A DNA stretch of 64,000 nucleotides from positions 1 through 64,000 of the forward strand of contig JAPPBX010000074.1 in assembly GCA_026702755.1 (NCBI GenBank), given 5' to 3'. This stretch comes from Candidatus Poribacteria bacterium (GTDB lineage Bacteria > Poribacteria > WGA-4E > WGA-3G). Positions 1 through 64,000 of the stretch are shown in pieces. Below the pieces are notes generated by a model. The model was not told the DNA's origin. It made no database searches and was given only the letters and a program-made list of their open reading frames with translations. Positions within the stretch are counted from its first letter, which is position 1; each line of letters opens with the position of its first letter. The position numbers and the translations under genes are program-made.

Positions 1-805
1 AGATAGAGATTCGGTTGTGTAAATCCATTTGTAGCTTGATTTCATAGAGCAGCACACGCTGTGTGGGTCCGCCAAACCTGTCGGTTCTCTGCCAGCCGAC
101 AGGGCATTGATATATAATCCGGTTCGTTGTCGGTGGTGGTGGTGGTTCGGGTGTTACGCTTCCCGTCTGGGCAGCGCGTCCTGGGACTTCAGTGCCCCGC
201 ACAGCCCTGACCCTGAAAGCATATTGAATGCCATTTTTCAATCCAGTTACAGTATGGAGCGTGCTGGTGCTACCTGTAGGTGTCCAAGTAGAACCACCAT
301 CTTGACTGTATTGGTAACCGGTGACAGGAGCGAATAAAGATGATGGGTCTGGTGCTGTCCAGCGCAGTGTCGCTGTCCTATCCCCTGTCGTTGGTTCACC
401 GAAGGTGGCAGTGAGATCTGTAGGCGCAGGGATCATGGGCGTTACGGGTATGGTGTCGGCGTATATGCGGGGTATAACTTGCGGCGGCGGACCGTCGGGC
501 GCCGGATATACAGCTGCGACCCTAACGTTATATTGATTTCCATTGACAAGACCTTCAGAAAGAGATGGGGGCGAGACACCTTTTATCACATAAGATGTAC
601 TTGATTTGAGAAGGGCAATTGTGTGACCCAAAAGAGGAGAAACGCCATAAGACGTAAAGGTGTCATTACTGGGCGGTCCCCACGTCAGCTTAATTTGGCG
701 GTCCCCTGCTATTGCTGTAACATTTGTAGGAGGTGTGAGAGTTTGAGCAATGGCTTCAGTGATCCATAGGCTCATGAGGATGAGTAAAGGTATAAATCGT
801 TTCAT
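1..805 (-). CDS. Exported fibronectin type III repeat protein (partial, cut by left edge)
   Basis: An open frame of 268 codons runs without a stop from ATG 805 to the window edge. A strong AAGGAG lies just upstream at about 813-818. Residues 1-20 form a signal peptide ending in EAIA. Two fibronectin type III modules follow at about 24-122 and 126-220; conserved features include LTWGPP in the first, and LRWTAPD and TGLKNGIQYAFRVRAV in the second. A proline run (220-226) and a new segment beginning YQCPVGWQR come next. FN3 modules usually serve extracellular binding, so this is probably a secreted or surface protein. The C-terminal part and its function are not visible. No partner gene is nearby. 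Confidence 0.8.
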   Translation of the reverse strand, partial: MKRFIPLLILMSLWITEAIAQTLTPPTNVTAIAGDRQIKLTWGPPSNDTFTSYGVSPLLGHTIALLKSSTSYVIKGVSPPSLSEGLVNGNQYNVRVAAVYPAPDGPPPQVIPRIYADTIPVTPMIPAPTDLTATFGEPTTGDRTATLRWTAPDPSSLFAPVTGYQYSQDGGSTWTPTGSTSTLHTVTGLKNGIQYAFRVRAVRGTEVPGRAAQTGSVTPEPPPPPTTNRIIYQCPVGWQRTDRFGGPTQRVLLYEIKLQMDLHNRISI

Positions 806-1065
806 TTTTAAATCTCCTTGTTGTTTTTAGAATCGAATCGGTGTTTGGGTGTGTCATGCAAAAAAATCAGAAGTTTTATATTTTCACATTTGTTAATGTA
901 TATGGTATCATAAATTTCGGTATTAATCAACTTAAAAAGTGCGATAAAGTCAATTATTATAAGGGTTTATGCGAGTGTTGGATTCGGTCATATTTTTTGA
1001 TATAAATAACAAAATAATAATGACTTTATCTAACATTTTGCGATGGACGCGACTTTTGCTAATTT
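806..1065. other. AT-rich intergenic stretch
   Basis: No credible gene. The first 20 bases carry the ribosome binding site of the minus-strand FN3 gene. The rest is AT-rich and probably holds that gene's promoter, but no convincing -35/-10 pair could be assigned. Confidence 0.4.
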
Positions 1066-1314
1066 CTTGTAGGTTGGGTTGAACGGATGCCACCAAAACT
1101 GTAAAAATCATAGAAAAACGAACTTTCTGCCAGACACGCCGCATCAACCAGAGACCGAGTGAAACCCAACGCTTTTGTTGTGAATGCTGCAACTCTGACG
1201 GTATGAAGTTGGGTTTCACTATGTTCTTGAGCGTATAGGGCAGCCTCTTGGATTTGAAGTGTGTTTGAAACACCACCATCCACCTTCTCAACGCCGTTCA
1301 ACCCAACCTACAAG
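1066..1314. repeat. 249-bp element with 21-bp terminal inverted repeats
   Basis: The 21 bases at 1066-1086 (core AGGTTGGGTTGAACGG) reappear exactly inverted at 1294-1314. Inside are a second inverted pair, GTGAAACCCAAC near 1163-1174 and GTTGGGTTTCAC near 1207-1218. There is no transposase, and the small open frames across it look incidental. It resembles a non-autonomous MITE or two head-to-head palindromic units. A related short unit occurs at 40305-40330. Confidence 0.65.
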
Positions 1315-1404
1315 AGCTGTTTAGTTTCATAGTTTGGAAACTCATTTTCAATACCAATTCCTGGCGATCAGCACGCAGAGAGGCTTGTAGTATAGGAAAC
1401 CGTA

Positions 1405-1530
1405 TGAGGTTTAACAAATAAATTGGGTAATTGTGGAAACCACGCAACGTGCGATGAATCGCACGACTACGAACCGATCCACTTGTTATCACACGTCACA
1501 GAATTACCCGATTAAATTCTTAATCTTCAT
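1405..1530. repeat. Hairpin element, copy 1 (upstream of kinase gene)
   Basis: Imperfect inverted arms at 1405-1434 and 1501-1530 share a TTTAAT.GGGTAATT-like core. A small perfect palindrome, GTGCGAT-GA-ATCGCAC, sits at 1449-1464. The right arm is identical over 29 bases, in inverted orientation, to the left arm of the element at 2819-2932. The two copies bracket the PfkB-family gene. Confidence 0.6.
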
Positions 1531-1625
1531 TTGGTTTTCTGTGCGTGTATGGTGCACAACCTAACAGGGGACGCTACAAAAGAGAAAGCGAAATGCCCTG
1601 ATTATTCACTTAGGCGAATTTGGTG

Positions 1626-1655
1626 TTACTGGAAAAAGAACGGATGTGGTATAAT
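1626..1655 (+). promoter_or_regulatory. Putative sigma-70 promoter of the PfkB-family gene
   Basis: TTACTG (1626-1631), an 18-base spacer and a perfect TATAAT (1650-1655), preceded by an extended -10 TGG. Transcription would start near 1662. That excludes the upstream TTG at 1620 as translation start and supports TTG 1698. Confidence 0.5.
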
Positions 1656-1697
1656 AGTTATCCACATTACAGTGTATTTGAGGCATCGGAGGGCATC

Positions 1698-2756
1698 TTG
1701 ATTAGCGAAGCGCGCCTAAAAACAATTCTCAATCAATTTCACGACCAACGTATCCTTGTTATTGGGGATTTTTATCTTGATGCCTACTGGTACGTAGATA
1801 AGACCCGTTCAACACTATCGTTGGAAACGCCGTGGCATACGAATCCGGTTGTGGAGCAACGCTATAGTCCGGGTGCTGCAGGCACCGTCACAAATAACCT
1901 GAAAGCATTGGGTGTCGGAACGGTTTATACATTAGGGGTCATTGGGGAAGATGGATTTGGGGGGACGCTGCTCAATTGTCTACAGGCGAATGGATGCTTG
2001 GCGGATTTTATGGTACAGGTACCAAATTGGGTGACACCTACCTATCTCAAACCGATTCACCGTGGCTATGAAGATGTGGAAACAGAGGGACCGCGATTTG
2101 ATATTGAGAACCAATCCGCAATGCAAGAGACGGTTGAAATTGCCGTTATTGATGCTCTGCAGAACTGTATCCCACTCGTTGACGGTATAATTGTCGGCGA
2201 TCAGATGCCGATTGAGAACTTGGGGGTTGTTACCAACCGAGTGAGAGAAAAGTTATGTGAGTTGGCAGTGGCGTTTCCTGAAAAGGTCTTTTTCGCGGAC
2301 TCCCGCACGCGGATTGGCGCGTACCGAAATGTGATTATTAAACCAAATCGGTTCGAGGCGAAGCGTGCTGTGAAACCGGAGTGGAGCGGGCAGGAGGTTG
2401 ACATGGCGGAAGCGGAGCAGTGCGCGATTGTACTCGCGGAGCGGACACAAAATACGGTGTACGTTACTCTCGGTGAGAACGGCATTCTTGTCTACTGTAA
2501 GGGGGAGTTCACCCACATTCCGGGCATCCCAATTGATGATGAGACCGATCCTGTTGGGGCAGGAGACAGTGTTTCGGCAGGACTTGTCGCGACGCTCTGT
2601 AGTCTTGGTGTTGATGCCGCTATTGATGCCGCGTATATTGGGAATTTGGTGGCTTCAATTACTGTCACTAAAATCGGTACGACTGGCACTGCTGCACCCG
2701 CGGAAATCCTACAATGTCATCGGGATTGTGAGAATCTAAGCAAGTTTGAATATTAA
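1698..2756 (+). CDS. PfkB/ribokinase-family carbohydrate kinase (RfaE/HldE kinase-like)
   Basis: A 352-residue protein. The N-terminal RILVIGDFYLDAYW strand, GVIGEDGFG and the C-terminal DPVGAGDSVSAG (anion hole and catalytic Asp region) mark the PfkB family; the layout is closest to ADP-heptose-type kinases. It would phosphorylate a sugar or sugar phosphate with ATP; the substrate cannot be told. TTG 1698 is chosen because GGAGGG lies at 1688-1693 and the TATAAT at 1650-1655 falls inside any longer reading frame starting at 1620. The gene is monocistronic and flanked by two hairpin elements, which may reflect movement as a unit. Confidence 0.8.
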   Translation: MISEARLKTILNQFHDQRILVIGDFYLDAYWYVDKTRSTLSLETPWHTNPVVEQRYSPGAAGTVTNNLKALGVGTVYTLGVIGEDGFGGTLLNCLQANGCLADFMVQVPNWVTPTYLKPIHRGYEDVETEGPRFDIENQSAMQETVEIAVIDALQNCIPLVDGIIVGDQMPIENLGVVTNRVREKLCELAVAFPEKVFFADSRTRIGAYRNVIIKPNRFEAKRAVKPEWSGQEVDMAEAEQCAIVLAERTQNTVYVTLGENGILVYCKGEFTHIPGIPIDDETDPVGAGDSVSAGLVATLCSLGVDAAIDAAYIGNLVASITVTKIGTTGTAAPAEILQCHRDCENLSKFEY

Positions 2757-2818
2757 ATTTCCATATCCATTGGAAGATTGGCAGAGGGGTAGTTTATTGG
2801 GTCAGTCCGATGCGGTTC

Positions 2819-2932
2819 ATGAAGATTAAGAATTTAATCGGGTAATTTTTTCCGATGCCCGGTGCGGTTCCAAACCGCACCTACCGGGTCTGGGGGAACA
2901 TAGAATTACCCAAATATTTTATTAAAGTTCAT
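2819..2932. repeat. Hairpin element, copy 2 (downstream of kinase gene)
   Basis: Inverted arms at 2819-2847 and 2904-2932 (ATGAA..TTAA...GGGTAATT) enclose a perfect inner palindrome, GGTGCGGTT-CC-AAACCGCACC, at 2861-2881. The left arm matches the right arm of the 1405-1530 element base for base in inverted orientation. Confidence 0.6.
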
Positions 2933-2998
2933 CTGGGGTGGGGAAAATACCTGAACCCCTCGTTGGAACGTTCAGAATTTGTTAGTAGCAACTTGGGT

Positions 2999-3014
2999 TA
3001 TAATATTGCTTATG
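2999..3014 (+). promoter_or_regulatory. Perfect -10 box seven bases before the nitroreductase ATG (possible leaderless start)
   Basis: TATAAT at 2999-3004 is followed by 7 bases and then ATG 3012. No Shine-Dalgarno sequence precedes that ATG. This geometry predicts a transcript starting at or next to the A of the start codon. No good -35 box is visible. Confidence 0.4.
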
Positions 3015-3782
3015 AATATTTTTGATGCGATAACACAGCGTCGAAGCCACCGCGCAACATTTCAGAAACGTGCGATAGATGCTGCTGACCTTGAGAAACT
3101 TATTGAAGCCGCGCGGTGGACACCCTCACCGTTCAATGTCCAACCTTGGGAACTGCTGCTCATTCAAGAAGCGGAGGGCAAAATAGCACTCGCCGATGTC
3201 ACAGAGCAGTCTGTCGTTGACCAGTTCAAGGATGCAAAATTCTTGGATGACAACAGCCGGTGGATGCGTCTGACAGCGGCGGAATGGCAGGAACACGGCG
3301 ACGGCGTTCTGCTCGAAGAACACGTCACGCTACCGAAACCACTTCAGGACGCGCCAGAAAAGTTGTTGCAAAGCCTATTAAAAAATGCGAAATCTTTCAC
3401 GCTTTTGGGGCATTTAGGCGCGGGTAAAATACCTGCCAAAGAAATTGCCACACAGGTTCGTGAGGCACCGCTCCTTATATTGGTGACAATGAATTGTAAA
3501 AGGTATCCACCCGGTGAAGGCGGAACGCGGTGGATGTGGCTGAGCATGGGGATGTTAATTCAGAATGTGCTCCTTGCTGCAACTGCTTTGGACATCGGTG
3601 TGCAGTTTGTGAGTCCGCCGCTCGAACGCGCAGCGGATCGTGAGCATATCCGCCAACTTTTCGATATTCCAACCTCTCATGAGGTGATTACACTACTCAG
3701 GATGGGATATATGGAGGAGAGTGGTGGGAACTCTGTCCGCTTAAAACCGTCAGAGTTTGTGCACTTTGAAAAGGTAGTGTAG
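3012..3782 (+). CDS. Nitroreductase-family protein
   Basis: A 256-residue protein. The N-terminus (FDAITQRRSHRAT, then LIEAARWTPSPFNVQPWE) is the FMN-binding signature of the nitroreductase fold, with RRS contacting the FMN phosphate in known members. GMLIQNVLLAATALDIGVQF is the typical dimer-interface helix. Members use NAD(P)H and FMN to reduce nitro compounds, quinones or flavins; the substrate here is unknown. It is longer than the usual ~200 residues because of an insertion around residues 65-145. A TTG 33 bases upstream is in frame, but ATG 3012 fits the family start and the -10 box just before it. Confidence 0.8.
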   Translation: MNIFDAITQRRSHRATFQKRAIDAADLEKLIEAARWTPSPFNVQPWELLLIQEAEGKIALADVTEQSVVDQFKDAKFLDDNSRWMRLTAAEWQEHGDGVLLEEHVTLPKPLQDAPEKLLQSLLKNAKSFTLLGHLGAGKIPAKEIATQVREAPLLILVTMNCKRYPPGEGGTRWMWLSMGMLIQNVLLAATALDIGVQFVSPPLERAADREHIRQLFDIPTSHEVITLLRMGYMEESGGNSVRLKPSEFVHFEKVV

Positions 3783-3832
3783 GCGGGCACAGCAACCCGC
3801 CGCCATCTAATAGTAAAACCTACAATTAATTA

Positions 3833-3912
3833 GACATTATGGGAGGGCGAGGTTACAAACCTCGCCAGCACAATTGACATTATGGGAGGGCGAGGTTACA
3901 AACCTCGCCAGC
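3833..3912. repeat. Two 43-bp-spaced copies of a palindromic repeat
   Basis: A 37-base sequence beginning GACATTATGGGAGGGCGAGG occurs at 3833-3869 and 3876-3912. Each contains the palindrome GGCGAGGTT-ACA-AACCTCGCC. Variants of the palindrome occur at 11451-11471 and 59531-59551. It could form a REP-like hairpin at the end of the nitroreductase transcript. Confidence 0.65.
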
Positions 3913-3980
3913 GAAGGAGAGGTGTTTTGTGTTTTCCAAAGTGCCCTGTTATTTTCCGGTTTTACTATAAATTTGGTATA

Positions 3981-4100
3981 TTATGCACCGCGATTCTGTA
4001 ACGATTCTTTCAATGCCGCTTTCTGTCTTTTCAGTCGCCGTTGCTGGCGTTGGCGGATTTGTGTCCGACGTCGGACCTGTCCGCTTTTACTCCGTGGCAT
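3981..4100 (-). CDS. Hypothetical 39-residue strongly basic protein
   Basis: ATG 4100 to TAA 3981 encodes 39 residues, about a third of them Arg or Lys (MPRSKSGQVRRR near the start). The start lies 4 bases after the stop of the upstream gene, and the AAAGGGGG formed by that gene's last codons is an ideal ribosome binding site, so translation is probably coupled. The composition suggests nucleic-acid, RNA or ribosome binding, but no family is recognised. It may be spurious; the coupling and Shine-Dalgarno site are the reasons to keep it. Confidence 0.4.
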   Translation of the reverse strand: MPRSKSGQVRRRTQIRQRQQRRLKRQKAALKESLQNRGA

Positions 4101-4104
4101 AATT

Positions 4105-5334
4105 TTACCCCCTTTCTTCGATCGTTTTGGCGAGGTACATGACTGCCGATGTGCATCGCGCTTCTACCTCTGCCATTGCAATAGTAAGTTCTGCTTCTGA
4201 GCGTGCGTGTAACTGCAGTCGCTCTTCGGTAACCGTAATGTAACGTTCGTTCTCTACATCAACAAATTCGACCTGTTTTTCGTTTTCGTTCACTAAAGCG
4301 TAGTGCGTCAGGCTTTCTTCTGCAGGCGTGTCATCTCTCTGTCCCTTAAAGTGCTCTTTTATTTTTAAGCCGTTAAAATTTTTATAAAGTGCCCGAGCAG
4401 GAAGTTCATCAAGGGACACCGGTGGTATTTCTACCGCTGCAGCGGGTGGTGCTGGATCCTCCACAGGAGCGGTTGACATCTGTTCCATATCAATGCTTTC
4501 TGGTCCTCCCTCATCTGCGTGTGAAGAAGCCAATTCAGATAGGACGGGTTTCGGAGCCTCTACCTCGCGGTGTTCCAAGTTTTTTCCAGCATCTGAAAAT
4601 ACGGAAACCGGTTGAGATTGATGCCCTTCGGAATCTTCGTACTCCAGAACATCTGAAAGGATTTCTTTGACCTCCTCAGGATTATCAATAATGTCCGGTT
4701 CTTCCACCAGGACGCGCAGCGTTTCAATACCAATAGTTTGAATCATCGGATGAAACGCCAGTATTTCCGGTGGGGCTTTCTCAAAGAGCGATCGAGTAAC
4801 AGAAGCCACCTCTGCAAGTTCTCGGTCGCCTGTCAGTTTGAGACGCGTTTCACATGCCGTAAGTGCTTGCTCTAATCGTCGCATGAAGTCCGGTGTAACG
4901 AGATGTGGAAGCACTTCTAACTGAAAATGTTCGCATGCGCGTTCCGCTTCAGGCAATGTGTTTAGTCGATCTGTGTTTGCTACCGTTTCGTATATTGCGT
5001 TTGTTAAATGGGTGGAATCTTCGGTAGGTTCAAGAAGCGCCGCTGATTCATCTGTAGGTGCGTCTGTTCTGTCTACTTGATGATCGCTGAGTGATTTCGT
5101 CACCCATTTGTACGTGAGTTCAAAATCGAAAAGTACGCCTTCAAGTTCCGGTTCGTCGAGAAGTTGCTGGCTCTGTGAGATACAAGCGTGTAAATGCTCT
5201 TCTTCCGATTTTTCGTAAAGCTGTCTGCGTTGTTTTTCAACAGCGAGTTGTTTTTGTCTGGATTTCCGGTCGCGATTTCGTTTTTCACGCTTCCGTGCCA
5301 CATTTATGGAGCGGCGGCCCTTTTTCTTTGCCAT
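4105..5334 (-). CDS. Hypothetical charged protein with basic N-terminus
   Basis: A 409-residue protein of unknown family. Residues 1-40 are very basic (MAKKKGRRSINVARKREK). The middle is acidic, with a low-complexity Pro/Ala/Glu-rich section near residues 245-305, and the C-terminal ~110 residues look folded. There is no signal peptide or membrane segment. A TTG 21 bases upstream (5355) is an alternative start; neither has a clear Shine-Dalgarno sequence, and ATG 5334 was preferred. The gene lies behind the near-consensus promoter at 5418-5446 and is followed by a coupled small basic ORF. Confidence 0.65.
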   Translation of the reverse strand: MAKKKGRRSINVARKREKRNRDRKSRQKQLAVEKQRRQLYEKSEEEHLHACISQSQQLLDEPELEGVLFDFELTYKWVTKSLSDHQVDRTDAPTDESAALLEPTEDSTHLTNAIYETVANTDRLNTLPEAERACEHFQLEVLPHLVTPDFMRRLEQALTACETRLKLTGDRELAEVASVTRSLFEKAPPEILAFHPMIQTIGIETLRVLVEEPDIIDNPEEVKEILSDVLEYEDSEGHQSQPVSVFSDAGKNLEHREVEAPKPVLSELASSHADEGGPESIDMEQMSTAPVEDPAPPAAAVEIPPVSLDELPARALYKNFNGLKIKEHFKGQRDDTPAEESLTHYALVNENEKQVEFVDVENERYITVTEERLQLHARSEAELTIAMAEVEARCTSAVMYLAKTIEERG

Positions 5335-5417
5335 GATAATGTTTTTTGGGGTCAATGTAATTATTTGATGAACTTTAATTCCAAATAGGGCGCAACGTCA
5401 AATTCCGTATATTATTA

Positions 5418-5446
5418 AGTATACATCAACCCAAATTTATTGTCAA
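5418..5446 (-). promoter_or_regulatory. Near-consensus sigma-70 promoter (minus strand)
   Basis: On the minus strand, TTGACA (5446-5441), a 17-base spacer and TATACT (5423-5418). It reads toward the gene starting at 5334, giving a leader of about 75 bases. Confidence 0.7.
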
Positions 5447-5530
5447 CCTTAATAGTGTAATAAGTGATAACCCAAGGGTTCACCTAAAGGGTCGGGTCTT
5501 AGCGTGAAGCATGATAACTTGCCATTATAG

Positions 5531-5566
5531 GTGCATAAATTTGCCATAATTTGATTAATTATGCAC
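5531..5566. promoter_or_regulatory. Inverted repeat just upstream of the TonB receptor promoter
   Basis: GTGCATAA (5531-5538) and TTATGCAC (5559-5566) form a perfect 8-base inverted repeat. It ends 7 bases before the -35 box at 5573. It could be an activator or repressor operator; the regulator is unknown. Confidence 0.3.
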
Positions 5567-5572
5567 ATAACC

Positions 5573-5601
5573 TTGCTTAATCACATACCATCGGGTATAA
5601 T
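5573..5601 (+). promoter_or_regulatory. Putative promoter of the TonB receptor pair
   Basis: TTGCTT (5573-5578), a 17-base spacer and TATAAT (5596-5601). It would give a leader of about 250 bases before ATG 5860. The leader contains a CATGCGAT/ATCGCATG stem (5648-5655 with 5705-5712) and a short AAGGTC-T-GACCTT palindrome at 5817-5829 near the ribosome binding site. No known riboswitch core was recognised. Confidence 0.5.
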
Positions 5602-5859
5602 TATAGAAGTGGAAGCGTGGGTTATTGACTGTGCTTCATGTTTTCCATGCGATTTAAATTGTTATTTCCAATAAGGTTTTGCCTTCATCATAGGTTTCAC
5701 TTTCATCGCATGCACTGTTTACGGGCTGCGACACGAAAGATGAAAAGATACCACACCCGAAACCCAGTAGGGCGGTAGGCGTATAGAAAGTTTATTTAGG
5801 TTATATAGCAGTTTTCAAGGTCTGACCTTCACATCAAAATTATTAAAGGGGAAGATTGT

Positions 5860-8553
5860 ATGTATTACAGTAAATACATTAAACCGATTGTTTTCGCGCT
5901 CACTATTTTTATAGGCGTTTTGATGTGCGCGTTTGCGACGGTTATAGCAGATGAACACTCCGAAGAGCCGGAAGAAGTAGAAGCTACGAACGAGGCGGAA
6001 ACGACTGAAGAAGCATCCGAAGCGGATGCTCCCGTGAGGCTTGAAAGTCTTGTTGTCGTGGGTAGCCGTGCGCAACCGCGCTCCGTTTTGGATTCGGCAG
6101 TACCGATCGATATTGTGTCAAACGAAGCCTTTGAAAAGCAGGGTGGCGCGGATCTACCGGACCTGCTGAGAACTTTGGTTCCATCATATAACGTCAATAC
6201 ACAGCCGATTAGCGATGCGTCAACAGTGGTGCGTCCGGCGAATTTACGGGGACTCGCCCCAGACCATACACTGGTGCTCGTCAATGGCAAGCGGCGACAC
6301 CGTGCGGCAGTGATTCACTGGCTCGGAAATGGTCTGTCTGATGGCTCACAGGGACCTGACCTTGCACCTATTCCTGCAATTGCACTGCAACAGGTAGAGG
6401 TCCTCCGTGATGGCGCATCCGCGCAATATGGGTCGGACGCTATTGCTGGCGTGATGAATTTTCAATTGAAAGACAACTACGAAGGCGGTTCGTTTGAATT
6501 TAAACCCGGTATCTACCAATACGGCGACGGTCGGCAATTTGCGCTCGCTGGTAACATCGGTTTAGGGAATCCAGACGCGTGGAGTAGTCTCAGTTTTGAA
6601 TACGGGGGTGCAGATCCGACCATCCGGTCTGTCCAACGTAATGATGCCATAAGGTTGATTAACGCAGGCAATTTTAGTGTGAAAGACCCGGCGCAAATTT
6701 GGGGACAGCCGATTATAGAGAATGATGTCAAATTGTTTGCCAACTACGGCGCTACCCTCACAGATACCATCGAGTTCTATGGGCATGCCAACTACGCCCG
6801 CAAGCGGGTTGAAGGTGGGTTCTATTTCCGAAACCCAAACACTCGCAATGGCGTGTTTAGCCCAAGCGGGAAGGATGGTACGTTGCTCGTCGGAGATCTG
6901 CGGGGTTTGTCAGCCGAGATGGCGGATTGGGAAACCCGCAAGGCGGCAGCGGAAGCTGCTGGAGAGGAGTTCACCGAACTCTCACCTCACGACGCTGACG
7001 ATATCCCGATAGTCAACGACGTTCCTGACCCCGAACGGTTGCAAGCCGTCAAGAATGACCCGAATCTATTCAATTTCCAAGAGATGTTCCCAGGCGGATT
7101 CACACCCAGATTCGGTGCATTCATGTGGGATAGTTCCGTGGTCGTTGGCGTTAAAGGCACCGCGCTCAGAGACACGTTGGGTAAGGACTTAACATGGGAT
7201 CTGAGCGGCTCTTTCGGACGCAACCATGCTGATTTCTTTATCTTCAACACTGTTAATGCTTCGCTCGGTCCAGATACACCGACATATTTTGATCCGGGTG
7301 ACTATATCCAGACGGATTATAACCTCAACTTTGATGTAACCTATCCGCTCAGCGACATGGTGTTCCTCGCTTCGGGTTTGGAATATCGGGACGAAGGATT
7401 TGAAATCATAGAGGGCGAACGCGAGTCGCATCAGATCGGGCCCCTCGCAGCGCAAGGCTTCACTGCCGCATCCAATGGATTTTCGGGGTTCAGCCCGGTT
7501 GCAGCAGGCAAGTGGTACCGTTCCAACGTTGCGATGTATCTGGAAAGTGAAATCAGACCGATTGATCCGCTCCTGATCGCGCTTGCTGTGCGTGGTGAAC
7601 AATTTGAGCTTTTCGGTAGCACCCTGAACTACAAAGCCGCTGTAAACTACAAGGTTACGGAAACAATGCGGTTGCGGGGAAGTTATAGTACCGGGTTCCG
7701 CGCGCCGACACCCGGACAGCAAAATACGTTCAACATTACCACTGAATACGATTTTGAGAAGGGTGACCTCGTTAATAAAGGAACAATTCCTTCCACCAAC
7801 CCGGCTGTTGATGTCGTGACAGGCAAGGAAGATAACTCGCTTGACCCAGAAACATCAAATAACTTCACAGGTGGATTTACCGTTGATATTTTGGGCGTAA
7901 ATTTCACGGTGGACTTTTTTGATATTCGGCTGAAAAATCGGTTATCGGTGTCCCAACACTTTGCATTGACTGACGCGCAGAAGGCGCAGCTCATCACCGC
8001 AGGTGTAACCAGTGCAGCGAATCTGGAAACATTCCAGTTCTTTATCAACGACTTCAGTACCACAACCAACGGTATTGACTTTGTTGTTACAGCACCAATA
8101 CCCAACGGAAACCTCATCGCCGTGTATAACTTCACGAACACCACAGTTACCGATCACAATCCGGACACACTGGACGATCATCGAATCAGGGAACTGCAAG
8201 AGAATTTACCCGCACACCGCGGCACCCTGACTGTTGCGCAATCCATAACGGATGCGTGGGGGGTGCTCGGGCGCGCCAGTTATTTCAGCGGTTGGTTTGA
8301 TTCTGAAGATTTCTTACAGAATCCAGATGTGGAAGGGACTGGAGAATACACTGGAAGGGTTATTTTCGACTTAGAAACCTCTTACACCGTGGGGGCCGGA
8401 TTGACGCTCACGCTCGGTGGAAGAAATATCCTTAATACCTTTCCCGATGAAAATCCGAATGGTGCCGATTCTGTCGGCAACAAATATGGGCAGTTCAGTC
8501 CGTTCGGTTTTGATGGGGCGTACTGGTATGCTAAAGTCGGATACAGTTTCTAA
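5860..8553 (+). CDS. TonB-dependent outer-membrane receptor (first of tandem pair)
   Basis: An 897-residue protein. A signal peptide (1-30, ending VIA) is followed by an acidic linker (31-58) and a TonB-box-like segment LESLVVVGSR (61-70). The plug domain contains LPDLLRTLVPSYNV, VNGKRRHR and VEVLRDGASAQYGSDAIAG (179-197), then a 22-strand-type barrel ends in the aromatic WYAKVGYSF. Such receptors import siderophores, cobalamin, glycans or other ligands using TonB energy; the ligand cannot be predicted. Ribosome binding site AAAGGGGA precedes ATG 5860. No TonB, ExbBD or permease gene is nearby. The next gene is a clear paralogue. Confidence 0.9.
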   Translation: MYYSKYIKPIVFALTIFIGVLMCAFATVIADEHSEEPEEVEATNEAETTEEASEADAPVRLESLVVVGSRAQPRSVLDSAVPIDIVSNEAFEKQGGADLPDLLRTLVPSYNVNTQPISDASTVVRPANLRGLAPDHTLVLVNGKRRHRAAVIHWLGNGLSDGSQGPDLAPIPAIALQQVEVLRDGASAQYGSDAIAGVMNFQLKDNYEGGSFEFKPGIYQYGDGRQFALAGNIGLGNPDAWSSLSFEYGGADPTIRSVQRNDAIRLINAGNFSVKDPAQIWGQPIIENDVKLFANYGATLTDTIEFYGHANYARKRVEGGFYFRNPNTRNGVFSPSGKDGTLLVGDLRGLSAEMADWETRKAAAEAAGEEFTELSPHDADDIPIVNDVPDPERLQAVKNDPNLFNFQEMFPGGFTPRFGAFMWDSSVVVGVKGTALRDTLGKDLTWDLSGSFGRNHADFFIFNTVNASLGPDTPTYFDPGDYIQTDYNLNFDVTYPLSDMVFLASGLEYRDEGFEIIEGERESHQIGPLAAQGFTAASNGFSGFSPVAAGKWYRSNVAMYLESEIRPIDPLLIALAVRGEQFELFGSTLNYKAAVNYKVTETMRLRGSYSTGFRAPTPGQQNTFNITTEYDFEKGDLVNKGTIPSTNPAVDVVTGKEDNSLDPETSNNFTGGFTVDILGVNFTVDFFDIRLKNRLSVSQHFALTDAQKAQLITAGVTSAANLETFQFFINDFSTTTNGIDFVVTAPIPNGNLIAVYNFTNTTVTDHNPDTLDDHRIRELQENLPAHRGTLTVAQSITDAWGVLGRASYFSGWFDSEDFLQNPDVEGTGEYTGRVIFDLETSYTVGAGLTLTLGGRNILNTFPDENPNGADSVGNKYGQFSPFGFDGAYWYAKVGYSF

Positions 8554-8591
8554 ACCTATTTCCTGAAAAGTGCTATATGCTTTTCGCAAAA

Positions 8592-8612
8592 GGCGCGGTT
8601 TTTAACCGCGCC
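8592..8612. repeat. Palindrome between the TonB receptor genes
   Basis: A perfect 9-bp stem, GGCGCGGTT-TTT-AACCGCGCC. It belongs to the same REP-like family as 2861-2881. It may act as a transcript-end hairpin, but no T-run follows. Confidence 0.55.
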
Positions 8613-8688
8613 TATTCCATTTGTATTAAATTTATAATTCTGTTTTAGATAAGGGTGTCTTTTCAAAAATAATGAAGGAGATTCATTT

Positions 8689-11400
8689 ATGAAAGTCGCA
8701 CTTGCTTTTAAAACGTTACTGCTTCTGATGCATGGTGTTTTAGTTATTTTTATAAGTTTGGCATCTATAGCGGTAGCACAGGAAACTGAAATGGAATCAA
8801 GCGATGCAGCCTCTGAACAGGAGGTCATAACGCTTGAGGGTGTCGTTGTAGTCGGGACGCGTGCGGAACCGCGCTCGGTTCTTGAATCTGCTGTCCCAAT
8901 CGATGTTTTACCGAGTGATGATTTCGTCAAACAGGGAAGCACGGATTTGCCGGACCTGTTGAGAAACTTAGTCCCCTCTTATAACGTTAATGCGCAGCCC
9001 ATCGCTGATGCGGCTACTGTCGTCCGCCCAGCGAATCTGCGCGGGTTGGCACCAGATCACACGTTGTTATTGGTTAATGGTAAACGCCGCCACCGTGCCT
9101 CCGTAATTGCTTGGCTCGGAAATGGATTGTCCGATGGTGCGCAAGGTGCTGATCTTTCTCCTATCCCTTCCATCGCACTGAAACAGGTGGAGGTACTACG
9201 AGATGGTGCCTCGGCGCAATACGGTTCGGATGCGATCGCGGGTGTCATGAACCTGCAGCTCAAAGACAGTTATGAAGGCGGATCTTTTGAAATCAAACCG
9301 GGTATTTTCCAAGCGGGTGACGGTCTTACCTACGCTCTCGCTGGGAATATCGGTTTGGGGCGGGAAGATCTCTGGACGAATCTGAGTTTAGAATACGGTG
9401 GCATGAATGAGACAGACCGCTCAGTCCAACGGGATGATGCCGCTGCCCTTATCAGTGCTGGGAATACGGATGTCGCTGACCCGGCGCAACCGTGGGGACA
9501 CCCGATTATTAGAAACGACATCAAGCTTTTTGCGAACTACGGTGCGGGCATCACCGATGACATTAAGTTCTACGGTCATGCGAACTACGCACAGAAGGAG
9601 GTTGAAGGCGGTTTCTACTTCCGAAATCCCAATACCCGAGGTGCTGTGTTTAGTAATGATGATGGTGGGACGCTGCTTGTCGGAAATTTACGAGGTTTAA
9701 CAGCGGAAATGGCGGAGTGGGAAACCCGAAAGGCGGAGTGGGAAACCCAAAATGTGGCAGCAGTGGAAGCCGGGGAGGCGTTCCCTGAACCGTCGCCTCA
9801 CGATGCTGACGATATTCCTATAAACAACAACGTTCCTGATCCGGTTGCCTTACAACAGGTATCCAGTGACCCGAATCTTTTCACATTCCAAGAACTCTTT
9901 CCGGGTGGGTTTACCCCTCGCTTCGGTGCTGATACCCAAGATGCTTCGCTCCTCGTTGGTCTGAAGGGAACAATCGCGGACGACTTAGGGTGGGATTTGA
10001 GTGCTTCCTATGGACGGCACGCCTCCGATTTCTTTATCAGAAATACAGTCAATGCCTCACTTGGACCCGACACACCGACTGAATTTGATCCGGGTGATTA
10101 TATCCAAGCAGATACGAACATTAACCTTGATCTGACCTATCCATTGCACGATATGGTGTTCCTCGCTTCCGGGCTGGAATATCGAACAGAAACGTTTGAG
10201 ATTGTGCAGGGACAGGTTGAGTCTTGGGAGATCGGTCCGTTGGCGAGTCAAGGGTTTAGTTCAGGATCGAATGGGTTCCCCGGCTTCAGTGATATTGCCG
10301 CAGGGAGTTGGACCCGTTCTAATTTCGCTGGTTATTTGGAAAGTGAGTTGAGACCTCTTGACTTCTGGACGGTTAATGCCGCTGTCCGTGGTGAGTACTT
10401 TGACGATTTTGGTAGCACAGTCAACTACAAAATCGCGACGAACTATGGCATTGCCGACACGCTCAAATCACTGCTTTCGGTTGATCCGGGTGTTGATCTG
10501 AGGGTACGCGGTGGTTACAGCACCGGTTTCAGAGCGCCCACACCGGGACAGCAGAATGCCTTTAACGTCACAACGGAGTTCGGTGAGAACAATACGTTAG
10601 TCAATAAGGGGACGATTCCTTCCACACATGGTGCCGCACGTTTGGTAGGTGGTAAGGCACTTGAACCGGAAAAGTCGAAGAATTTCACGGTTGGCACGGT
10701 GGTCAGTCACGCTATTGCGAGTATCACGATCGACTATTTCAACATCAAAGTAGAAGACCGGCTGGCACCTTCACGGGACTTCAACCGTGGCACAGATATT
10801 ACCGAAGCACAAATCCAGCAGCTTGTCGCTGAAGGTATCACGAGTGCAGGAAATTTACAGGAATTCCGATTCTTTACCAATGAATTTGAGACGAGCACCC
10901 AAGGGATTGATGTGATTCTCACGGCACCCATATTGGACGGTACGCTGAGTGTTGCTTACAACTATACCGAAACAGAGGTAACTAAGCACAATCCAGATAT
11001 TCTCAACGAAGTCCGTATCAACCTAATACAGGAAGGGATACCACGGCATCGTGGAAATGTGACCTTGACCCAAGCTATCGGCAACAGTTTGGGGGTATTG
11101 GGCAGAGTGAATTATTACGGTCCTTGGTACGAGAATGCGGTAGGCGCGCAAACCTACAGTGAGGCGTTTTTGGTGGACCTTGAAGTCAGTTACGCAATCG
11201 TTGAAAACTTAGGCATCACAATTGGCGTGAATAATGTTCTCAATGTTGAACCGGATAATATTACTGAGGCAGAGGGGCCTGACGTACCCTTTGATATTAA
11301 AGAGTTTCCTGCCAGAATCGTTGGTAGACCCTTCGGTGAGTATAGTCCGTATGGGTTTGGCGGTGCGTTCTGGTATACTAAAGTTGGTTATAGTTTTTAG
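8689..11400 (+). CDS. TonB-dependent outer-membrane receptor (second of tandem pair)
   Basis: A 903-residue paralogue of the upstream receptor. A signal peptide (1-30, ending AVA), VVVVGTRAEPRS, the plug sequence VLRDGASAQYGSDAIAG and the C-terminal WYTKVGYSF all line up with its neighbour. The plug is nearly identical while the barrel loops diverge, as expected if the two copies have specialised for different ligands. One difference is an internally duplicated AEWETRKAEWETQ segment near residue 345. GAAGGAG at 8674-8680 sets ATG 8689. It is probably co-transcribed with the first receptor or reads through the 8592 palindrome. Confidence 0.9.
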   Translation: MKVALAFKTLLLLMHGVLVIFISLASIAVAQETEMESSDAASEQEVITLEGVVVVGTRAEPRSVLESAVPIDVLPSDDFVKQGSTDLPDLLRNLVPSYNVNAQPIADAATVVRPANLRGLAPDHTLLLVNGKRRHRASVIAWLGNGLSDGAQGADLSPIPSIALKQVEVLRDGASAQYGSDAIAGVMNLQLKDSYEGGSFEIKPGIFQAGDGLTYALAGNIGLGREDLWTNLSLEYGGMNETDRSVQRDDAAALISAGNTDVADPAQPWGHPIIRNDIKLFANYGAGITDDIKFYGHANYAQKEVEGGFYFRNPNTRGAVFSNDDGGTLLVGNLRGLTAEMAEWETRKAEWETQNVAAVEAGEAFPEPSPHDADDIPINNNVPDPVALQQVSSDPNLFTFQELFPGGFTPRFGADTQDASLLVGLKGTIADDLGWDLSASYGRHASDFFIRNTVNASLGPDTPTEFDPGDYIQADTNINLDLTYPLHDMVFLASGLEYRTETFEIVQGQVESWEIGPLASQGFSSGSNGFPGFSDIAAGSWTRSNFAGYLESELRPLDFWTVNAAVRGEYFDDFGSTVNYKIATNYGIADTLKSLLSVDPGVDLRVRGGYSTGFRAPTPGQQNAFNVTTEFGENNTLVNKGTIPSTHGAARLVGGKALEPEKSKNFTVGTVVSHAIASITIDYFNIKVEDRLAPSRDFNRGTDITEAQIQQLVAEGITSAGNLQEFRFFTNEFETSTQGIDVILTAPILDGTLSVAYNYTETEVTKHNPDILNEVRINLIQEGIPRHRGNVTLTQAIGNSLGVLGRVNYYGPWYENAVGAQTYSEAFLVDLEVSYAIVENLGITIGVNNVLNVEPDNITEAEGPDVPFDIKEFPARIVGRPFGEYSPYGFGGAFWYTKVGYSF

Positions 11401-11450
11401 GATAGGACTTACGCAATTTTCTGATAATTAGGGACATTCCACATGCCGCT

Positions 11451-11471
11451 GGCGAGGTTTCAAACCTCGCC
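11451..11471. repeat. GGCGAGGTT-family palindrome after the TonB receptors
   Basis: GGCGAGGTT-TCA-AACCTCGCC is a perfect 9-bp stem lying 50 bases after the second receptor. It is the same family as the copies near 3850, 3898 and 59540. It could stabilise or end the receptor mRNA. Confidence 0.55.
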
Positions 11472-11607
11472 AGCAACGGAGCTGCGTGAGTTCTGTAGGA
11501 ATTATACAGTTTATATTTTGTGTTGGGAAGCGGTTTAAGACCGTTTCTCAAGGTGAAGAGAAGTCTTTATACTATTTTTTATATTTTTGTAAAGCGAGGT
11601 AATTGAA

Positions 11608-12444
11608 ATGAGCAATCAGTCCAGAGATGCAGAATATACAATGGGCCGCAGTGAGGAAGAGACACAACGCTTGATCGAGCAATCGCAGCTTTATGACGAT
11701 GTGACACGCCGCTTTTTCCTCAGAAGCGGTATCGCTAAAGGGATGAAAGTACTTGATGTCGGTAGTGGTGCCGGTGATGTGGCACTCACGCTCGCTGAAT
11801 TTGTTGGTCAGGAAGGAAAGGTCGTTGGTGTAGATGTCAACCCTGATGTTCTCAAAACAGCACAAGAACGAGCCGATGCAGCAGGTTTTTCAAACGTTGA
11901 ATTCATTGCCGGTGATGCCCGAACGCTTGAATTTCCAGACGACTTTGATGCCATCGTCGGTAGACTTGTCCTGTTGTATATGTCAGACCCAGCAGAGGCA
12001 CTTAAAACGTTGAGCACTCGTCTTCGCCCCGGCGGAATTGTCGCCTTTCAGGATACTGAACTCGCGCTCTACCGGACGGTTATACATCCGGATACACCTT
12101 TGATAAATCAGTTGGTTGAATGGGGGCTCACAGTGTTTGAACGTTCAGGGGCACATCTCAACATGGGAATGGAACTTTATCGGGTATTCGTTGATGCGGG
12201 TCTGCCTGAGCCTACCTTACACTTTGAGGCTCCGATGGGCGGTCCTGAGGGCTGGCCCGGGTTTGAGTATCTCGCCAACAGTTTTCGGAGCCTCGTTCCG
12301 CTTATGGAGGCGTATGGCATTGCGACAAGTGAAGAGATAGATATCGACACACTTGCAGATCGGATTCAAGCGGAAGTCACGACCTCAAAACGACCGCTCC
12401 TGTTGCCGCCGCACATCACAGCGTATGCCTCCCTACCGACGTAA
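11608..12444 (+). CDS. Class I SAM-dependent methyltransferase (first of tandem pair)
   Basis: A 278-residue Rossmann-fold methyltransferase. Motif I is VLDVGSGAGDVAL (48-60), followed by VVGVDVNPDVLKTA, FIAGDARTLEFP and the PGG turn in LRPGGIVAFQD. This pattern is that of the UbiE/Methyltransf_11 group, which methylates small molecules or quinone precursors; the substrate is unknown. GCGAGG lies 9 bases before ATG 11608. The gene is 13 bases upstream of a close paralogue and probably forms a two-gene operon with it. It has no membrane segment and is cytoplasmic. Confidence 0.85.
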   Translation: MSNQSRDAEYTMGRSEEETQRLIEQSQLYDDVTRRFFLRSGIAKGMKVLDVGSGAGDVALTLAEFVGQEGKVVGVDVNPDVLKTAQERADAAGFSNVEFIAGDARTLEFPDDFDAIVGRLVLLYMSDPAEALKTLSTRLRPGGIVAFQDTELALYRTVIHPDTPLINQLVEWGLTVFERSGAHLNMGMELYRVFVDAGLPEPTLHFEAPMGGPEGWPGFEYLANSFRSLVPLMEAYGIATSEEIDIDTLADRIQAEVTTSKRPLLLPPHITAYASLPT

Positions 12445-12457
12445 AAGGGATCGATGT

Positions 12458-13318
12458 ATGGCGAAAGATCAGGCGAAGAACTTGCCCGCGTCAAATAGCG
12501 ATGCTACCTATACGTTAGGGCGCACCTCCCACGAAACGGATCGTCTCATTGAGCAGTCAAGAATCTATGGGGACTCAACGCAACGTCTCTGCAGACGAGC
12601 CGGTATAACGAAAGGAATGCGGGTGCTGGAAATCGGTAGTGGTGCCGGTGATGTCGCACTCATGCTTGCTGAGCTCGTTGGGCAAGAGGGACAGGTTGTC
12701 GGTGTAGATGTCAATTCGGTAATTCTAAAAACCGCACGCCACCGCGCAACCGAAGCAGGTATGCGGAACGTTGAATTTATTGCTGGTGATGCGCGAACGC
12801 TTGATTTTGGGGATAAATTTGACGCTATTGTCGGGCGATTTGTGTTGATGTATATGGCGGATCCAGGAAAAGCTTTTGCCAAACTCGTAACGCATTTGAA
12901 TCCGCGTGGTATCGTCGCGTTTCAGGAGCCCGAATACACGCTTTACCCAGCACTCTCGCATCCGGACACGCCTCTCATGAACCAACTTGTTAGGTGGATC
13001 TTGGACGTGTTTGAACATTCAGGAGCACATCTTGACATGGGAATCGGTCTTTATCGTGCTTTTGTTGACGCAGGTTTGCCACCACCAACGATGCATCTTG
13101 AGTCTCCAATCGGTGCCGCTAAAACATGGGCAGGCTACCGATATATGGCGACTATTTTCCAAAGTCTCCTTCCGCTTTTAGAGAAGTACGGACTTGCGAC
13201 AGTCGATCAGGTAGATGTCAATACGTTAGCTGCACGTCTTCGGCAGGAGGTACTCGCATCGAAACGTCCGTTTTTCTTACCGCTACATATAACTGCGTAT
13301 GCAGTACGCTCAACCTGA
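12458..13318 (+). CDS. Class I SAM-dependent methyltransferase (second of tandem pair)
   Basis: A 286-residue paralogue of the preceding protein. It has motif I VLEIGSGAGDVAL (57-69), VVGVDVNSVILKTA, FIAGDARTLDF and the same C-terminal pattern (LLASKRP-type ending followed by LHITAYA). ATG 12458 is preferred because AAAGGGA lies just upstream and the paralogue alignment begins there; a frame extending back to 12353 would overlap the first gene. Both copies keep the TLGR/TMGR N-terminal motif followed by ET(D/Q)RLIEQS. The substrate is unknown. Confidence 0.85.
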   Translation: MAKDQAKNLPASNSDATYTLGRTSHETDRLIEQSRIYGDSTQRLCRRAGITKGMRVLEIGSGAGDVALMLAELVGQEGQVVGVDVNSVILKTARHRATEAGMRNVEFIAGDARTLDFGDKFDAIVGRFVLMYMADPGKAFAKLVTHLNPRGIVAFQEPEYTLYPALSHPDTPLMNQLVRWILDVFEHSGAHLDMGIGLYRAFVDAGLPPPTMHLESPIGAAKTWAGYRYMATIFQSLLPLLEKYGLATVDQVDVNTLAARLRQEVLASKRPFFLPLHITAYAVRST

Positions 13319-13418
13319 ATTAACTGAGGATGGTGAAGTCGCATCCTTGGTGCGACAATTTCTGATGATAACAACCGATGGTTGATAAACTGAAAAGGAT
13401 AAAAAATGTAATTTTGGG

Positions 13419-13447
13419 TTGATATGCGGATTGAAATGTGGTATAAT
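13419..13447 (+). promoter_or_regulatory. Strong sigma-70 promoter of the rpsF-dnaB cluster
   Basis: TTGATA (13419-13424), a 17-base spacer and TATAAT (13442-13447), with an extended -10 TGG. The leader to TTG 13600 is about 145 bases, long enough for bS6:bS18-type autoregulation, but no specific bS6/bS18-binding motif was identified. Confidence 0.7.
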
Positions 13448-13599
13448 TTATTACATAAAATTAACTTAACATAATTCCATCTAACCTATAATCGCGCTTT
13501 TGGTGCGCGTGCGTCAGATGGGGTTCACTTAATTAATCTCTGCTCCCTGCTTTTATTGTAGTGGCAGTGGAGCCATTAGTCCGAAGAGAGGCACGAAAT

Positions 13600-14070
13600 T
13601 TGAAACCTTACGAACTCCTGCTTATCATCACGCCTGACCACGATGAAAACGAAGCAGAGGCTCTTACGAATCAAGTGAAGGGCATTATTGAAAACGGGGG
13701 TACCCTCCTGAAAGTTGATCCGTGGGGCAAGAAGCGACTCGCCTATCCAATCCGGAAACGGAGTGAAGGCTATTATGTGCTCTATATTTTTGAGTGCGAA
13801 ACGAGTTTTGTCGCGGAACTGAACCAATCCTTGCATGTCATTGAAGCGATTTTGCGCTATATGGTCGTCCAATATGAGGATGATATTGAGAAGTTGAAAG
13901 CGGAACTCACCGGCGAGACAGGCGAGGATAAGGAATCGACGTCAGATGAGAAACCCACATCGGATCAAGAATCAACACCGAGTGAAGATTCGACATCGGG
14001 TGATGATACAGCAACTGAAGAGACAACAGATGATGATGCAGCGGCTGAAGATGCAACAGAATCTGCCTAA
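13600..14070 (+). CDS. rpsF: 30S ribosomal protein bS6
   Basis: A 156-residue protein. The N-terminal KPYELLLIITP, the central WGKKRLAYPIRKRSEGYYVLYIF and ILRYMVVQYEDD are diagnostic of bS6, which binds 16S rRNA together with bS18. TTG 13600 is chosen because bS6 normally begins M-(R/K)-x-Y-E and GAGAGG lies 8 bases upstream; GTG codons at 13561 and 13567 would add an unusual extension. The last ~50 residues are an acidic Thr/Glu/Asp-rich tail, longer than usual but reminiscent of the glutamate tail in other species. It heads the rpsF-ssb-rpsR-rplI-dnaB cluster. Confidence 0.95.
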   Translation: MKPYELLLIITPDHDENEAEALTNQVKGIIENGGTLLKVDPWGKKRLAYPIRKRSEGYYVLYIFECETSFVAELNQSLHVIEAILRYMVVQYEDDIEKLKAELTGETGEDKESTSDEKPTSDQESTPSEDSTSGDDTATEETTDDDAAAEDATESA

Positions 14071-14153
14071 ATAAGCGTCATCTAAATTTAAGCGAGTTTT
14101 TGGCTTGTAGGCAACCTCCAAAGGTCCGAGCCTACAGATGAAGAGGAGAAACC

Positions 14154-14624
14154 ATGGCAAGTTACAACAAGGTCATCTTGATGGGAAATCTGACTCGCGA
14201 CCCTGAAGTAAAATTCCTGCCGAGCGGGACAGCTGTCGCGAATTTTGGGTTGGCTATGAATGAAAGTTACACGGATCAGCAGACTGGTGAAAAGAAAGAG
14301 TCCGCCTGTTTTGTTGACGTAGAAGCATGGGGTAGACAAGCTGAGATTGTAGGTGAATATTTCAGTAAAGGCAGACCGATTTTGGTTGAAGGTTCCCTCA
14401 AATACGATTCGTGGGAAGCCGAGGATGGCACTAAGCGGAACCGACTTAAAGTCCGCCTGCAACGGTTCCAATTTGTTGGGCGACGCGATGAAGATGAGAT
14501 GGGCGGTGGTTACGCGGATGCTCAACCTGCAGCGGCACCAACACAGTCCGCGCCTTATGAAGATGCGCCTGCACCTGCACCGAGCAGCACACCTTCCGCA
14601 ACGGAAGACGACATCCCGTTTTAA
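14154..14624 (+). CDS. ssb: Single-stranded DNA-binding protein
   Basis: A 156-residue protein. The N-terminal OB fold (VILMGNLTRDPEVKFLPSG, then ANFGLAMNESY and ILVEGSLKYDSWE) is followed by a Pro/Ala-rich linker and the conserved acidic tip DDIPF, which recruits replication and repair proteins. ATG 14154 follows GAGGAG. Its place between rpsF and rpsR is the standard arrangement. Confidence 0.95.
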   Translation: MASYNKVILMGNLTRDPEVKFLPSGTAVANFGLAMNESYTDQQTGEKKESACFVDVEAWGRQAEIVGEYFSKGRPILVEGSLKYDSWEAEDGTKRNRLKVRLQRFQFVGRRDEDEMGGGYADAQPAAAPTQSAPYEDAPAPAPSSTPSATEDDIPF

Positions 14625-14630
14625 ATATGG

Positions 14631-14750
14631 CTATCAGCCGTCGGCGATCAGGCATCAGTCTATTAACCATCGGTTCTCTATCAGCAAAGACCGCGTTGAC
14701 GACGCGATCTTTGCTGATTGCTGATTGCTGACCACTGACGGCTATACTAA
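14631..14750. repeat. Hairpin repeat between ssb and rpsR
   Basis: TCAGCAAAGACCGCG (14681-14695) pairs with CGCG-ATCTTTGCTGA (14703-14717). Flanking CTGATTGCTGATTGCTGA-like runs add outer pairing. It belongs to the same loose family as the repeats before mlaF, before dprA and at 61585-61624. It may attenuate or stabilise the ribosomal operon mRNA. Confidence 0.5.
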
Positions 14751-14769
14751 AAAAAGGAACTGAATTGAT

Positions 14770-14970
14770 ATGGCATTCCGTCGCAGGCAGCGCTACAACA
14801 AAATTGAGTCTTTCGACTACAAAGATGTAGATATGCTGCGAAAATTTATTAATGAACGTGGCAAAATTGTGAGTCGCCGGGTTACGGGACTATCGGCGAA
14901 ACAACAGCGAATGGTGACGCGTGCAGTGAAGCGCGCACGCAATATGGCACTCTTGCCATTTACACGATAG
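14770..14970 (+). CDS. rpsR: 30S ribosomal protein bS18
   Basis: A 66-residue basic protein. [19 protein letters not shown] and the C-terminal [11 protein letters not shown] are the bS18 signature. It pairs with bS6 on the 30S platform. AAGGAA lies upstream of ATG 14770, and the length is normal for the family. Confidence 0.95.
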
Positions 14971-15036
14971 ATAAAAGTGGGGTTTCAGGCATAATAGAAC
15001 CGGTTGCCCTACAAAAAATAGTTTAGGTTTTCAATT

Positions 15037-15483
15037 ATGGAAGTGATTCTAAAGAAAAGTGTGGAAGGGCTCGGGGCACCGGGCGATGTATTGAAGGTCG
15101 CAGATGGCTATGCACGCAACTACCTGATCCCGATGCAGCTGGCGGTGCATGCAACGGAACGGAATCGTCGCCACCTTGAGCATGAGAAACGAGTAATTGA
15201 CCACCAGGAAGCGAAAGATAAAGAGCACGCGCAGGAAATCGCTGCGCAGATGGCTGGTGTTACATGCACACTGAGTCGGCGTGCCGGCGAAAACGACCGG
15301 CTTTTTGGTTCTGTTACCTCTATGGATATTGCTGAGGTTGTACGGGCTCAGGGCTTCGACTTGGAACGCCGATTCTTTGAACTTGTAGAACCGATTCGTG
15401 AACTCGGTGTGTTTATGGTGCCCGTCAGGTTGCATACGGATGTTATTGTTGAACTCCGTGTTGTTGTTGAACGTGAAGAATAA
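15037..15483 (+). CDS. rplI: 50S ribosomal protein bL9
   Basis: A 148-residue protein. The N-terminal EVILKKSVEGLGAPGDVLKV and GYARNYLIP are the bL9 signature. The long central helix and the C-terminal domain (GENDRLFGSVTS, then ELGVFMVPVRLH) are complete. It follows rpsR and is followed after 2 bases by dnaB, so dnaB translation may be coupled. Confidence 0.95.
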   Translation: MEVILKKSVEGLGAPGDVLKVADGYARNYLIPMQLAVHATERNRRHLEHEKRVIDHQEAKDKEHAQEIAAQMAGVTCTLSRRAGENDRLFGSVTSMDIAEVVRAQGFDLERRFFELVEPIRELGVFMVPVRLHTDVIVELRVVVEREE

Positions 15484-15485
15484 TT

Positions 15486-16817
15486 ATGCAGGCACAAGCG
15501 GTTGATACTCTCTCTGACAAGGAAGCTGAACAAGCCGTACTTGGCGCGATGATGACTGAAAAGTCGGTAATTCCTCAGGTAATTAATCTACTGGGGCATA
15601 CCTCTGACGCATTTTTTACGACCGACCATCAGCTTATCTACGCAGCCATCCTTGCTGTGTATGACCGCGTTAGCAATGCGGATCCGCTTCTTGTTGCCGA
15701 TGAATTAAAACGGACGGATCAAATCAATCGGGCGGGGGGTGCTGGCTACCTGTATGAACTCCAAGCCCCCATTGTGGAGACGGAAAGTACGGAGTTTTAT
15801 GCGGATATTTTGCATGAGAAGTCGACGCGGCGTCGGTTGACCCAAGCGGGGGGGCAGATTCGCGAACTTGCTCAAGATGAAACCATAGAACTTACAGAGA
15901 TTCTCAATCAATCGCAGGAAGCCGTCTTTGAACTCGGACAAAATGACTCCCAACGCGGATTTCATTCTATCCGTCCGTTGATTACAACGAGTATAGACGC
16001 AATAGAAAAACTCTACCACAAAGCCGATCGGTTCTTAGGGGTGCCGACCGGCTTTATGGATTTTGACCACATGACATCGGGGTTGCAACCGGGTAATTTT
16101 ATTATCATTGCCGCGCGACCGAGTATGGGAAAAACGACCTTAGTGCTAAATATGGCACAAAACGTCGCGCTTGAACAGGAGCGTCCAGTCGCCATCTTTA
16201 GTCTTGAGATGCCGGCACAGGATATCGTCATGCGGATGTTATCCGCGGAAGCCCGGATTGATTTTGGACGACTCCGAACCGGTAATTTCAGTGAGGATTA
16301 TTGGAGACCTTTGACCGAAGGCGCGAGTCGGTTGGCTGAGGCACCCATCCTCATTAATGATAACCGTGGGCTTACCGTTCAGGGGCTACGCGCCGAGGGA
16401 CGACGCCTGAAAGGCGAATACAACGATCTCGCACTCATTATCGTTGACTATCTGCAGTTGTTGAGAGGGACGGGCAGATATAATGCTCGTGAACAGGAGA
16501 TTTCCGAAATCTCACGTTCCTTGAAGGTACTCGCGTGGGAACTCAATGTCCCGATTATTGCTTGCTCGCAGTTGAGCCGTGAAGTTGAACGCCGTCCGGA
16601 TAAGCAACCACAGCTTTCAGATTTACGCGAATCTGGCGCAATTGAACAGGATGCTGACATCGTTGCCTTCTTGTATCGTGAAGATTATTACGAGGAAGAG
16701 GAGATCGGAGATAGGGTTGAGGCGAACCTGATGATTAAAAAACAGCGTAACGGGCCAACTGGAACAGTCGTTCTCTATTTTACTAAAAAACAGATGCGAT
16801 TTGAAAATCCTAATTAA
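15486..16817 (+). CDS. dnaB: Replicative DNA helicase DnaB
   Basis: A 443-residue protein. The N-terminal domain begins SDKEAEQAVLGAMM and ends near residue 110. A linker and the RecA-like motor follow, with Walker A ARPSMGKTT (210-218), FSLEMP, IIVDYLQL (Walker B) and the DLRESGAIEQDAD signature. It unwinds DNA at the fork as a hexamer. ATG 15486 begins 2 bases after the rplI stop. No intein interrupts the motor. Confidence 0.97.
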   Translation: MQAQAVDTLSDKEAEQAVLGAMMTEKSVIPQVINLLGHTSDAFFTTDHQLIYAAILAVYDRVSNADPLLVADELKRTDQINRAGGAGYLYELQAPIVETESTEFYADILHEKSTRRRLTQAGGQIRELAQDETIELTEILNQSQEAVFELGQNDSQRGFHSIRPLITTSIDAIEKLYHKADRFLGVPTGFMDFDHMTSGLQPGNFIIIAARPSMGKTTLVLNMAQNVALEQERPVAIFSLEMPAQDIVMRMLSAEARIDFGRLRTGNFSEDYWRPLTEGASRLAEAPILINDNRGLTVQGLRAEGRRLKGEYNDLALIIVDYLQLLRGTGRYNAREQEISEISRSLKVLAWELNVPIIACSQLSREVERRPDKQPQLSDLRESGAIEQDADIVAFLYREDYYEEEEIGDRVEANLMIKKQRNGPTGTVVLYFTKKQMRFENPN

Positions 16818-16825
16818 ACAAAAAT

Positions 16826-17650
16826 ATGGATCAGCAATCCACTACAAGTGAAACCTCTGGTGGTTTCCGTGATTTGATTAAGATTCGGTTGCATAATGTG
16901 CTTTCCGAGATAGGACAAGCCTTTACGCTCTTTTTTCAAACCCTTGTTCAAATTTTCCGCCCTCCCTTTCAGTTTGATTTGTTAATTAAGCAATTATTGT
17001 TAGTCGGTTTCAATTCTCTGGCTGTCGTTATTGTCTCAGGGTTTTTCACCGGAATGGTGCTCGGTGTTCAGGGTTACATTCAACTCAAACCTTATGCGGT
17101 GGAAGGGTCAGTCGCGAGGTTTGTTTGTGTCTCAGTCGTGAAGGAACTCGGACCGATGATAACCGCATTCGTGCTTGCGGGGCGTATCGGCGCATCAATT
17201 ACTGCTGAACTTTCGACGATGAAGGTTACGGAGCAAATTGATGCCCTTGAAGTAATGGGCACGAATCCAGTCAAATATTTGGTGGTGCCGCGTTTTCTCG
17301 CTTGTTCTATGATGCTGCCGACGCTTACTATCTATTCAACATTTGCGGGTATTGCTGGTGGTTTTGTTGCTGTTGTTGCCCTATTTGATGTAAATGGCTA
17401 CTTTTTTCTCTTGGAAGTACAAAAAAATCTTTTTGTTGGAAGTGTTCTCATTAGTTTAATTAAAGCAACCTCTTTCGGGATGGCAATTGCTGCAGTTGGG
17501 TGCTATAAGGGGTTTACTATCTCGACAGCAGGTGGTGCTGAAGGTGTTGGCACTGCTACAACGGGTTCTGCTGTTATTTCACTTGTTGCTATTCTTGTAC
17601 TGGATTTTGTCTTAAATCATATCCTCTTTAACATCCTTGGGTTGGTATAA
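16826..17650 (+). CDS. mlaE: MlaE-type lipid ABC transporter permease
   Basis: A 274-residue integral membrane protein with about five membrane segments. The signature VVKELGPMITAFVLAGRIGA, followed by ITAELSTMKVTEQIDALEVMG, is that of the MlaE/permease family. Together with an ATPase and an MCE protein, such permeases move phospholipids or other lipids between the membranes. It begins 8 bases after dnaB. The ATPase and MCE genes follow, forming an E-F-D set without visible mlaB or mlaC. Confidence 0.9.
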   Translation: MDQQSTTSETSGGFRDLIKIRLHNVLSEIGQAFTLFFQTLVQIFRPPFQFDLLIKQLLLVGFNSLAVVIVSGFFTGMVLGVQGYIQLKPYAVEGSVARFVCVSVVKELGPMITAFVLAGRIGASITAELSTMKVTEQIDALEVMGTNPVKYLVVPRFLACSMMLPTLTIYSTFAGIAGGFVAVVALFDVNGYFFLLEVQKNLFVGSVLISLIKATSFGMAIAAVGCYKGFTISTAGGAEGVGTATTGSAVISLVAILVLDFVLNHILFNILGLV

Positions 17651-17651
17651 T

Positions 17652-17757
17652 CAGCTTGTCAGTAACCAGTTATCAGTTAAAGAGATGTTCGTGGCAGCCA
17701 TAAGAATCTCTTTAACTGGTAACTCAAGACTCGTAACTCGTAACTAAGGCAAAAAAT
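17652..17757. repeat. Hairpin repeat between mlaE and mlaF
   Basis: CAGTTAAAGAGAT (17674-17686) and ATCTCTTTAACTG (17706-17718) form a perfect 13-bp stem with a 19-base loop. Repeated CAGTTATCAGTTA and AACTCGTAACTCGTAACT tracts flank it, ending a few bases before the mlaF start. Confidence 0.6.
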
Positions 17758-18537
17758 ATGATTTCGATTAAAAATGTCACCAAAAATTTTGGGGGGAAAA
17801 ACGTTTTAAACGGACTGAGTCTTGAAATTTCGCGTGGTGAGACGCTCGTAGTTATGGGGCAAAGCGGGTGTGGTAAAAGTGTACTTCTCAAAATTATCAC
17901 AGGGCTGATTTCTGCCGATTCCGGTGAAATCTGGTTTGATGGCACAGAAATATCAAAACTGAAAACGAAAAAAATGAATATCCTCCGTCGAAAAATCGGG
18001 ATGCTGTTTCAGTCTGCCGCCCTTTTTGACTCGATGAGTGTCGCTGAAAACATCGCTTTTATGCTTGATCAACATACCGATCTTAGCAAGCAAGAGATGC
18101 GTAAGATCGTTGATGAGAAGCTCAGCCTTGTTGATTTAGAGGGAGTCCAAGACTTACGGCCAGCCGAATTAAGCGGCGGCATGCGGAAACGAGTTGGCCT
18201 TGCCCGGGCACTCGCGTTTGAACCGGAAGTTATTTTTTACGATGAACCCACAACAGGACTGGATCCGGTTACCTGCACTGAGATCAATCAACTTATCAGA
18301 GACCTCCACGAAAGGCTGCGAGTCACTTCCGTCGTGGTAACGCATGATATGCACAGTGCTTTCAGTGTTGCTACACGGATGGCTATGATTCATGAAGGTG
18401 AAAAGATTGCAGACGGAAGGCCAGATGAGATCATCAACATCGACAATCCCATTTTGCAACAGTTCATCCTATTTGGAGCACCAGACCAGATTCTCAACAT
18501 GGAAAATCCCATTTTGAAAACATATTTGGGGAGATAG
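17758..18537 (+). CDS. mlaF: MlaF-type lipid ABC transporter ATPase
   Basis: A 259-residue ABC ATPase with Walker A GQSGCGKS (34-41), signature LSGGMRKRVGLARAL and Walker B VIFYDEPTTGLDP. The MRKRVG form of the signature is typical for MlaF/Ttg2A proteins. It energises the MlaE permease. The C-terminus contains an internal echo: INIDNPILQQF and LNMENPILKTY lie 21 residues apart. ATG 17758 lacks a strong Shine-Dalgarno site; AAGGC lies a few bases upstream, after the hairpin repeat. Confidence 0.92.
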   Translation: MISIKNVTKNFGGKNVLNGLSLEISRGETLVVMGQSGCGKSVLLKIITGLISADSGEIWFDGTEISKLKTKKMNILRRKIGMLFQSAALFDSMSVAENIAFMLDQHTDLSKQEMRKIVDEKLSLVDLEGVQDLRPAELSGGMRKRVGLARALAFEPEVIFYDEPTTGLDPVTCTEINQLIRDLHERLRVTSVVVTHDMHSAFSVATRMAMIHEGEKIADGRPDEIINIDNPILQQFILFGAPDQILNMENPILKTYLGR

Positions 18538-18543
18538 GATCGT

Positions 18544-20106
18544 ATGAACTTCTGGACCGCGTCCGTAAAAGTCGGTGTAATGATTCTAATAGCGATCGTC
18601 TTTTTGACAATCCTTCTTACAAATGCTGAGAATTGGCCGTGGGCGGCTGCTGGCGACGAATTGACTTTTCAATTTCGGTCCGTTAATGGACTCTATGTCG
18701 GTGCCGGTGTTTACCTATCTGGTGTTCGGATTGGCAAAGTGACCGCCATTGAACTCCGTCCTGAAACTGATAATGTTTACATCAAGGCGAAAGTCGAAAA
18801 CGGATTTGAATGGTTAAGAGAAGACTGTGGTGCCAGAATTTCTATGAACGGGTTCGTCGGTGAGATTTATATTGCGCTTGATAATGGACCCATCGGGAAC
18901 CCGCTTTTAAAACCGGCGAATCTACCGATTGTCGGAAAAGACCCGGTTAATGCTCTGGAACTTCTTGAACAGACAAGTGCCGGTATGACACAAGCGATTG
19001 AACTTACAAGTGCTGCGAATGAGGTGCTTCAAGCAAATCAAGAAGCAATTCAGCTCGCCATCAAAGAAATTCGGGAAGTTGTTGCGATCACTGGCAAAAC
19101 TATTGAAAAATTAAGTGCTGATTCTGAGGAAACAGTGCGGACCTTGACACAACTCGCTTTAGAAAATGATAAGCGTTTTCAGGAGACGCTCGTAAAGGTG
19201 AACAACCTGCTCACGCAGCTTGAAGGCGATTCTCTCATGGTCAGCAGCCACGTGTCTGACATTACACGTGAGGTCTTGCGCTTGCTCAATCAGAATTCGC
19301 CGAAACTCAATACTATTTTTACTGATGTCCGAGCAACGACATCAGAATTCCGACAGATAGCCCAGAATTTTCGGATGGATTTCAACACGTTAGCTGCTCA
19401 AGTTTCCGCCCTCGTTTCGCAAAGTAGCGAGGCTATTAAAACGGGGGAAGCCAACATTGAACCAATCTTAGAAAATCTACGGACAACAACAGCCGCAGTC
19501 GCCTCATTGGAGGCAAACGTCAGTCGTCTCCTTGACACACTGAACGAAGGAGATGGCACCGTTTCACAACTCCTAAATACATCGGAGCCGCTTGAAGATG
19601 TCCAGCGCACCTTGCAAGATTTCGGTCAAGCGATGAACGCAGTAACAGAACTCTCTCAACGAACCGAAAAACGATTACAGACGTTTGAACTACCACAAGT
19701 CAGATGGGATTACGAACTCCGCTATTTAAGTCTTGAAGAGCGACTCTATAACGAATTGGCATTTTCACTCTTCCAGCGCCCCAATGCTCGGTATAGGTTC
19801 GGGGTGGGTATTCGGGACGAGAAGGCTCGGTTTGAACTTCAGTATGAACACGATGTGACCGATTTTCTCGGCGCACGTGCTGGAATCATGCGTGCTAAAG
19901 TCGGTGCTGGATTGGATTTGTGGTTGTGGTCCCGACGCTTCGGTATCAGCGTGGAAGGCGTGGGATTGACGAGTAGGGAACCGGAACTGAACACAGAAGT
20001 GGCATTCCGGTTTTTCCGATACGGGCAATTCCTTGTTGGTGCTGAAAATTTGACCGGTGAACGGCGGTGGACAACAGGATTCCGTTTTTTTACAGGTGAG
20101 TGGTAG
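18544..20106 (+). CDS. MCE/MlaD-domain protein with coiled coil and beta-rich C-terminal domain
   Basis: A 520-residue protein. One N-terminal membrane helix (about 8-26) is followed by a single MCE domain (FQFRSVNGLYVGAGVYLSGVRIGKV, about 38-120, split here as two stretches). A long helical region (about 140-380) follows, and then about 130 residues of alternating amphipathic strands ending in W. The MCE domain is the periplasmic lipid-binding ring subunit. The helical part could form a needle across the periplasm, and the C-terminal part looks like a small outer-membrane beta-barrel; that last point is inference. It starts 6 bases after mlaF. Confidence 0.85.
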   Translation: MNFWTASVKVGVMILIAIVFLTILLTNAENWPWAAAGDELTFQFRSVNGLYVGAGVYLSGVRIGKVTAIELRPETDNVYIKAKVENGFEWLREDCGARISMNGFVGEIYIALDNGPIGNPLLKPANLPIVGKDPVNALELLEQTSAGMTQAIELTSAANEVLQANQEAIQLAIKEIREVVAITGKTIEKLSADSEETVRTLTQLALENDKRFQETLVKVNNLLTQLEGDSLMVSSHVSDITREVLRLLNQNSPKLNTIFTDVRATTSEFRQIAQNFRMDFNTLAAQVSALVSQSSEAIKTGEANIEPILENLRTTTAAVASLEANVSRLLDTLNEGDGTVSQLLNTSEPLEDVQRTLQDFGQAMNAVTELSQRTEKRLQTFELPQVRWDYELRYLSLEERLYNELAFSLFQRPNARYRFGVGIRDEKARFELQYEHDVTDFLGARAGIMRAKVGAGLDLWLWSRRFGISVEGVGLTSREPELNTEVAFRFFRYGQFLVGAENLTGERRWTTGFRFFTGEW

Positions 20107-20183
20107 TATTAGCAGTGTACTTTTGGGAAGCAAAACTCCGGTTTCAAGCCACGTCAATAGCAGCGTGATTGGTAACATCGCAG

Positions 20184-21545
20184 ATGGCACGAGAGAAACG
20201 TAAATTTGTCTGTCAAGAATGTGGATATATAACACCAAAAACACTCGGACGGTGTCCGAGTTGTAGAAGTTGGCAAAGTTTTGCCGAAGAGATAGAGACG
20301 CTTGACACGCCCTCAAAACATCGCGGGATCGGACAAGCCGCTCGTGGTCCTGAACCTATCTCGAAAGTTACAGCGAGCGACGTAGAACGACATTTAACTC
20401 AGATGTTAGAGTTTGACAGGGTACTCGGCGGCGGAATCGTGCCGGGTTCTGTGGTACTCATTGGTGGTGATCCGGGAATAGGTAAGTCTACACTGTTGCT
20501 TCAAGCGGGTGACGCGTTGAGTCGGAACTATGGAGATGTACTTTACGTTTCTGGTGAAGAATCTGTTAGCCAGACGAAACTCCGAGCAAATCGGCTCGGT
20601 GTCGTGTCTGATAGGCTTTATGTATTGTGTGAAAACAATTTGGAGCAGATTCAAAAATATATTGAAGAACGGGAACCGAAGGTTGTCATCGTAGATTCTA
20701 TTCAGACGGTTTATTTATCGAATATTCCGTCTGCCCCGGGAAGCGTTACGCAGATTCGTGAGTGTGCTGGCCATCTCTTGATTTGTGCGAAAAATCGGAA
20801 TATTCCAGTATTTCTGGTTGGGCATGTAACAAAAGAAGGCGCGCTCGCTGGTCCTCGGGTCTTGGAACACATGGTGGATACCGTCCTCTATTTTGAGGGC
20901 GAGCAGCATCACATCTATCGTATCCTCCGAGCGATTAAAAATCGATTCGGTTCGACGAACGAGCTGGGTATCTTTGAGATGCAGAGCACGGGCCTCGCGG
21001 ATGTGATGAATCCATCAGAGCTTTTTCTAAGCAATAGAGACGAAGAAGTTTCAGGTTCTGTCGTCGTTTCAAGCATGGAGGGGACCCGTCCATTGCTCAT
21101 GGAGGTACAGGCACTCGTTGTGCCTACCCATCACGGCAATCCTCGTAATACGGCAGCTGGCGTGGATCGGCATCGGATTGCTTTACTCATTGCTGTACTT
21201 AACAAACGCGTGGGGATTGATGTAGGTGATGCTGATGTCTTTGTTAACATTACGGGTGGCTTACGCGTTGATGAACCCGGCATTGATCTCGGGGTCCTGA
21301 TGGCGATATGCTCAAGCCATCGCGATATTCCTGTGGACAGGCACACTGCTGTGATTGGAGAGGTTGGACTTGGGGGTGAGATTCGACCCGTGACGCATGT
21401 TGAGCGACGAATTCGGGAAGCCGCAAAATTGGGGTTCAAACGCGTGATCTTTCCTGAATACAACCGTAAAGGTTTGGAAATTGATGAGGATATTGAACTT
21501 GTGGGTGTTAGTGACGTATATGACAGTTTAAGTACTTTATTGTAA
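20184..21545 (+). CDS. radA: DNA repair protein RadA
   Basis: A 453-residue protein. A C4 zinc finger (Cys10, 13, 24, 27) precedes the RecA-like motor with Walker A GGDPGIGKST (94-103), the RadA-specific KNRFG motif (in AIKNRFGSTNE) and a C-terminal Lon-protease-like domain. It acts as a branch-migration helicase in recombination. An in-frame TTG at 20169 is an alternative start, but ATG 20184 (MAREKRKFVCQECG) fits the family. It begins a radA-yacL-ispD-ispF-cysS series. Confidence 0.95.
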   Translation: MAREKRKFVCQECGYITPKTLGRCPSCRSWQSFAEEIETLDTPSKHRGIGQAARGPEPISKVTASDVERHLTQMLEFDRVLGGGIVPGSVVLIGGDPGIGKSTLLLQAGDALSRNYGDVLYVSGEESVSQTKLRANRLGVVSDRLYVLCENNLEQIQKYIEEREPKVVIVDSIQTVYLSNIPSAPGSVTQIRECAGHLLICAKNRNIPVFLVGHVTKEGALAGPRVLEHMVDTVLYFEGEQHHIYRILRAIKNRFGSTNELGIFEMQSTGLADVMNPSELFLSNRDEEVSGSVVVSSMEGTRPLLMEVQALVVPTHHGNPRNTAAGVDRHRIALLIAVLNKRVGIDVGDADVFVNITGGLRVDEPGIDLGVLMAICSSHRDIPVDRHTAVIGEVGLGGEIRPVTHVERRIREAAKLGFKRVIFPEYNRKGLEIDEDIELVGVSDVYDSLSTLL

Positions 21546-21821
21546 TATGATTCATGATTTTTTGATAATTATAACGCAAGCCACCTATTTATTTTCACTG
21601 CGAAGCAATAGCACCCCTACGGGGTACAGCTTTTTGAATATTGGATTTTCTATAGACATAACACCCCTACGGTGTGAGGAAAGAGACAAAAACACTTTCT
21701 GAAATGTGCGAAATTTGTTAGTAGCAATCTGGGTTAATTGTAATGTTTTGTAACTGTGGATAAAAACAGCAGCTGTGATGGGGGCAGCACTGTTTTTCAA
21801 GGTACGCTTGGAGTACAAAAA
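21546..21821. repeat. Intergenic region with CACCCCTACGGGGT-type palindromes
   Basis: GCACCCCTACGGGGT near 21610-21624 and CACCCCTACGGTGTG near 21663-21677 are short palindromes. A related AACCCCTACGG...AAGGGGTGCT occurs at 36177-36201. The stretch at 21712-21737 (AATTTGTTAGTAGCAA) repeats the sequence just before the nitroreductase at 2976-2991. Confidence 0.5.
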
Positions 21822-22850
21822 ATGAAAATTTGGGGTATTCGTCTTTTTTTTATAATTGCAAGTGTCGGAACTTGCTATATCGTTTACGGTGAGTTGTTCG
21901 CTGTAATTGCAGGACTTATTGTGGCACTTTTCCTTGTTGGAGCAGAATTTTGCCTACATATACCCAATGTACGGAGCATTATCACGGCATTAATGGGACT
22001 CTTTATAGGTTTATTAATTTCTTTTGCTGTGCTATCTTTTCTGCCACAATCTGATGGTAATCTAAAGATAGTGGTTGTTCTCAGCCTAGGTTACATCGGT
22101 ATGATGAGTGGGTATCATTTCTCTACGACGCTGGATCTAACCCAATTTCTGCCGTCAAAGGCACCTGCTCGATCTGGTGAATCACGCGCAACTCAAATCG
22201 CAAGTAACTTCAAAATTTTAGACACAAGTGTTATCATTGATGGCAGAATCCTTGAAATCTGTCAGACGAAATTTATTGAAGGCACACTTGTGATTCCGCG
22301 ATTTGTTCTCAATGAGTTGCAACATATTGCTGATTCAACGGAACCGCTTCGTAGAAATAAGGGACGGCGTGGTTTTGATATCCTCCGCGCGCTTCAGACC
22401 AATCCTGCGATTGAAGTTGAAATCTCTGAGGAAGAGGTGCCGCATCTGCCAGAAGTGGATGCGAAGTTAGTTCATCTCGCTCAGAAGCGAGGCGCGACGA
22501 TTATCACAAACGATTTAAATCTCAACAAAGTTGCCGAATTGCAGAGTGTAAAGGTTCTCAATATCAATGAGTTATCAAATGCCGTCCGTCCTGTCGTCAT
22601 TGCCGGTGAAGCGATCCAGGTGCTTCTCCTTAAAGAGGGGAAGGAACCGAATCAAGGCGTTGGTTACCTTGACGATGGAACAATGGTCATCGTTGAAGAC
22701 GGAAAGCCGTACATTGGGAGTACGCTTAACGTTGAGGTTACGCAGATGCTACGGACGAGTGCGGGGCAAATGATTTTCACGCGAATCAAAGAACATGAAG
22801 TGGACATTGATGAACAGCAAGGTATGCACCCTTATTCCCGCAGCTGGTAA
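21822..22850 (+). CDS. PIN/TRAM-domain membrane protein (YacL-like)
   Basis: A 342-residue protein. Four membrane helices occupy about residues 5-95. A PIN nuclease domain follows, with the acidic residues in ILDTSVIIDGRI, VLNELQHIAD and ITNDLNLNKVAEL, and then a C-terminal TRAM domain. PIN domains cleave RNA with a metal; the role of YacL-type proteins is not settled. TGGAG at 21809-21813 supports ATG 21822 over a longer frame from 21756. It overlaps ispD, as its counterparts adjoin ispD in Firmicutes. Confidence 0.85.
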   Translation: MKIWGIRLFFIIASVGTCYIVYGELFAVIAGLIVALFLVGAEFCLHIPNVRSIITALMGLFIGLLISFAVLSFLPQSDGNLKIVVVLSLGYIGMMSGYHFSTTLDLTQFLPSKAPARSGESRATQIASNFKILDTSVIIDGRILEICQTKFIEGTLVIPRFVLNELQHIADSTEPLRRNKGRRGFDILRALQTNPAIEVEISEEEVPHLPEVDAKLVHLAQKRGATIITNDLNLNKVAELQSVKVLNINELSNAVRPVVIAGEAIQVLLLKEGKEPNQGVGYLDDGTMVIVEDGKPYIGSTLNVEVTQMLRTSAGQMIFTRIKEHEVDIDEQQGMHPYSRSW

Positions 22851-23511
22851 AGGGAGCCGGATGGCGCATTCCGTTAAAAAGCCTTACTTAGAAGTGGCGC
22901 GAAAACCGATTTTGGCGCATACGATTCAGCGGTTTGAGGAAAATAGTGCTGTAGATGCAATTTTGGTCATTGTTGACCGAGCCGATTTTAGCGAGTGTGA
23001 TGCCAACGTGTTACGTCCATACGCTTTTAAGAAGGTGCAGAAACTTGTTGAGGGAGGGGAGACCCGACAGATATCTGTCTACAACGGTATACGCGCTTTG
23101 TCGGCGGATGTTGATTTTGTGATTGTCCATGATGGTGTGCGTCCTTTTGTGACAGATGAAGTCATTTTTGCATGTCTCGCCGCGGCTGATGAGTGTGGTG
23201 CGGCAGTTGCTGCTGTTCCAGTCAAGGACACAATCAAGATCGCTAACAGGGACAGGTTCATTGTTGAAACACCGGCACGTGAGCAGCTTTGGGCGGTGCA
23301 AACACCGCAGGTCTTTCGGAAATCTCTTTTGGAGGAGGCGCATCAAGCAGCGGAAACGAGGCAGCTCACGGCAACCGATGATGCCTCTCTTGTCGAACAA
23401 CTCGGCTTTCCTGTCAAATTGGTGAAGGGAAGTTACGCGAATTTGAAGATAACTACGCCTGTTGATTTACAGATTGCTGAAGTATTACTCTCGGATGCCA
23501 CGCTTTGGTAG
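22795..23511 (+). CDS. ispD: 2-C-methyl-D-erythritol 4-phosphate cytidylyltransferase
   Basis: A 238-residue protein. LIPAAGKGSRM (CTP binding), GGETRQISVYNGI, VIVHDGVRPFV and TTPVDLQIAE are all IspD signatures. It transfers CMP from CTP to methylerythritol phosphate in the MEP isoprenoid pathway. ATG 22795 and ATG 22810 are both possible; either gives a 41-56-base overlap with the yacL-like gene, suggesting coupling. ispF follows within 50 bases. Confidence 0.95.
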   Translation: MKWTLMNSKVCTLIPAAGKGSRMAHSVKKPYLEVARKPILAHTIQRFEENSAVDAILVIVDRADFSECDANVLRPYAFKKVQKLVEGGETRQISVYNGIRALSADVDFVIVHDGVRPFVTDEVIFACLAAADECGAAVAAVPVKDTIKIANRDRFIVETPAREQLWAVQTPQVFRKSLLEEAHQAAETRQLTATDDASLVEQLGFPVKLVKGSYANLKITTPVDLQIAEVLLSDATLW

Positions 23512-23557
23512 GGAGTTTTGCTTCCGCCTTCTGTCTAATGGAAATGTGCGAGAAAAG

Positions 23558-24031
23558 ATGCGAATAGGTATTGGGTACGACGTTCATCGATTAGTCCCTG
23601 ATAGGAGATTGATTTTGGGCGGCGTTGAGATCACGTATCATTTGGGATTGTTGGGACATTCAGATGCGGATGTTCTAACACACGCAATTGTGGATGCAAT
23701 TTTAGGCGCAGCCGCCCTCGGTGATATTGGAACACATTTTCCGGATACGGATGATCGTTATCAAGGAATCAACAGCCTTATTTTTCTCAGTGATGTTGCT
23801 ACGAAAGTGGAACAGTGTGGCTACCAAATTGAGAATGTGGATAGTACAGTTATCGCACAGTCCCCGAAATTGGCTCCTTACATTTCGGAGATGCGCGCGA
23901 AACTTGCAGAAACGCTTAATATTGACATAGCGCAGGTAAACGTTAAGGCGACCACAGCCGAAGAATTAGGCGTTGTTGGCGAAGGAAACGCGATTGTCGC
24001 TCACGCTATCGCGTCCCTTTCCCGGCTATAA
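23558..24031 (+). CDS. ispF: 2-C-methyl-D-erythritol 2,4-cyclodiphosphate synthase
   Basis: A 157-residue protein of normal family length from ATG 23558. GIGYDVHRL carries the zinc-binding Asp and His. GHSDADVLTHAIVDA, LGDIGTHFPDTD and VKATTAEELG complete the signature. It performs the cyclisation step of the MEP pathway two steps after IspD. Upstream in-frame codons back to 23462 overlap ispD and are not needed. Confidence 0.95.
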   Translation: MRIGIGYDVHRLVPDRRLILGGVEITYHLGLLGHSDADVLTHAIVDAILGAAALGDIGTHFPDTDDRYQGINSLIFLSDVATKVEQCGYQIENVDSTVIAQSPKLAPYISEMRAKLAETLNIDIAQVNVKATTAEELGVVGEGNAIVAHAIASLSRL

Positions 24032-24076
24032 GTATCTTTTGTGGGCAGGGTCAACAGGAGTCTGACATACAAAAAA

Positions 24077-25498
24077 ATGGGAATGAAAATCTATAACTCA
24101 ATGAGCCGACAGTTGGAAGATTTTGTGCCCCTAAACTCGGAACAAGTGTCAATTTACAGTTGCGGCCCGACTGTTTACGATTACATTCACATGGGCAACG
24201 CACGCACCGCTTTGGTGACAGATATTATTCGACGCTATCTGGTATATAGGGGATACAATGTCAAACTGGTTCAAAATTTGACAGATATTGATGATAAGAT
24301 TATCAATCGTGCGGCAGAGTTAGGGGTCAGTGCAAAGCAGCTTGCATACGAGAACGGCGAAGCGTTCTTTGAAGACTCGCAACGTCTCGGTATCCACCCT
24401 GCAGATGTCCACCCGAAAGCGACTGAACACATCCCTGAGATGATCAGTTTAATTCAGACGCTGCTTGACAAGGGCGCGGCTTATGTCATTGATGGAAGTG
24501 TTTACTATCGCGTGAATCAGTTTGCTGAGTACGGGAAACTTTCCCATCGAAAACCGGAAGATTTACTGGCGGGAGCACGGGTTGAAATTGATGAGCGGAA
24601 AGAGGATCCGCGTGATTTTGATATGTGGAAAGCCGCTAAGCCGGGTGAACCTTCTTGGGAGAGTCCATGGGGTAGGGGCAGACCCGGATGGCATATAGAA
24701 TGTTCCGCTATGGCGATGAAGCATCTCGGTGAAACGATTGATATTCACGCAGGTGGGGAAGACTTGCTGTTCCCACACCATGAAAATGAGATCGCACAGA
24801 GTGAATTAGCCACCGGATGCACTTTCGCTCGTTACTGGATACATGTCGCTTTTCTAAAGATTGATGGCAAACGGATGGGCAAATCGGAACAGAACTTTAT
24901 TCTCCTCCGAGACGCGCTTGACAATTACCCCACCGAAGTGATTCGCCATTTTCTTATTTCAGCGCACTATCGACATCCGCTTGACTACAATCCAGAGAGC
25001 TTGATGAAATCGGAAGGCGCGCTTAGGCGTTTGAACAATTGTTTGGACGCTTTAAAAAAATACGATGGGCAATTTGAAGCGAATGGAACAGAAACCTCAT
25101 CTCTTCAGGACGCAGTCCAGACGATGCAATCGCAGTTTACCGATGCGATGGATACAGACTTCAACACTGCACAGGCACTCGGGGCTATTTTCACCCTCGT
25201 CAGTGAAGTCAACAGATCACTCAGTGCTTCCAATAAAGCAGATGCCCCCGCGCTCGCGCAAGCGTATCAGGTATTGACCGAAACTTGTGAAATGCTCGGG
25301 ATTTACAATTTGGATGCCCAAGATAGTGGGAATGTGGAGCAACGCGACCAACTCGTTGATCTCCTCTTGGAAATAAGGCAGGATGCTCGAAGCCGTAAAG
25401 ATTGGGACACATCCGACAAGATTCGAGACAGGCTTAAAGAACTCAACATTGAAATTCAGGACACCCGTGAGGGTGCCACTTGGAAAATTGTGTCGTAA
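24077..25498 (+). CDS. cysS: Cysteinyl-tRNA synthetase
   Basis: A 473-residue class I synthetase. YSCGPTVYDYIHMGNAR carries a zinc cysteine (Cys29) and the HIGH-equivalent HMGN (38-41). GRPGWHIECSAMAMKHLG and HAGGEDLLFPHHENEIAQ are specific to CysRS. The KMSKS loop reads RMGKS. It charges tRNA-Cys. ATG 24077 or 24083 is the likely start; GTG 24041 is a weaker alternative. It closes the radA-cysS series. Confidence 0.95.
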   Translation: MGMKIYNSMSRQLEDFVPLNSEQVSIYSCGPTVYDYIHMGNARTALVTDIIRRYLVYRGYNVKLVQNLTDIDDKIINRAAELGVSAKQLAYENGEAFFEDSQRLGIHPADVHPKATEHIPEMISLIQTLLDKGAAYVIDGSVYYRVNQFAEYGKLSHRKPEDLLAGARVEIDERKEDPRDFDMWKAAKPGEPSWESPWGRGRPGWHIECSAMAMKHLGETIDIHAGGEDLLFPHHENEIAQSELATGCTFARYWIHVAFLKIDGKRMGKSEQNFILLRDALDNYPTEVIRHFLISAHYRHPLDYNPESLMKSEGALRRLNNCLDALKKYDGQFEANGTETSSLQDAVQTMQSQFTDAMDTDFNTAQALGAIFTLVSEVNRSLSASNKADAPALAQAYQVLTETCEMLGIYNLDAQDSGNVEQRDQLVDLLLEIRQDARSRKDWDTSDKIRDRLKELNIEIQDTREGATWKIVS

Positions 25499-25565
25499 TA
25501 TGAGTGAACAGAAGGTTTGATGCACGAAGGTTTCTGCCTGCGTGCGGTATCAAAGGAGTAAAAAG

Positions 25566-26207
25566 ATGATTTATCGATTCACTGTCCTCTTTGCACTGTT
25601 TTGCTTGGTTTCCGTTGTTCTAACAGGATGCAGCGCACTCTTTTCAGAACAGGAGTGGAGCGAAAATTATGCCCTTATGGAAGGTGTACAGTCAACAGTT
25701 CCACAAGCAATTGATGGTAAGTTAAACACTATGGGTGAAACGACTTTCCCCACGGGTATGGAAGGGTTTATGGGGGCGAACGCCGCATCGCAAGTTATAA
25801 TTACGTTGCCGGAAAAAAAGGTTATCCGTCGCATTGTGATACACTCGGATAATTTGTCGCAGTTTGATGTCTACGCCGATAAGGGCAGCATCACAGCGAA
25901 TGAAGACTGGCAGCTCATTAAAGATGTGAAGAGCGTCAAAGAGCATCCGATTAAGGTTTCGCTATTGGTTCCCTTCCCGACAGATCGAATTCGGTTGCGT
26001 GTTTTGGGCACTAAAGATGACGCGCTTCTGAATCGGCAGCGACGCGCAAGATCAGGTGGATTCCGTGGATGGGATGCTAATCGCCGCGCAGCCGCTAAAA
26101 TCCGAGAAATTGAACTTTACGGCTATAAGACGGCTGATCAGGTGGAAGAAGAACAGGCTACCGATAAGCGTGAAAAAGAACTTGATGATTTACTCCAATT
26201 GGAGTAA
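25566..26207 (+). CDS. Discoidin-like lipoprotein (first of pair)
   Basis: A 213-residue protein. The signal peptide ends in the lipobox LTGC (Cys about 22), so it is predicted to be a lipid-anchored envelope protein. The body looks like an F5/8C (discoidin) beta-sandwich: a substitution-of-state start (ENYALMEGVQSTVPQAIDG), SQVIITLPEKKVIRRIVIHS, FDVYADKG and the C-terminal AKIREIELYGYK. Such folds bind carbohydrates or surfaces. AAAGGAG supports ATG 25566. A similar lipoprotein gene follows 107 bases later. Confidence 0.7.
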   Translation: MIYRFTVLFALFCLVSVVLTGCSALFSEQEWSENYALMEGVQSTVPQAIDGKLNTMGETTFPTGMEGFMGANAASQVIITLPEKKVIRRIVIHSDNLSQFDVYADKGSITANEDWQLIKDVKSVKEHPIKVSLLVPFPTDRIRLRVLGTKDDALLNRQRRARSGGFRGWDANRRAAAKIREIELYGYKTADQVEEEQATDKREKELDDLLQLE

Positions 26208-26314
26208 CATGGAGGAAACACCAACAAGGTGGTTGGTTTACAACACCGCTTTAACTTTATACTATACTTTAGTAGACGGCATCAGCACCGTTCTAAGCAA
26301 CAAGGAGGCAATAT

Positions 26315-26905
26315 ATGCGTTTTGGATTATTCGCAATAATCCTCTGTGTGGTGGTTGGAATGTCCGGCTGTATTCTCGCGTCAAACCCTGCGATTAACCG
26401 TAGCAAAAACATCGCACTTGACGCTGCAAGCGAGGATACCAAGTTTCATGACGACAATATCCACACCCGAGGGGAAACCGGCCCTATTCTCGAAGATGAG
26501 AAGGATGAGGCATCACAACGGGAATCAGATAATTATACCGAAGCTGTTCTCAAATGGCGGCAGCCTCAGACGATTCAGCAGGTCGTGGTGAAAGCCGAAC
26601 CGGGACAATTGGAGTTCTTCGCTGTTCAGTACGGGAATGAAGATGGTGAGTGGGTCACGGTCAAAGAGGTACGGGACAATATGCGTCCAGTTTACACGTT
26701 TACCTTGAATAAACCGATTGTGACAACTAAGTTTCGCCTCAAGGTCCCACGCCGTTGGGATTCGCGTCGGGTCGGCGGGCAGAAACGCTCAACCCGTGGT
26801 GAAACTGGCGCACCCAGTGCGCAAGAATATAAGAAGATTCAGGAGATTGAACTCTATTACGCACTCCCACCAGATCCGATGGAAGCTGGAACAGTGGAAC
26901 AGTAG
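26315..26905 (+). CDS. Discoidin-like lipoprotein (second of pair)
   Basis: A 196-residue protein. The signal peptide ends in the lipobox MSGC (Cys19). The fold pattern matches its neighbour: NIALDAASEDTKFHDDNIHTR, ...QTIQQVVVKAEPGQLEFFAVQ, and the C-terminal KKIQEIELYYA. A TRGETG motif occurs twice (about residues 50 and 165). AAGGAGG precedes ATG 26315. The pair probably arose by duplication and may act together in the envelope; the ligand is unknown. Confidence 0.7.
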   Translation: MRFGLFAIILCVVVGMSGCILASNPAINRSKNIALDAASEDTKFHDDNIHTRGETGPILEDEKDEASQRESDNYTEAVLKWRQPQTIQQVVVKAEPGQLEFFAVQYGNEDGEWVTVKEVRDNMRPVYTFTLNKPIVTTKFRLKVPRRWDSRRVGGQKRSTRGETGAPSAQEYKKIQEIELYYALPPDPMEAGTVEQ

Positions 26906-26916
26906 CAGAGCCGCTG

Positions 26917-27018
26917 TCAGTTATCGGGGGAATGATTATCAGTTATCAGTTATCAGTTAAGAGGACTCTTGTAACTGACGACTCCTAAAACTGACGACTG
27001 ATAACTGACAACTATTAA
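26917..27018. repeat. CAGTTATCAGTTATCAG repeat before dprA
   Basis: Direct TTATCAG units at 26937-26957 face AACTGACGACTGATAACTGA at 26990-27010, giving a long imperfect hairpin. It ends ACAACTATTAAAG directly against the dprA ATG. The same 13-base ending occurs at 61612-61624. Confidence 0.6.
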
Positions 27019-27020
27019 AG

Positions 27021-28232
27021 ATGCTGTCTAACGAGACGATTAGTCTAATTCATTTAAATCTGATTCAAGGTGTCGGACTAAAAACCGTTCAAATCTTGCG
27101 CGACGTTTTTGGTAGCGCAGAACGTGCACTTCAGGCGACACCGGACGAACTAAAAAAGAACAATCAGCTTTCGTCGACGGTATGTGATCTCTTAACTCAC
27201 AAACCCGTTTTGTATCCTATAGAACGTGAACTTGAGTTGATACACAAATACGGTTGTCAGGTTATAACGCTCTATGATGCTGCCTATCCACCCCACTTGA
27301 AGCAGATTGATACCCCACCGCTTGTGTTGTATGTCAAAGGGGAACTGGTGCCAGAAGACGCACTTAGTATTTCCTTCGTCGGTTCCCGAAATGCAAAGGA
27401 CTATGGGCGAAAGGTGAGTTACCGCTTGAGTTACCAGATCGCGCAGCGCGGCTTAACGGTGGTTAGTGGATTTGCCAAAGGTATTGATACCTCAGCGCAT
27501 CGCGGCGCATTTGAAGCGGGTGGTAGAACAATCGCGGTGATGGGAAACGGGTTGAGCCTTATCTATCCTGCAACGAATAAGGACCTTGCTGAGAAAATTA
27601 CAGAATCTGGAGCGTTGATTTCTGAATTCCCCATGGGTGCCAAACCAAAACCGAGGAATTTTCCACGTCGTAACCGCATCATTAGCGGTTTGACACTCGG
27701 AACTGTTGTCGTAGAGGCATCAAACCGTAGTGGTGCCTTGATTACCGCACGCCTCGCAGGCGAACAAGGCAGAGAAGTCTTTGCTGTACCCGGGGAAATC
27801 TTTTCAGAACTCTCAACCGGCACGCACAAATTGATTAATAACGGCGCGAAACTTATCAACACCGTGGACGATCTACTCAATGAACTCCCGCCGTATGTAT
27901 TAAGTCAGGTACAGTCCGAGACATCACCCGTGCCGGATATGGAGACGGAACCTACGCAAGAGGCATCTGTTGAGAAGCGTGCTGTGGAACCTGTCCCATC
28001 ACAAGCTTCCCCTGAAGCGCAGCAACCTGTTCCTACGCCTCCTCCACCGGATTTAACCCCAGATGAAAAGACGATTTTTGATGCTATTGAAGTGCCGTCC
28101 TCACATATTGATACCATCGTTCGGACCACACAACTACCGATTAGTCAGGTTTCAAGTGTGCTTTTGATGCTTGAGCTTAAGGGAGTCGTTCAGCAGTTGC
28201 CGGGGAAACAATTTACTAAGTCTAATCAATAA
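27021..28232 (+). CDS. dprA: DNA processing protein DprA
   Basis: A 403-residue protein. An N-terminal helix-hairpin domain (LNLIQGVGLKTVQILRDVFG) is followed by the Rossmann core: FVGSRNAKDYG, VVSGFAKGIDTSAHRGA, PRRNRIISGL, VVEASNRSGALITARLAGEQGR (given in part) and GTHKLINNGAK. A Pro-rich linker (about 300-350) leads to a C-terminal winged helix. DprA loads RecA on incoming single-stranded DNA during transformation. It starts with ATG 27021, abutting the repeat. Confidence 0.95.
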   Translation: MLSNETISLIHLNLIQGVGLKTVQILRDVFGSAERALQATPDELKKNNQLSSTVCDLLTHKPVLYPIERELELIHKYGCQVITLYDAAYPPHLKQIDTPPLVLYVKGELVPEDALSISFVGSRNAKDYGRKVSYRLSYQIAQRGLTVVSGFAKGIDTSAHRGAFEAGGRTIAVMGNGLSLIYPATNKDLAEKITESGALISEFPMGAKPKPRNFPRRNRIISGLTLGTVVVEASNRSGALITARLAGEQGREVFAVPGEIFSELSTGTHKLINNGAKLINTVDDLLNELPPYVLSQVQSETSPVPDMETEPTQEASVEKRAVEPVPSQASPEAQQPVPTPPPPDLTPDEKTIFDAIEVPSSHIDTIVRTTQLPISQVSSVLLMLELKGVVQQLPGKQFTKSNQ

Positions 28233-28257
28233 CTTATTTCACAACAAAGGGGAGAAA

Positions 28258-28827
28258 ATGGCTGGATATTCCAAAATTTATTGTATTGGTGGCGAAGGTG
28301 GATTCTTGGGTGCTGACGGCATGAACCCTATTGATTTCCAAATTCTCGTTGGTGATGGGGATCGACAGTGGTTAGAAGTGCGTTATTTTAGTAGAGACAT
28401 TAGGCCCATGGCGAAAATTAAGGTGATTATTCCGTCAGGTCCAGATCATCCAAATTCCCTGATTGACGCATGTCTGGCATTTTTTCCTGGGTACTTTGAG
28501 TCATGTCCATCACTGGCACAGGTTGTTGAAGGACTTGGAAATGTGTCAAGGATTGACTTTCATTTTGACGGTGAACCATCTGGCTGGGCGCAACTTCGAG
28601 AAGAAGCAAAACCGCTGTTCAAATACCTTGTGATTTATAAGGCGGAGTTACAGAAAGTAAATGGAGTGGAACAATCAATGTCAGGGTGGCGGTTTTTTGG
28701 AGAAGATGAGAACACTATTCACGATGATGAAGAGTATAAAAATCCTTATCAACAATGGCAAGAAAAACAGGCACAGCGAAAAAGAATACAGCGTGCAAAC
28801 CGTCAAAAAAACACAAAAAATGTCTAA
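28258..28827 (+). CDS. Hypothetical protein
   Basis: A 189-residue protein of unrecognised family. ATG 28258 follows AAAGGGGAG. The N-terminal half looks like an alpha/beta fold (YSKIYCIGGEGGF, FQILVGDGDRQWLEVRYF). The C-terminal ~40 residues are charged, with a basic Gln/Lys/Arg-rich end. There is no signal peptide or membrane segment. It lies 25 bases after dprA in the same direction and probably shares its transcript. Confidence 0.65.
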   Translation: MAGYSKIYCIGGEGGFLGADGMNPIDFQILVGDGDRQWLEVRYFSRDIRPMAKIKVIIPSGPDHPNSLIDACLAFFPGYFESCPSLAQVVEGLGNVSRIDFHFDGEPSGWAQLREEAKPLFKYLVIYKAELQKVNGVEQSMSGWRFFGEDENTIHDDEEYKNPYQQWQEKQAQRKRIQRANRQKNTKNV

Positions 28828-28877
28828 CATTTGAACCATAATGAGAGTCTGAACTTAATCATCTGTTGTTAAGAATT

Positions 28878-29207
28878 ATGAATTTCTTTCCATGTCCTTA
28901 TCTGGATAGCGATGTTGAGTTGACAGATGAGCGTGAATATCATATTACTTTACGTCATCCAGATCTTCTACCAATGTATCAACAATGCATTCCTGATACA
29001 TTGATGCTTCCGGATGAAGTCCGTCGGAGTTCTCGTATTGGAAATTCTCGGTTATTTAGCCGTTGGTTTGAGTGGTTACGTGGTGGTAAGTACGTCGTTG
29101 TTGTTGTGGTTAGTAGCCCTATCCCAACAGAACGTCATTGGATTGTCACTGCTTATATGACGAATAGGCTTACAAGAGGAGGAGGCATTGAATGGGAACG
29201 AACTTGA
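28878..29207 (+). CDS. Toxin-like protein (PBECR/DUF4258-type RNase-like fold)
   Basis: A 109-residue protein. The layout FPCPYLDSDVELTDEREYHI, HPDLLPMY, DEVRRSSRIGNSRLFSRWF, GKYVVVVVVSS and HWIVTAYMTNRL resembles small proteins of the barnase/EndoU/colicin/RelE-like (PBECR) or DUF4258 type. His and Arg residues are in positions that could be catalytic. That assignment is from memory of the pattern. The gene overlaps the DUF2283 gene by 16 bases, the arrangement of a toxin-antitoxin pair. The start ATG 28878 has only a weak ribosome binding site. Confidence 0.6.
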   Translation: MNFFPCPYLDSDVELTDEREYHITLRHPDLLPMYQQCIPDTLMLPDEVRRSSRIGNSRLFSRWFEWLRGGKYVVVVVVSSPIPTERHWIVTAYMTNRLTRGGGIEWERT

Positions 29208-29431
29208 CTTTCCAGTATGACAGGGATGCTGATATTCTGTACGTAAACACTTGTGCACCGTATCCTGAGCAGGAGAGCGAGGAACTTGATGATGAAATCA
29301 TTGCGCGTTTCAACCCAGATACAAGGGACATCGAAAACCTTGAAGTTTTATTTTTCTCAACGCGCTTGTTACGCGAAGAACTCTTTCATCTTCCAATTTC
29401 TGCTCGTTTGCAGTTAAACAAAGAATTATGA
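29192..29431 (+). CDS. DUF2283-family protein (possible antitoxin)
   Basis: A 79-residue protein. LTFQYDRDADILYVN, then EELDDEIIARFNPDTRDIENLEVLFFS is the DUF2283 pattern. Members are often beside small toxin-like genes and are candidate antitoxins. AGGAGGAGG precedes ATG 29192, inside the end of the upstream gene. Its stop overlaps the tsaD start (ATGA), so tsaD translation is coupled to this gene. Confidence 0.75.
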   Translation: MGTNLTFQYDRDADILYVNTCAPYPEQESEELDDEIIARFNPDTRDIENLEVLFFSTRLLREELFHLPISARLQLNKEL

Positions 29432-30483
29432 AAATACTCGGCATTGACACCTCATGCGATGAAACCGCTGCTGCAGTTGTTGCTGATGGCAGAAAAGTGC
29501 TTTCTAATGTTGTCGCTTCACAGGTCGAAGTGCACCAAGAATATGGCGGCGTTGTACCCGAACTTGCATCCCGTAAACATATTGAAGCGATCAACTATAT
29601 CGTGAGTAGGGCGTTGGCGGAAGCGGATGTTGCATTTAAGGATTTGGAAGCGATAGCGGTAACGAATCGTCCCGGTTTAATCGGTGCGTTGCTCGTCGGG
29701 GTCGCGGCGGCGAAAAGTCTTGCCTATTGCCACAATCTTCCGTTGCTCGGTATCAACCATATTGAAGGTCATATCTACGCCAACTATATGGTGCATGATA
29801 CGCTAACATTTCCGCATATCTGCCTCACGGTTTCTGGAGGACACACACAACTCGTTGAAGTTCACGAGGGGTGGCAATACAAAGTATTGGGTGGCACACA
29901 AGACGATGCCGCCGGTGAGGTCTACGATAAGGTCGCGAAATATCTCGGACTCGGTTTCCCCGGCGGTAAGATTATTGACGATCTTGCTCAAAAAGGCGAC
30001 CCGTCGGCGATAAAATTTCCCAGACCGATGCGAAACAGCGGGGACTATCAATTCAGTTTTAGCGGTATCAAAACGTCAGTACGTTATTTTGTAGAGAAAG
30101 CACGGCGCGCAAACATACTTGTGGAAGGTGAAAACGGGAATGCCAAGGACACAAATCCTGATATGGTAACTGTTGAAGACATTGCTGCGAGTTTTCAAGC
30201 TGCTGTTGTTGATGTGCTTGTTTACAAATCACTCCATGCAGCCAAAGCGACCAGTGCTAAGGCAATAACACTAACTGGCGGAGTTGCTGCAAATAGCGAA
30301 CTCCGTGCTTCCCTGAAAACTGCTGCTACGGAGATTGGTGCGGAAGTCTACTACCCACCGATGAATCTGTGTACGGATAACGGTGCGATGATCGCAGGGA
30401 TTGCTTACGAAAAATATCAGCAAGGACTCCGAGATGGGCTTTCTCTCAACGCCGCAGCGAATGGTTCTATTGTCGATGTCTAA
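29428..30483 (+). CDS. tsaD: tRNA N6-adenosine threonylcarbamoyltransferase TsaD
   Basis: A 351-residue protein. ILGIDTSCDETAAAVV opens the ASKHA fold. INHIEGHIYAN carries the two metal-binding His, and SGGHTQLV, LGFPGGKIID and the C-terminal NGAMIAG are all present. It transfers threonylcarbamoyl to A37 of tRNAs reading ANN codons (t6A). It starts with the ATGA overlap of the DUF2283 gene and is followed 15 bases later by tsaC, its pathway partner. Confidence 0.95.
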   Translation: MKILGIDTSCDETAAAVVADGRKVLSNVVASQVEVHQEYGGVVPELASRKHIEAINYIVSRALAEADVAFKDLEAIAVTNRPGLIGALLVGVAAAKSLAYCHNLPLLGINHIEGHIYANYMVHDTLTFPHICLTVSGGHTQLVEVHEGWQYKVLGGTQDDAAGEVYDKVAKYLGLGFPGGKIIDDLAQKGDPSAIKFPRPMRNSGDYQFSFSGIKTSVRYFVEKARRANILVEGENGNAKDTNPDMVTVEDIAASFQAAVVDVLVYKSLHAAKATSAKAITLTGGVAANSELRASLKTAATEIGAEVYYPPMNLCTDNGAMIAGIAYEKYQQGLRDGLSLNAAANGSIVDV

Positions 30484-30498
30484 CAGAGGAGGCGGGTT

Positions 30499-31110
30499 TT
30501 GGAAATAGACGTGTGTGTTGAAGCTGTCCAATGCCTGAAATCAGGTGGTATTATCGCTATTCCTACCGACACAGTCTACGGGTTGGGTGCCGACCCCTTT
30601 AATGCGAGTGCCGTGCAAAAACTCTACACATTCAAGGGGCGACCGGATGGAAAACCGATTCCGCTTATCCTCAGTTCGGTTGAGGATATCCATAGCGTCG
30701 CTCAGAACTTACCCGAATTTTTCTTTCATCTCACAGATCGATTTTGGCCCGGCGGTTTGACGATCGTTGTTGAAAGCAAAGACTTACTGCCAGTGTTGAC
30801 AGCGGGTGGTAACACTGTCGGGGTACGGATTCCCGATAATCCGCTACTTTTGCAAATCCTCCAAGCGTTTGGCGGACCGATGGCGATAACGAGTGCGAAT
30901 CTCTCTGGCGAACTGCCAGCCACCTCTGTTCAAGAGATTGGTGAAGAACTTGCATCACGAATTGATGTGATCGTTGATGGCGGTAAAACGCCGGGCCCTG
31001 TCCCTTCAACAGTTTATGACATTTCTGTCTCACCGCCTATCATCCGACGGCACGGCGTGATTTCAGAAGAAACTCTCGCCAAGGAGTTTGCGTGCTACAA
31101 CAAGCATTAA
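30499..31110 (+). CDS. tsaC: Threonylcarbamoyl-AMP synthase (YrdC/Sua5 family)
   Basis: A 203-residue protein. SGGIIAIPTDTVYGLGAD, KLYTFKGRPDGKPIPLI, RFWPGGLTIV and ITSANLSG are the YrdC fold signature. It makes threonylcarbamoyl-AMP for TsaD. TTG 30499 follows GAGGAGG (30486-30492) with 6-base spacing, a clear non-ATG start. The single YrdC domain without a Sua5 extension matches TsaC length. Confidence 0.93.
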   Translation: MEIDVCVEAVQCLKSGGIIAIPTDTVYGLGADPFNASAVQKLYTFKGRPDGKPIPLILSSVEDIHSVAQNLPEFFFHLTDRFWPGGLTIVVESKDLLPVLTAGGNTVGVRIPDNPLLLQILQAFGGPMAITSANLSGELPATSVQEIGEELASRIDVIVDGGKTPGPVPSTVYDISVSPPIIRRHGVISEETLAKEFACYNKH

Positions 31111-31676
31111 AACAAATCCTTCAATTCTTAGCCACTCCGACCGGAAATTGGGTGATATTTGGCTTGGTTAGTTTTGTAGGGTTGGCGATTGTCTATAACA
31201 GAAAAAAACAGATTCCGGGGCTAACTGTGGAGGTTATCCCAGAGGATACGTGGTTTATCAACCGCGATGATAACCATCGCCTCGCTATCGTTGTGTCGTT
31301 GCACCTGATTAACAAATCGAGCGCGCCTATCCGCATTCGGAGATGTAAACTCAGTGGGTATTCACCCAAACCACCGCCTGAGCAGTTGCTTTTACAAGGG
31401 CACGATACGAGCGTTGAACTTGCGTACCCAAAGCACGATCTCTTTGTTGATGTCGGAGCGCACCCTTCTGAGCATACTTCCGAATACGTTCTCAACCCTT
31501 ACACAGAACAACGCGTATGGTTTTTTTATCACTCCGGCATTGTTACAATGACGAATATGCTTCGCGCACCGATTGTGCTCAGAGATGTGAATCGGAAGCG
31601 GAAGTCTATCCAGATAGCGGTGCCTCGCAATATGGAGCAGATTCAACTCTATCGCGAGGCAGCGATGCGGTGGTAA
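31092..31676 (+). CDS. Hypothetical membrane-anchored protein
   Basis: A 194-residue protein. GTG 31092 follows AAGGAG (31080-31085) and overlaps the end of tsaC by 19 bases. One membrane helix (about 18-37) is followed by a predicted beta-rich soluble domain with no recognised family (VSLHLINKSSAPIRIRRCKL, then YVLNPYTEQRVWFFYHSG). This could be an Ig-like fold. It ends the dprA-tsaC run. Confidence 0.6.
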   Translation: MLQQALKQILQFLATPTGNWVIFGLVSFVGLAIVYNRKKQIPGLTVEVIPEDTWFINRDDNHRLAIVVSLHLINKSSAPIRIRRCKLSGYSPKPPPEQLLLQGHDTSVELAYPKHDLFVDVGAHPSEHTSEYVLNPYTEQRVWFFYHSGIVTMTNMLRAPIVLRDVNRKRKSIQIAVPRNMEQIQLYREAAMRW

Positions 31677-31677
31677 T

Positions 31678-32721
31678 CTAAGCGAGTTCGGACAGTTTAA
31701 CGGTTCTGCCACCTGCCTCTGCCGACATATCGGCGGCAAAGACAACGCGATGCGTTTCAAACGCCGTGTCGAAATCGGTCAGCGGCATCGGTTCGTTTTG
31801 CCTGACGCTATCTATGAACGCTTGGAATTGTGGTTCATACGGGTGGTCGCTGACATCACCAGAGTCGATGAGTGAGGTCTCAAGTTCACTCCATCTGCTT
31901 TTGTCCATGCCTTTAAGTTTCGCCGAATAGATACGGTTATCAAGCAGACTCCCCTCACTTCCGACAAGGTGGATATGGAAGTAGTAGGGCTGTAAGCAAT
32001 CAACACAGGAGGTGACTTTTCCAATCTTTCCGCCGCCTTCAAACTTAAGGAGGCTCACGCTCGTTGTTTTATACTCATAAGGTTGGAAATCGGCACCTGT
32101 GGATTGTGTGTGATAGCCCGTCACCTCTTCGACGTTTCCATCCATAAAGAAGAGGAGTGCATCGAGTGCGTGACAGCCAGCAGTGAGTAGGGTACTACCG
32201 CCGAAGTCCTTTTTGATGTTCCATTCGTATTGCCCGTACCAGGGTCCAATACCGTGGTAGTAGTCAACTTCAGCGTAGTGGAGTTCACCGAGCAATCCGT
32301 TGTCGATGACTGAGCGGATCATCGTAAAATGCGCGCTGTATCGGCACTCAAAGCAGACGCAGACGTTGACACCTGTACTTTTGACGGCATCACGGATAGC
32401 TTTCGCATCTTGGTATGTAAGACAGATCGGTTTTTCTATGATGAGATGTTTTCCCGCTTCTGCAGCGGCGATGGCTTGTTCAGCATGAAAGGGGTGTGGC
32501 GTACAAATATCAATGATATGTACGTCCGGATCGGCAAGCATCTTATCAAAATCAGTATAGGCTTTGAGAGGTGTCCCGTAGGTCTCCGCCAATACGGATT
32601 CATCGTGTTCTCGGCGTGAGCAGATAGCGGTGACATCTGAACCTGTAACGGCTTTGAAGGCTTCAATATGAGCACCGGCTACCCAGCCAAGCCCGACGAT
32701 TCCAACGTTTAGGTTATCCAT
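31678..32721 (-). CDS. Gfo/Idh/MocA-family oxidoreductase
   Basis: A 347-residue protein. The Rossmann [16 protein letters not shown] (8-23), [12 protein letters not shown], and the [11 protein letters not shown] loop with its catalytic Lys are family features; the C-terminal alpha/beta domain is complete. Members oxidise or reduce sugars and polyols with NAD(P). The substrate is unknown. AAGGAG precedes ATG 32721. The gene is alone on its strand, convergent with the tsaC-side genes. Confidence 0.88.
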
Positions 32722-32804
32722 TTTACAACTCCTTTTATCCTGTGAGGTATCCTAACATCTGCAGCAACACCCCGGTCAACAATTGCAAGTTTTACGTTGA
32801 AAGC

Positions 32805-32813
32805 ATTATATCA
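32805..32813 (-). promoter_or_regulatory. Extended -10 promoter of the oxidoreductase gene
   Basis: On the minus strand TGATATAAT (32813-32805) is an extended -10 box with a poor -35. It gives a leader of about 75 bases to ATG 32721. Confidence 0.45.
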
Positions 32814-32843
32814 CAGATACTGATTTTTAAGAGAAAAAATTGG

Positions 32844-32872
32844 TTGCTATAATTTTCGTTTTCCTGTATAAT
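32844..32872 (+). promoter_or_regulatory. Promoter of the coiled-coil gene and guaB
   Basis: TTGCTA (32844-32849), a 17-base spacer and TATAAT (32867-32872). The leader to ATG 32960 is about 80 bases. It is divergent from the oxidoreductase promoter. Confidence 0.6.
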
Positions 32873-32959
32873 TAAACAAAATAGAGTTTACGCATCATCG
32901 GTTTTTAACATACACTCCGAAGGGTCGGCAAAACACACAGAGCAGAACAGAGGCAGAAA

Positions 32960-34737
<1,778 letters not shown>

Positions 34738-34887
34738 CTATTATTTGGACGCTCGTTTCACTATACTGTCGACCACTGATGACGCACTGCGACGGAGACT
34801 GTTCAAATTCACTGGAAACCTGCCCGAAACGAAATGGAAGGGTTTTTGCTTGGGCGTTTCTTTAGCCAAGGAGGCCATAATTAAAAA

Positions 34888-35436
34888 ATGAAAGTTAACG
34901 AAGAAATGTCTTTTTGGGATAGACTCTATATCCCTGCGTTGATTAAGGGGATGTTTACCACGTTGAAGCATATCCCGAAAAAGAAATTGACATATCAATA
35001 CCCTGAAGATCCGAGGAGTGTGGATGAACGGAACGATCGGTATCGCGGCATTCACAAACTGACGACAACAGAAAAAGATGAGATTAAATGCGTAGCATGT
35101 TTTTTATGCGCGACTGCCTGCCCTGCTGATTGTATCACGATTCAGGCGGCACCAGCACCGGAAGGTTGGCAAACCAAGGAAGGTTATCAGCGCGAAAAAT
35201 ACCCCGATGTTTTTGAAATCAACATGCTGCGTTGTATTTTTTGTGGGTATTGTGTAGAGGCTTGCCCTGAAGATGCCATCCGGATGACAGGCTTAACGCT
35301 TCCGCAATATTTCCGTGAACGTCAGCAAGAGGGAGAAAGCCTTGGAAGCTCCCGTAGTGACTTCATCTTTGATCGAGATATGCTCGTTGCTAACAATGAC
35401 ATCCCGCAAGACGGACTTAGTGTCGAAGCGAAGTAA
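34888..35436 (+). CDS. NuoI-like ferredoxin subunit (two [4Fe-4S] clusters)
   Basis: A 182-residue protein. Two CxxCxxCxxxCP motifs occur at Cys68/71/74/78 (CVACFLCATACP) and Cys116/119/122/126 (CIFCGYCVEACP). The N-terminal GMFTTLKHIPKKKLTYQYP is typical of NADH-quinone oxidoreductase subunit I. The protein would link the peripheral arm of complex I to the quinone. No other nuo gene is in the window, so this copy is detached from its operon. AAGGAGG precedes ATG 34888. The next gene begins on the base after its stop. Confidence 0.88.
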   Translation: MKVNEEMSFWDRLYIPALIKGMFTTLKHIPKKKLTYQYPEDPRSVDERNDRYRGIHKLTTTEKDEIKCVACFLCATACPADCITIQAAPAPEGWQTKEGYQREKYPDVFEINMLRCIFCGYCVEACPEDAIRMTGLTLPQYFRERQQEGESLGSSRSDFIFDRDMLVANNDIPQDGLSVEAK

Positions 35437-36018
35437 GTGAACCGGTCAAAGAAATTAGTGGCACCTTATGCTCCCTTCCCGAATAAGAAGTATGATATTA
35501 TATACGCGGATCCGCCGTGGGACTATAAGGGGCAGCTCCAACACACGGGGAGTGGGGGCAAAGACAGTGGCGGCGCAATTCGACATTATCCGACTGTACC
35601 CGTATCGGAGATGAAAACATGGGATGTCGCTTCGATCAGCAAAGAGAATTGTCTGCTTTTTATGTGGAGTTCCTCTCCGCATCTCGATCAGGCGATTCAG
35701 CTTGGCAAAGCATGGGGGTTTCGGTGGGCAACGGTTGCCTTCGTCTGGGATAAGCAACGTCCAAATCCTGGTTCCTACACGGTAAGCCAGTGTGAATTAT
35801 GTCTCGTTTTTAGACGTGGCAGGATCCCGCAACCGCGAGGTGCGAGAAACATGAGGCAGCTCGTTCGAGTTAAACGGACCCGCCATTCTGAAAAACCGGA
35901 TGCTGTGCGTGAACGAATTGAGAAAATGTTTCCAGACCAATGTAAAATCGAATTGTTCGCGCGAAAGCAGTACCAAGGTTGGGATACATGGGGACTCGAA
36001 GTTCTCGAGGCTTCGTGA
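35437..36018 (+). CDS. MT-A70-family adenine-N6 methyltransferase
   Basis: A 193-residue protein. YDIIYADPPWDY holds the DPPW catalytic motif (25-28). YPTVPVSEMKTW, LFMWSSSPHLDQAIQLGKAWGF (given to show the core), FVWDKQRPNPG and HSEKPDAVRERIE complete the MT-A70 layout. Family members methylate adenine in DNA or RNA. There is no restriction enzyme or specificity subunit nearby, so it is an orphan. GTG 35437 directly follows the nuoI-like stop, with no separate ribosome binding site, implying coupled translation. Confidence 0.88.
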   Translation: MNRSKKLVAPYAPFPNKKYDIIYADPPWDYKGQLQHTGSGGKDSGGAIRHYPTVPVSEMKTWDVASISKENCLLFMWSSSPHLDQAIQLGKAWGFRWATVAFVWDKQRPNPGSYTVSQCELCLVFRRGRIPQPRGARNMRQLVRVKRTRHSEKPDAVRERIEKMFPDQCKIELFARKQYQGWDTWGLEVLEAS

Positions 36019-36377
36019 GATCTGATGTGCCGTTGGCACATCAACTCAACCGATAACGCAGGAGCGGAAATATAAATTTTTTAGTTATAATTTGGGTTGA
36101 TATAAGCAAGCACACGAAACTATAGAGGGGTCCTCCAGTTAAAGTTGGGGTTATATCCATATCATTGAGCTTTCATAACCCCTACGGCTTTAAGGGGTGC
36201 TCTATACGAAAATGGACACATTTTCTGTTTCAGATGCTATCAACCTACGAATTTATTTCACCGACCGGGCATGGCGGTTTTTGTTAAACGTTAAAATAGA
36301 ACCGCTATGTTTTCACCGATCATTCACAAATTTATTTGCCTAAATTCACTTGAAAGGCACACAATCGAATCGACCCA
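36019..36377. other. Intergenic region with repeats upstream of the 932-residue gene
   Basis: No gene is seen. The region holds the promoter at 36098-36127, an AACCCCTACGG...AAGGGGTGCT repeat at about 36177-36201 and an imperfect CATGGCGGTT/AACCGCTATG hairpin at about 36274-36311. Confidence 0.5.
36098..36127 (+). promoter_or_regulatory. Putative promoter of the 932-residue protein gene
   Basis: TTGATA (36098-36103), an 18-base spacer and TATAGA (36122-36127). The sequence AATTTGGGTTGATAT around the -35 resembles that at the rpsF promoter (13411-13424). The leader would be about 245 bases. Confidence 0.4.
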
Positions 36378-39176
36378 ATGCAAGGATTATCGCTTAATTT
36401 TCGTTCAGAAACGCTTTTCGCGTTGACTGATAAAATCAAATCCAGTATTGAGGGACGGATGAGTTGGGGGGATACCTTTGGCTTAGGGCTCGGTGTGAAA
36501 TCGGATAAACATCTGATTGTTTGGACACCGAAGCAAAGTTCAGAGGGCGACATTCTACCCGGTTTCGACTCAGAAGATGGCGAGCTTACAGTAAAGATGC
36601 GGCCCCGTCCGGGGGCATGGGTTTCTTGGATCGACGAAGCAAAAGTCACAGCTGAGACAAGCAACGACTATGACAGGGTCCATAGAAGCATACAGGAATT
36701 GGAACGGAATGCACGCCAGATTACAGATTTCGCCGATGGTGTTGTTTCCGAAATCGCCATTCAAAACCTCGGGAAAACCCTGACACTTTCCGAACTCACT
36801 CAGGAAGTTTTGAAAGCACGGCTAACAATACCCAGTACCATCAAAACTGGTGGTTATGTGCTCACAAAGGTTGATGACGTTGGGGCTGACGGGATATCCC
36901 TCGCTAATGTTATCGTTCCAGAGCAAACCCACATTCATCGCGTCCATCTCAATGAAGATGCTCTTTTTGATCAAATCCTAACCGAGGACTATAATTTACT
37001 CCTTGTAGTTCTCAGAACCCATATTAAGCAGTACCCTGACCTAATTGACTTGGGATACAGTTTAACGCTTCATACTCGGATGTCTGATGTTTTGGCTGAT
37101 GAAGATGGAGAGACACCGGAGGCAGTTAAAGATCTTGATCCGGTTCAGGTGCTTGCTACAGCAGCCGTTTACGATCCTCTTGAACCGGAGACACTTCAGT
37201 TTGTACCTATCGCGTTTGACGCACCCGCTGAAGAAATTGAGACCGCAATTAGCGAGAGTTCAAAGAAAATCGAAGCGTATACGGTGAAAGCCAATCAGCA
37301 CGCCTACCAACTCATGGCGCAATTTCAACAGCGTGTGGAAACCCGCTTGAAAGCTCTTGTGCTTGGACCTGGACAGCGCGTCCATAATAAGGTGTGGGAT
37401 GATCTGGTGATCCGTGAACTGCGGAATACGATGATCGCTTTTGTCGAATTCTATGCCGAATATCTCACTGAACATTTTGATGAGGAAGTCGCAGTGCCGA
37501 AAACTGACGAACTTGCACAAAATATTGACCCCATGATAGAGTTTTGGCAGCTACAGGATAATCAGCAGTTAACGCTGAATCATCTCATTCAATCCTCTTA
37601 CAAATTGGCGAATCAGGTACTTGATCGAGCAGCAGGGTTGTTTCATGATCTGGTGTTTGAACAGGATTTCATTGAACCCGCGCTTGTCAAGCAGGTTGAG
37701 CTCTCAACTTTTGAGAACAACGAACGGTTAGACGAAATTTACTTGCCGCAGTGGACGCGCGGGGCGGTGCGTGAAAAGATGGCAGGTATCACGCTTCGCT
37801 CAACTTTGCATGCTAACCAAGTCGAACGGTTGACAACCATCTGGCTGGAATTACTGGAACTCGCGAACTTCGCAAGTCAGCACAAGCAGGACTTTGAAAA
37901 TGTAATTCAACCGTTAGTGGATCTCCTCTTAGCAGGCAAAACTGTGCAAACGCAGCGACGGGGGCAGCAGGCACAGCAACGCGGCACTACCGCTTTTCCC
38001 GGTTTTGAAATCCCTGATGACGCTTTTGAACAGTTACTTGATCATGTAAAGTTGTATTTACCAACTATAAAGCAGTGGTTGGAAAATATCCCACCAACGG
38101 TGGATCAGCAACAGCATTACGCAACATTGTGGACATTAGTGCTTGATGGTAAACTCCGTGAACGACTTCTCGCCAATGTTCAACCTACTTGTGATATTAA
38201 TCTCAGTGTACCGGACCAGACAAAGAGGTTAATCAACCTTATGTTAGAAAGCACACTGATTATCCAAGCTGAAAAGGACCGCAAGTCGATAGAACGCAAC
38301 TTAAATCGGGCGATTATCTCGAAGACCGGGCATGAGTTGTCGAATATTACCACGGCTTCGATGCTTGCTATTCATGGCGATACCCTACTTGCAATGCTCC
38401 ACGAAGAATTGCTGGGTTATCACAACACTTTGGTGAAGCGGGCAAATAGACTCACAAATGCGCCCCAGAAGGCGAAAAAACGGAAACGTGGGCAGGCGAG
38501 GAATGGCGATGCAGCAAATGCTGAAGCAGTTGAGGCGGAACAACAAAAAGTTAAGGAACTCATGATTTTCCTGAGACCCTACCGCCAAGAGGAGGTTATC
38601 GCCACCTTAGCGGACGCTGGACTTGATCCGCGCGCGACGAATCTTGAAGAGATCCGCAAGCAGCAAGTACTCAGCTTTGATGTAAGTGATTTGCCTCCGA
38701 TAGGTGAAACGTGGCTTGGTGATAGTAAGAGTGTTGAAGATTATCCAAATTTGCGGGTGTTCCTTTTACAGAATCAACTTCCAATATCAACAACCGGCAG
38801 GTTGCTTATGGAATTACGGCAGCAATTTCCAGATGAATTCTTCAATCACGTCTTGGGACTTATCCAAGAGGTTAAAGCACTTCAAGGCAACGATTATAAG
38901 GGGGATCTGCTTGATCAGTTTGTCACCTATATCTCCGAGAAGGTCTGGCGATGGGAATTAACCCAGATTACGGAAACCGAACTCCCGCTCTTCTTGAAAG
39001 AGAAGGTCCTCGCCTCTGCGATCTGCTATGAAAAAGAGGTTGATACTTTGCTTGAGTACGTTGAACGTTACGATGACTTGCTATCTACTAAACTGGTAGC
39101 AGGTTCAGAAATGGACAACCACCGTCAATACATTGAGGAGCAGTTTCAGGCAATCGTTGAAACCCTTTTGGTGTAA
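36378..39176 (+). CDS. Large hypothetical helical protein
   Basis: A 932-residue protein I do not recognise. It has no signal peptide or membrane helix. The first ~110 residues are mixed alpha/beta (GRMSWGDTFGLGLGVKSD, GAWVSWIDEAKVTAE). The rest is mostly helical with a predicted coiled stretch near 290-340, a Gln/Arg-rich linker near 530 (QRRGQQAQQRG) and a basic patch near 695 (KAKKRKRGQARNG). It could be a scaffold or DNA-associated protein, but nothing in the sequence proves this. It stands alone with its own promoter. ATG 36378 has no clear Shine-Dalgarno sequence. Confidence 0.7.
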   Translation: MQGLSLNFRSETLFALTDKIKSSIEGRMSWGDTFGLGLGVKSDKHLIVWTPKQSSEGDILPGFDSEDGELTVKMRPRPGAWVSWIDEAKVTAETSNDYDRVHRSIQELERNARQITDFADGVVSEIAIQNLGKTLTLSELTQEVLKARLTIPSTIKTGGYVLTKVDDVGADGISLANVIVPEQTHIHRVHLNEDALFDQILTEDYNLLLVVLRTHIKQYPDLIDLGYSLTLHTRMSDVLADEDGETPEAVKDLDPVQVLATAAVYDPLEPETLQFVPIAFDAPAEEIETAISESSKKIEAYTVKANQHAYQLMAQFQQRVETRLKALVLGPGQRVHNKVWDDLVIRELRNTMIAFVEFYAEYLTEHFDEEVAVPKTDELAQNIDPMIEFWQLQDNQQLTLNHLIQSSYKLANQVLDRAAGLFHDLVFEQDFIEPALVKQVELSTFENNERLDEIYLPQWTRGAVREKMAGITLRSTLHANQVERLTTIWLELLELANFASQHKQDFENVIQPLVDLLLAGKTVQTQRRGQQAQQRGTTAFPGFEIPDDAFEQLLDHVKLYLPTIKQWLENIPPTVDQQQHYATLWTLVLDGKLRERLLANVQPTCDINLSVPDQTKRLINLMLESTLIIQAEKDRKSIERNLNRAIISKTGHELSNITTASMLAIHGDTLLAMLHEELLGYHNTLVKRANRLTNAPQKAKKRKRGQARNGDAANAEAVEAEQQKVKELMIFLRPYRQEEVIATLADAGLDPRATNLEEIRKQQVLSFDVSDLPPIGETWLGDSKSVEDYPNLRVFLLQNQLPISTTGRLLMELRQQFPDEFFNHVLGLIQEVKALQGNDYKGDLLDQFVTYISEKVWRWELTQITETELPLFLKEKVLASAICYEKEVDTLLEYVERYDDLLSTKLVAGSEMDNHRQYIEEQFQAIVETLLV

Positions 39177-39366
39177 TTTTAATGTTCCTTGCGGTTCGGT
39201 GAGGTAGGTTGTCTGAAAGGCGTTCCTCTCCGTATATCCGGTTTCCCAGCGCGTTGCTTGGGCTTACAATCTCTGGCGAAAGAGCCGAACACCGTGAGGC
39301 TTGGATTCTGAAAAGGAGGTTTTTTGCAAACCCTACCTGAACAACTGCAAGGAAAATTTAAAAAAA

Positions 39367-40278
39367 ATGAAAATAGCTTTATTGGGCAACAGTCAGTTAG
39401 CCGTCTCGACTGCCTGGGGCTTGAGTCAATTAGAGTCGGTACGTGAGATCGTATTTGTGTCGGATGCGGCATCGAAAAAAAACAGGTTCATTTCTCCAAA
39501 GGAGGGCACACCGGGAAACCTCCGAGATCTCGTGGAAGCAAACGCTTTAAGTGGCAGTGATACTGCGATTTCCTTTTCCGATTCGTTAGAGAGCCTGTCT
39601 GGCGCGGATGTGATTGTGCTGATGCCACCGATGGGGCAATCTGGTTTCCGTTCTCCTCAAGCCGCCAAGACAACAAGTATTGCGCTTACACGACGATTTG
39701 TAACTGGAATTCAGCAACACGCATTAGATGCCAAGATTCTGGTGGCAATGTCGCCCACTAATTACATCGCTTCGTGGATTCATCAGACGCTTGGTGGCGG
39801 ACAAATTATTGGTCTCGGAAACGGGGCTGCTACGGCGCACTTAACCGCCGAAATTGCGAAACGGGTTGAGGTCTCAGTTCAGGATGTGATGGCTCTGGCG
39901 ATCGGGAGTGACCAAGAGACGTATCCGCTCCCGCAATACTGCCGAGTAAACGGTATCCCACTTGCACAACTGATGTCTGAAGCTGACATCGAAAGCCTCT
40001 GTGAAGCCGTTACACAGCGTTGCCCGTATACCATGAACGACGAATGGACCTTGGTGAGTTATATCTTGCAGGTTGTTTCAGCCATTGCCCTTGATAAAAG
40101 ACGAGTGATGAGTGTTGGTGCCCACATATCAGCGGGTGAGACCTCGGTTTACCTGAACGTTCCAGCACAAGTCGGATACGATGGCATTGCTTCTATTGTC
40201 CCACTTGAGTTGACTGCACAACAACGCGAGCAGTTTAGACAATTGGTCGTGCAGAGTGCTGAAGACCAAGCACCGTAA
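39367..40278 (+). CDS. Lactate/malate dehydrogenase-family protein
   Basis: A 303-residue protein. KIALLGNSQLAVSTAWGLS opens a Rossmann fold, with ADVIVLMPPMGQSGF in place of the usual VVITAG turn, and SPTNYIASWIHQT corresponds to the NP.D segment. The C-terminal half fits the LDH/MDH catalytic domain, but the canonical catalytic His/Arg motif is not obvious. The substrate is unknown, and divergence suggests a specialised oxidoreductase. ATG 39367 follows AAGGAA at a long 12-base spacing. An AAGGAGG at 39316-39322 lies further up with no in-frame start. Confidence 0.65.
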   Translation: MKIALLGNSQLAVSTAWGLSQLESVREIVFVSDAASKKNRFISPKEGTPGNLRDLVEANALSGSDTAISFSDSLESLSGADVIVLMPPMGQSGFRSPQAAKTTSIALTRRFVTGIQQHALDAKILVAMSPTNYIASWIHQTLGGGQIIGLGNGAATAHLTAEIAKRVEVSVQDVMALAIGSDQETYPLPQYCRVNGIPLAQLMSEADIESLCEAVTQRCPYTMNDEWTLVSYILQVVSAIALDKRRVMSVGAHISAGETSVYLNVPAQVGYDGIASIVPLELTAQQREQFRQLVVQSAEDQAP

Positions 40279-40304
40279 CATTTTCGGTGTTTAGTCATCG
40301 TAGA

Positions 40305-40330
40305 GTGGGTTGAACGGAGTGAAACCCAAC
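40305..40330. repeat. Short GGGTTGAACGGAGTGAAACCC palindrome
   Basis: GTGGGTT and AACCCAAC arms around GAACGGAGTGA. It has the same sequence family as the ends and middle of the 1066-1314 element, and CTGACTGCTAA-type sequence follows it before the next start codon. Confidence 0.5.
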
Positions 40331-40363
40331 GATTTTCTAACTGCTGACTGCTAAAATAAAAAA

Positions 40364-41485
40364 ATGAGAGAAATATACCAAAAAATCCCAGAACTAATTG
40401 AAGCCGCTCAGGTCGGTGCCTATTGCACTGTTGTGGAGACGAAAGGTTCAACGCCACAAAAACCCGGCTCAAAACTCTTGATTCTCCCCGATTTGCGGAA
40501 TATCGGTACACTCGGTGGTGGGTGTGTTGAGGCGGAAGCACGTAGACAGGCGATAGGGTTGATGCAGGACGGTCTGCCGCGGCTCCTTGAGTTTCAATTG
40601 GATAGCGATTATGGCTGGGACGATGGACTCATCTGTGGCGGGAATATGAAAATCTTCATTGATCTGCCGAAAACGCGCGCCGAAGCAGAAATGTTTGAGC
40701 GGCTCCAAGCACTGAACAGCGAGAAAACACCGCTTGTTTGTGCAACGGTTGTAACGAGTGCTAAACAGGGTGTTGATGTTGGTATGAAGATGATCTTCGC
40801 TACCACAGGTGAACGTATCGGCACGTTGGGCGATCCGGCTTTGGAAGCGGCAGTCGAGGAGCAGACTCCTGAGATTCTTAAGAAGAACCGCGCAGGCTTG
40901 TTTAGCGAGGACGAGATAGCATCCGTCTTTTTAGAGCCATTACAACCGCGCCCGACTTTACTCATCGCCGGGGCGGGTCATGTTGGTCAGGCACTCTGTC
41001 ATATCGGTAATTGGTTGGATTTTGATATCGCTATTGTTGACGATCGCGCCGACTTCGCTTCCACCGAGCGGTTACCAGAAGCAGACGAGGTTATCATCGG
41101 CGATATCGCTACGGAACTCCGAAACTATCCGATTACGCCGTTGACATACATTGTGATTGTCACCCGTGGACACCAACACGATGAATCGGCGTTACACAGT
41201 GTTGTTGAATCGGATGCTGGTTACATTGGATTGATAGGGAGCCGTCGCAAGATTAAACTGATATTCGATGATCTAATGGAGGCTGGGATTTCTACGGAGA
41301 GACTCCAACGGGTTTATGCACCCATCGGGCTGGATATTAACTCGAAAACCGTGCCGGAAATTGCTGTTAGCATCGCATCGCAACTTATCCAGGTCCGCAA
41401 TGCCGCTGACACTGTTCAAACTTTCGATACACAACCCGTACGAATGCCTACCGTTAAAGTAGTGGGAGGAGAAAAAAATGAGTGA
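40364..41485 (+). CDS. XdhC/CoxI-family protein
   Basis: A 373-residue protein. The N-terminal XdhC domain (CTVVETKGSTPQKPGSKLLI, GTLGGGCVEAEARRQA) is followed by a C-terminal Rossmann domain (LLIAGAGHVGQALCHIG, DDRADFAS, YIGLIGSRRKI). Such proteins help insert the modified molybdenum cofactor into xanthine-dehydrogenase-like enzymes. No molybdenum hydroxylase gene is in the window, so its client is elsewhere or it has another role. It overlaps the next gene by 8 bases. Confidence 0.88.
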   Translation: MREIYQKIPELIEAAQVGAYCTVVETKGSTPQKPGSKLLILPDLRNIGTLGGGCVEAEARRQAIGLMQDGLPRLLEFQLDSDYGWDDGLICGGNMKIFIDLPKTRAEAEMFERLQALNSEKTPLVCATVVTSAKQGVDVGMKMIFATTGERIGTLGDPALEAAVEEQTPEILKKNRAGLFSEDEIASVFLEPLQPRPTLLIAGAGHVGQALCHIGNWLDFDIAIVDDRADFASTERLPEADEVIIGDIATELRNYPITPLTYIVIVTRGHQHDESALHSVVESDAGYIGLIGSRRKIKLIFDDLMEAGISTERLQRVYAPIGLDINSKTVPEIAVSIASQLIQVRNAADTVQTFDTQPVRMPTVKVVGGEKNE

Positions 41486-42230
41486 TGCTTATATACATAT
41501 ACCGGATGTTGCCCACATTGATCAGCCCGCCGAACTGGAAGGTATACGACTCAATTGGGGTCCATCAATATTTCGTAAAACTCGCCAAGGTCCCCGCGAC
41601 CTCCGCGCTGCCCCCGCTACTCCGGAGTTTTGGGAGGTTTGGAAGCGGAACAAGGAGGCTCTTAAAACCGCCGGTATCTCCTGCACCCGCGGCGAGTCAG
41701 GTGACTGGTGGGTAGAATGGTGGATTGACGTTTCGGGTGATCGAACTGATGTAACACCAGTGGATGGTATACCTGAAGACGAATCTTATGCACTCAGCTC
41801 CGATTATCTAACACCAGTGGATGATATTGATATACCTGAAGACGAATCTTATACACGCAGCTCCGATCATATAACACCAGCGGATGATATTGATATACCT
41901 GAAGACGAATCTTATACACTCAGCGAAGTCATTGACCTTGTCCAGCGGACATTGGACAAAGTTAAGGAACACGCCCAGCACAACGAACTTCAATATTGGT
42001 CCAAGGATGTCTATTTTCTCTTATATGATATGCTTCGGTATGTGAATCAGAATGTCTCAGGTGTGTTTGTGCTCCGACAAATCCAAAAAGACACATACCG
42101 AGTGAAATATATGGCTGAAGATTTTTCAAAACAGAGATCAAGTAGAAAACTCAAGGAAGAAGTAAACCAAACGGCGCGTTATCTTGAAGAGTTGACTGGT
42201 AGGAAGCGATCATGGGGTGACAAAGAGTAG
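41478..42230 (+). CDS. Hypothetical protein with acidic 21-residue repeats
   Basis: A 250-residue protein of unknown family. Near residues 92-150 three copies of a ~20-residue acidic unit (VDDIDIPEDESYT core) are encoded by 57-63-bp DNA repeats at 41752-41927. The C-terminal ~100 residues are helical and charged. There is no signal peptide. GGAGGAG precedes ATG 41478 and it overlaps the XdhC-like gene, so the two are probably co-translated. Confidence 0.6.
   Translation: MSDAYIHIPDVAHIDQPAELEGIRLNWGPSIFRKTRQGPRDLRAAPATPEFWEVWKRNKEALKTAGISCTRGESGDWWVEWWIDVSGDRTDVTPVDGIPEDESYALSSDYLTPVDDIDIPEDESYTRSSDHITPADDIDIPEDESYTLSEVIDLVQRTLDKVKEHAQHNELQYWSKDVYFLLYDMLRYVNQNVSGVFVLRQIQKDTYRVKYMAEDFSKQRSSRKLKEEVNQTARYLEELTGRKRSWGDKE
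41752..41927 (+). repeat. Three in-frame 57-63-bp direct repeats
   Basis: Units begin at 41752, 41809 and 41872 with TAACACCAG(T/C)GGATG and contain ATACCTGAAGACGAATCTTA. Spacings of 57 and 63 bases keep the reading frame. They encode the acidic repeats of the surrounding gene. Confidence 0.75.
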
Positions 42231-42287
42231 CCGGTGATAATGGGTGTTCCCAATGAATAGCATGTTATGAAATAAGGAGAGTATTTC

Positions 42288-43190
42288 GTGAACCAAGAAT
42301 CTAAGGTAACAGTTGAAGATATTGAGATGTCTGTGGACGCATTAGACGTTCAAAAAGCCGCAGACATTTTTGACGAGCACGGGTGTCTCGTCGTGCGTGG
42401 ACTGATGGCACCGTATATCAAAGCACTTCATCAGGATATTGAGGCAGCCGCGGCGGAGTCCATATCGTTGCTTGACAAGGCGGAACGGATTGTTGAAGGA
42501 TGGCGTACACCGAACGGCACACTATTCCTACCAGCACCAGAAGGCTATAAACGCGACAAACAGATCATGGTACTGTCGATAGGCTATCAGACGAGCGCGG
42601 CATTTTTCCAATCCGCTCTTGATGAAACCACAGTCAATATCGTAGAGGCGATCTTGGGACCGAATGTAGAGATCTTTGGTAACGGGCAGTGCCTCTATAA
42701 GGAACCGGTCGGCGGACACCCGAAGCATCTCCATCAGGATTCCGCGTATTTTGAACACCGCTATCAAGGACCCGTCGGCATTCTAAGTTATGTTGTGGAT
42801 ACGGACTTGGTAAATGGGGCGTTACATGTTGTACCGGGTTCACACAAACTCGGACAACTCAAGCATATTGATACGTTCTCGCATCTCGGTTTGGAGGAGG
42901 ATGAGTGGCCCTGGGAAAGCGCACTCCCAGTTGTTGGAAACGCCGGTGATTCGATCTTCTTTAACGTTAAGACCATTCACGGTTCCAAACAGAATATGTC
43001 GGACAAACCGCGTCCGATTTTCATCAACCGCTATCGCCGAACAGACGATTTCGTGGTCATCGGTGGGACGACCACGACGAACCGTGCAGAGGCAGAGAAG
43101 CGTGCCGCTGCAGCTGAGGAAGCGAAGAAATCTAATAGTGATAGAGGCTTAATGTTGCGAGGATTCCGTCCCTTTGATTCACAGGATTAA
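42288..43190 (+). CDS. Phytanoyl-CoA dioxygenase (PhyH)-family protein 1
   Basis: A 300-residue Fe(II)/2-oxoglutarate oxygenase. Metal ligands are His149 and Asp151 in KHLHQDSAYF and His231 in KTIHGSKQN; Arg242 or Arg248 would bind 2-oxoglutarate. ALHVVPGSHKLG is the family's core strand. It hydroxylates an unknown small molecule or lipid. GTG 42288 follows AAGGAGAG. It is convergent with the DUF420 gene and separated from it by a terminator-like hairpin. Confidence 0.88.
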   Translation: MNQESKVTVEDIEMSVDALDVQKAADIFDEHGCLVVRGLMAPYIKALHQDIEAAAAESISLLDKAERIVEGWRTPNGTLFLPAPEGYKRDKQIMVLSIGYQTSAAFFQSALDETTVNIVEAILGPNVEIFGNGQCLYKEPVGGHPKHLHQDSAYFEHRYQGPVGILSYVVDTDLVNGALHVVPGSHKLGQLKHIDTFSHLGLEEDEWPWESALPVVGNAGDSIFFNVKTIHGSKQNMSDKPRPIFINRYRRTDDFVVIGGTTTTNRAEAEKRAAAAEEAKKSNSDRGLMLRGFRPFDSQD

Positions 43191-43220
43191 ACTTACTTCT
43201 CCAAATGTTTTAACCCCCTA

Positions 43221-43244
43221 AATCCCCCTTGATAGGGGATTTTA
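43221..43244. terminator. Bidirectional terminator-like hairpin
   Basis: AATCCCC (43221-43227) pairs with GGGGATT (43235-43241), followed by TTTA; on the other strand the arm is followed by TTTAGG. It lies between convergent genes. The CCCCCTAAATCCCC wording is also a common dispersed bacterial repeat. Confidence 0.45.
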
Positions 43245-43273
43245 TTGTCTGACGGGAAATGGTTTCTTCTGTT

Positions 43274-43690
43274 CTACAACTGGTATAACATCAGATAGAT
43301 AATCACGCCTGTTACCGAGACATAGAGCCAGATGGGAAAGGTAATTTTCGCGATGCGACGGTGTTTCTCGAACCGCTCACGCCACGCCAAATAGAGGGTG
43401 CGTAACGCCAACGGCACGATGACGAACGCTAAAAGGATGTGTGAAATCAGTATAGTGAAGTAGACGGGACGGATCCACCCCTGTTTTGTGAACGGTTTTG
43501 AACCGGCGTGATAGTGGTAAATAACATAAGAGATGAGAAATAGCACTGACACACTAAAAGCCGCGAGCATGCAGTTTTTATGTGCCGTGATTTTTTGTTG
43601 TCGGATTTGCACATATCCGATTGTTAGTAGGATACCACTGATTGTATTCAGGGTTGCATTGACCGTCGGTAGGTCTGAGATCTCAAGCAC
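43274..43690 (-). CDS. DUF420-family membrane protein
   Basis: A 138-residue protein with four membrane helices. YHYHAGSKPFTKQGWIRPVY, SHILLAFVIVPLALRTLYLAW and TFPIWLYVSVTGVIIYLML are the DUF420 layout; relatives (CtaM type) assist haem-copper oxidase maturation. GTG 43690 follows AGGAG with proper spacing. A longer frame from 43918 runs through the 33-bp repeats and overlaps the upstream gene; it is less likely. No oxidase gene is in the window. Confidence 0.8.
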   Translation of the reverse strand: MLEISDLPTVNATLNTISGILLTIGYVQIRQQKITAHKNCMLAAFSVSVLFLISYVIYHYHAGSKPFTKQGWIRPVYFTILISHILLAFVIVPLALRTLYLAWRERFEKHRRIAKITFPIWLYVSVTGVIIYLMLYQL

Positions 43691-43708
43691 ATTTTCTCCT
43701 ATATTCTT

Positions 43709-43906
43709 GCTTCGGCACAACGGCGTGTGCCTGCTACTTTTGCTTCGGCACAACGGCGTGTGCCTGCTACTTTTGCTTCGGCACAACGGCGTGTGCCTGC
43801 TACTTTTGCTTCGGCACAACGGCGTGTGCCTGCTACTTTTGCTTCGGCACAACGGCGTGTGCCTGCTACTTTTGCTTCGGCACAACGGCGTGTGCCTGCT
43901 ACTTTC
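43709..43906. repeat. Six tandem copies of a 33-bp palindromic repeat
   Basis: Units of 33 bp begin at 43709, 43742, 43775, 43808, 43841 and 43874. Each contains GGCACA-ACGGCG-TGTGCC, a small hairpin. The copies are contiguous and nearly identical. The array fills the gap between the second PhyH gene and the DUF420 gene. Confidence 0.9.
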
Positions 43907-44784
43907 TACCGGGGCCATCGGTAGGCTTGCGCGCCCTTAGAATTCTCTAACGCAAATTCCCACCGTTGACACCACGTTTCATATTGCGTGTTACCGGCTT
44001 CAGGTCGCAGACGACTCCGCATCAGAAACGCTGGATAGAAGGGTCTCCCTGTCGGCTGGTAGATATCGTGGTAACGTAGATCGAAACTCCATCGGACACT
44101 CTCCGATTCATTCGGTTTCGCGCTGTGGAGCGTGTAATTGTGGAACAGAATAACGCCACCTGCTCGGATCGGTAGTGCCTTCGGTGTGAGGTTAGATGGT
44201 TGATTTTCCGACGTGACCGCTAATCCTCCTTCGGTCCAGTCATGTTTGTAAAGCCCCATCTTATGACTACCCGGCATCACCTGTAGGCATCCGTTTTCCA
44301 AAGTCGCATCCACAATCGGAATCCAGACAGTGAGCATGAAGTACGGGTCCGTATCGGGCCAGCACACGCCTGCATCCTGATGCCAAGGTGTGGGTGCCCG
44401 TTGTGAACTCTTTTTGGGCAAGACGGCACGGATATGTTGGATCGGGTTACAGATAATCTCGGAACCGACGAAGGATTCTGCGATGTCGAGGATTTTGGGG
44501 TTCTTGAGGAAGTTGAACGTCGCTTCACCGCGCGCTTGCATAATGTCCAGATTTGCCGTTACTTCCTGTGCTTCATTCGAGAGGTGAAGCAGTCGTTCCG
44601 TGAAGGGTTTGTCTGCATAAGTGTCGCTCACCTTCCCTTCGGCGTGCAATTTCTCGGCACGTTCTGCAATAATTCCCTTGTATTCATCAATGACGGGACC
44701 GAGGTCGTTTTCATCAAGCGCATCTTCAAGCAGTAGATATCCGTTGTCGTGGAAGAAGGAAACTTGAGATTCGGTTAAACGCAT
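43906..44784 (-). CDS. Phytanoyl-CoA dioxygenase (PhyH)-family protein 2
   Basis: A 292-residue oxygenase. Metal ligands are His135 and Asp137 in TPWHQDAG and His220 in YTLHSAKPN; Arg231 fits the 2-oxoglutarate-binding position. CLQVMPGSHKMG is conserved. AAGGAGG precedes ATG 44784; a longer frame begins at 44844 without a better site. It lies in a minus-strand run with a second PhyH gene and an amidohydrolase, possibly one catabolic operon. Confidence 0.9.
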   Translation of the reverse strand: MRLTESQVSFFHDNGYLLLEDALDENDLGPVIDEYKGIIAERAEKLHAEGKVSDTYADKPFTERLLHLSNEAQEVTANLDIMQARGEATFNFLKNPKILDIAESFVGSEIICNPIQHIRAVLPKKSSQRAPTPWHQDAGVCWPDTDPYFMLTVWIPIVDATLENGCLQVMPGSHKMGLYKHDWTEGGLAVTSENQPSNLTPKALPIRAGGVILFHNYTLHSAKPNESESVRWSFDLRYHDIYQPTGRPFYPAFLMRSRLRPEAGNTQYETWCQRWEFALENSKGAQAYRWPR

Positions 44785-44809
44785 AATTGCGTCCTCCTTG
44801 CGTTGTGTA

Positions 44810-45613
44810 CTATCCCCATCGCTGTTCGGGTGGATCGAAGACAAATCCGTGGAAAAACTTTCGCTGTTCGGGTGAGAGTTCCTTGTTGTAGAAGTCTTTG
44901 GGATATCCCCAATGTTCCTGCGAGGCGATCATCCAGGGGTGCTCGTAAGCGTAATAGAGCATTTCGCGGCAGCTGTCCGTTTTGGTAAAGATGCCAGCGG
45001 AATGCCAAACGGCGTTATGGAACAGAATGGCACTCCCGGGTGGCGCGCACACCTCAAGTGCCCCGGGATATTCATAAGGATACCGCAAGTCTTCATGGTT
45101 CGGGTCATACATCGCCGTGTGGCTGCCCGGGATGAGCCACAAATTTCCCTGTCCGCTTTCTGTCATGTCTGTCAGGTAATAGCCGATTTTAAGTTGCAGA
45201 AACGGAATTGGACGTAGATTACGATAGCCTTCATCGTGTCCATCGATGTGCCAGCCCATCGAACGTTCCATTAAATCCGAAGCGTGTTCAACGATCGCAT
45301 CCGATGCGTGGTGGTGCGGCATCTTATTGAGCAATCCTGTGACGTACGGCAGAATCGGTTGCCAATCCAGAAGTTCCAAGAACGCCGGATGGTCGCCGAG
45401 GATATAAAAGATACGAGTGCTTTTCTCACCGTGAATGTGTGTCATTCCGGTTTGGGGTAACCCTTCCTCCTCACGTTCACGCCGGTTCTCAATGACTTCA
45501 GCGAGAGCACTCCTGAGTATTGCAACGTGTGAAGGCGTGAGGAAATCTTCTAAGACAAGATAGCCATTATTTTCAAAGAAAAACTTTTCGGCATCAGTCA
45601 GTTCGTGTGGCAT
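44810..45613 (-). CDS. Phytanoyl-CoA dioxygenase (PhyH)-family protein 3
   Basis: A 267-residue oxygenase. Metal ligands are His122 and Asp124 in MGWHIDGHD and His204 in AVWHSAG; Arg216 is a candidate 2-oxoglutarate ligand. LWLIPGSHTAMY is the core strand. AGAGGG precedes ATG 45613. It differs enough from its neighbour to suggest a different substrate. It lies 25 bases upstream of the next PhyH gene and follows the amidohydrolase. Confidence 0.9.
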   Translation of the reverse strand: MPHELTDAEKFFFENNGYLVLEDFLTPSHVAILRSALAEVIENRREREEEGLPQTGMTHIHGEKSTRIFYILGDHPAFLELLDWQPILPYVTGLLNKMPHHHASDAIVEHASDLMERSMGWHIDGHDEGYRNLRPIPFLQLKIGYYLTDMTESGQGNLWLIPGSHTAMYDPNHEDLRYPYEYPGALEVCAPPGSAILFHNAVWHSAGIFTKTDSCREMLYYAYEHPWMIASQEHWGYPKDFYNKELSPEQRKFFHGFVFDPPEQRWG

Positions 45614-45646
45614 ATCGTAAACCCTCTTTTTTTGCTGACGAGGTTC

Positions 45647-46618
45647 TCAATTTAGATCGAACAATTCTATGGCGTTTTCACCAAAAATTCGTGCTTTATC
45701 TGCTTGGGGGATGGGTAACTCTTCAATCAAACGGACAAATCGCGGCATATCCACCCACGGATGGTCTGTCCCAAACAGCAGACGATCCGCACCGGAGAAC
45801 TCGTAGGCATACTGCAATGCTTGTGTTGATGGTGATACGGTGTCCAAATAGATTCGTTGTAGATACGCGCTTGGTGGTTGCGTTATATTTTCTCTTGCTC
45901 TCCCCAATACTTCGGTCTGATGGTCAATCCTGCCGCTCATATACGGTAAAATACCGCCAACGTGCGGCATCACGATTTGGAGATGTGGATGGCGTTCAAG
46001 AATTCCGCTCAGAATCAACCGCAACAGCGCGAAACTGTTATCCACCTGTAACCCCATCATACCGATCATCCAGTGGTCTTTGATAGCCTCTCCCCATGTC
46101 GGGACGGTGGGATGCATCACAATCGGCATCTGGAGTGTTTCGGCGTGTGCATAGACCGGTTCAAACTGTGGTGCATCAACGGATTCACCGCCGATATGGG
46201 AGTAGAGCATTATCCCGCGAAACCCCAACTGTTTCACCCGACCCATCTCTGTGGTTGCTTCGTCTGGGTTTTGCCACGGGAGGCATGCCAGTCCTGCAAA
46301 CCGATCTGGATGTGTGTCCACGAGTTCGGCGATGGCATCGTTGATCGCTTGCGCGCCCTTATTGCCTAATTCAGGTGCAAGCATGCACGGCGGCGGGATA
46401 TTGGTGCTGAGCAGTGCCATGTCAACGCCTGCTTCGTCCATGTCTTTGAGTTTCCGCTTCGGATCGTAGGCATCGTCTTGAAGACGAAATGTTTGGACAT
46501 CGCCGTACGTAACGACAGCCTCACCGCCACGACGGATAACTTGCGGAGGGTGTGGGTTCTGCGCGAGGATTTCGATATAGGTGTTTGGAAATATGTGGCT
46601 CTGGCAATCGATTCGCAT
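45647..46618 (-). CDS. Amidohydrolase-family (ACMSD-like) TIM-barrel protein
   Basis: A 323-residue protein with the amidohydro_2 layout: RGIMLYSHIGG, VMHPTVPTW, VMPHVGGILPYM and LLFGTDHPW (a metal/catalytic Asp). The usual N-terminal HxH motif reads CQSHIFP, so the first His is Gln. Relatives decarboxylate or hydrolyse aromatic or small acids; the activity here is uncertain. ATG 46618 heads the minus-strand run with two PhyH genes. Confidence 0.85.
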   Translation of the reverse strand: MRIDCQSHIFPNTYIEILAQNPHPPQVIRRGGEAVVTYGDVQTFRLQDDAYDPKRKLKDMDEAGVDMALLSTNIPPPCMLAPELGNKGAQAINDAIAELVDTHPDRFAGLACLPWQNPDEATTEMGRVKQLGFRGIMLYSHIGGESVDAPQFEPVYAHAETLQMPIVMHPTVPTWGEAIKDHWMIGMMGLQVDNSFALLRLILSGILERHPHLQIVMPHVGGILPYMSGRIDHQTEVLGRARENITQPPSAYLQRIYLDTVSPSTQALQYAYEFSGADRLLFGTDHPWVDMPRFVRLIEELPIPQADKARIFGENAIELFDLN

Positions 46619-46902
46619 TTTTTAAGTCAAAAATGTTCATTTTTATATGTCTTTTAGTATGCCATGTCTAATCCTTTTTTATCAAGGAATCTTTTTTACC
46701 GTATATGTAAATATTCTGTCAAGCGTTAGGATTGAAATGCGTTCCCTCAGAGATTTTCCTGTCTGAATCGCGGATTACACGGATGACGCGGATTTTAAGA
46801 CATCCTCCTATCAAATCATAGTTTCTCTGTTGGGGTTGGAAACCCTCTTACAAAAGCGTGGAAGTCATTAGTGTCAGAGACCTTACACACCCGAAATAAT
46901 TC
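46619..46902. other. Intergenic region with a dispersed repeat
   Basis: No gene is seen. At 46760-46796 is a TCGCGGATTACACGGATGA-type sequence with internal near-repeats, which resembles a common dispersed bacterial repeat. The region separates divergent genes and its minus-strand promoter could not be defined. Confidence 0.4.
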
Positions 46903-46939
46903 TTGTGTTTCGCGACACTTGGTGCTATCATTTGAAATA
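46903..46939 (+). promoter_or_regulatory. Promoter-leader module, copy A
   Basis: TTGTGT (46903-46908), a 17-base spacer and TATCAT (46926-46931), with an ATG 7 bases later at 46939. The leader that follows contains CCAATTACCAATCAA and CATGATG. It aligns in spacing and sequence with the module at 51964-52000 before the WD40 gene. Confidence 0.55.
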
Positions 46940-46986
46940 TGAAAACCAATTACCAATCAAACCCCATGATGCAAAGAGGAAAGTAT

Positions 46987-49900
46987 ATGAAAAACCGCAA
47001 AATTTTTATCGTATTTGTTTGCCTGTTGACATTAATTTTGGAAAATTATCAAAGCGTTGAAGCGCAACAGAATCTTGCACAACAGGCGTATGCGATCTTT
47101 GAACAAAACTGCCTCAACTGCCACGGGGAACACGGTGCCTATACGGAACAACTGATCATTGAACATGCAGCGTTGGTGGCACCCGGGGGGGCAGTAATTC
47201 CGGGGAATCCTGAAGCGTCTGAGTTCTATCAGCGGTTGATTGAAACTGCGCCAGAGAGACGGATGCCACTCAACGCACCTCCATTATCACAGGCAGCGAT
47301 TGACACCATTCGAGATTGGATCGCTGTCGGGGCACCGGATTGGCGAGACACCTTTGAAGTAGAGAGCACCTTCATCACGCCCAAGGAAATGCTTGAGACG
47401 ATTGAGAATCACGTTAACTCACTGGCACCTTTTGACCGCACTTTCGCACGCTATTTTACACTCACACATCTCTATAACGCTGGCGAAACGACTGAGGCTC
47501 TCCTTGCCTATCGGCGCGCACTCTCAAAACTCGTGAATAGCCTCTCTTGGGGACGTAAGATTAGTAACCCACGACCCATTGATTTGAAAGAAACAATATT
47601 CTATATCGACCTCCGAGACTACGAATGGGAGATCGGAATCAATCGATGGACACTAATTGAGGCGGAATACCCTTACGGGATTGACTTCAACGCGCCAACA
47701 CAGACCGCACTCCGTGAAAAATTAACAAACCTACGCGCAGAAATGGATTGTGAAGTGCCGTTTGTTCACGTGGACTGGTTCCTTGCGACTGCATCTTTGC
47801 CACCGCTCTACCACGACATTCTCGGTCTTCCTGAGACAGATCGGGAGTTGGAAACACGGCTTGAGGTGAATGTTGTCGAGAATCTTCGGAACGCAGCCGG
47901 AAGACGCGTCTGGCGTGCGGGGTTCAACGAGTCGGGTGTGTCCAATCATAATCGCGTTGTGGAACGTCACGAATCGCGATATGGTGCGTATTGGAAAAGC
48001 TACGACTTTGCGGGGAGTGTGGGTTCACAGAATATCTTTACACATCCGTTGTCCTTCACTCACGACGGTGGTGAGATTATCTTCAACCTCCCTAACGGCT
48101 TGCAAGCATACCTGTTAGTAGATGCCGGAGGCAACCGACTTAATGAAGCACCGATAAGCATCGTTCGGAATCCTGCTGCGAGCGATCCAACCGTCCGCAA
48201 CGGACTCTCTTGTATCGGTTGCCACACAGAAGGGATGAAGGTGTTTGAAGATGAGGTGCGTGGTGTTGTTGAGCAGAACCCGAACCCACCCTTTAACAAA
48301 GACCGGGCATTGCGGCTTTATACGGATCAAGCGACGATGGATGTGCTTGTGGCAGAAGATACGCAACGTTATAGGGAAGCACTTTGGGAAGCAGGTGGGG
48401 TGTTTGGTGGCATTGAACCGATCCAGCGATTCCATGAGGCGTTCCAAGGTCCGGTGGATGCATCGCACGCCGCAGCTGCTGTGGGATTAGAAACCGAGGC
48501 GTTTCTCAAAAATATTCGTCAGAATGCAAGTTTACAAAATTTGGGGTTGTTGGTGTTAGAGAATGGCACCATGAAACGGGATACATGGACAGAGCAATTT
48601 AGTGAAATTGTGTTTGCTCTGGATTTTCCGAGTCGAAAAACCCCAACAGTTGATCCGCAAGTGGAAATCATCCCTGGGGAATCGATTTACATTCCGGATC
48701 CAAATCTACGTACAGCACTCGCACAAATACTCGTTCAACCTGTTGATGTTCCGATTACTGTGAGACAAATGGAAAGTTTTACTTACTTCGGAGTACATGG
48801 GAGTCATACAACTACTATTGGAGATACTCCAAATGTACTAAGAGGGAAAGGTATAAAAGATCTAACAGGATTAGAATATGCCAAAAATCTAAGAGAATTG
48901 GTATTTGAAGATAACGAGGTATCGGATCTATCCCCACTCGCGAGTCTTATAGCACTTGAAGAACTTAGATTTTCTCAGAATAATATTTCAGACCTTTCCC
49001 CGATTGCTGGTCTGACAAAGATTCGTGGTTTGAATATGGAGCATAATCCAATATCAGATCTTTCCGCACTTGCAGACATGTCAGAGTTAGAATCGATACA
49101 ATTTAGCCATAATTTCCTTGTCACTGAAATTTCAGTCTTAGCTGGAAAAGAAAAGTTAAAAAGTGTTCTGATGTGGGGTCCTCCAATCCATGATATGTCG
49201 CCGTTGGCGGAACTCCCTAATATTGAAACAATAGACTTGTGTGGGAATAAAATATCAGAAATACCCTCTTTAGAGAACGCCCCGAATTTGAAAAAATTGT
49301 ATCTTGTCAGCAACCAGATATCAAGTGTCTCTGTTTTACAGAATCTAAAGGGTTTAGAGAGTTTGAATCTGAGTGGCAACAACATCACAGATATATCGCC
49401 GTTAGCTGGGTTGACACACCTAAAGTGGCTGCGTCTCAGTGAGAACAATATATCGGACGTATCTGCTTTGGCAGGACTTATCAACTTGGAGCATTTGGAC
49501 CTTCGCGGCAATCCGATAACAGATTTTTCACCTTTAGAGGCACTCTCCCAAAATACAAATATACTTACTGGTGAGGTGGCTATACCCGATCTAAACCTCC
49601 GCGCCGCAATTGCAGAAGCACTTGGCAAAGGTGGCACTACAATTGTTTCAATTACAGCAGAGGAGATGGCAACGCTGACAAAACTTGATGCGAGTGGCAG
49701 GGGTATTCAAAATTTGACAGGACTTGAATATGCTATAAATTTAGAGGATTTATCCGCAATTGACAACCAAATAACCGACCTCTCGCCTCTCTCTGAGCTA
49801 ATCAACTTGAGAGTATTGAGTGTCTATCATAATCCAATAGAAAGTTTAACCCCGATCGCGGGTTTATCAAACTTAGAATACATAACCCTTATAGGAGATG

Positions 49901-51876
49901 GTGGAATATCGGACATCTCTCCTCTTGCTGGATTTGTCAAACTCAGACATTTTCTGACATGGGGTAACCCAATTTCTGACCTTTCTCCTCTCGCTGGCTT
50001 GACCCAATTGGAAACTATGGATATTTGTGGGTCAGAAGCATCTGATATTTCACCACTGGCCAAGTTAACAGGACTAAAGGAATTGTATCTTTCCAACAAC
50101 GGTATCTCCGACGTATCTCCGTTGTCAGGCTTAACAAGTTTAACACGATTAGTGCTCGAAAATAATGAAATCTCTGACGTATCTCCGTTAGCAGCGTTAA
50201 CGCAACTAAAATGGTTAAGGCTTGACCACAATTCTATATCCGATTTTTCATCTTTAGCAGGGCTGTCCGAGACAACCATTTCTCGTACCTTCAACCCGGG
50301 TGCCCCGACAGGGGGTCCGAAAATAGAGGGTCCCTGGTTATGGGTGACCGTACCGGGCGAACGTCTTGACAGAACGACAGACCGATTGGCTGAAGCAAGT
50401 GAAGGCATTGTAACAGAGCAATATATCGCTACTAACGGTGCCCGGGAAGGAACCTCTGTTGGGAACAGTTTGTGGACCGCAGGTGAAATTTCTCCTTTGC
50501 GACGAGAAACTAACATTATTAAAATGTTGGACTCTCTCGGTATTGAAACAGATAGCAATAATAATGGTCTTATCATCTACGGTTCTATCACCCTGGATTC
50601 ACCGCGTAAACAAGACACAAAGATGTTCGTCGGCAGCGGGGATAGGGTGAAAGTCTGGCTCAATGGAGAATTGGTTCATCAAGTTTTCGTTTGGCGCAGA
50701 GCTTATGATTATCAGGATTATTTCCCAGTTACATTGAAACGAGGAACAAATGTCTTGTTAGTCGCAGTTGACAAGGGACCTGGTTACGGGTGGAGCGGCT
50801 TTTTTGGCTTTGAAGAAGGCACGGAGTATATGGTGTCAAATCCGCGTGTCGGGTACAACTTTTCCGAATCGACAATCCATGTGAGTGATACTTTCACGCT
50901 TGATATTAGTGCAGAAAATATCTATGATTTAGCAGGCTGGCAATTTGATATTGTATTCGATCCTACAGTGCTTGAAGCGGTTGAAGTCAACAAAGGCGAT
51001 TTTCTGAAAACAGGAGGCGAAGCAACCTTCTTCCAAAAAGGAACAATTGATAACACGACCGGCAAAATTACCAAACTGAGTTCAGCAAGACTCAGCGAAG
51101 ACGGGGTCAGCGGTAAAGGAACGCTTTTATCGGTGACATTCACAGCAAAAACAGTTGGACAGACGCAGTTGAAACTCGAAAACTTTCAACTCGCTTCTAT
51201 CACGGGTGTGTCCATCCCCGCGGAGCCACATGAGGTCGCTATTACTGTAGAAGGGCAACTCGTTACCGGGGATGTGAATCGGGATGGACAGGTGAGCATC
51301 TTGGATATGGTGCTTGTTGCTCGACACTTCGGAAAAACCGTGCCTGCCGACTCGGAAATTGACATGAATGGTGATGGTGTTATCAATATCCAGGATCTTA
51401 TCATTGTGGCACAACATCTCGGTGAATCAACCGTATCAGCCGCACCTTCCATGATAGCAGAAGAACTGAATCCTGCGATGGTCCAGGCGTGGATAGCACA
51501 AGCACAGGTTGAAAACGACGGCTCTATTGCCTTCCAACAGGGTATCGCGAACCTGCAACGCCTCTTAGCATCGCTGATTCCTGAGGAGACAGCACTGCTG
51601 CCGAACTATCCGAATCCGTTCAATCCAGAGACGTGGATCCCGTATCAACTCTCCGAACCGGCGGAGGTTACTTTGACGGTTTATGCTGTCCATGGAACAA
51701 AGGTTCGCACTTTAGCGTTGGGATTGATGCCTGCGGGTATCTATCAAAGTCGTAGCCGCGCCGCCTACTGGAACGGCAAAAATGACGTAGGTGAGTCTGT
51801 GGCGAGTGGTGTCTATTTTTATACGCTTACCGCAGGAGAGTTCACATCAACACGTAAAATGTTAATCCGCAAGTAG
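46987..51876 (+). CDS. Giant exported protein: haem c motifs, leucine-rich repeats, cohesin, dockerin and type-IX-like C-terminal tail
   Basis: A 1629-residue protein. A signal peptide (1-26) is followed by a planctomycete-type cytochrome c segment with CLNCH (Cys42, Cys45, His46) and a second haem motif CIGCH near 409. Two internalin-like leucine-rich blocks (about 568-860 and 867-1095, repeat type SDLSPLAGLTQL) follow. A beta module (about 1105-1285), a cohesin-like domain (about 1290-1422), two calcium-loop dockerin repeats (GDVNRDGQVSILDM and IDMNGDGVINIQDL, about 1428-1480) and a C-terminal PNPFNPETWIPYQL tail of the Por-secretion type come next. It is probably a cell-surface electron-transfer or adhesion protein. 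AGAGGAAAG supports ATG 46987; ATG 46939 is an in-frame alternative. Confidence 0.85.
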   Translation: MKNRKIFIVFVCLLTLILENYQSVEAQQNLAQQAYAIFEQNCLNCHGEHGAYTEQLIIEHAALVAPGGAVIPGNPEASEFYQRLIETAPERRMPLNAPPLSQAAIDTIRDWIAVGAPDWRDTFEVESTFITPKEMLETIENHVNSLAPFDRTFARYFTLTHLYNAGETTEALLAYRRALSKLVNSLSWGRKISNPRPIDLKETIFYIDLRDYEWEIGINRWTLIEAEYPYGIDFNAPTQTALREKLTNLRAEMDCEVPFVHVDWFLATASLPPLYHDILGLPETDRELETRLEVNVVENLRNAAGRRVWRAGFNESGVSNHNRVVERHESRYGAYWKSYDFAGSVGSQNIFTHPLSFTHDGGEIIFNLPNGLQAYLLVDAGGNRLNEAPISIVRNPAASDPTVRNGLSCIGCHTEGMKVFEDEVRGVVEQNPNPPFNKDRALRLYTDQATMDVLVAEDTQRYREALWEAGGVFGGIEPIQRFHEAFQGPVDASHAAAAVGLETEAFLKNIRQNASLQNLGLLVLENGTMKRDTWTEQFSEIVFALDFPSRKTPTVDPQVEIIPGESIYIPDPNLRTALAQILVQPVDVPITVRQMESFTYFGVHGSHTTTIGDTPNVLRGKGIKDLTGLEYAKNLRELVFEDNEVSDLSPLASLIALEELRFSQNNISDLSPIAGLTKIRGLNMEHNPISDLSALADMSELESIQFSHNFLVTEISVLAGKEKLKSVLMWGPPIHDMSPLAELPNIETIDLCGNKISEIPSLENAPNLKKLYLVSNQISSVSVLQNLKGLESLNLSGNNITDISPLAGLTHLKWLRLSENNISDVSALAGLINLEHLDLRGNPITDFSPLEALSQNTNILTGEVAIPDLNLRAAIAEALGKGGTTIVSITAEEMATLTKLDASGRGIQNLTGLEYAINLEDLSAIDNQITDLSPLSELINLRVLSVYHNPIESLTPIAGLSNLEYITLIGDGGISDISPLAGFVKLRHFLTWGNPISDLSPLAGLTQLETMDICGSEASDISPLAKLTGLKELYLSNNGISDVSPLSGLTSLTRLVLENNEISDVSPLAALTQLKWLRLDHNSISDFSSLAGLSETTISRTFNPGAPTGGPKIEGPWLWVTVPGERLDRTTDRLAEASEGIVTEQYIATNGAREGTSVGNSLWTAGEISPLRRETNIIKMLDSLGIETDSNNNGLIIYGSITLDSPRKQDTKMFVGSGDRVKVWLNGELVHQVFVWRRAYDYQDYFPVTLKRGTNVLLVAVDKGPGYGWSGFFGFEEGTEYMVSNPRVGYNFSESTIHVSDTFTLDISAENIYDLAGWQFDIVFDPTVLEAVEVNKGDFLKTGGEATFFQKGTIDNTTGKITKLSSARLSEDGVSGKGTLLSVTFTAKTVGQTQLKLENFQLASITGVSIPAEPHEVAITVEGQLVTGDVNRDGQVSILDMVLVARHFGKTVPADSEIDMNGDGVINIQDLIIVAQHLGESTVSAAPSMIAEELNPAMVQAWIAQAQVENDGSIAFQQGIANLQRLLASLIPEETALLPNYPNPFNPETWIPYQLSEPAEVTLTVYAVHGTKVRTLALGLMPAGIYQSRSRAAYWNGKNDVGESVASGVYFYTLTAGEFTSTRKMLIRK

Positions 51877-51963
51877 AACGGCAGTGGTAGAGGAATAAAA
51901 AAGTAGGGTGGAAGTTAAATGCCTTTCACCCTATTCGTCTTTAACGGACACACTGGAAAGATT

Positions 51964-52000
51964 TTGCCCTTCCAGACTTTTTGTGTTATCGTATAAAGTA
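51964..52000 (+). promoter_or_regulatory. Promoter-leader module, copy B
   Basis: TTGCCC (51964-51969), a 17-base spacer and TATCGT (51987-51992), with ATG 7 bases later at 52000. The first codons after it (CCTAATTTCCAATCAA) resemble copy A. That ATG opens a 9-codon frame ending at TGA just before the AAGGAG of the WD40 gene. Confidence 0.5.
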
Positions 52001-52049
52001 TGGTGCCTAATTTCCAATCAACGCTATGATGTGGGGCTAAGGAGAAAGC

Positions 52050-53918
52050 GTGACGAACCATAAATATTTCATCATAAGCATCGGTCTACTACTCATATTC
52101 ACCTTAGGGTACCAAGATGTTAATGCACAACAACTACCTTTCGGTGCCAAAGCCCGACTCGGTAGCAATAAAGGCGAGATAAGCGACGTAGCGTTCACAC
52201 CAGACGGCACGCAAATCGCAGTTGCAAGTAGCGTCGGTATTTGGCTATATGATGCTGCTACGGGTACTGAAACCGCCTTGGAACCCGCAACGCCGTTTGG
52301 GGTTTCTGCGATTGCCTTCTCACCCGATGGCAAGACGCTTGCAACAGGCAGTGAGGAAGGCGCGATTTGGTTACGGCGTATAGATACAGGCGCAATTAGG
52401 CATTTTTCTCCTTTGCATACGCGAAAAATTTCTTCAGTTGCGTTTTCATTGGACGGTAAGACGCTCGCCAGCGGAAGTTTTGATAAGACGATTGGGTTAT
52501 GGGATACAGAGACCGGTAAACTTCGTAGCCACCTCAGCGGACATACAGAGGATGTCAACATCGTTGCGTTTTCACCGAATGGCAAAGTGCTTGCCAGCGG
52601 GAGTTCAGACAGGACGGTGCGTTTGTGGAATCCGGAAACAGGTGAATTGCGGAAAACCTTCTCTCGGCATGATAACATTAATAATATTATTACTGAATTA
52701 GCGTTTTCACCGGATGGCAAAACGATTGCCAGTGGCGGGACTGAGTGGCCAACGCTTTATGTATGGGATATAAAAACCGGTGAAGTGCAGGTGGAGCATC
52801 ATTCACATAACTGGTCAGTTGACGCTTTAGCATTCTCACCAGATGGGACAAAACTCGCTATAGGCGGAGATTCAGATGCAGTTGAATGGATAACTCCAAC
52901 AGATGTATTGCCGACAGATCATCCGGGGTGGGTGACTGCACTGGCATTCTCAGCAGACGGCAAAACGCTTACGACAATAACGCGAGATGGCACAATCCGA
53001 TTTTGGGACATAACGAACGGTGAACAACGCTTTCCCGCCATAGCCCATAAAAGCGTTGGAACCGCGTTGGCGTTTTCACCGGACAGTCGGACGCTTGCCA
53101 CGGGGAACGCCGATGATACAATCCTTCTGTGGGATATTGAGAGAGAAAAGGCAGAAACGATCCGTCATGAAAGTATGAGGGCTTTGACAGCATTGGCATT
53201 TTCACCCGATGGTACCACACTCGCGAATGGGAACGCTAACGATACAATCCATTTGTGGGATATGAGGACAGGCAAGGCGTTGTTGATTCGCCGTGAGGAC
53301 ATGAAAGCCCCGACGACCTTGGCGTTTTCATCAGATGGCACCACACTCGCCAGCGCAGGATTGTCTCAGAGAATTTGGTGGTGGGATGTCCGAAGCGGCG
53401 AGGTACTCGGAGCTGTTAGAATAATTGATGAAGTACCCTCTGAAATGGTTGCATTTTCGCCAGATGGTACAATCCGCGCAAGTGTGGACCGGAATAACGT
53501 AGTCCGCCTGTGGGATACGATTAATGGCAAATTATTATCCACTTTCATTGGTGATGAACGCAATGTGAGGGCAATCGCGTTTTCACCCGATGGCAGTCTA
53601 TTCGCGAGTGGTGGATGGGGTGCGTTTTCACTGTGGGATGTGCTTCGGCACCGAAGAATCGCGACTTCCGCAGGAGACCATCATTTAATACGGACCTTGG
53701 CATTTTCGATTGGTGGGGAGACACTGGTAAGTGGATGTATTGCTGGCAAAGTCCAGTTATGGGAGGTCGCCACTGCTGCTCACCTTACAACGCTCATAGA
53801 TGATACCGAGCCAGTGAATGTGGTTGCGTTTTCACCAGATGGCAAGGTGCTTGCCAGTTGGAGTGCTGGGGGCGCAATTCTGCTATGGGATTGGGATAAG
53901 ATCCGTCCAGATCAATAA
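52050..53918 (+). CDS. Exported WD40-repeat protein (14 repeats)
   Basis: A 622-residue protein. A signal peptide (1-26, ending VNA) is followed by LPFGAKARLGS and 14 WD40 repeats, each of the form AFSPDGK.LASG...I.LWD. Fourteen repeats fit two seven-bladed propellers. It lacks any enzymatic domain, and probably scaffolds proteins or ligands in the periplasm or at the surface. GTG 52050 follows AAGGAGAAAGC. It shares its N-terminal module with the cytoplasmic WD40 protein at 57667 and its promoter-leader with the giant protein upstream. Confidence 0.9.
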   Translation: MTNHKYFIISIGLLLIFTLGYQDVNAQQLPFGAKARLGSNKGEISDVAFTPDGTQIAVASSVGIWLYDAATGTETALEPATPFGVSAIAFSPDGKTLATGSEEGAIWLRRIDTGAIRHFSPLHTRKISSVAFSLDGKTLASGSFDKTIGLWDTETGKLRSHLSGHTEDVNIVAFSPNGKVLASGSSDRTVRLWNPETGELRKTFSRHDNINNIITELAFSPDGKTIASGGTEWPTLYVWDIKTGEVQVEHHSHNWSVDALAFSPDGTKLAIGGDSDAVEWITPTDVLPTDHPGWVTALAFSADGKTLTTITRDGTIRFWDITNGEQRFPAIAHKSVGTALAFSPDSRTLATGNADDTILLWDIEREKAETIRHESMRALTALAFSPDGTTLANGNANDTIHLWDMRTGKALLIRREDMKAPTTLAFSSDGTTLASAGLSQRIWWWDVRSGEVLGAVRIIDEVPSEMVAFSPDGTIRASVDRNNVVRLWDTINGKLLSTFIGDERNVRAIAFSPDGSLFASGGWGAFSLWDVLRHRRIATSAGDHHLIRTLAFSIGGETLVSGCIAGKVQLWEVATAAHLTTLIDDTEPVNVVAFSPDGKVLASWSAGGAILLWDWDKIRPDQ

Positions 53919-53981
53919 TTGCTAACGACAACCTACCGCCTTCATCATAGCCACGCGGTTGATCACCTATCTGCGCCTCAA

Positions 53982-56900
53982 CTAAGGCCATTTGATCACA
54001 TAGTTAGACGGCACCTCACGAACGAACATGGACATGGAACGATCCCGATCTCCGGTGCGATACGTCGTAGACGACAGATAGAGCTGGTTTTGCGCACGGG
54101 TCATGCCGACGTAGAAAAGACGACGCTCCTCTTCAATTTCTGCTTCAGTAATATTCTGTTTCCACATCGGGAAACTTCCCTCCTCCATGCCGAGAATGAT
54201 AACGATTGGAAATTCTGTTCCTTTCGCTGCGTGTAACGTCATTAAGGTCAATTGCTCGGTCTTATCGTCGAGTTCATCAATATTGGTGAGCAGCTTCTGA
54301 TAATCCAGGAAGTTGGTGAGCTGATGCTCGTCATTTACGGATTCAAAATGGATGACTGCGTTCATAAACTGAATACGGCGTTGTTGCCATTCGATATCTT
54401 CTCGGAACTCTGGGACAACGGTATCTTGTAGTTCTTCCATATATGCTGTTGCTTCTGCTGCTTCCGAGGCTTCGAGCGGTAGACGATCCGGCAGCACAGC
54501 ATTGTGTGTCTGGGCAAAACGCTTCGCAGCATTGAGCAACGCATCGGTTTCGGTTAAGCTATCTCTTGTATCGGCTACTTCTTGTTGCGATACCTCCGTT
54601 TTGGCGAGGATACCAAGCCCGACGAGCGGTAGAAGTTCGGTGAGGGATTTCACTTCACGTTTGTAAGCATCGATTTTGATGAGTTCTTTGAAGATCTCTC
54701 TATTGACGCTAACATCCTCTAAGGCACCGTGTAAACGCCCGTGTTCAATGCCAAATTTTTCAGCAAGTGCCCCCATATTACACCGTTGTCGTGGGAAAAG
54801 TCTGCGTGCTGTAGCGAGTGTATCGTAATGTGGCGCGGATAAGTCCCTTTTCAAGTATCTTCTTAAGTCACGCGCAAGGATTGGATTATCGTATTCCGCT
54901 ACATTGTGCCCAATCAAAATCCTATCATGGATGAACCCAAAGAATTCAGGCAATACCATTTCAATTCCGGGTGAATCTTTGACGGTCTCTGCGTCAATTT
55001 GATGAATGCGAGTGGCTGAACGAGGGATATGTCCGCCCGGTGGTTTTACCAAGCAGTAGTACCGTTCAACCTCATCGCCGATTGGGCTAAGACGATGCGC
55101 TGCGATTTCAACAATTTCCGCTGTTTTCGGATTGATGCCGGTGGTTTCCAAATCATAGACAACCATGTCCGCCATGTTTGGACTTTCATAGCGATTGATG
55201 AGACGTTGGCAAAGTTTGAGTGCCGCAATACTCCGAACACCTTCAGTTTCAAGACGGATTACGTCGCTATCTGCTGTATCTGCCGTACCGATGAGAATAA
55301 CCCGTGCGTCCTGTCCTTTTTCTCCAAGTGCTTCAAAATCACCAATAAGTAGATGCACGCCGTTGTCCGGCTGTGTCGGTCTATTATCATCAGGAGATAG
55401 GAATTGGAGTTGCACACTCTGGTTTAGATAGGTTTCAAGCGTTTGATGAATGATATGTGCTGCGCAATACTCATCAATCCCATGGCTGGCAGTAATCTGA
55501 ATCGGTTCACCAAGGTCAATCGCGCTGTAAAGGACATCCTGTATAGTTGCTAAGTTAGGTAAATCCGGTTGTTTTTCGATGACCTCCAGTTCTTCGGCGC
55601 GATAAGGTGAGCGTGAGATTTCCAAAGCATCAAAGAGTTTCTGGATGATTTTATCAATTTTCTCGCCTTCGATTTCAGTTGACAGTTTCTCAAGTTGCGT
55701 CCAAAATTGGCGGACATTTCGGCGAGTCAAGGGACCAACATCTTCTGGATATGCCTCAATATTTTTCAGTAGTTCCATGAACGCAATGCCTTTGCGCGCC
55801 GCGATCCATTTGAGACGCACCCATGTCAAATCGTCGATATGCGTTTCAGGAAAATTGATCGCGCGTTCGAGGTCTTGTGGAAGTCGCCACTGAATGAAAC
55901 GGAGGTAAGCGAGAATCCCTTTGCTATTTCCTTCGCCAAAAGAATTCGTCGGTAGAATCCGCTGGAATCTGATGTCTGCGCGCAGCAACTGTTCTACCAG
56001 AACATCTGCAAGTTTGTGGGTTCGGTAAAAGACCGCAATGTCGCGGTAAGAGTAATTACGCTGCGTTACCAAACTCTGGATAACATTAATGATGCCAAGT
56101 GCTTCCGCGATAGGTGTATCAAAGGTATAGTGAAAAATGTCTCGTCCCGCATCCTTATGGGTTCTGAGCGTGTGCTGCTTTTGGCGATCCGGGTTTCTGG
56201 AGATAACTTCCTCCGCAGCGCGCAAGATTTTCTCACTGCACCGGTAATGGTCATCGAGTTCAAGCGTCCGCGGGTTGAAATCCGTTTTGAAATCATCAAT
56301 ATACTGTGGGTCCGAGCCGCGCCAACTATAGATAGATTGGTCTTCGTCTGCGACTACCATGAGATTATGCTCAGGTGCAGCACAGAGCAATTGGAGTAGA
56401 TGATACTGCACACGGTTCACATCGTGGAATTCGTCAACGAGAATATAGGAGATCTCTTGATGATAGGCTTCCTGTACTTCTTCCACCCGCAACAGTTCGA
56501 CGGTTTTCAGAAGGAGATCATCGAAATCGAGCGCGTCGTATTCGTCGAGTTTGCGCTGATAGATTTGCAACAAATTTCGGATATTTTCAAGAGTCTCGGA
56601 GTCGTAAATATCCGTCTCATTTACTGCATCAACAGGGTTCTGTAGTGTGCATTTAGCATCACTGATGATGTTTCTTAGCAACCATGGTGGGTAGTCGTCA
56701 GCGTTGAGGCTCAGTTCACTGACGCTTTCTGTTAAGATCTCGTCTTGGAGTTCTTGATCAAAGATGGTAAAATTTTCGCTTAATCCAATCTTCAGCGCGT
56801 GTTTCCGAAGCACTTTGACACAGAATGCGTGGAAGGTGCAAGCCTTAACACTGGATCCGTGCGGTTCACCAATTTCGTTGTTGATGCGTTCCTGCATCTC

Positions 56901-57095
56901 TTCCGCTGCTTTGTTGGTAAATGTAATCGCAAGGATCTTCTCTGGCCTGATATTGTGTTCGCGAATCAGGTGCTCAATGCGGTGTGTAATGACTTTCGTT
57001 TTCCCTGTACCAGGACCTGCGATAACGAGTAGGGGACCGTTTTTATGTGTTACCGCTTCTTTCTGTTTTTCATTTAATTCGTGGAGAATGTTCAT
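53982..57095 (-). CDS. UvrD/PcrA-like helicase with inserted DnaQ-type 3'-5' exonuclease
   Basis: A 1037-residue protein. Superfamily 1 helicase motifs include AGPGTGKT (26-33), DEFHDVN (221-227, with His and Val for the usual Gln and Thr), DQSIYSWRG (252-260), LMTLHAAKGTEF (about 945) and RRLFYVGMTRA (about 985). Between motifs IV and V lies a DEDDh exonuclease (about 642-800): VVYDLETTG, HNVAEYDNPILARDL and HGALEDV. This combines unwinding with 3'-5' DNA degradation in one chain. GGAGGG precedes ATG 57095. It is transcribed away from DUF4926 and the second WD40 gene. Confidence 0.9.
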   Translation of the reverse strand: MNILHELNEKQKEAVTHKNGPLLVIAGPGTGKTKVITHRIEHLIREHNIRPEKILAITFTNKAAEEMQERINNEIGEPHGSSVKACTFHAFCVKVLRKHALKIGLSENFTIFDQELQDEILTESVSELSLNADDYPPWLLRNIISDAKCTLQNPVDAVNETDIYDSETLENIRNLLQIYQRKLDEYDALDFDDLLLKTVELLRVEEVQEAYHQEISYILVDEFHDVNRVQYHLLQLLCAAPEHNLMVVADEDQSIYSWRGSDPQYIDDFKTDFNPRTLELDDHYRCSEKILRAAEEVISRNPDRQKQHTLRTHKDAGRDIFHYTFDTPIAEALGIINVIQSLVTQRNYSYRDIAVFYRTHKLADVLVEQLLRADIRFQRILPTNSFGEGNSKGILAYLRFIQWRLPQDLERAINFPETHIDDLTWVRLKWIAARKGIAFMELLKNIEAYPEDVGPLTRRNVRQFWTQLEKLSTEIEGEKIDKIIQKLFDALEISRSPYRAEELEVIEKQPDLPNLATIQDVLYSAIDLGEPIQITASHGIDEYCAAHIIHQTLETYLNQSVQLQFLSPDDNRPTQPDNGVHLLIGDFEALGEKGQDARVILIGTADTADSDVIRLETEGVRSIAALKLCQRLINRYESPNMADMVVYDLETTGINPKTAEIVEIAAHRLSPIGDEVERYYCLVKPPGGHIPRSATRIHQIDAETVKDSPGIEMVLPEFFGFIHDRILIGHNVAEYDNPILARDLRRYLKRDLSAPHYDTLATARRLFPRQRCNMGALAEKFGIEHGRLHGALEDVSVNREIFKELIKIDAYKREVKSLTELLPLVGLGILAKTEVSQQEVADTRDSLTETDALLNAAKRFAQTHNAVLPDRLPLEASEAAEATAYMEELQDTVVPEFREDIEWQQRRIQFMNAVIHFESVNDEHQLTNFLDYQKLLTNIDELDDKTEQLTLMTLHAAKGTEFPIVIILGMEEGSFPMWKQNITEAEIEEERRLFYVGMTRAQNQLYLSSTTYRTGDRDRSMSMFVREVPSNYVIKWP

Positions 57096-57399
57096 CGGGG
57101 TTCCCTCCGTACATTCTATCGGGAGAAATTTGTGCGTTTTTTAAGGTCAATGTGATATAGTGTTTGCATTGAGAAACAGAGTGCTGATAAGCAATTCATC
57201 ACTACCAATAACCTACGATTATTATACCTTATTTGACGTGAAAAATCAAGGCATTTTGGAGATAGTGGAGCCTGTTAGTTTCATTTTTTTGAATTTTTGT
57301 GTGGTAGGTTGGGTTAAAAAAAGATACTTGAGGTATTCCTCTGACTTAATTTTTTTATAAGCATATTGCCGCTTATGTGCTTGAACAAAAACGAATACA
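57096..57399. other. Intergenic region between divergent genes
   Basis: AT-rich, with no gene. It holds the helicase ribosome binding site and a GGTAGGTTGGGTTAAAA half-repeat at 57303-57319, related to the ends of the 1066 element. No firm promoter pair could be assigned for either direction. Confidence 0.4.
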
Positions 57400-57609
57400 A
57401 TGAAATTACTTGATACTGTTGCCCTAATAGTAGATATGCCTGCACTCAATTTATACCGTGGACAGGTCGGCACAATTGTTGAGGAATATGAACCTGGCGT
57501 ATTTGAAGTTGAATTTAGTGATCTGCAAGGCAGAATGTATGCTTTGGAGACATTAGAGGCTTCTCAACTCATGCTGCTCCGGCATCAACTTCTTGAAGAA
57601 AGAAAGTAG
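57400..57609 (+). CDS. DUF4926-family protein
   Basis: A 69-residue protein. KLLDTVALIVDMPALNLYRG, then GTIVEEYEPGVFEVEFSDLQG and ALETLEASQL is the DUF4926 pattern (a small KOW/SH3-like barrel often found beside toxin-like or other small genes). No toxin partner is adjacent here; the WD40 gene follows within about 60 bases. ATG 57400 lacks a clear Shine-Dalgarno sequence. It is cytoplasmic; function is unknown. Confidence 0.75.
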   Translation: MKLLDTVALIVDMPALNLYRGQVGTIVEEYEPGVFEVEFSDLQGRMYALETLEASQLMLLRHQLLEERK

Positions 57610-57666
57610 GCTTAGTGCTCGTGTTAGGCAGTGAAGCACACTTATTATCTCGCAGATTTAGACGAC

Positions 57667-59499
57667 ATGAACACCCAAAACCCACAACCCTACACGCAAT
57701 GGGAGCTTCCCACAGGTGCTTTGGCGCGCCTCGGCAAAGGCGGAATAGCGGATATTCAGTATTCACCAGATGGGATCCGTCTTGCTGTTGCCTCTTATAT
57801 CGGTGTCTGGTTGTATGATGCACATACCTGCACCGAACTCGCACTCCTTAAGCATGGACAGGATCAAGGTGCTGTTTCGCTCGCTTTTTCGCGCGATGGT
57901 ACAATCCTTGTAACTGGAAATGGGGATGATACGATTTCGCTATGGGATGTCTACACTGGCCAGCGTCACTCCATAATGAGACTCGGAAATGCTGAAGATG
58001 AAGTCTGGGCATTCGTAGTCTCACCGGATGGCAAAACCCTCATCAGCGGGGGACTGGATGGGAAAATCCAATTTTGGGACATTCACACAGGTCGCCTGCA
58101 CTTTGAGAGCATCGGACATGCATATCCTATCACGACCTTGGCGTTGTCACCGGATGGCAAAACCCTTGCGAGTGGGAGTAATGACTTCACCATCAATCTC
58201 TGGGATGCCCATACAGGAAGACAGCTCTCCACCCTCACAGGACATACACATAACGTTATGGCGTTGGCGTTCTCTCCCAACGGCATAAATCTCGTCAGTG
58301 GCAGTCGGGACGAGACGCTCTGCTTATGGGATACCACTACCGGCGAAAAATTAGAAACTCTCGCCACCGACATCGGTGTTACCGGTAATTTGGAGTTTTC
58401 ACCCGATGGGACATTCCTCGCGAGTGGGAGTGGTGACCAGACCGTTCGGCTCTGGAATGCGGATACAGGCACCGAACAGGCAACTCTCACGGGACATAAA
58501 GATGGTATTTGCGGCATCTCTTTCTCTCCCGATGGAAAAACGATTGCCAGTGCGAGTGGTGATCATACCATTCGTTTTTGGGATCCTGCTACCGGTGCAG
58601 AGAAAGCAATTATTGACGGGCATATTGAGTGGATTAATGCCGTAACATTCTCTCCTGACGGGAATCTCCTCGCCAGCGGCAGTGATGACGAAACGCTTCG
58701 ATTGTGGGACCTGTCCACCTACACTGCGTCTCAAACCCTCAACGGCCATGAATATCTGATTGAGGATGTCGCGTTTTCATCGGATGGTGAAATCCTCGCA
58801 AGCGCAAGTCAAGATGAAAGGATTTGCTTGTGGAATGTGAATGCTGGCATCGAGATGGCGATCTTGGATCATACGGATATGGTTACCGCATTGGCGTTTG
58901 CGCCGAACAGTCCTAAACTCGCGAGCGGCGGTGAAGACAACGCTGTTCGATTGTGGGATGTTGATACTGGAGAGCAATTAGCAGTCTTAGCGGGCCATAC
59001 CGATATTGTTACGACAGTAGCATTTTCACCGAACGGAAGAACCCTTGCGAGTGGCAGTGAGGATAACACAATTCGGTTATGGAATGCGATCACTGGTCAT
59101 TATCTCGCTGTGCTTACAGGCCATACCGATGTTGTTAAGGCGGTTGCGTTTTCACCGGATGGAAACATTCTTGCCAGTGGGAGTTCGGACAACACCATTA
59201 GACTTTGGGATGTGAACAGTTGTCAGCATATAACCACCCTTATAGGCCATACCGATACTGTTGAGACCGTCGCGTTTTCGCCAGATGGACGCACGCTTAT
59301 AAGCGGCGGTGATACTGAAGATAACACGATCCGTTTATGGGATCCTGCCACCAACCAGCAGCGTGCACTCATTAAGAACTTTAGAGTTCGCACATTGGCA
59401 TTCAGTCCTGATGGCAGAACCCTTGCCAGTGGCAGCGCAGACGGGACAATCTTTATCTGGGATCTCGCAACTGTTGAGGCTACATATAATTTAGTCTAA
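57667..59499 (+). CDS. Cytoplasmic WD40-repeat protein (14 repeats)
   Basis: A 610-residue protein (622 if GTG 57631 is used). ELPTGALARLGKGGIADI matches the first blade of the exported WD40 protein, but no signal peptide is present. Fourteen repeats (SPDGKTLASGS, TIRLWD) fit two seven-bladed propellers. It is a protein-interaction scaffold with no catalytic domain. Neither ATG 57667 nor GTG 57631 has a good ribosome binding site. A REP-type palindrome follows the gene. Confidence 0.88.
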   Translation: MNTQNPQPYTQWELPTGALARLGKGGIADIQYSPDGIRLAVASYIGVWLYDAHTCTELALLKHGQDQGAVSLAFSRDGTILVTGNGDDTISLWDVYTGQRHSIMRLGNAEDEVWAFVVSPDGKTLISGGLDGKIQFWDIHTGRLHFESIGHAYPITTLALSPDGKTLASGSNDFTINLWDAHTGRQLSTLTGHTHNVMALAFSPNGINLVSGSRDETLCLWDTTTGEKLETLATDIGVTGNLEFSPDGTFLASGSGDQTVRLWNADTGTEQATLTGHKDGICGISFSPDGKTIASASGDHTIRFWDPATGAEKAIIDGHIEWINAVTFSPDGNLLASGSDDETLRLWDLSTYTASQTLNGHEYLIEDVAFSSDGEILASASQDERICLWNVNAGIEMAILDHTDMVTALAFAPNSPKLASGGEDNAVRLWDVDTGEQLAVLAGHTDIVTTVAFSPNGRTLASGSEDNTIRLWNAITGHYLAVLTGHTDVVKAVAFSPDGNILASGSSDNTIRLWDVNSCQHITTLIGHTDTVETVAFSPDGRTLISGGDTEDNTIRLWDPATNQQRALIKNFRVRTLAFSPDGRTLASGSADGTIFIWDLATVEATYNLV

Positions 59500-59530
59500 C
59501 CAGCTTTTGGGAAACCCGATCCTCTTCGCT

Positions 59531-59551
59531 GGCGAGGTTTGCAACCTCGCC
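59531..59551. terminator. GGCGAGGTT-family palindrome between convergent genes
   Basis: GGCGAGGTT-TGC-AACCTCGCC followed by ATTTTC. It sits between the WD40 gene (plus strand) and a PhyH gene (minus strand), so it may end both transcripts. It belongs to the family seen near 3850 and 11460. Confidence 0.5.
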
Positions 59552-59579
59552 ATTTTCATTCCAGATGACGCGTGTTTTA

Positions 59580-60380
59580 TTACGGCTTGGTATCGGTATT
59601 AACAGGTGGTTCTTCGTTGTCAATAAACCTTTCAATTGTGTTAATCGTTGCTGGACTCGTACGGAAGTCGGCGACCCACGGTTCACGGAAATATGCCTGC
59701 TTTTCGCGCGGTAAGGCGGAGAGTACTTCGGGCGGGGTCTTCAGCCGATGCCAATGCGTTGCGAGATGCGCGTAGGCGTTTAGAACTGCTACGCGTGGTG
59801 CCTCCCGTTGCCAAACAGGACCCGCATGACACAGGTTTTCCGTAAAGAAAATCGCACTCCCCGCTGGGCATTCATACGACATCAGGAACGGACTCCGCTC
59901 TCCTGCCTCTAAGGACATGTGATCCGAATGCATCGGGAAGTTAGACTTATGGCTGCCTGCTATGAAATGTGTCGCACCATCATTTTTGGTGACATCCGTG
60001 AGTTCAAAGACGACGCGCACCATCCCCGCATGAATCCGTCCGTTATTGACGCGGTACCCAAAGATCGGATCGCCCTGTTGCGGTCCACCCCCATGAAGCC
60101 CACCGTGTTCCTGTCCTTTTTCACGCCAGACAGAGGAGCAGTTCTCCAACCGAACATCGGGTCCGATAATTTCGTGTAGGACATCAATCACCTTCGGGTG
60201 GTCGATGAGAACACTCGCGGGACCGCCCGGTACAGCGCGGTGTTCTGGTGGTAAAGATTCAGGGTTATGATGTATCCGCTCAATCTGAGCAACGATTGCG
60301 TCCACCTCGTCGCGTTCAAGGATCGCAGGACGCACGAGGAATCCGCTCAAGTCAAATCGAAATTTTTCTTCATCAGTCAT
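59580..60380 (-). CDS. PhyH-family protein 4 with HxG instead of HxD
   Basis: A 266-residue protein of the phytanoyl-CoA-dioxygenase family: THFIAGSHKSNFP core strand, distal His185 in LCHAGPVW and Arg196. The proximal metal motif reads GGLHGGGP (His96, Gly98), so the usual Asp is missing. In known Fe/2-oxoglutarate halogenases that Asp is Ala or Gly, leaving a site for halide; alternatively the ligand is supplied elsewhere or the enzyme is inactive. ATG 60380 heads no obvious operon; the DUF1611 gene ends 45 bases upstream on the same strand. Confidence 0.85.
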   Translation of the reverse strand: MTDEEKFRFDLSGFLVRPAILERDEVDAIVAQIERIHHNPESLPPEHRAVPGGPASVLIDHPKVIDVLHEIIGPDVRLENCSSVWREKGQEHGGLHGGGPQQGDPIFGYRVNNGRIHAGMVRVVFELTDVTKNDGATHFIAGSHKSNFPMHSDHMSLEAGERSPFLMSYECPAGSAIFFTENLCHAGPVWQREAPRVAVLNAYAHLATHWHRLKTPPEVLSALPREKQAYFREPWVADFRTSPATINTIERFIDNEEPPVNTDTKP

Positions 60381-60425
60381 AGGTTTTACATCTCCTCTGA
60401 TTCTATAGTCTTGGAATGTTTCTTT

Positions 60426-61487
60426 TTATTTTTCTCTATGAAAGGCTTGAACAGCATCAACGAGTTTATCTGCACCGAACCGCACGACATCTGTCGCTGG
60501 CAATCCCGTCTCTGCCTCCGTTTTGAGTATTGCCTCGCGTGCCTCATCCTCAGACAAATCAAAGCAATTCAAAGCGAGTCCGATGACTTTCGCAGGCTTT
60601 ATCGGTGCAGCCATCGCTTCATACTGTGCGATCATCTCAGTGAGTGAGGGCAACGGCACTGTATACCGTGCAACCGTATCCCGCGAGGGTTGATGGCAAA
60701 ATATCATCGCATCCGGTAGACTGCCGTGGAGGAGGCTTAACGTTACGCCGGAATATCCGGGATGTACGAGTGAACCCTGTCCTTCAACGATGAGTAGATC
60801 GTGATTTTGCGCACCTTCAAGTACAATCTGCTCCGCTGCACCGGCAGTGAAGTCAGAGACGACGGCATCGATCGCAATGCCCCATCCCCATACCATAATC
60901 CCGTTTTGCCCTGTCGGACAGAATTCGGCGTTGACTTCACGCGTTCGCAATGCACGTGTGACCTCTATACCCGATAGCATCTTACCCACACGGCAATCTG
61001 AACCGACAGTGAGAATCACTGTGGCATTGACATCGTCGGCTTTGCACGTCGCGACGGGGAGATCAGCAGGCGGTTTTCGGGCATCCCATAGAATCACATC
61101 GTGTGCCGCTGCGAGTTCTGAGAGTTCTGCGTCCTCACTCAGAAATTGATGCAAACCACTCATGACGTGTAAACCGTTGTGTATCGCTTCGTGGAGGATA
61201 GCGCGCCAAGGATGTGGTAACTCGCCGCCCGGAGGTGCAATGCCAATCGCGAGCATCGTCGGATTGAACTGCATCGCCTCGGCGAGGTCTCGGACGATTG
61301 GAATGCCTTCACCGATCTCAATGACTTCGCTGGTGTCCCGTCCCGCATTGACACTATCAATGACTGCCACTACATTGTCAGGGAGGTAGCGCACGAGCAC
61401 TGTGGCGGTCTTCGATTCAAGAACACCGAATGAGCCTTCGGCGAGAATGGCGATTCTGTGTGATTTCGGTTGTAGTTGCTTTACCAT
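60426..61487 (-). CDS. DUF1611-family protein (DgcN-like)
   Basis: A 353-residue protein. An N-terminal Rossmann-like domain (about 10-130) is followed by a P-loop-like VGSDCRVGKM (161-170) and a C-terminal domain with EGQGSLVHPGYSG. This is the DUF1611 layout; related DgcN proteins act with DgcA in D-glutamate or N-acetyl-D-glutamate metabolism. No dgcA is adjacent, and a catalytic role is inferred only. It lies between the PhyH 4 and isomerase-like genes on the same strand. Confidence 0.85.
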   Translation of the reverse strand: MVKQLQPKSHRIAILAEGSFGVLESKTATVLVRYLPDNVVAVIDSVNAGRDTSEVIEIGEGIPIVRDLAEAMQFNPTMLAIGIAPPGGELPHPWRAILHEAIHNGLHVMSGLHQFLSEDAELSELAAAHDVILWDARKPPADLPVATCKADDVNATVILTVGSDCRVGKMLSGIEVTRALRTREVNAEFCPTGQNGIMVWGWGIAIDAVVSDFTAGAAEQIVLEGAQNHDLLIVEGQGSLVHPGYSGVTLSLLHGSLPDAMIFCHQPSRDTVARYTVPLPSLTEMIAQYEAMAAPIKPAKVIGLALNCFDLSEDEAREAILKTEAETGLPATDVVRFGADKLVDAVQAFHREK

Positions 61488-61584
61488 TTTTTATCCGCCG
61501 TTTCGGAGAGAATGGGATACATTTGTAGACTAACACAAATCACAATCAATTTCAAGAGATTGAAAGATAGTCCATCCAGTTCTC

Positions 61585-61624
61585 CTACTGACAACTGATA
61601 ACTGATGACCGACAACTATTAAAG
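61585..61624. repeat. AACTGATAACTGA repeat overlapping a stop codon
   Basis: ACTGACAACTGATAACTGA is followed by GACAACTATTAAAG, the same ending as before dprA. The TTA within it supplies the stop codon of the minus-strand gene ending at 61619. Confidence 0.6.
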
Positions 61625-62497
61625 AAATTGCCGGAGATACCTGCCGCCGAGGGCGAATCCGTCTAACCCTGGCGCACCGCGATCCTCGTTTTCGACACAG
61701 AGGACATAGTCATAGCTGGATTCCTGCAACGCACCGGTGATCGTACCCCAATTCAATTGACCGCGTCCGGGTACACGATATTGCCACCACCAGTTCCCAA
61801 TGATACCTTGTCGGAATTTCATCTGTGGACTGATTTCGCAATCCTTCACATCGGCGTAATACCACTTGCCGTTGAACATACGGATCGCATCTTCAGCGGG
61901 TAGAATTCCCATCCATAGCCAGTGCGACGGATCGCAGGACAGCCCCAGTGAATCTGATGGGATCGCGTCGAGGATACGTTCCCACATTTCGGGATTACAA
62001 GCGATGTTGCCCATGCGTACGGCGCAATCGAGTGCAAGCTGCACGCCTTTCTCTTCGGCGAAACGGACGACAGGTGTCCACATCTCTTTGAACCGTCCGA
62101 CGAGTTCAACGGACCTGTCCCCTGGATTTCCCGGTTCTGAGGAGAACTGCCCGTAGAAGTGCCAACTCACGGGACTGCCAGCGTAGGTCACGACCACTGG
62201 TGCCCCGAGAATAGAAGTAGCTTCGATTGCCTGCATCAAAGTGTCGCGCGCGTTCTCTCGTGTTTCCGGATCATCGTCAAGTAGGTTACTATGCGCTGTT
62301 AAGGCGGCGAGATATATACCATGACTCTCCAAAATTTCCTTGACCTCTTCGCCACCAGATTGTATAATGACACTCGGTTCAACAACGCCGGTGGCGTTAG
62401 GACGGATTGCGTCAAATCCGTTGGCTTTTGCCCACGCTGCGCATTCGGCAAGGCTCCAACCGCCGTCGCCTGCGCTGGTGCTGAAACTTAAATCCAT
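61619..62497 (-). CDS. Sugar phosphate isomerase/epimerase-like TIM-barrel protein
   Basis: A 292-residue protein of the AP-endonuclease-2-like TIM barrel group. The pattern LSCDPSHWLWMG, YYADVKDCE and VLCVENEDRGAPG holds metal-binding Asp, His and Glu positions used by xylose-isomerase-like enzymes. Members isomerise or epimerise sugars and inositols; the substrate is unknown. ATG 62497 is followed on the opposite strand by the glycosylase gene. The stop lies inside a dispersed repeat. Confidence 0.85.
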   Translation of the reverse strand: MDLSFSTSAGDGGWSLAECAAWAKANGFDAIRPNATGVVEPSVIIQSGGEEVKEILESHGIYLAALTAHSNLLDDDPETRENARDTLMQAIEATSILGAPVVVTYAGSPVSWHFYGQFSSEPGNPGDRSVELVGRFKEMWTPVVRFAEEKGVQLALDCAVRMGNIACNPEMWERILDAIPSDSLGLSCDPSHWLWMGILPAEDAIRMFNGKWYYADVKDCEISPQMKFRQGIIGNWWWQYRVPGRGQLNWGTITGALQESSYDYVLCVENEDRGAPGLDGFALGGRYLRQFL

Positions 62498-62536
62498 AAT
62501 TTTCCCTTTTCTTACAGCATTGAGGACTTTTTACGT

Positions 62537-63214
62537 ATGCAAATTCTATGTGAAGAAAATATTACTGAAAAACTATTTTCGCTCTATAATCAACTGCTTG
62601 CGCAACACGGGCATCGTAAGTGGTGGCCCGCAGATACGCCGTTTGAAGTGGCACTCGGTGCGATCCTAACGCAAGCGACATCGTGGCGCAATGTCGAGAA
62701 AGCGATGGAGAATCTCAAAAGTGCCGATGCTTTTACACCGGAAGAGATAGCTTCCATCAGCCAAGCTACATTGGAGCGGTTAATCCGACCCTCGCGTTAC
62801 TTTCGTATGAAGGCACAGAAGGTCCGTGCGTTTGTGGACTACATCGCTGAGCGTCCCATGCACGTGATGTTTAAGCAAGATGTCCCTGAATTGCGTGAAG
62901 AACTGCTTTCCATCTATGGTGTCGGTCCTGAAACAGCGGATACGATTATCCTCTACGCTGCGGGAAAACCAAGTTTTGTTGTTGATTCCTATACCTACAG
63001 ACTTTTCTCACGACTGGGATGGGTTACTGGGAACTATAACTATGAAAAACTTCGCGCCCTATTTATGGACAATCTCCCGCACGATGTTGATCTCTTCAAC
63101 GAATATCATGCGTTAATCGTTGGGCACGGTGCGAGAATCTGTCATAAAAAAACACCGAATTGCCAAGAGTGTCGTTTACGGACGTCTTGTGCCTATTACG
63201 AGTCGTCTGAATGA
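62537..63214 (+). CDS. Endonuclease III-like DNA glycosylase (MagIII-like)
   Basis: A 225-residue HhH-GPD protein. WWPADTPFEVALGAILTQAT and RPSRYFRMKAQKV resemble MagIII-type 3-methyladenine glycosylases. The hairpin GVGPETADTIIL precedes the catalytic Asp in FVVDSYTYRL. In endonuclease III a Lys sits in the hairpin (GVGRKTA); here it is Glu, which suggests a monofunctional glycosylase. A [4Fe-4S] loop is present (C-x6-C-x2-C-x5-C near the C-terminus). GAGGA lies upstream of ATG 62537. Confidence 0.88.
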   Translation: MQILCEENITEKLFSLYNQLLAQHGHRKWWPADTPFEVALGAILTQATSWRNVEKAMENLKSADAFTPEEIASISQATLERLIRPSRYFRMKAQKVRAFVDYIAERPMHVMFKQDVPELREELLSIYGVGPETADTIILYAAGKPSFVVDSYTYRLFSRLGWVTGNYNYEKLRALFMDNLPHDVDLFNEYHALIVGHGARICHKKTPNCQECRLRTSCAYYESSE

Positions 63215-63238
63215 CGAGTGGGTTGCAATCGGCTGCCG

Positions 63239-64000
<762 letters not shown>

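Follow-up and report, generated by a model that had tools for sequence, protein, structure and literature searches.

Helicase-nuclease fusions are known from RecB, AddA and AdnA, from DinG, and from WRN, in which a helicase of the 3'-5' class and a DEDD 3'-5' exonuclease share a single chain. In UvrD and PcrA, subdomain 2B touches the duplex at the fork, and in the mismatch excision of E. coli the partners of UvrD are RecJ/ExoVII or ExoI/ExoX. We know of no earlier case of a nuclease in the 2B subdomain of a PcrA-like helicase, nor of one nuclease lying within the remnants of a second, inactivated one. S. aureus DinG is a helicase-family protein with an N-terminal DEDDh exonuclease (PMC12345164), and Cdc45/GAN represents a RecJ-family element that works with a helicase (PMC3307487). 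Here, we analyzed a gene in a 64,000-nucleotide stretch of a Candidatus Poribacteria genome (GCA_026702755.1, contig JAPPBX010000074.1; hereafter the window), which encodes a UvrD/PcrA-type SF1A helicase with a nested RecJ-like/DEDDh insert (Table 1).

Table 1. Features of the helicase-exonuclease gene and their positions in the window.
Feature	Coordinates	Strand	Evidence or motifs
Whole gene	53982..57095	-	UvrD/PcrA-type helicase of 1037 aa, hosting the nested RecJ-like/DEDDh insert
Helicase subdomains 1A, 1B and 2A, with the initial part of 2B (aa 1-496)	55608..57095	-	Pfam; AlphaFold2 pLDDT mostly 80-95; Foldseek PcrA/UvrD
Walker A (aa 26-33) and motif II (aa 221-227)	within 55608..57095	-	AGPGTGKT; DEFHDVN
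RecJ/DHH-derived segment, first half (aa 498-641)	55173..55604	-	C-terminal end SIAALKLCQRLI, similar to RecJ GVAFKLAQGLI
DEDDh 3'-5' exonuclease domain, predicted activity (aa 643-806)	54678..55169	-	D648, E650, D736, H789, D794
RecJ/DHH-derived segment, second half (aa 807-860)	54516..54677	-	SLTELLPLVGLGIL, similar to RecJ LLDLVALGTVVD
Return to helicase: last part of 2B, followed by 2A (aa 898-1037)	53985..54404	-	motif V TLHAAKGTEF; motif VI EERRLFYVGMTRA

Pfam matched the 1037-aa protein with UvrD-helicase (PF00580, aa 7-273, E 6.8e-84), with UvrD_C (PF13361, aa 280-1010) as a split match, and with RNase_T (PF00929, aa 645-802, E 4.6e-26), the profile of which was covered in full. The first-pass annotation of the window had placed a complete DEDDh exonuclease, of the proofreading type and distinct from the RecB-type nucleases, at about residues 642-800 between SF1 helicase motifs. 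Pfam, the motifs, and AlphaFold2 bear this out and set the domain at aa 643-806, in subdomain 2B between helicase motifs IV and V; PDDEXK is absent from the protein. In searches of PDB sequences, the helicase flanks matched PcrA, UvrD, and Rep, and the insert matched the PolC exonuclease. WD40-repeat genes flank the gene (window 46939-53918 and 57631-59499), and a large leucine-rich-repeat/dockerin-like secreted protein is encoded farther off. No operon partner is evident among the window neighbours, and comparison between fusion-bearing genomes revealed no conserved operon or gene neighbours across classes.

The helicase part belongs to the SF1A UvrD/PcrA group: it contains both Pfam domains, Walker A, the DExx motif, and motifs III-VI. 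AlphaFold2 modelled its core as PcrA/UvrD-type with good confidence, and the best Foldseek matches were PcrA and UvrD. It does not qualify as a named equivalog (PcrA, UvrD, or Rep), scoring 522 bits against an NCBIfam cut-off of 911 bits for PcrA. The helicase residues examined were invariant over 46 homologues apart from one R259T. Motif II indeed reads DEFHDVN in the window protein, as had been pointed out, but it is not distinctive: most relatives carry DEYQDIN or DEYHDVN, and we dropped this motif as a special feature because it reflects lineage variation. By analogy with the family, the helicase is expected to translocate 3'-5' in an ATP-dependent manner.

The exonuclease contains the motifs VVYDLETTG (aa 645-653), HNVAEYDNPI (730-739), and HGALEDV (789-795), with the four acidic residues and the histidine of DnaQ-like DEDDh enzymes in motifs ExoI-III. 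The core acidic residues, on which the first-pass annotation had made its proposal depend, are thus all present. AlphaFold2 predicted a DEDDh fold with pLDDT mostly >90, and its structural relatives were PolC, epsilon, DnaQ, and ExoX. Embedded as it is in a helicase, the domain is not of the stand-alone DnaQ/epsilon type with a clamp- and alpha-binding tail. Of the 46 homologues, 43 have all DEDDh residues intact, and we infer that the domain has 3'-5' exonuclease activity. Two proteins of one genus (L030 and L031) and L032 have lost DEDDh residues while keeping the helicase, which indicates that some lineages can do without the exonuclease. Judged from this residue conservation, the exonuclease appears to be under selection in most lineages, not in all.

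On both sides of the exonuclease, aa ~498-641 and ~807-860 are non-helicase sequence that is inserted as well, and they form a degenerate RecJ (DHH) domain enclosing the exonuclease. This nesting accounts for the size of the insert, which, aligned to a plain Poribacteria UvrD, takes up roughly 375 residues in place of 20; the site lies between the helix ...YVLKVT and ...IEELINA, in the second half of 2B. What had been described as a lone exonuclease inserted in a helicase is therefore present, but it is carried within a larger RecJ-derived module. The consensus of the insert flanks, GEPIQI..SYGIDEYCAAHIIHQTL...SIAALKLCQRLI [exonuclease] SLTELLPLVGLGIL, runs parallel to the RecJ consensus AI.GEKI.IYGDYDTDGTTATALL...GVAFKLAQGLI...LLDLVALGTVVD. 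When the insert without its exonuclease was compared with 30 Poribacteria RecJ proteins, hhalign returned a probability of 93.7% (E 1.9e-7), which became 96.2% (E 2.3e-9) when fusions from outside Poribacteria were added and 96.0% (E 4.6e-9) with trimmed alignments. As controls, 30 column-shuffled RecJ reached at most 0.7%, and the 2B segment itself gave 0.2% against RecJ. Another control, an unrelated WD40 cluster, matched the insert at 99.1%; this match was traced to 19 ragged columns in an alignment rich in gaps and fell to 0.2% once trimmed, with RecJ still at 96%, and it was discarded. An HMMER profile of the segment preceding the exonuclease retrieved real RecJ proteins from E 2.3e-9 down, and no shuffled RecJ was among the matches listed. 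The reverse search, with a RecJ HMM against the fusions, was marginal (best E 0.011). A blind PDB search with the same pre-exonuclease segment gave six matches, all weak (E 0.1-1.5), with Cdc45 and RecJ on top: Cdc45, three RecJ, 7bhi (presumably a DHH-family protein), and one designed protein. Since a Pfam scan of the insert minus the exonuclease gave no DHH match at E up to 10, the RecJ homology is visible only at the profile-profile or HMMER-profile level. The RecJ-like segment is degenerate: in motif I, RecJ GDYDxDG has become ASHGIDE, with the first Asp gone, the DHH motif is lost, and Pfam found neither DHHA1 nor RecJ_OB in the window protein. The flanks are thus homologous to the RecJ DHH domain but lack an intact motif I DxD and DHH motif, and the protein is not a RecJ enzyme. 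AlphaFold2, run from a shallow alignment on the whole protein and on the insert by itself, resolved neither the RecJ-like segment nor how the exonuclease is placed on the helicase.

As to the INTERMEDIATE, a profile search of 338 genomes was followed by extended sampling. This yielded ten free-standing RecJ proteins in 386 sampled genomes, under five family codes (L176, L204-L212), in which the DEDDh sits at exactly the point that it occupies in the window insert. One of them (L176, 742 aa, from G292) has intact GDRDTDG and DHHEP motifs, is matched by Pfam DHH, DHHA1, and RecJ_OB, scores above the NCBIfam RecJ cut-off (505 versus 397 bits), and carries its DEDDh between SACGVAFKFAQALL and NNLDLVALSTLAD. 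Two further proteins of 540 aa (L192 in G355 and L200 in G216) have no helicase and appear to consist of a degenerate RecJ plus a DEDDh that looks active; RecJ, once it had captured a DEDDh, seems to have been inactivated outside helicases as well. Stand-alone RecJ-DEDDh proteins of other lineages are the likely source of the insert, and the argument for a common source of the helicase- and RecJ-embedded DEDDh rests on the shared insertion point: a single clade of both was not rejected (p-AU 0.16), yet it was not shown by a tree of 167 columns. On the simplest path, a DEDDh would have entered RecJ, the N-terminal module of the resulting protein would then have moved into 2B of a UvrD-like helicase, and RecJ catalysis would have decayed in the helicase host. 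Such a traceable path, from RecJ through RecJ with DEDDh to a module in UvrD that has lost RecJ catalysis, makes a clear case of domain nesting.

The fusion is present in most of the 85 Poribacteria genomes analyzed, including a full-length homologue (L042) that is 79% identical to the window protein. In other Poribacteria it recurs with an open frame and, as the first-pass annotation had proposed to check, at the same insertion site, which excludes chance or a frame error. Outside Poribacteria we detected it in G329, G193, and G339, which belong to one four-genome phylum, in G319 and G144, and in 21 of 40 genomes of the phylum of G429, all inside three families. Viral contigs gave only distant DEDDh matches and no fusion. 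When contigs were scanned with the full alignment, matches to ordinary UvrD crowded out the rest. In a helicase-core tree, 22 fusions fell on one side of a branch (100/99) and 29 plain UvrD on the other, with the plain UvrDs of Poribacteria in a separate clade (100/100); the embedded exonucleases of the fusions likewise formed a single clade (98/93). From these single clades, by helicase core and by exonuclease, the fusion is judged to be ancient and probably of single origin. Two diverged copies stand in tandem in one genome (G014, L027:8472-11663 and 11870-15061), and another (G013) has two copies on separate contigs. Plain UvrD occurs besides the fusion in nearly every Poribacteria genome; that of G023 (L251:1097-4480) is 1128 aa long, with an intein-like CLPAGTLVQTPNG ... 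HNYIANSICVHN that splits motif III (VVGDDDQ^SIYSWRGAD), and the long UvrD frames of G017, G019, G021, and G005 may have the same intein-like cause. The first-pass annotation had allowed that such a fusion might already be widespread and characterised. It is widespread, whereas no published description of the fusion, of a RecJ with a DEDDh, or of 2B insertions was found in the open-licence literature, and the fusion is uncharacterised so far as searchable literature goes.

We read the protein as an SF1A helicase in which part of 2B has been replaced by a RecJ-DEDDh module, the RecJ part serving as a dead scaffold and the DEDDh as a coupled 3'-5' exonuclease with a WRN-like logic, and we put the probability of this reading at about 0.6. 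Other explanations have to be weighed against the repair proteins that these genomes encode. Of the 85 Poribacteria genomes, 75 have a Pfam RNase_T match, which in 73 cases is confined to the fusion protein or to contig-end fragments of it. Only G015 and G001 have stand-alone copies, and beyond these no stand-alone DnaQ, ExoI, ExoX, or Orn of the RNase_T family was found in the 85 genomes, a search that DEDDy and very divergent DEDDh proteins would escape. The fused exonuclease might thus substitute for an absent replicative proofreader (DnaQ/epsilon) and edit 3' ends in trans at the fork, given that almost every Poribacteria genome with an RNase_T-family match has it here alone and that its nearest solved relatives are the PolC and epsilon exonucleases. 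However, some members have a dead exonuclease or none, and the DnaE of the window genome retains all PHP ligands (FVHLHNH, LDG, DHG, GCEAY, YHLTLL, TGC, NDCHY), which makes it probable that replicative proofreading is intrinsic to DnaE in this genome. The window genome (G000) has two DnaE-type polymerases (G000:C115 and G000:C51; L241, L242), both with the complete ligand set HHDHEHCDH, the pattern used as the criterion for an active PHP (PMC12926913); the frame of the second is extended at length on the N-terminal side. We therefore hold a proofreading substitute to be distinctly unlikely. Ten Poribacteria genomes, some >90% complete, have no RNase_T match at all, so the fusion gene is useful but not essential.

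An end-resection enzyme acting in place of RecBCD/AddAB, which had been suggested from the sequence, would agree with an SF1 helicase and a nuclease on one chain, as in RecB/AddA. This role has become less likely: the window genome encodes an AddAB-like pair with PDDEXK domains, and a motor and an exonuclease that both run 3'-5', as presumed here, would trim 3' tails to blunt ends instead of producing such tails. It is also improbable that the insert has chiefly a structural or regulatory role, as a pseudo-RecJ like Cdc45 that tunes the helicase and leaves the exonuclease secondary. The degenerate RecJ part is retained even where the exonuclease is dead, and Cdc45 is the RecJ-family component of the CMG helicase (PMC3307487), but the retention of DEDDh residues in so many homologues would be difficult to account for unless nuclease activity were under selection. 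Finally, it is very unlikely that the protein is a helicase-nuclease of anti-phage defence, akin to Gabija/GajB or a related system. PADLOC GajB models do match the helicase part, but these matches reflect the general UvrD fold, no GajA partner is obvious next to the gene in the window ORF list, and phylum-wide conservation with single-clade inheritance fits a housekeeping gene.

A helicase-coupled 3'-5' exonuclease for repair or mismatch excision is the most likely function, and a specialised repair enzyme, as first proposed, remains plausible. In this enzyme, about 20 residues of 2B would have been swapped for the module of a RecJ already bearing the DEDDh; the RecJ part, its catalytic motifs and C-terminal domains gone, would now be a scaffold that leaves the DEDDh site in place. 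The motor would move 3'-5' on single-stranded DNA, and 2B would hold the 3'-5' exonuclease beside the single-/double-strand junction, where it could act in a coupled manner on the 3' ends that the motor exposes or trails, degrading them at the junction or behind it. The fusion would so supply a 3'-5' single-strand exonuclease step in mismatch excision or in 3'-end trimming at forks or recombination intermediates. Because nearly all these genomes lack a detectable ExoI/ExoX/DnaQ-type copy, it may fill that step; this makes a testable claim on 3'-end excision in a large uncultured phylum. The window genome also encodes MutS1 and an intact RecJ. The parallel to E. coli mismatch excision would lie in a single chain that joins the helicase to a dead relative of one exonuclease type and a living relative of the other. 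More tentatively, and with doubt, one may imagine a phylum-wide enzyme of three layers (helicase, pseudo-RecJ, and DEDDh) as a self-contained excision machine that replaces separate UvrD and exonuclease steps in mismatch or fork repair, the dead RecJ being to this helicase what Cdc45 is to CMG, in hosts without stand-alone DnaQ/ExoI/ExoX-type enzymes.

Compared with described systems, the window protein shares all helicase motifs and the 1A/1B/2A/2B layout with UvrD, PcrA, and Rep, and differs by the about 375 aa that replace about 20 aa in 2B; relative to plain UvrD, that of Poribacteria included, the fusions are a clade of their own. Its insert flanks align colinearly with the DHH domain of RecJ but lack the catalytic DxDxD, the DHH motif, DHHA1, and OB, and they sit inside a helicase. 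The likeness to Cdc45/GAN is one of analogy only, these being separate subunits of a hexameric helicase without a DEDDh. DinG is also a bacterial helicase-family protein fused to a DEDDh, but it is an XPD-like SF2 helicase of 5'-3' polarity with an N-terminal exonuclease, and the window protein is not XPD-like SF2. In WRN, the helicase and the DEDD exonuclease share a chain and, as we infer here too, a polarity, whereas its helicase is of the SF2 RecQ type, its exonuclease is N-terminal and not nested, and the two arrangements are not homologous. RecB, AddA, and AdnA likewise combine an SF1A helicase with a nuclease, but theirs is a C-terminal PDDEXK domain, and genuine PDDEXK proteins are encoded elsewhere in the window genome. 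The fusion thus belongs to the known class of SF1 helicase-nuclease fusions.
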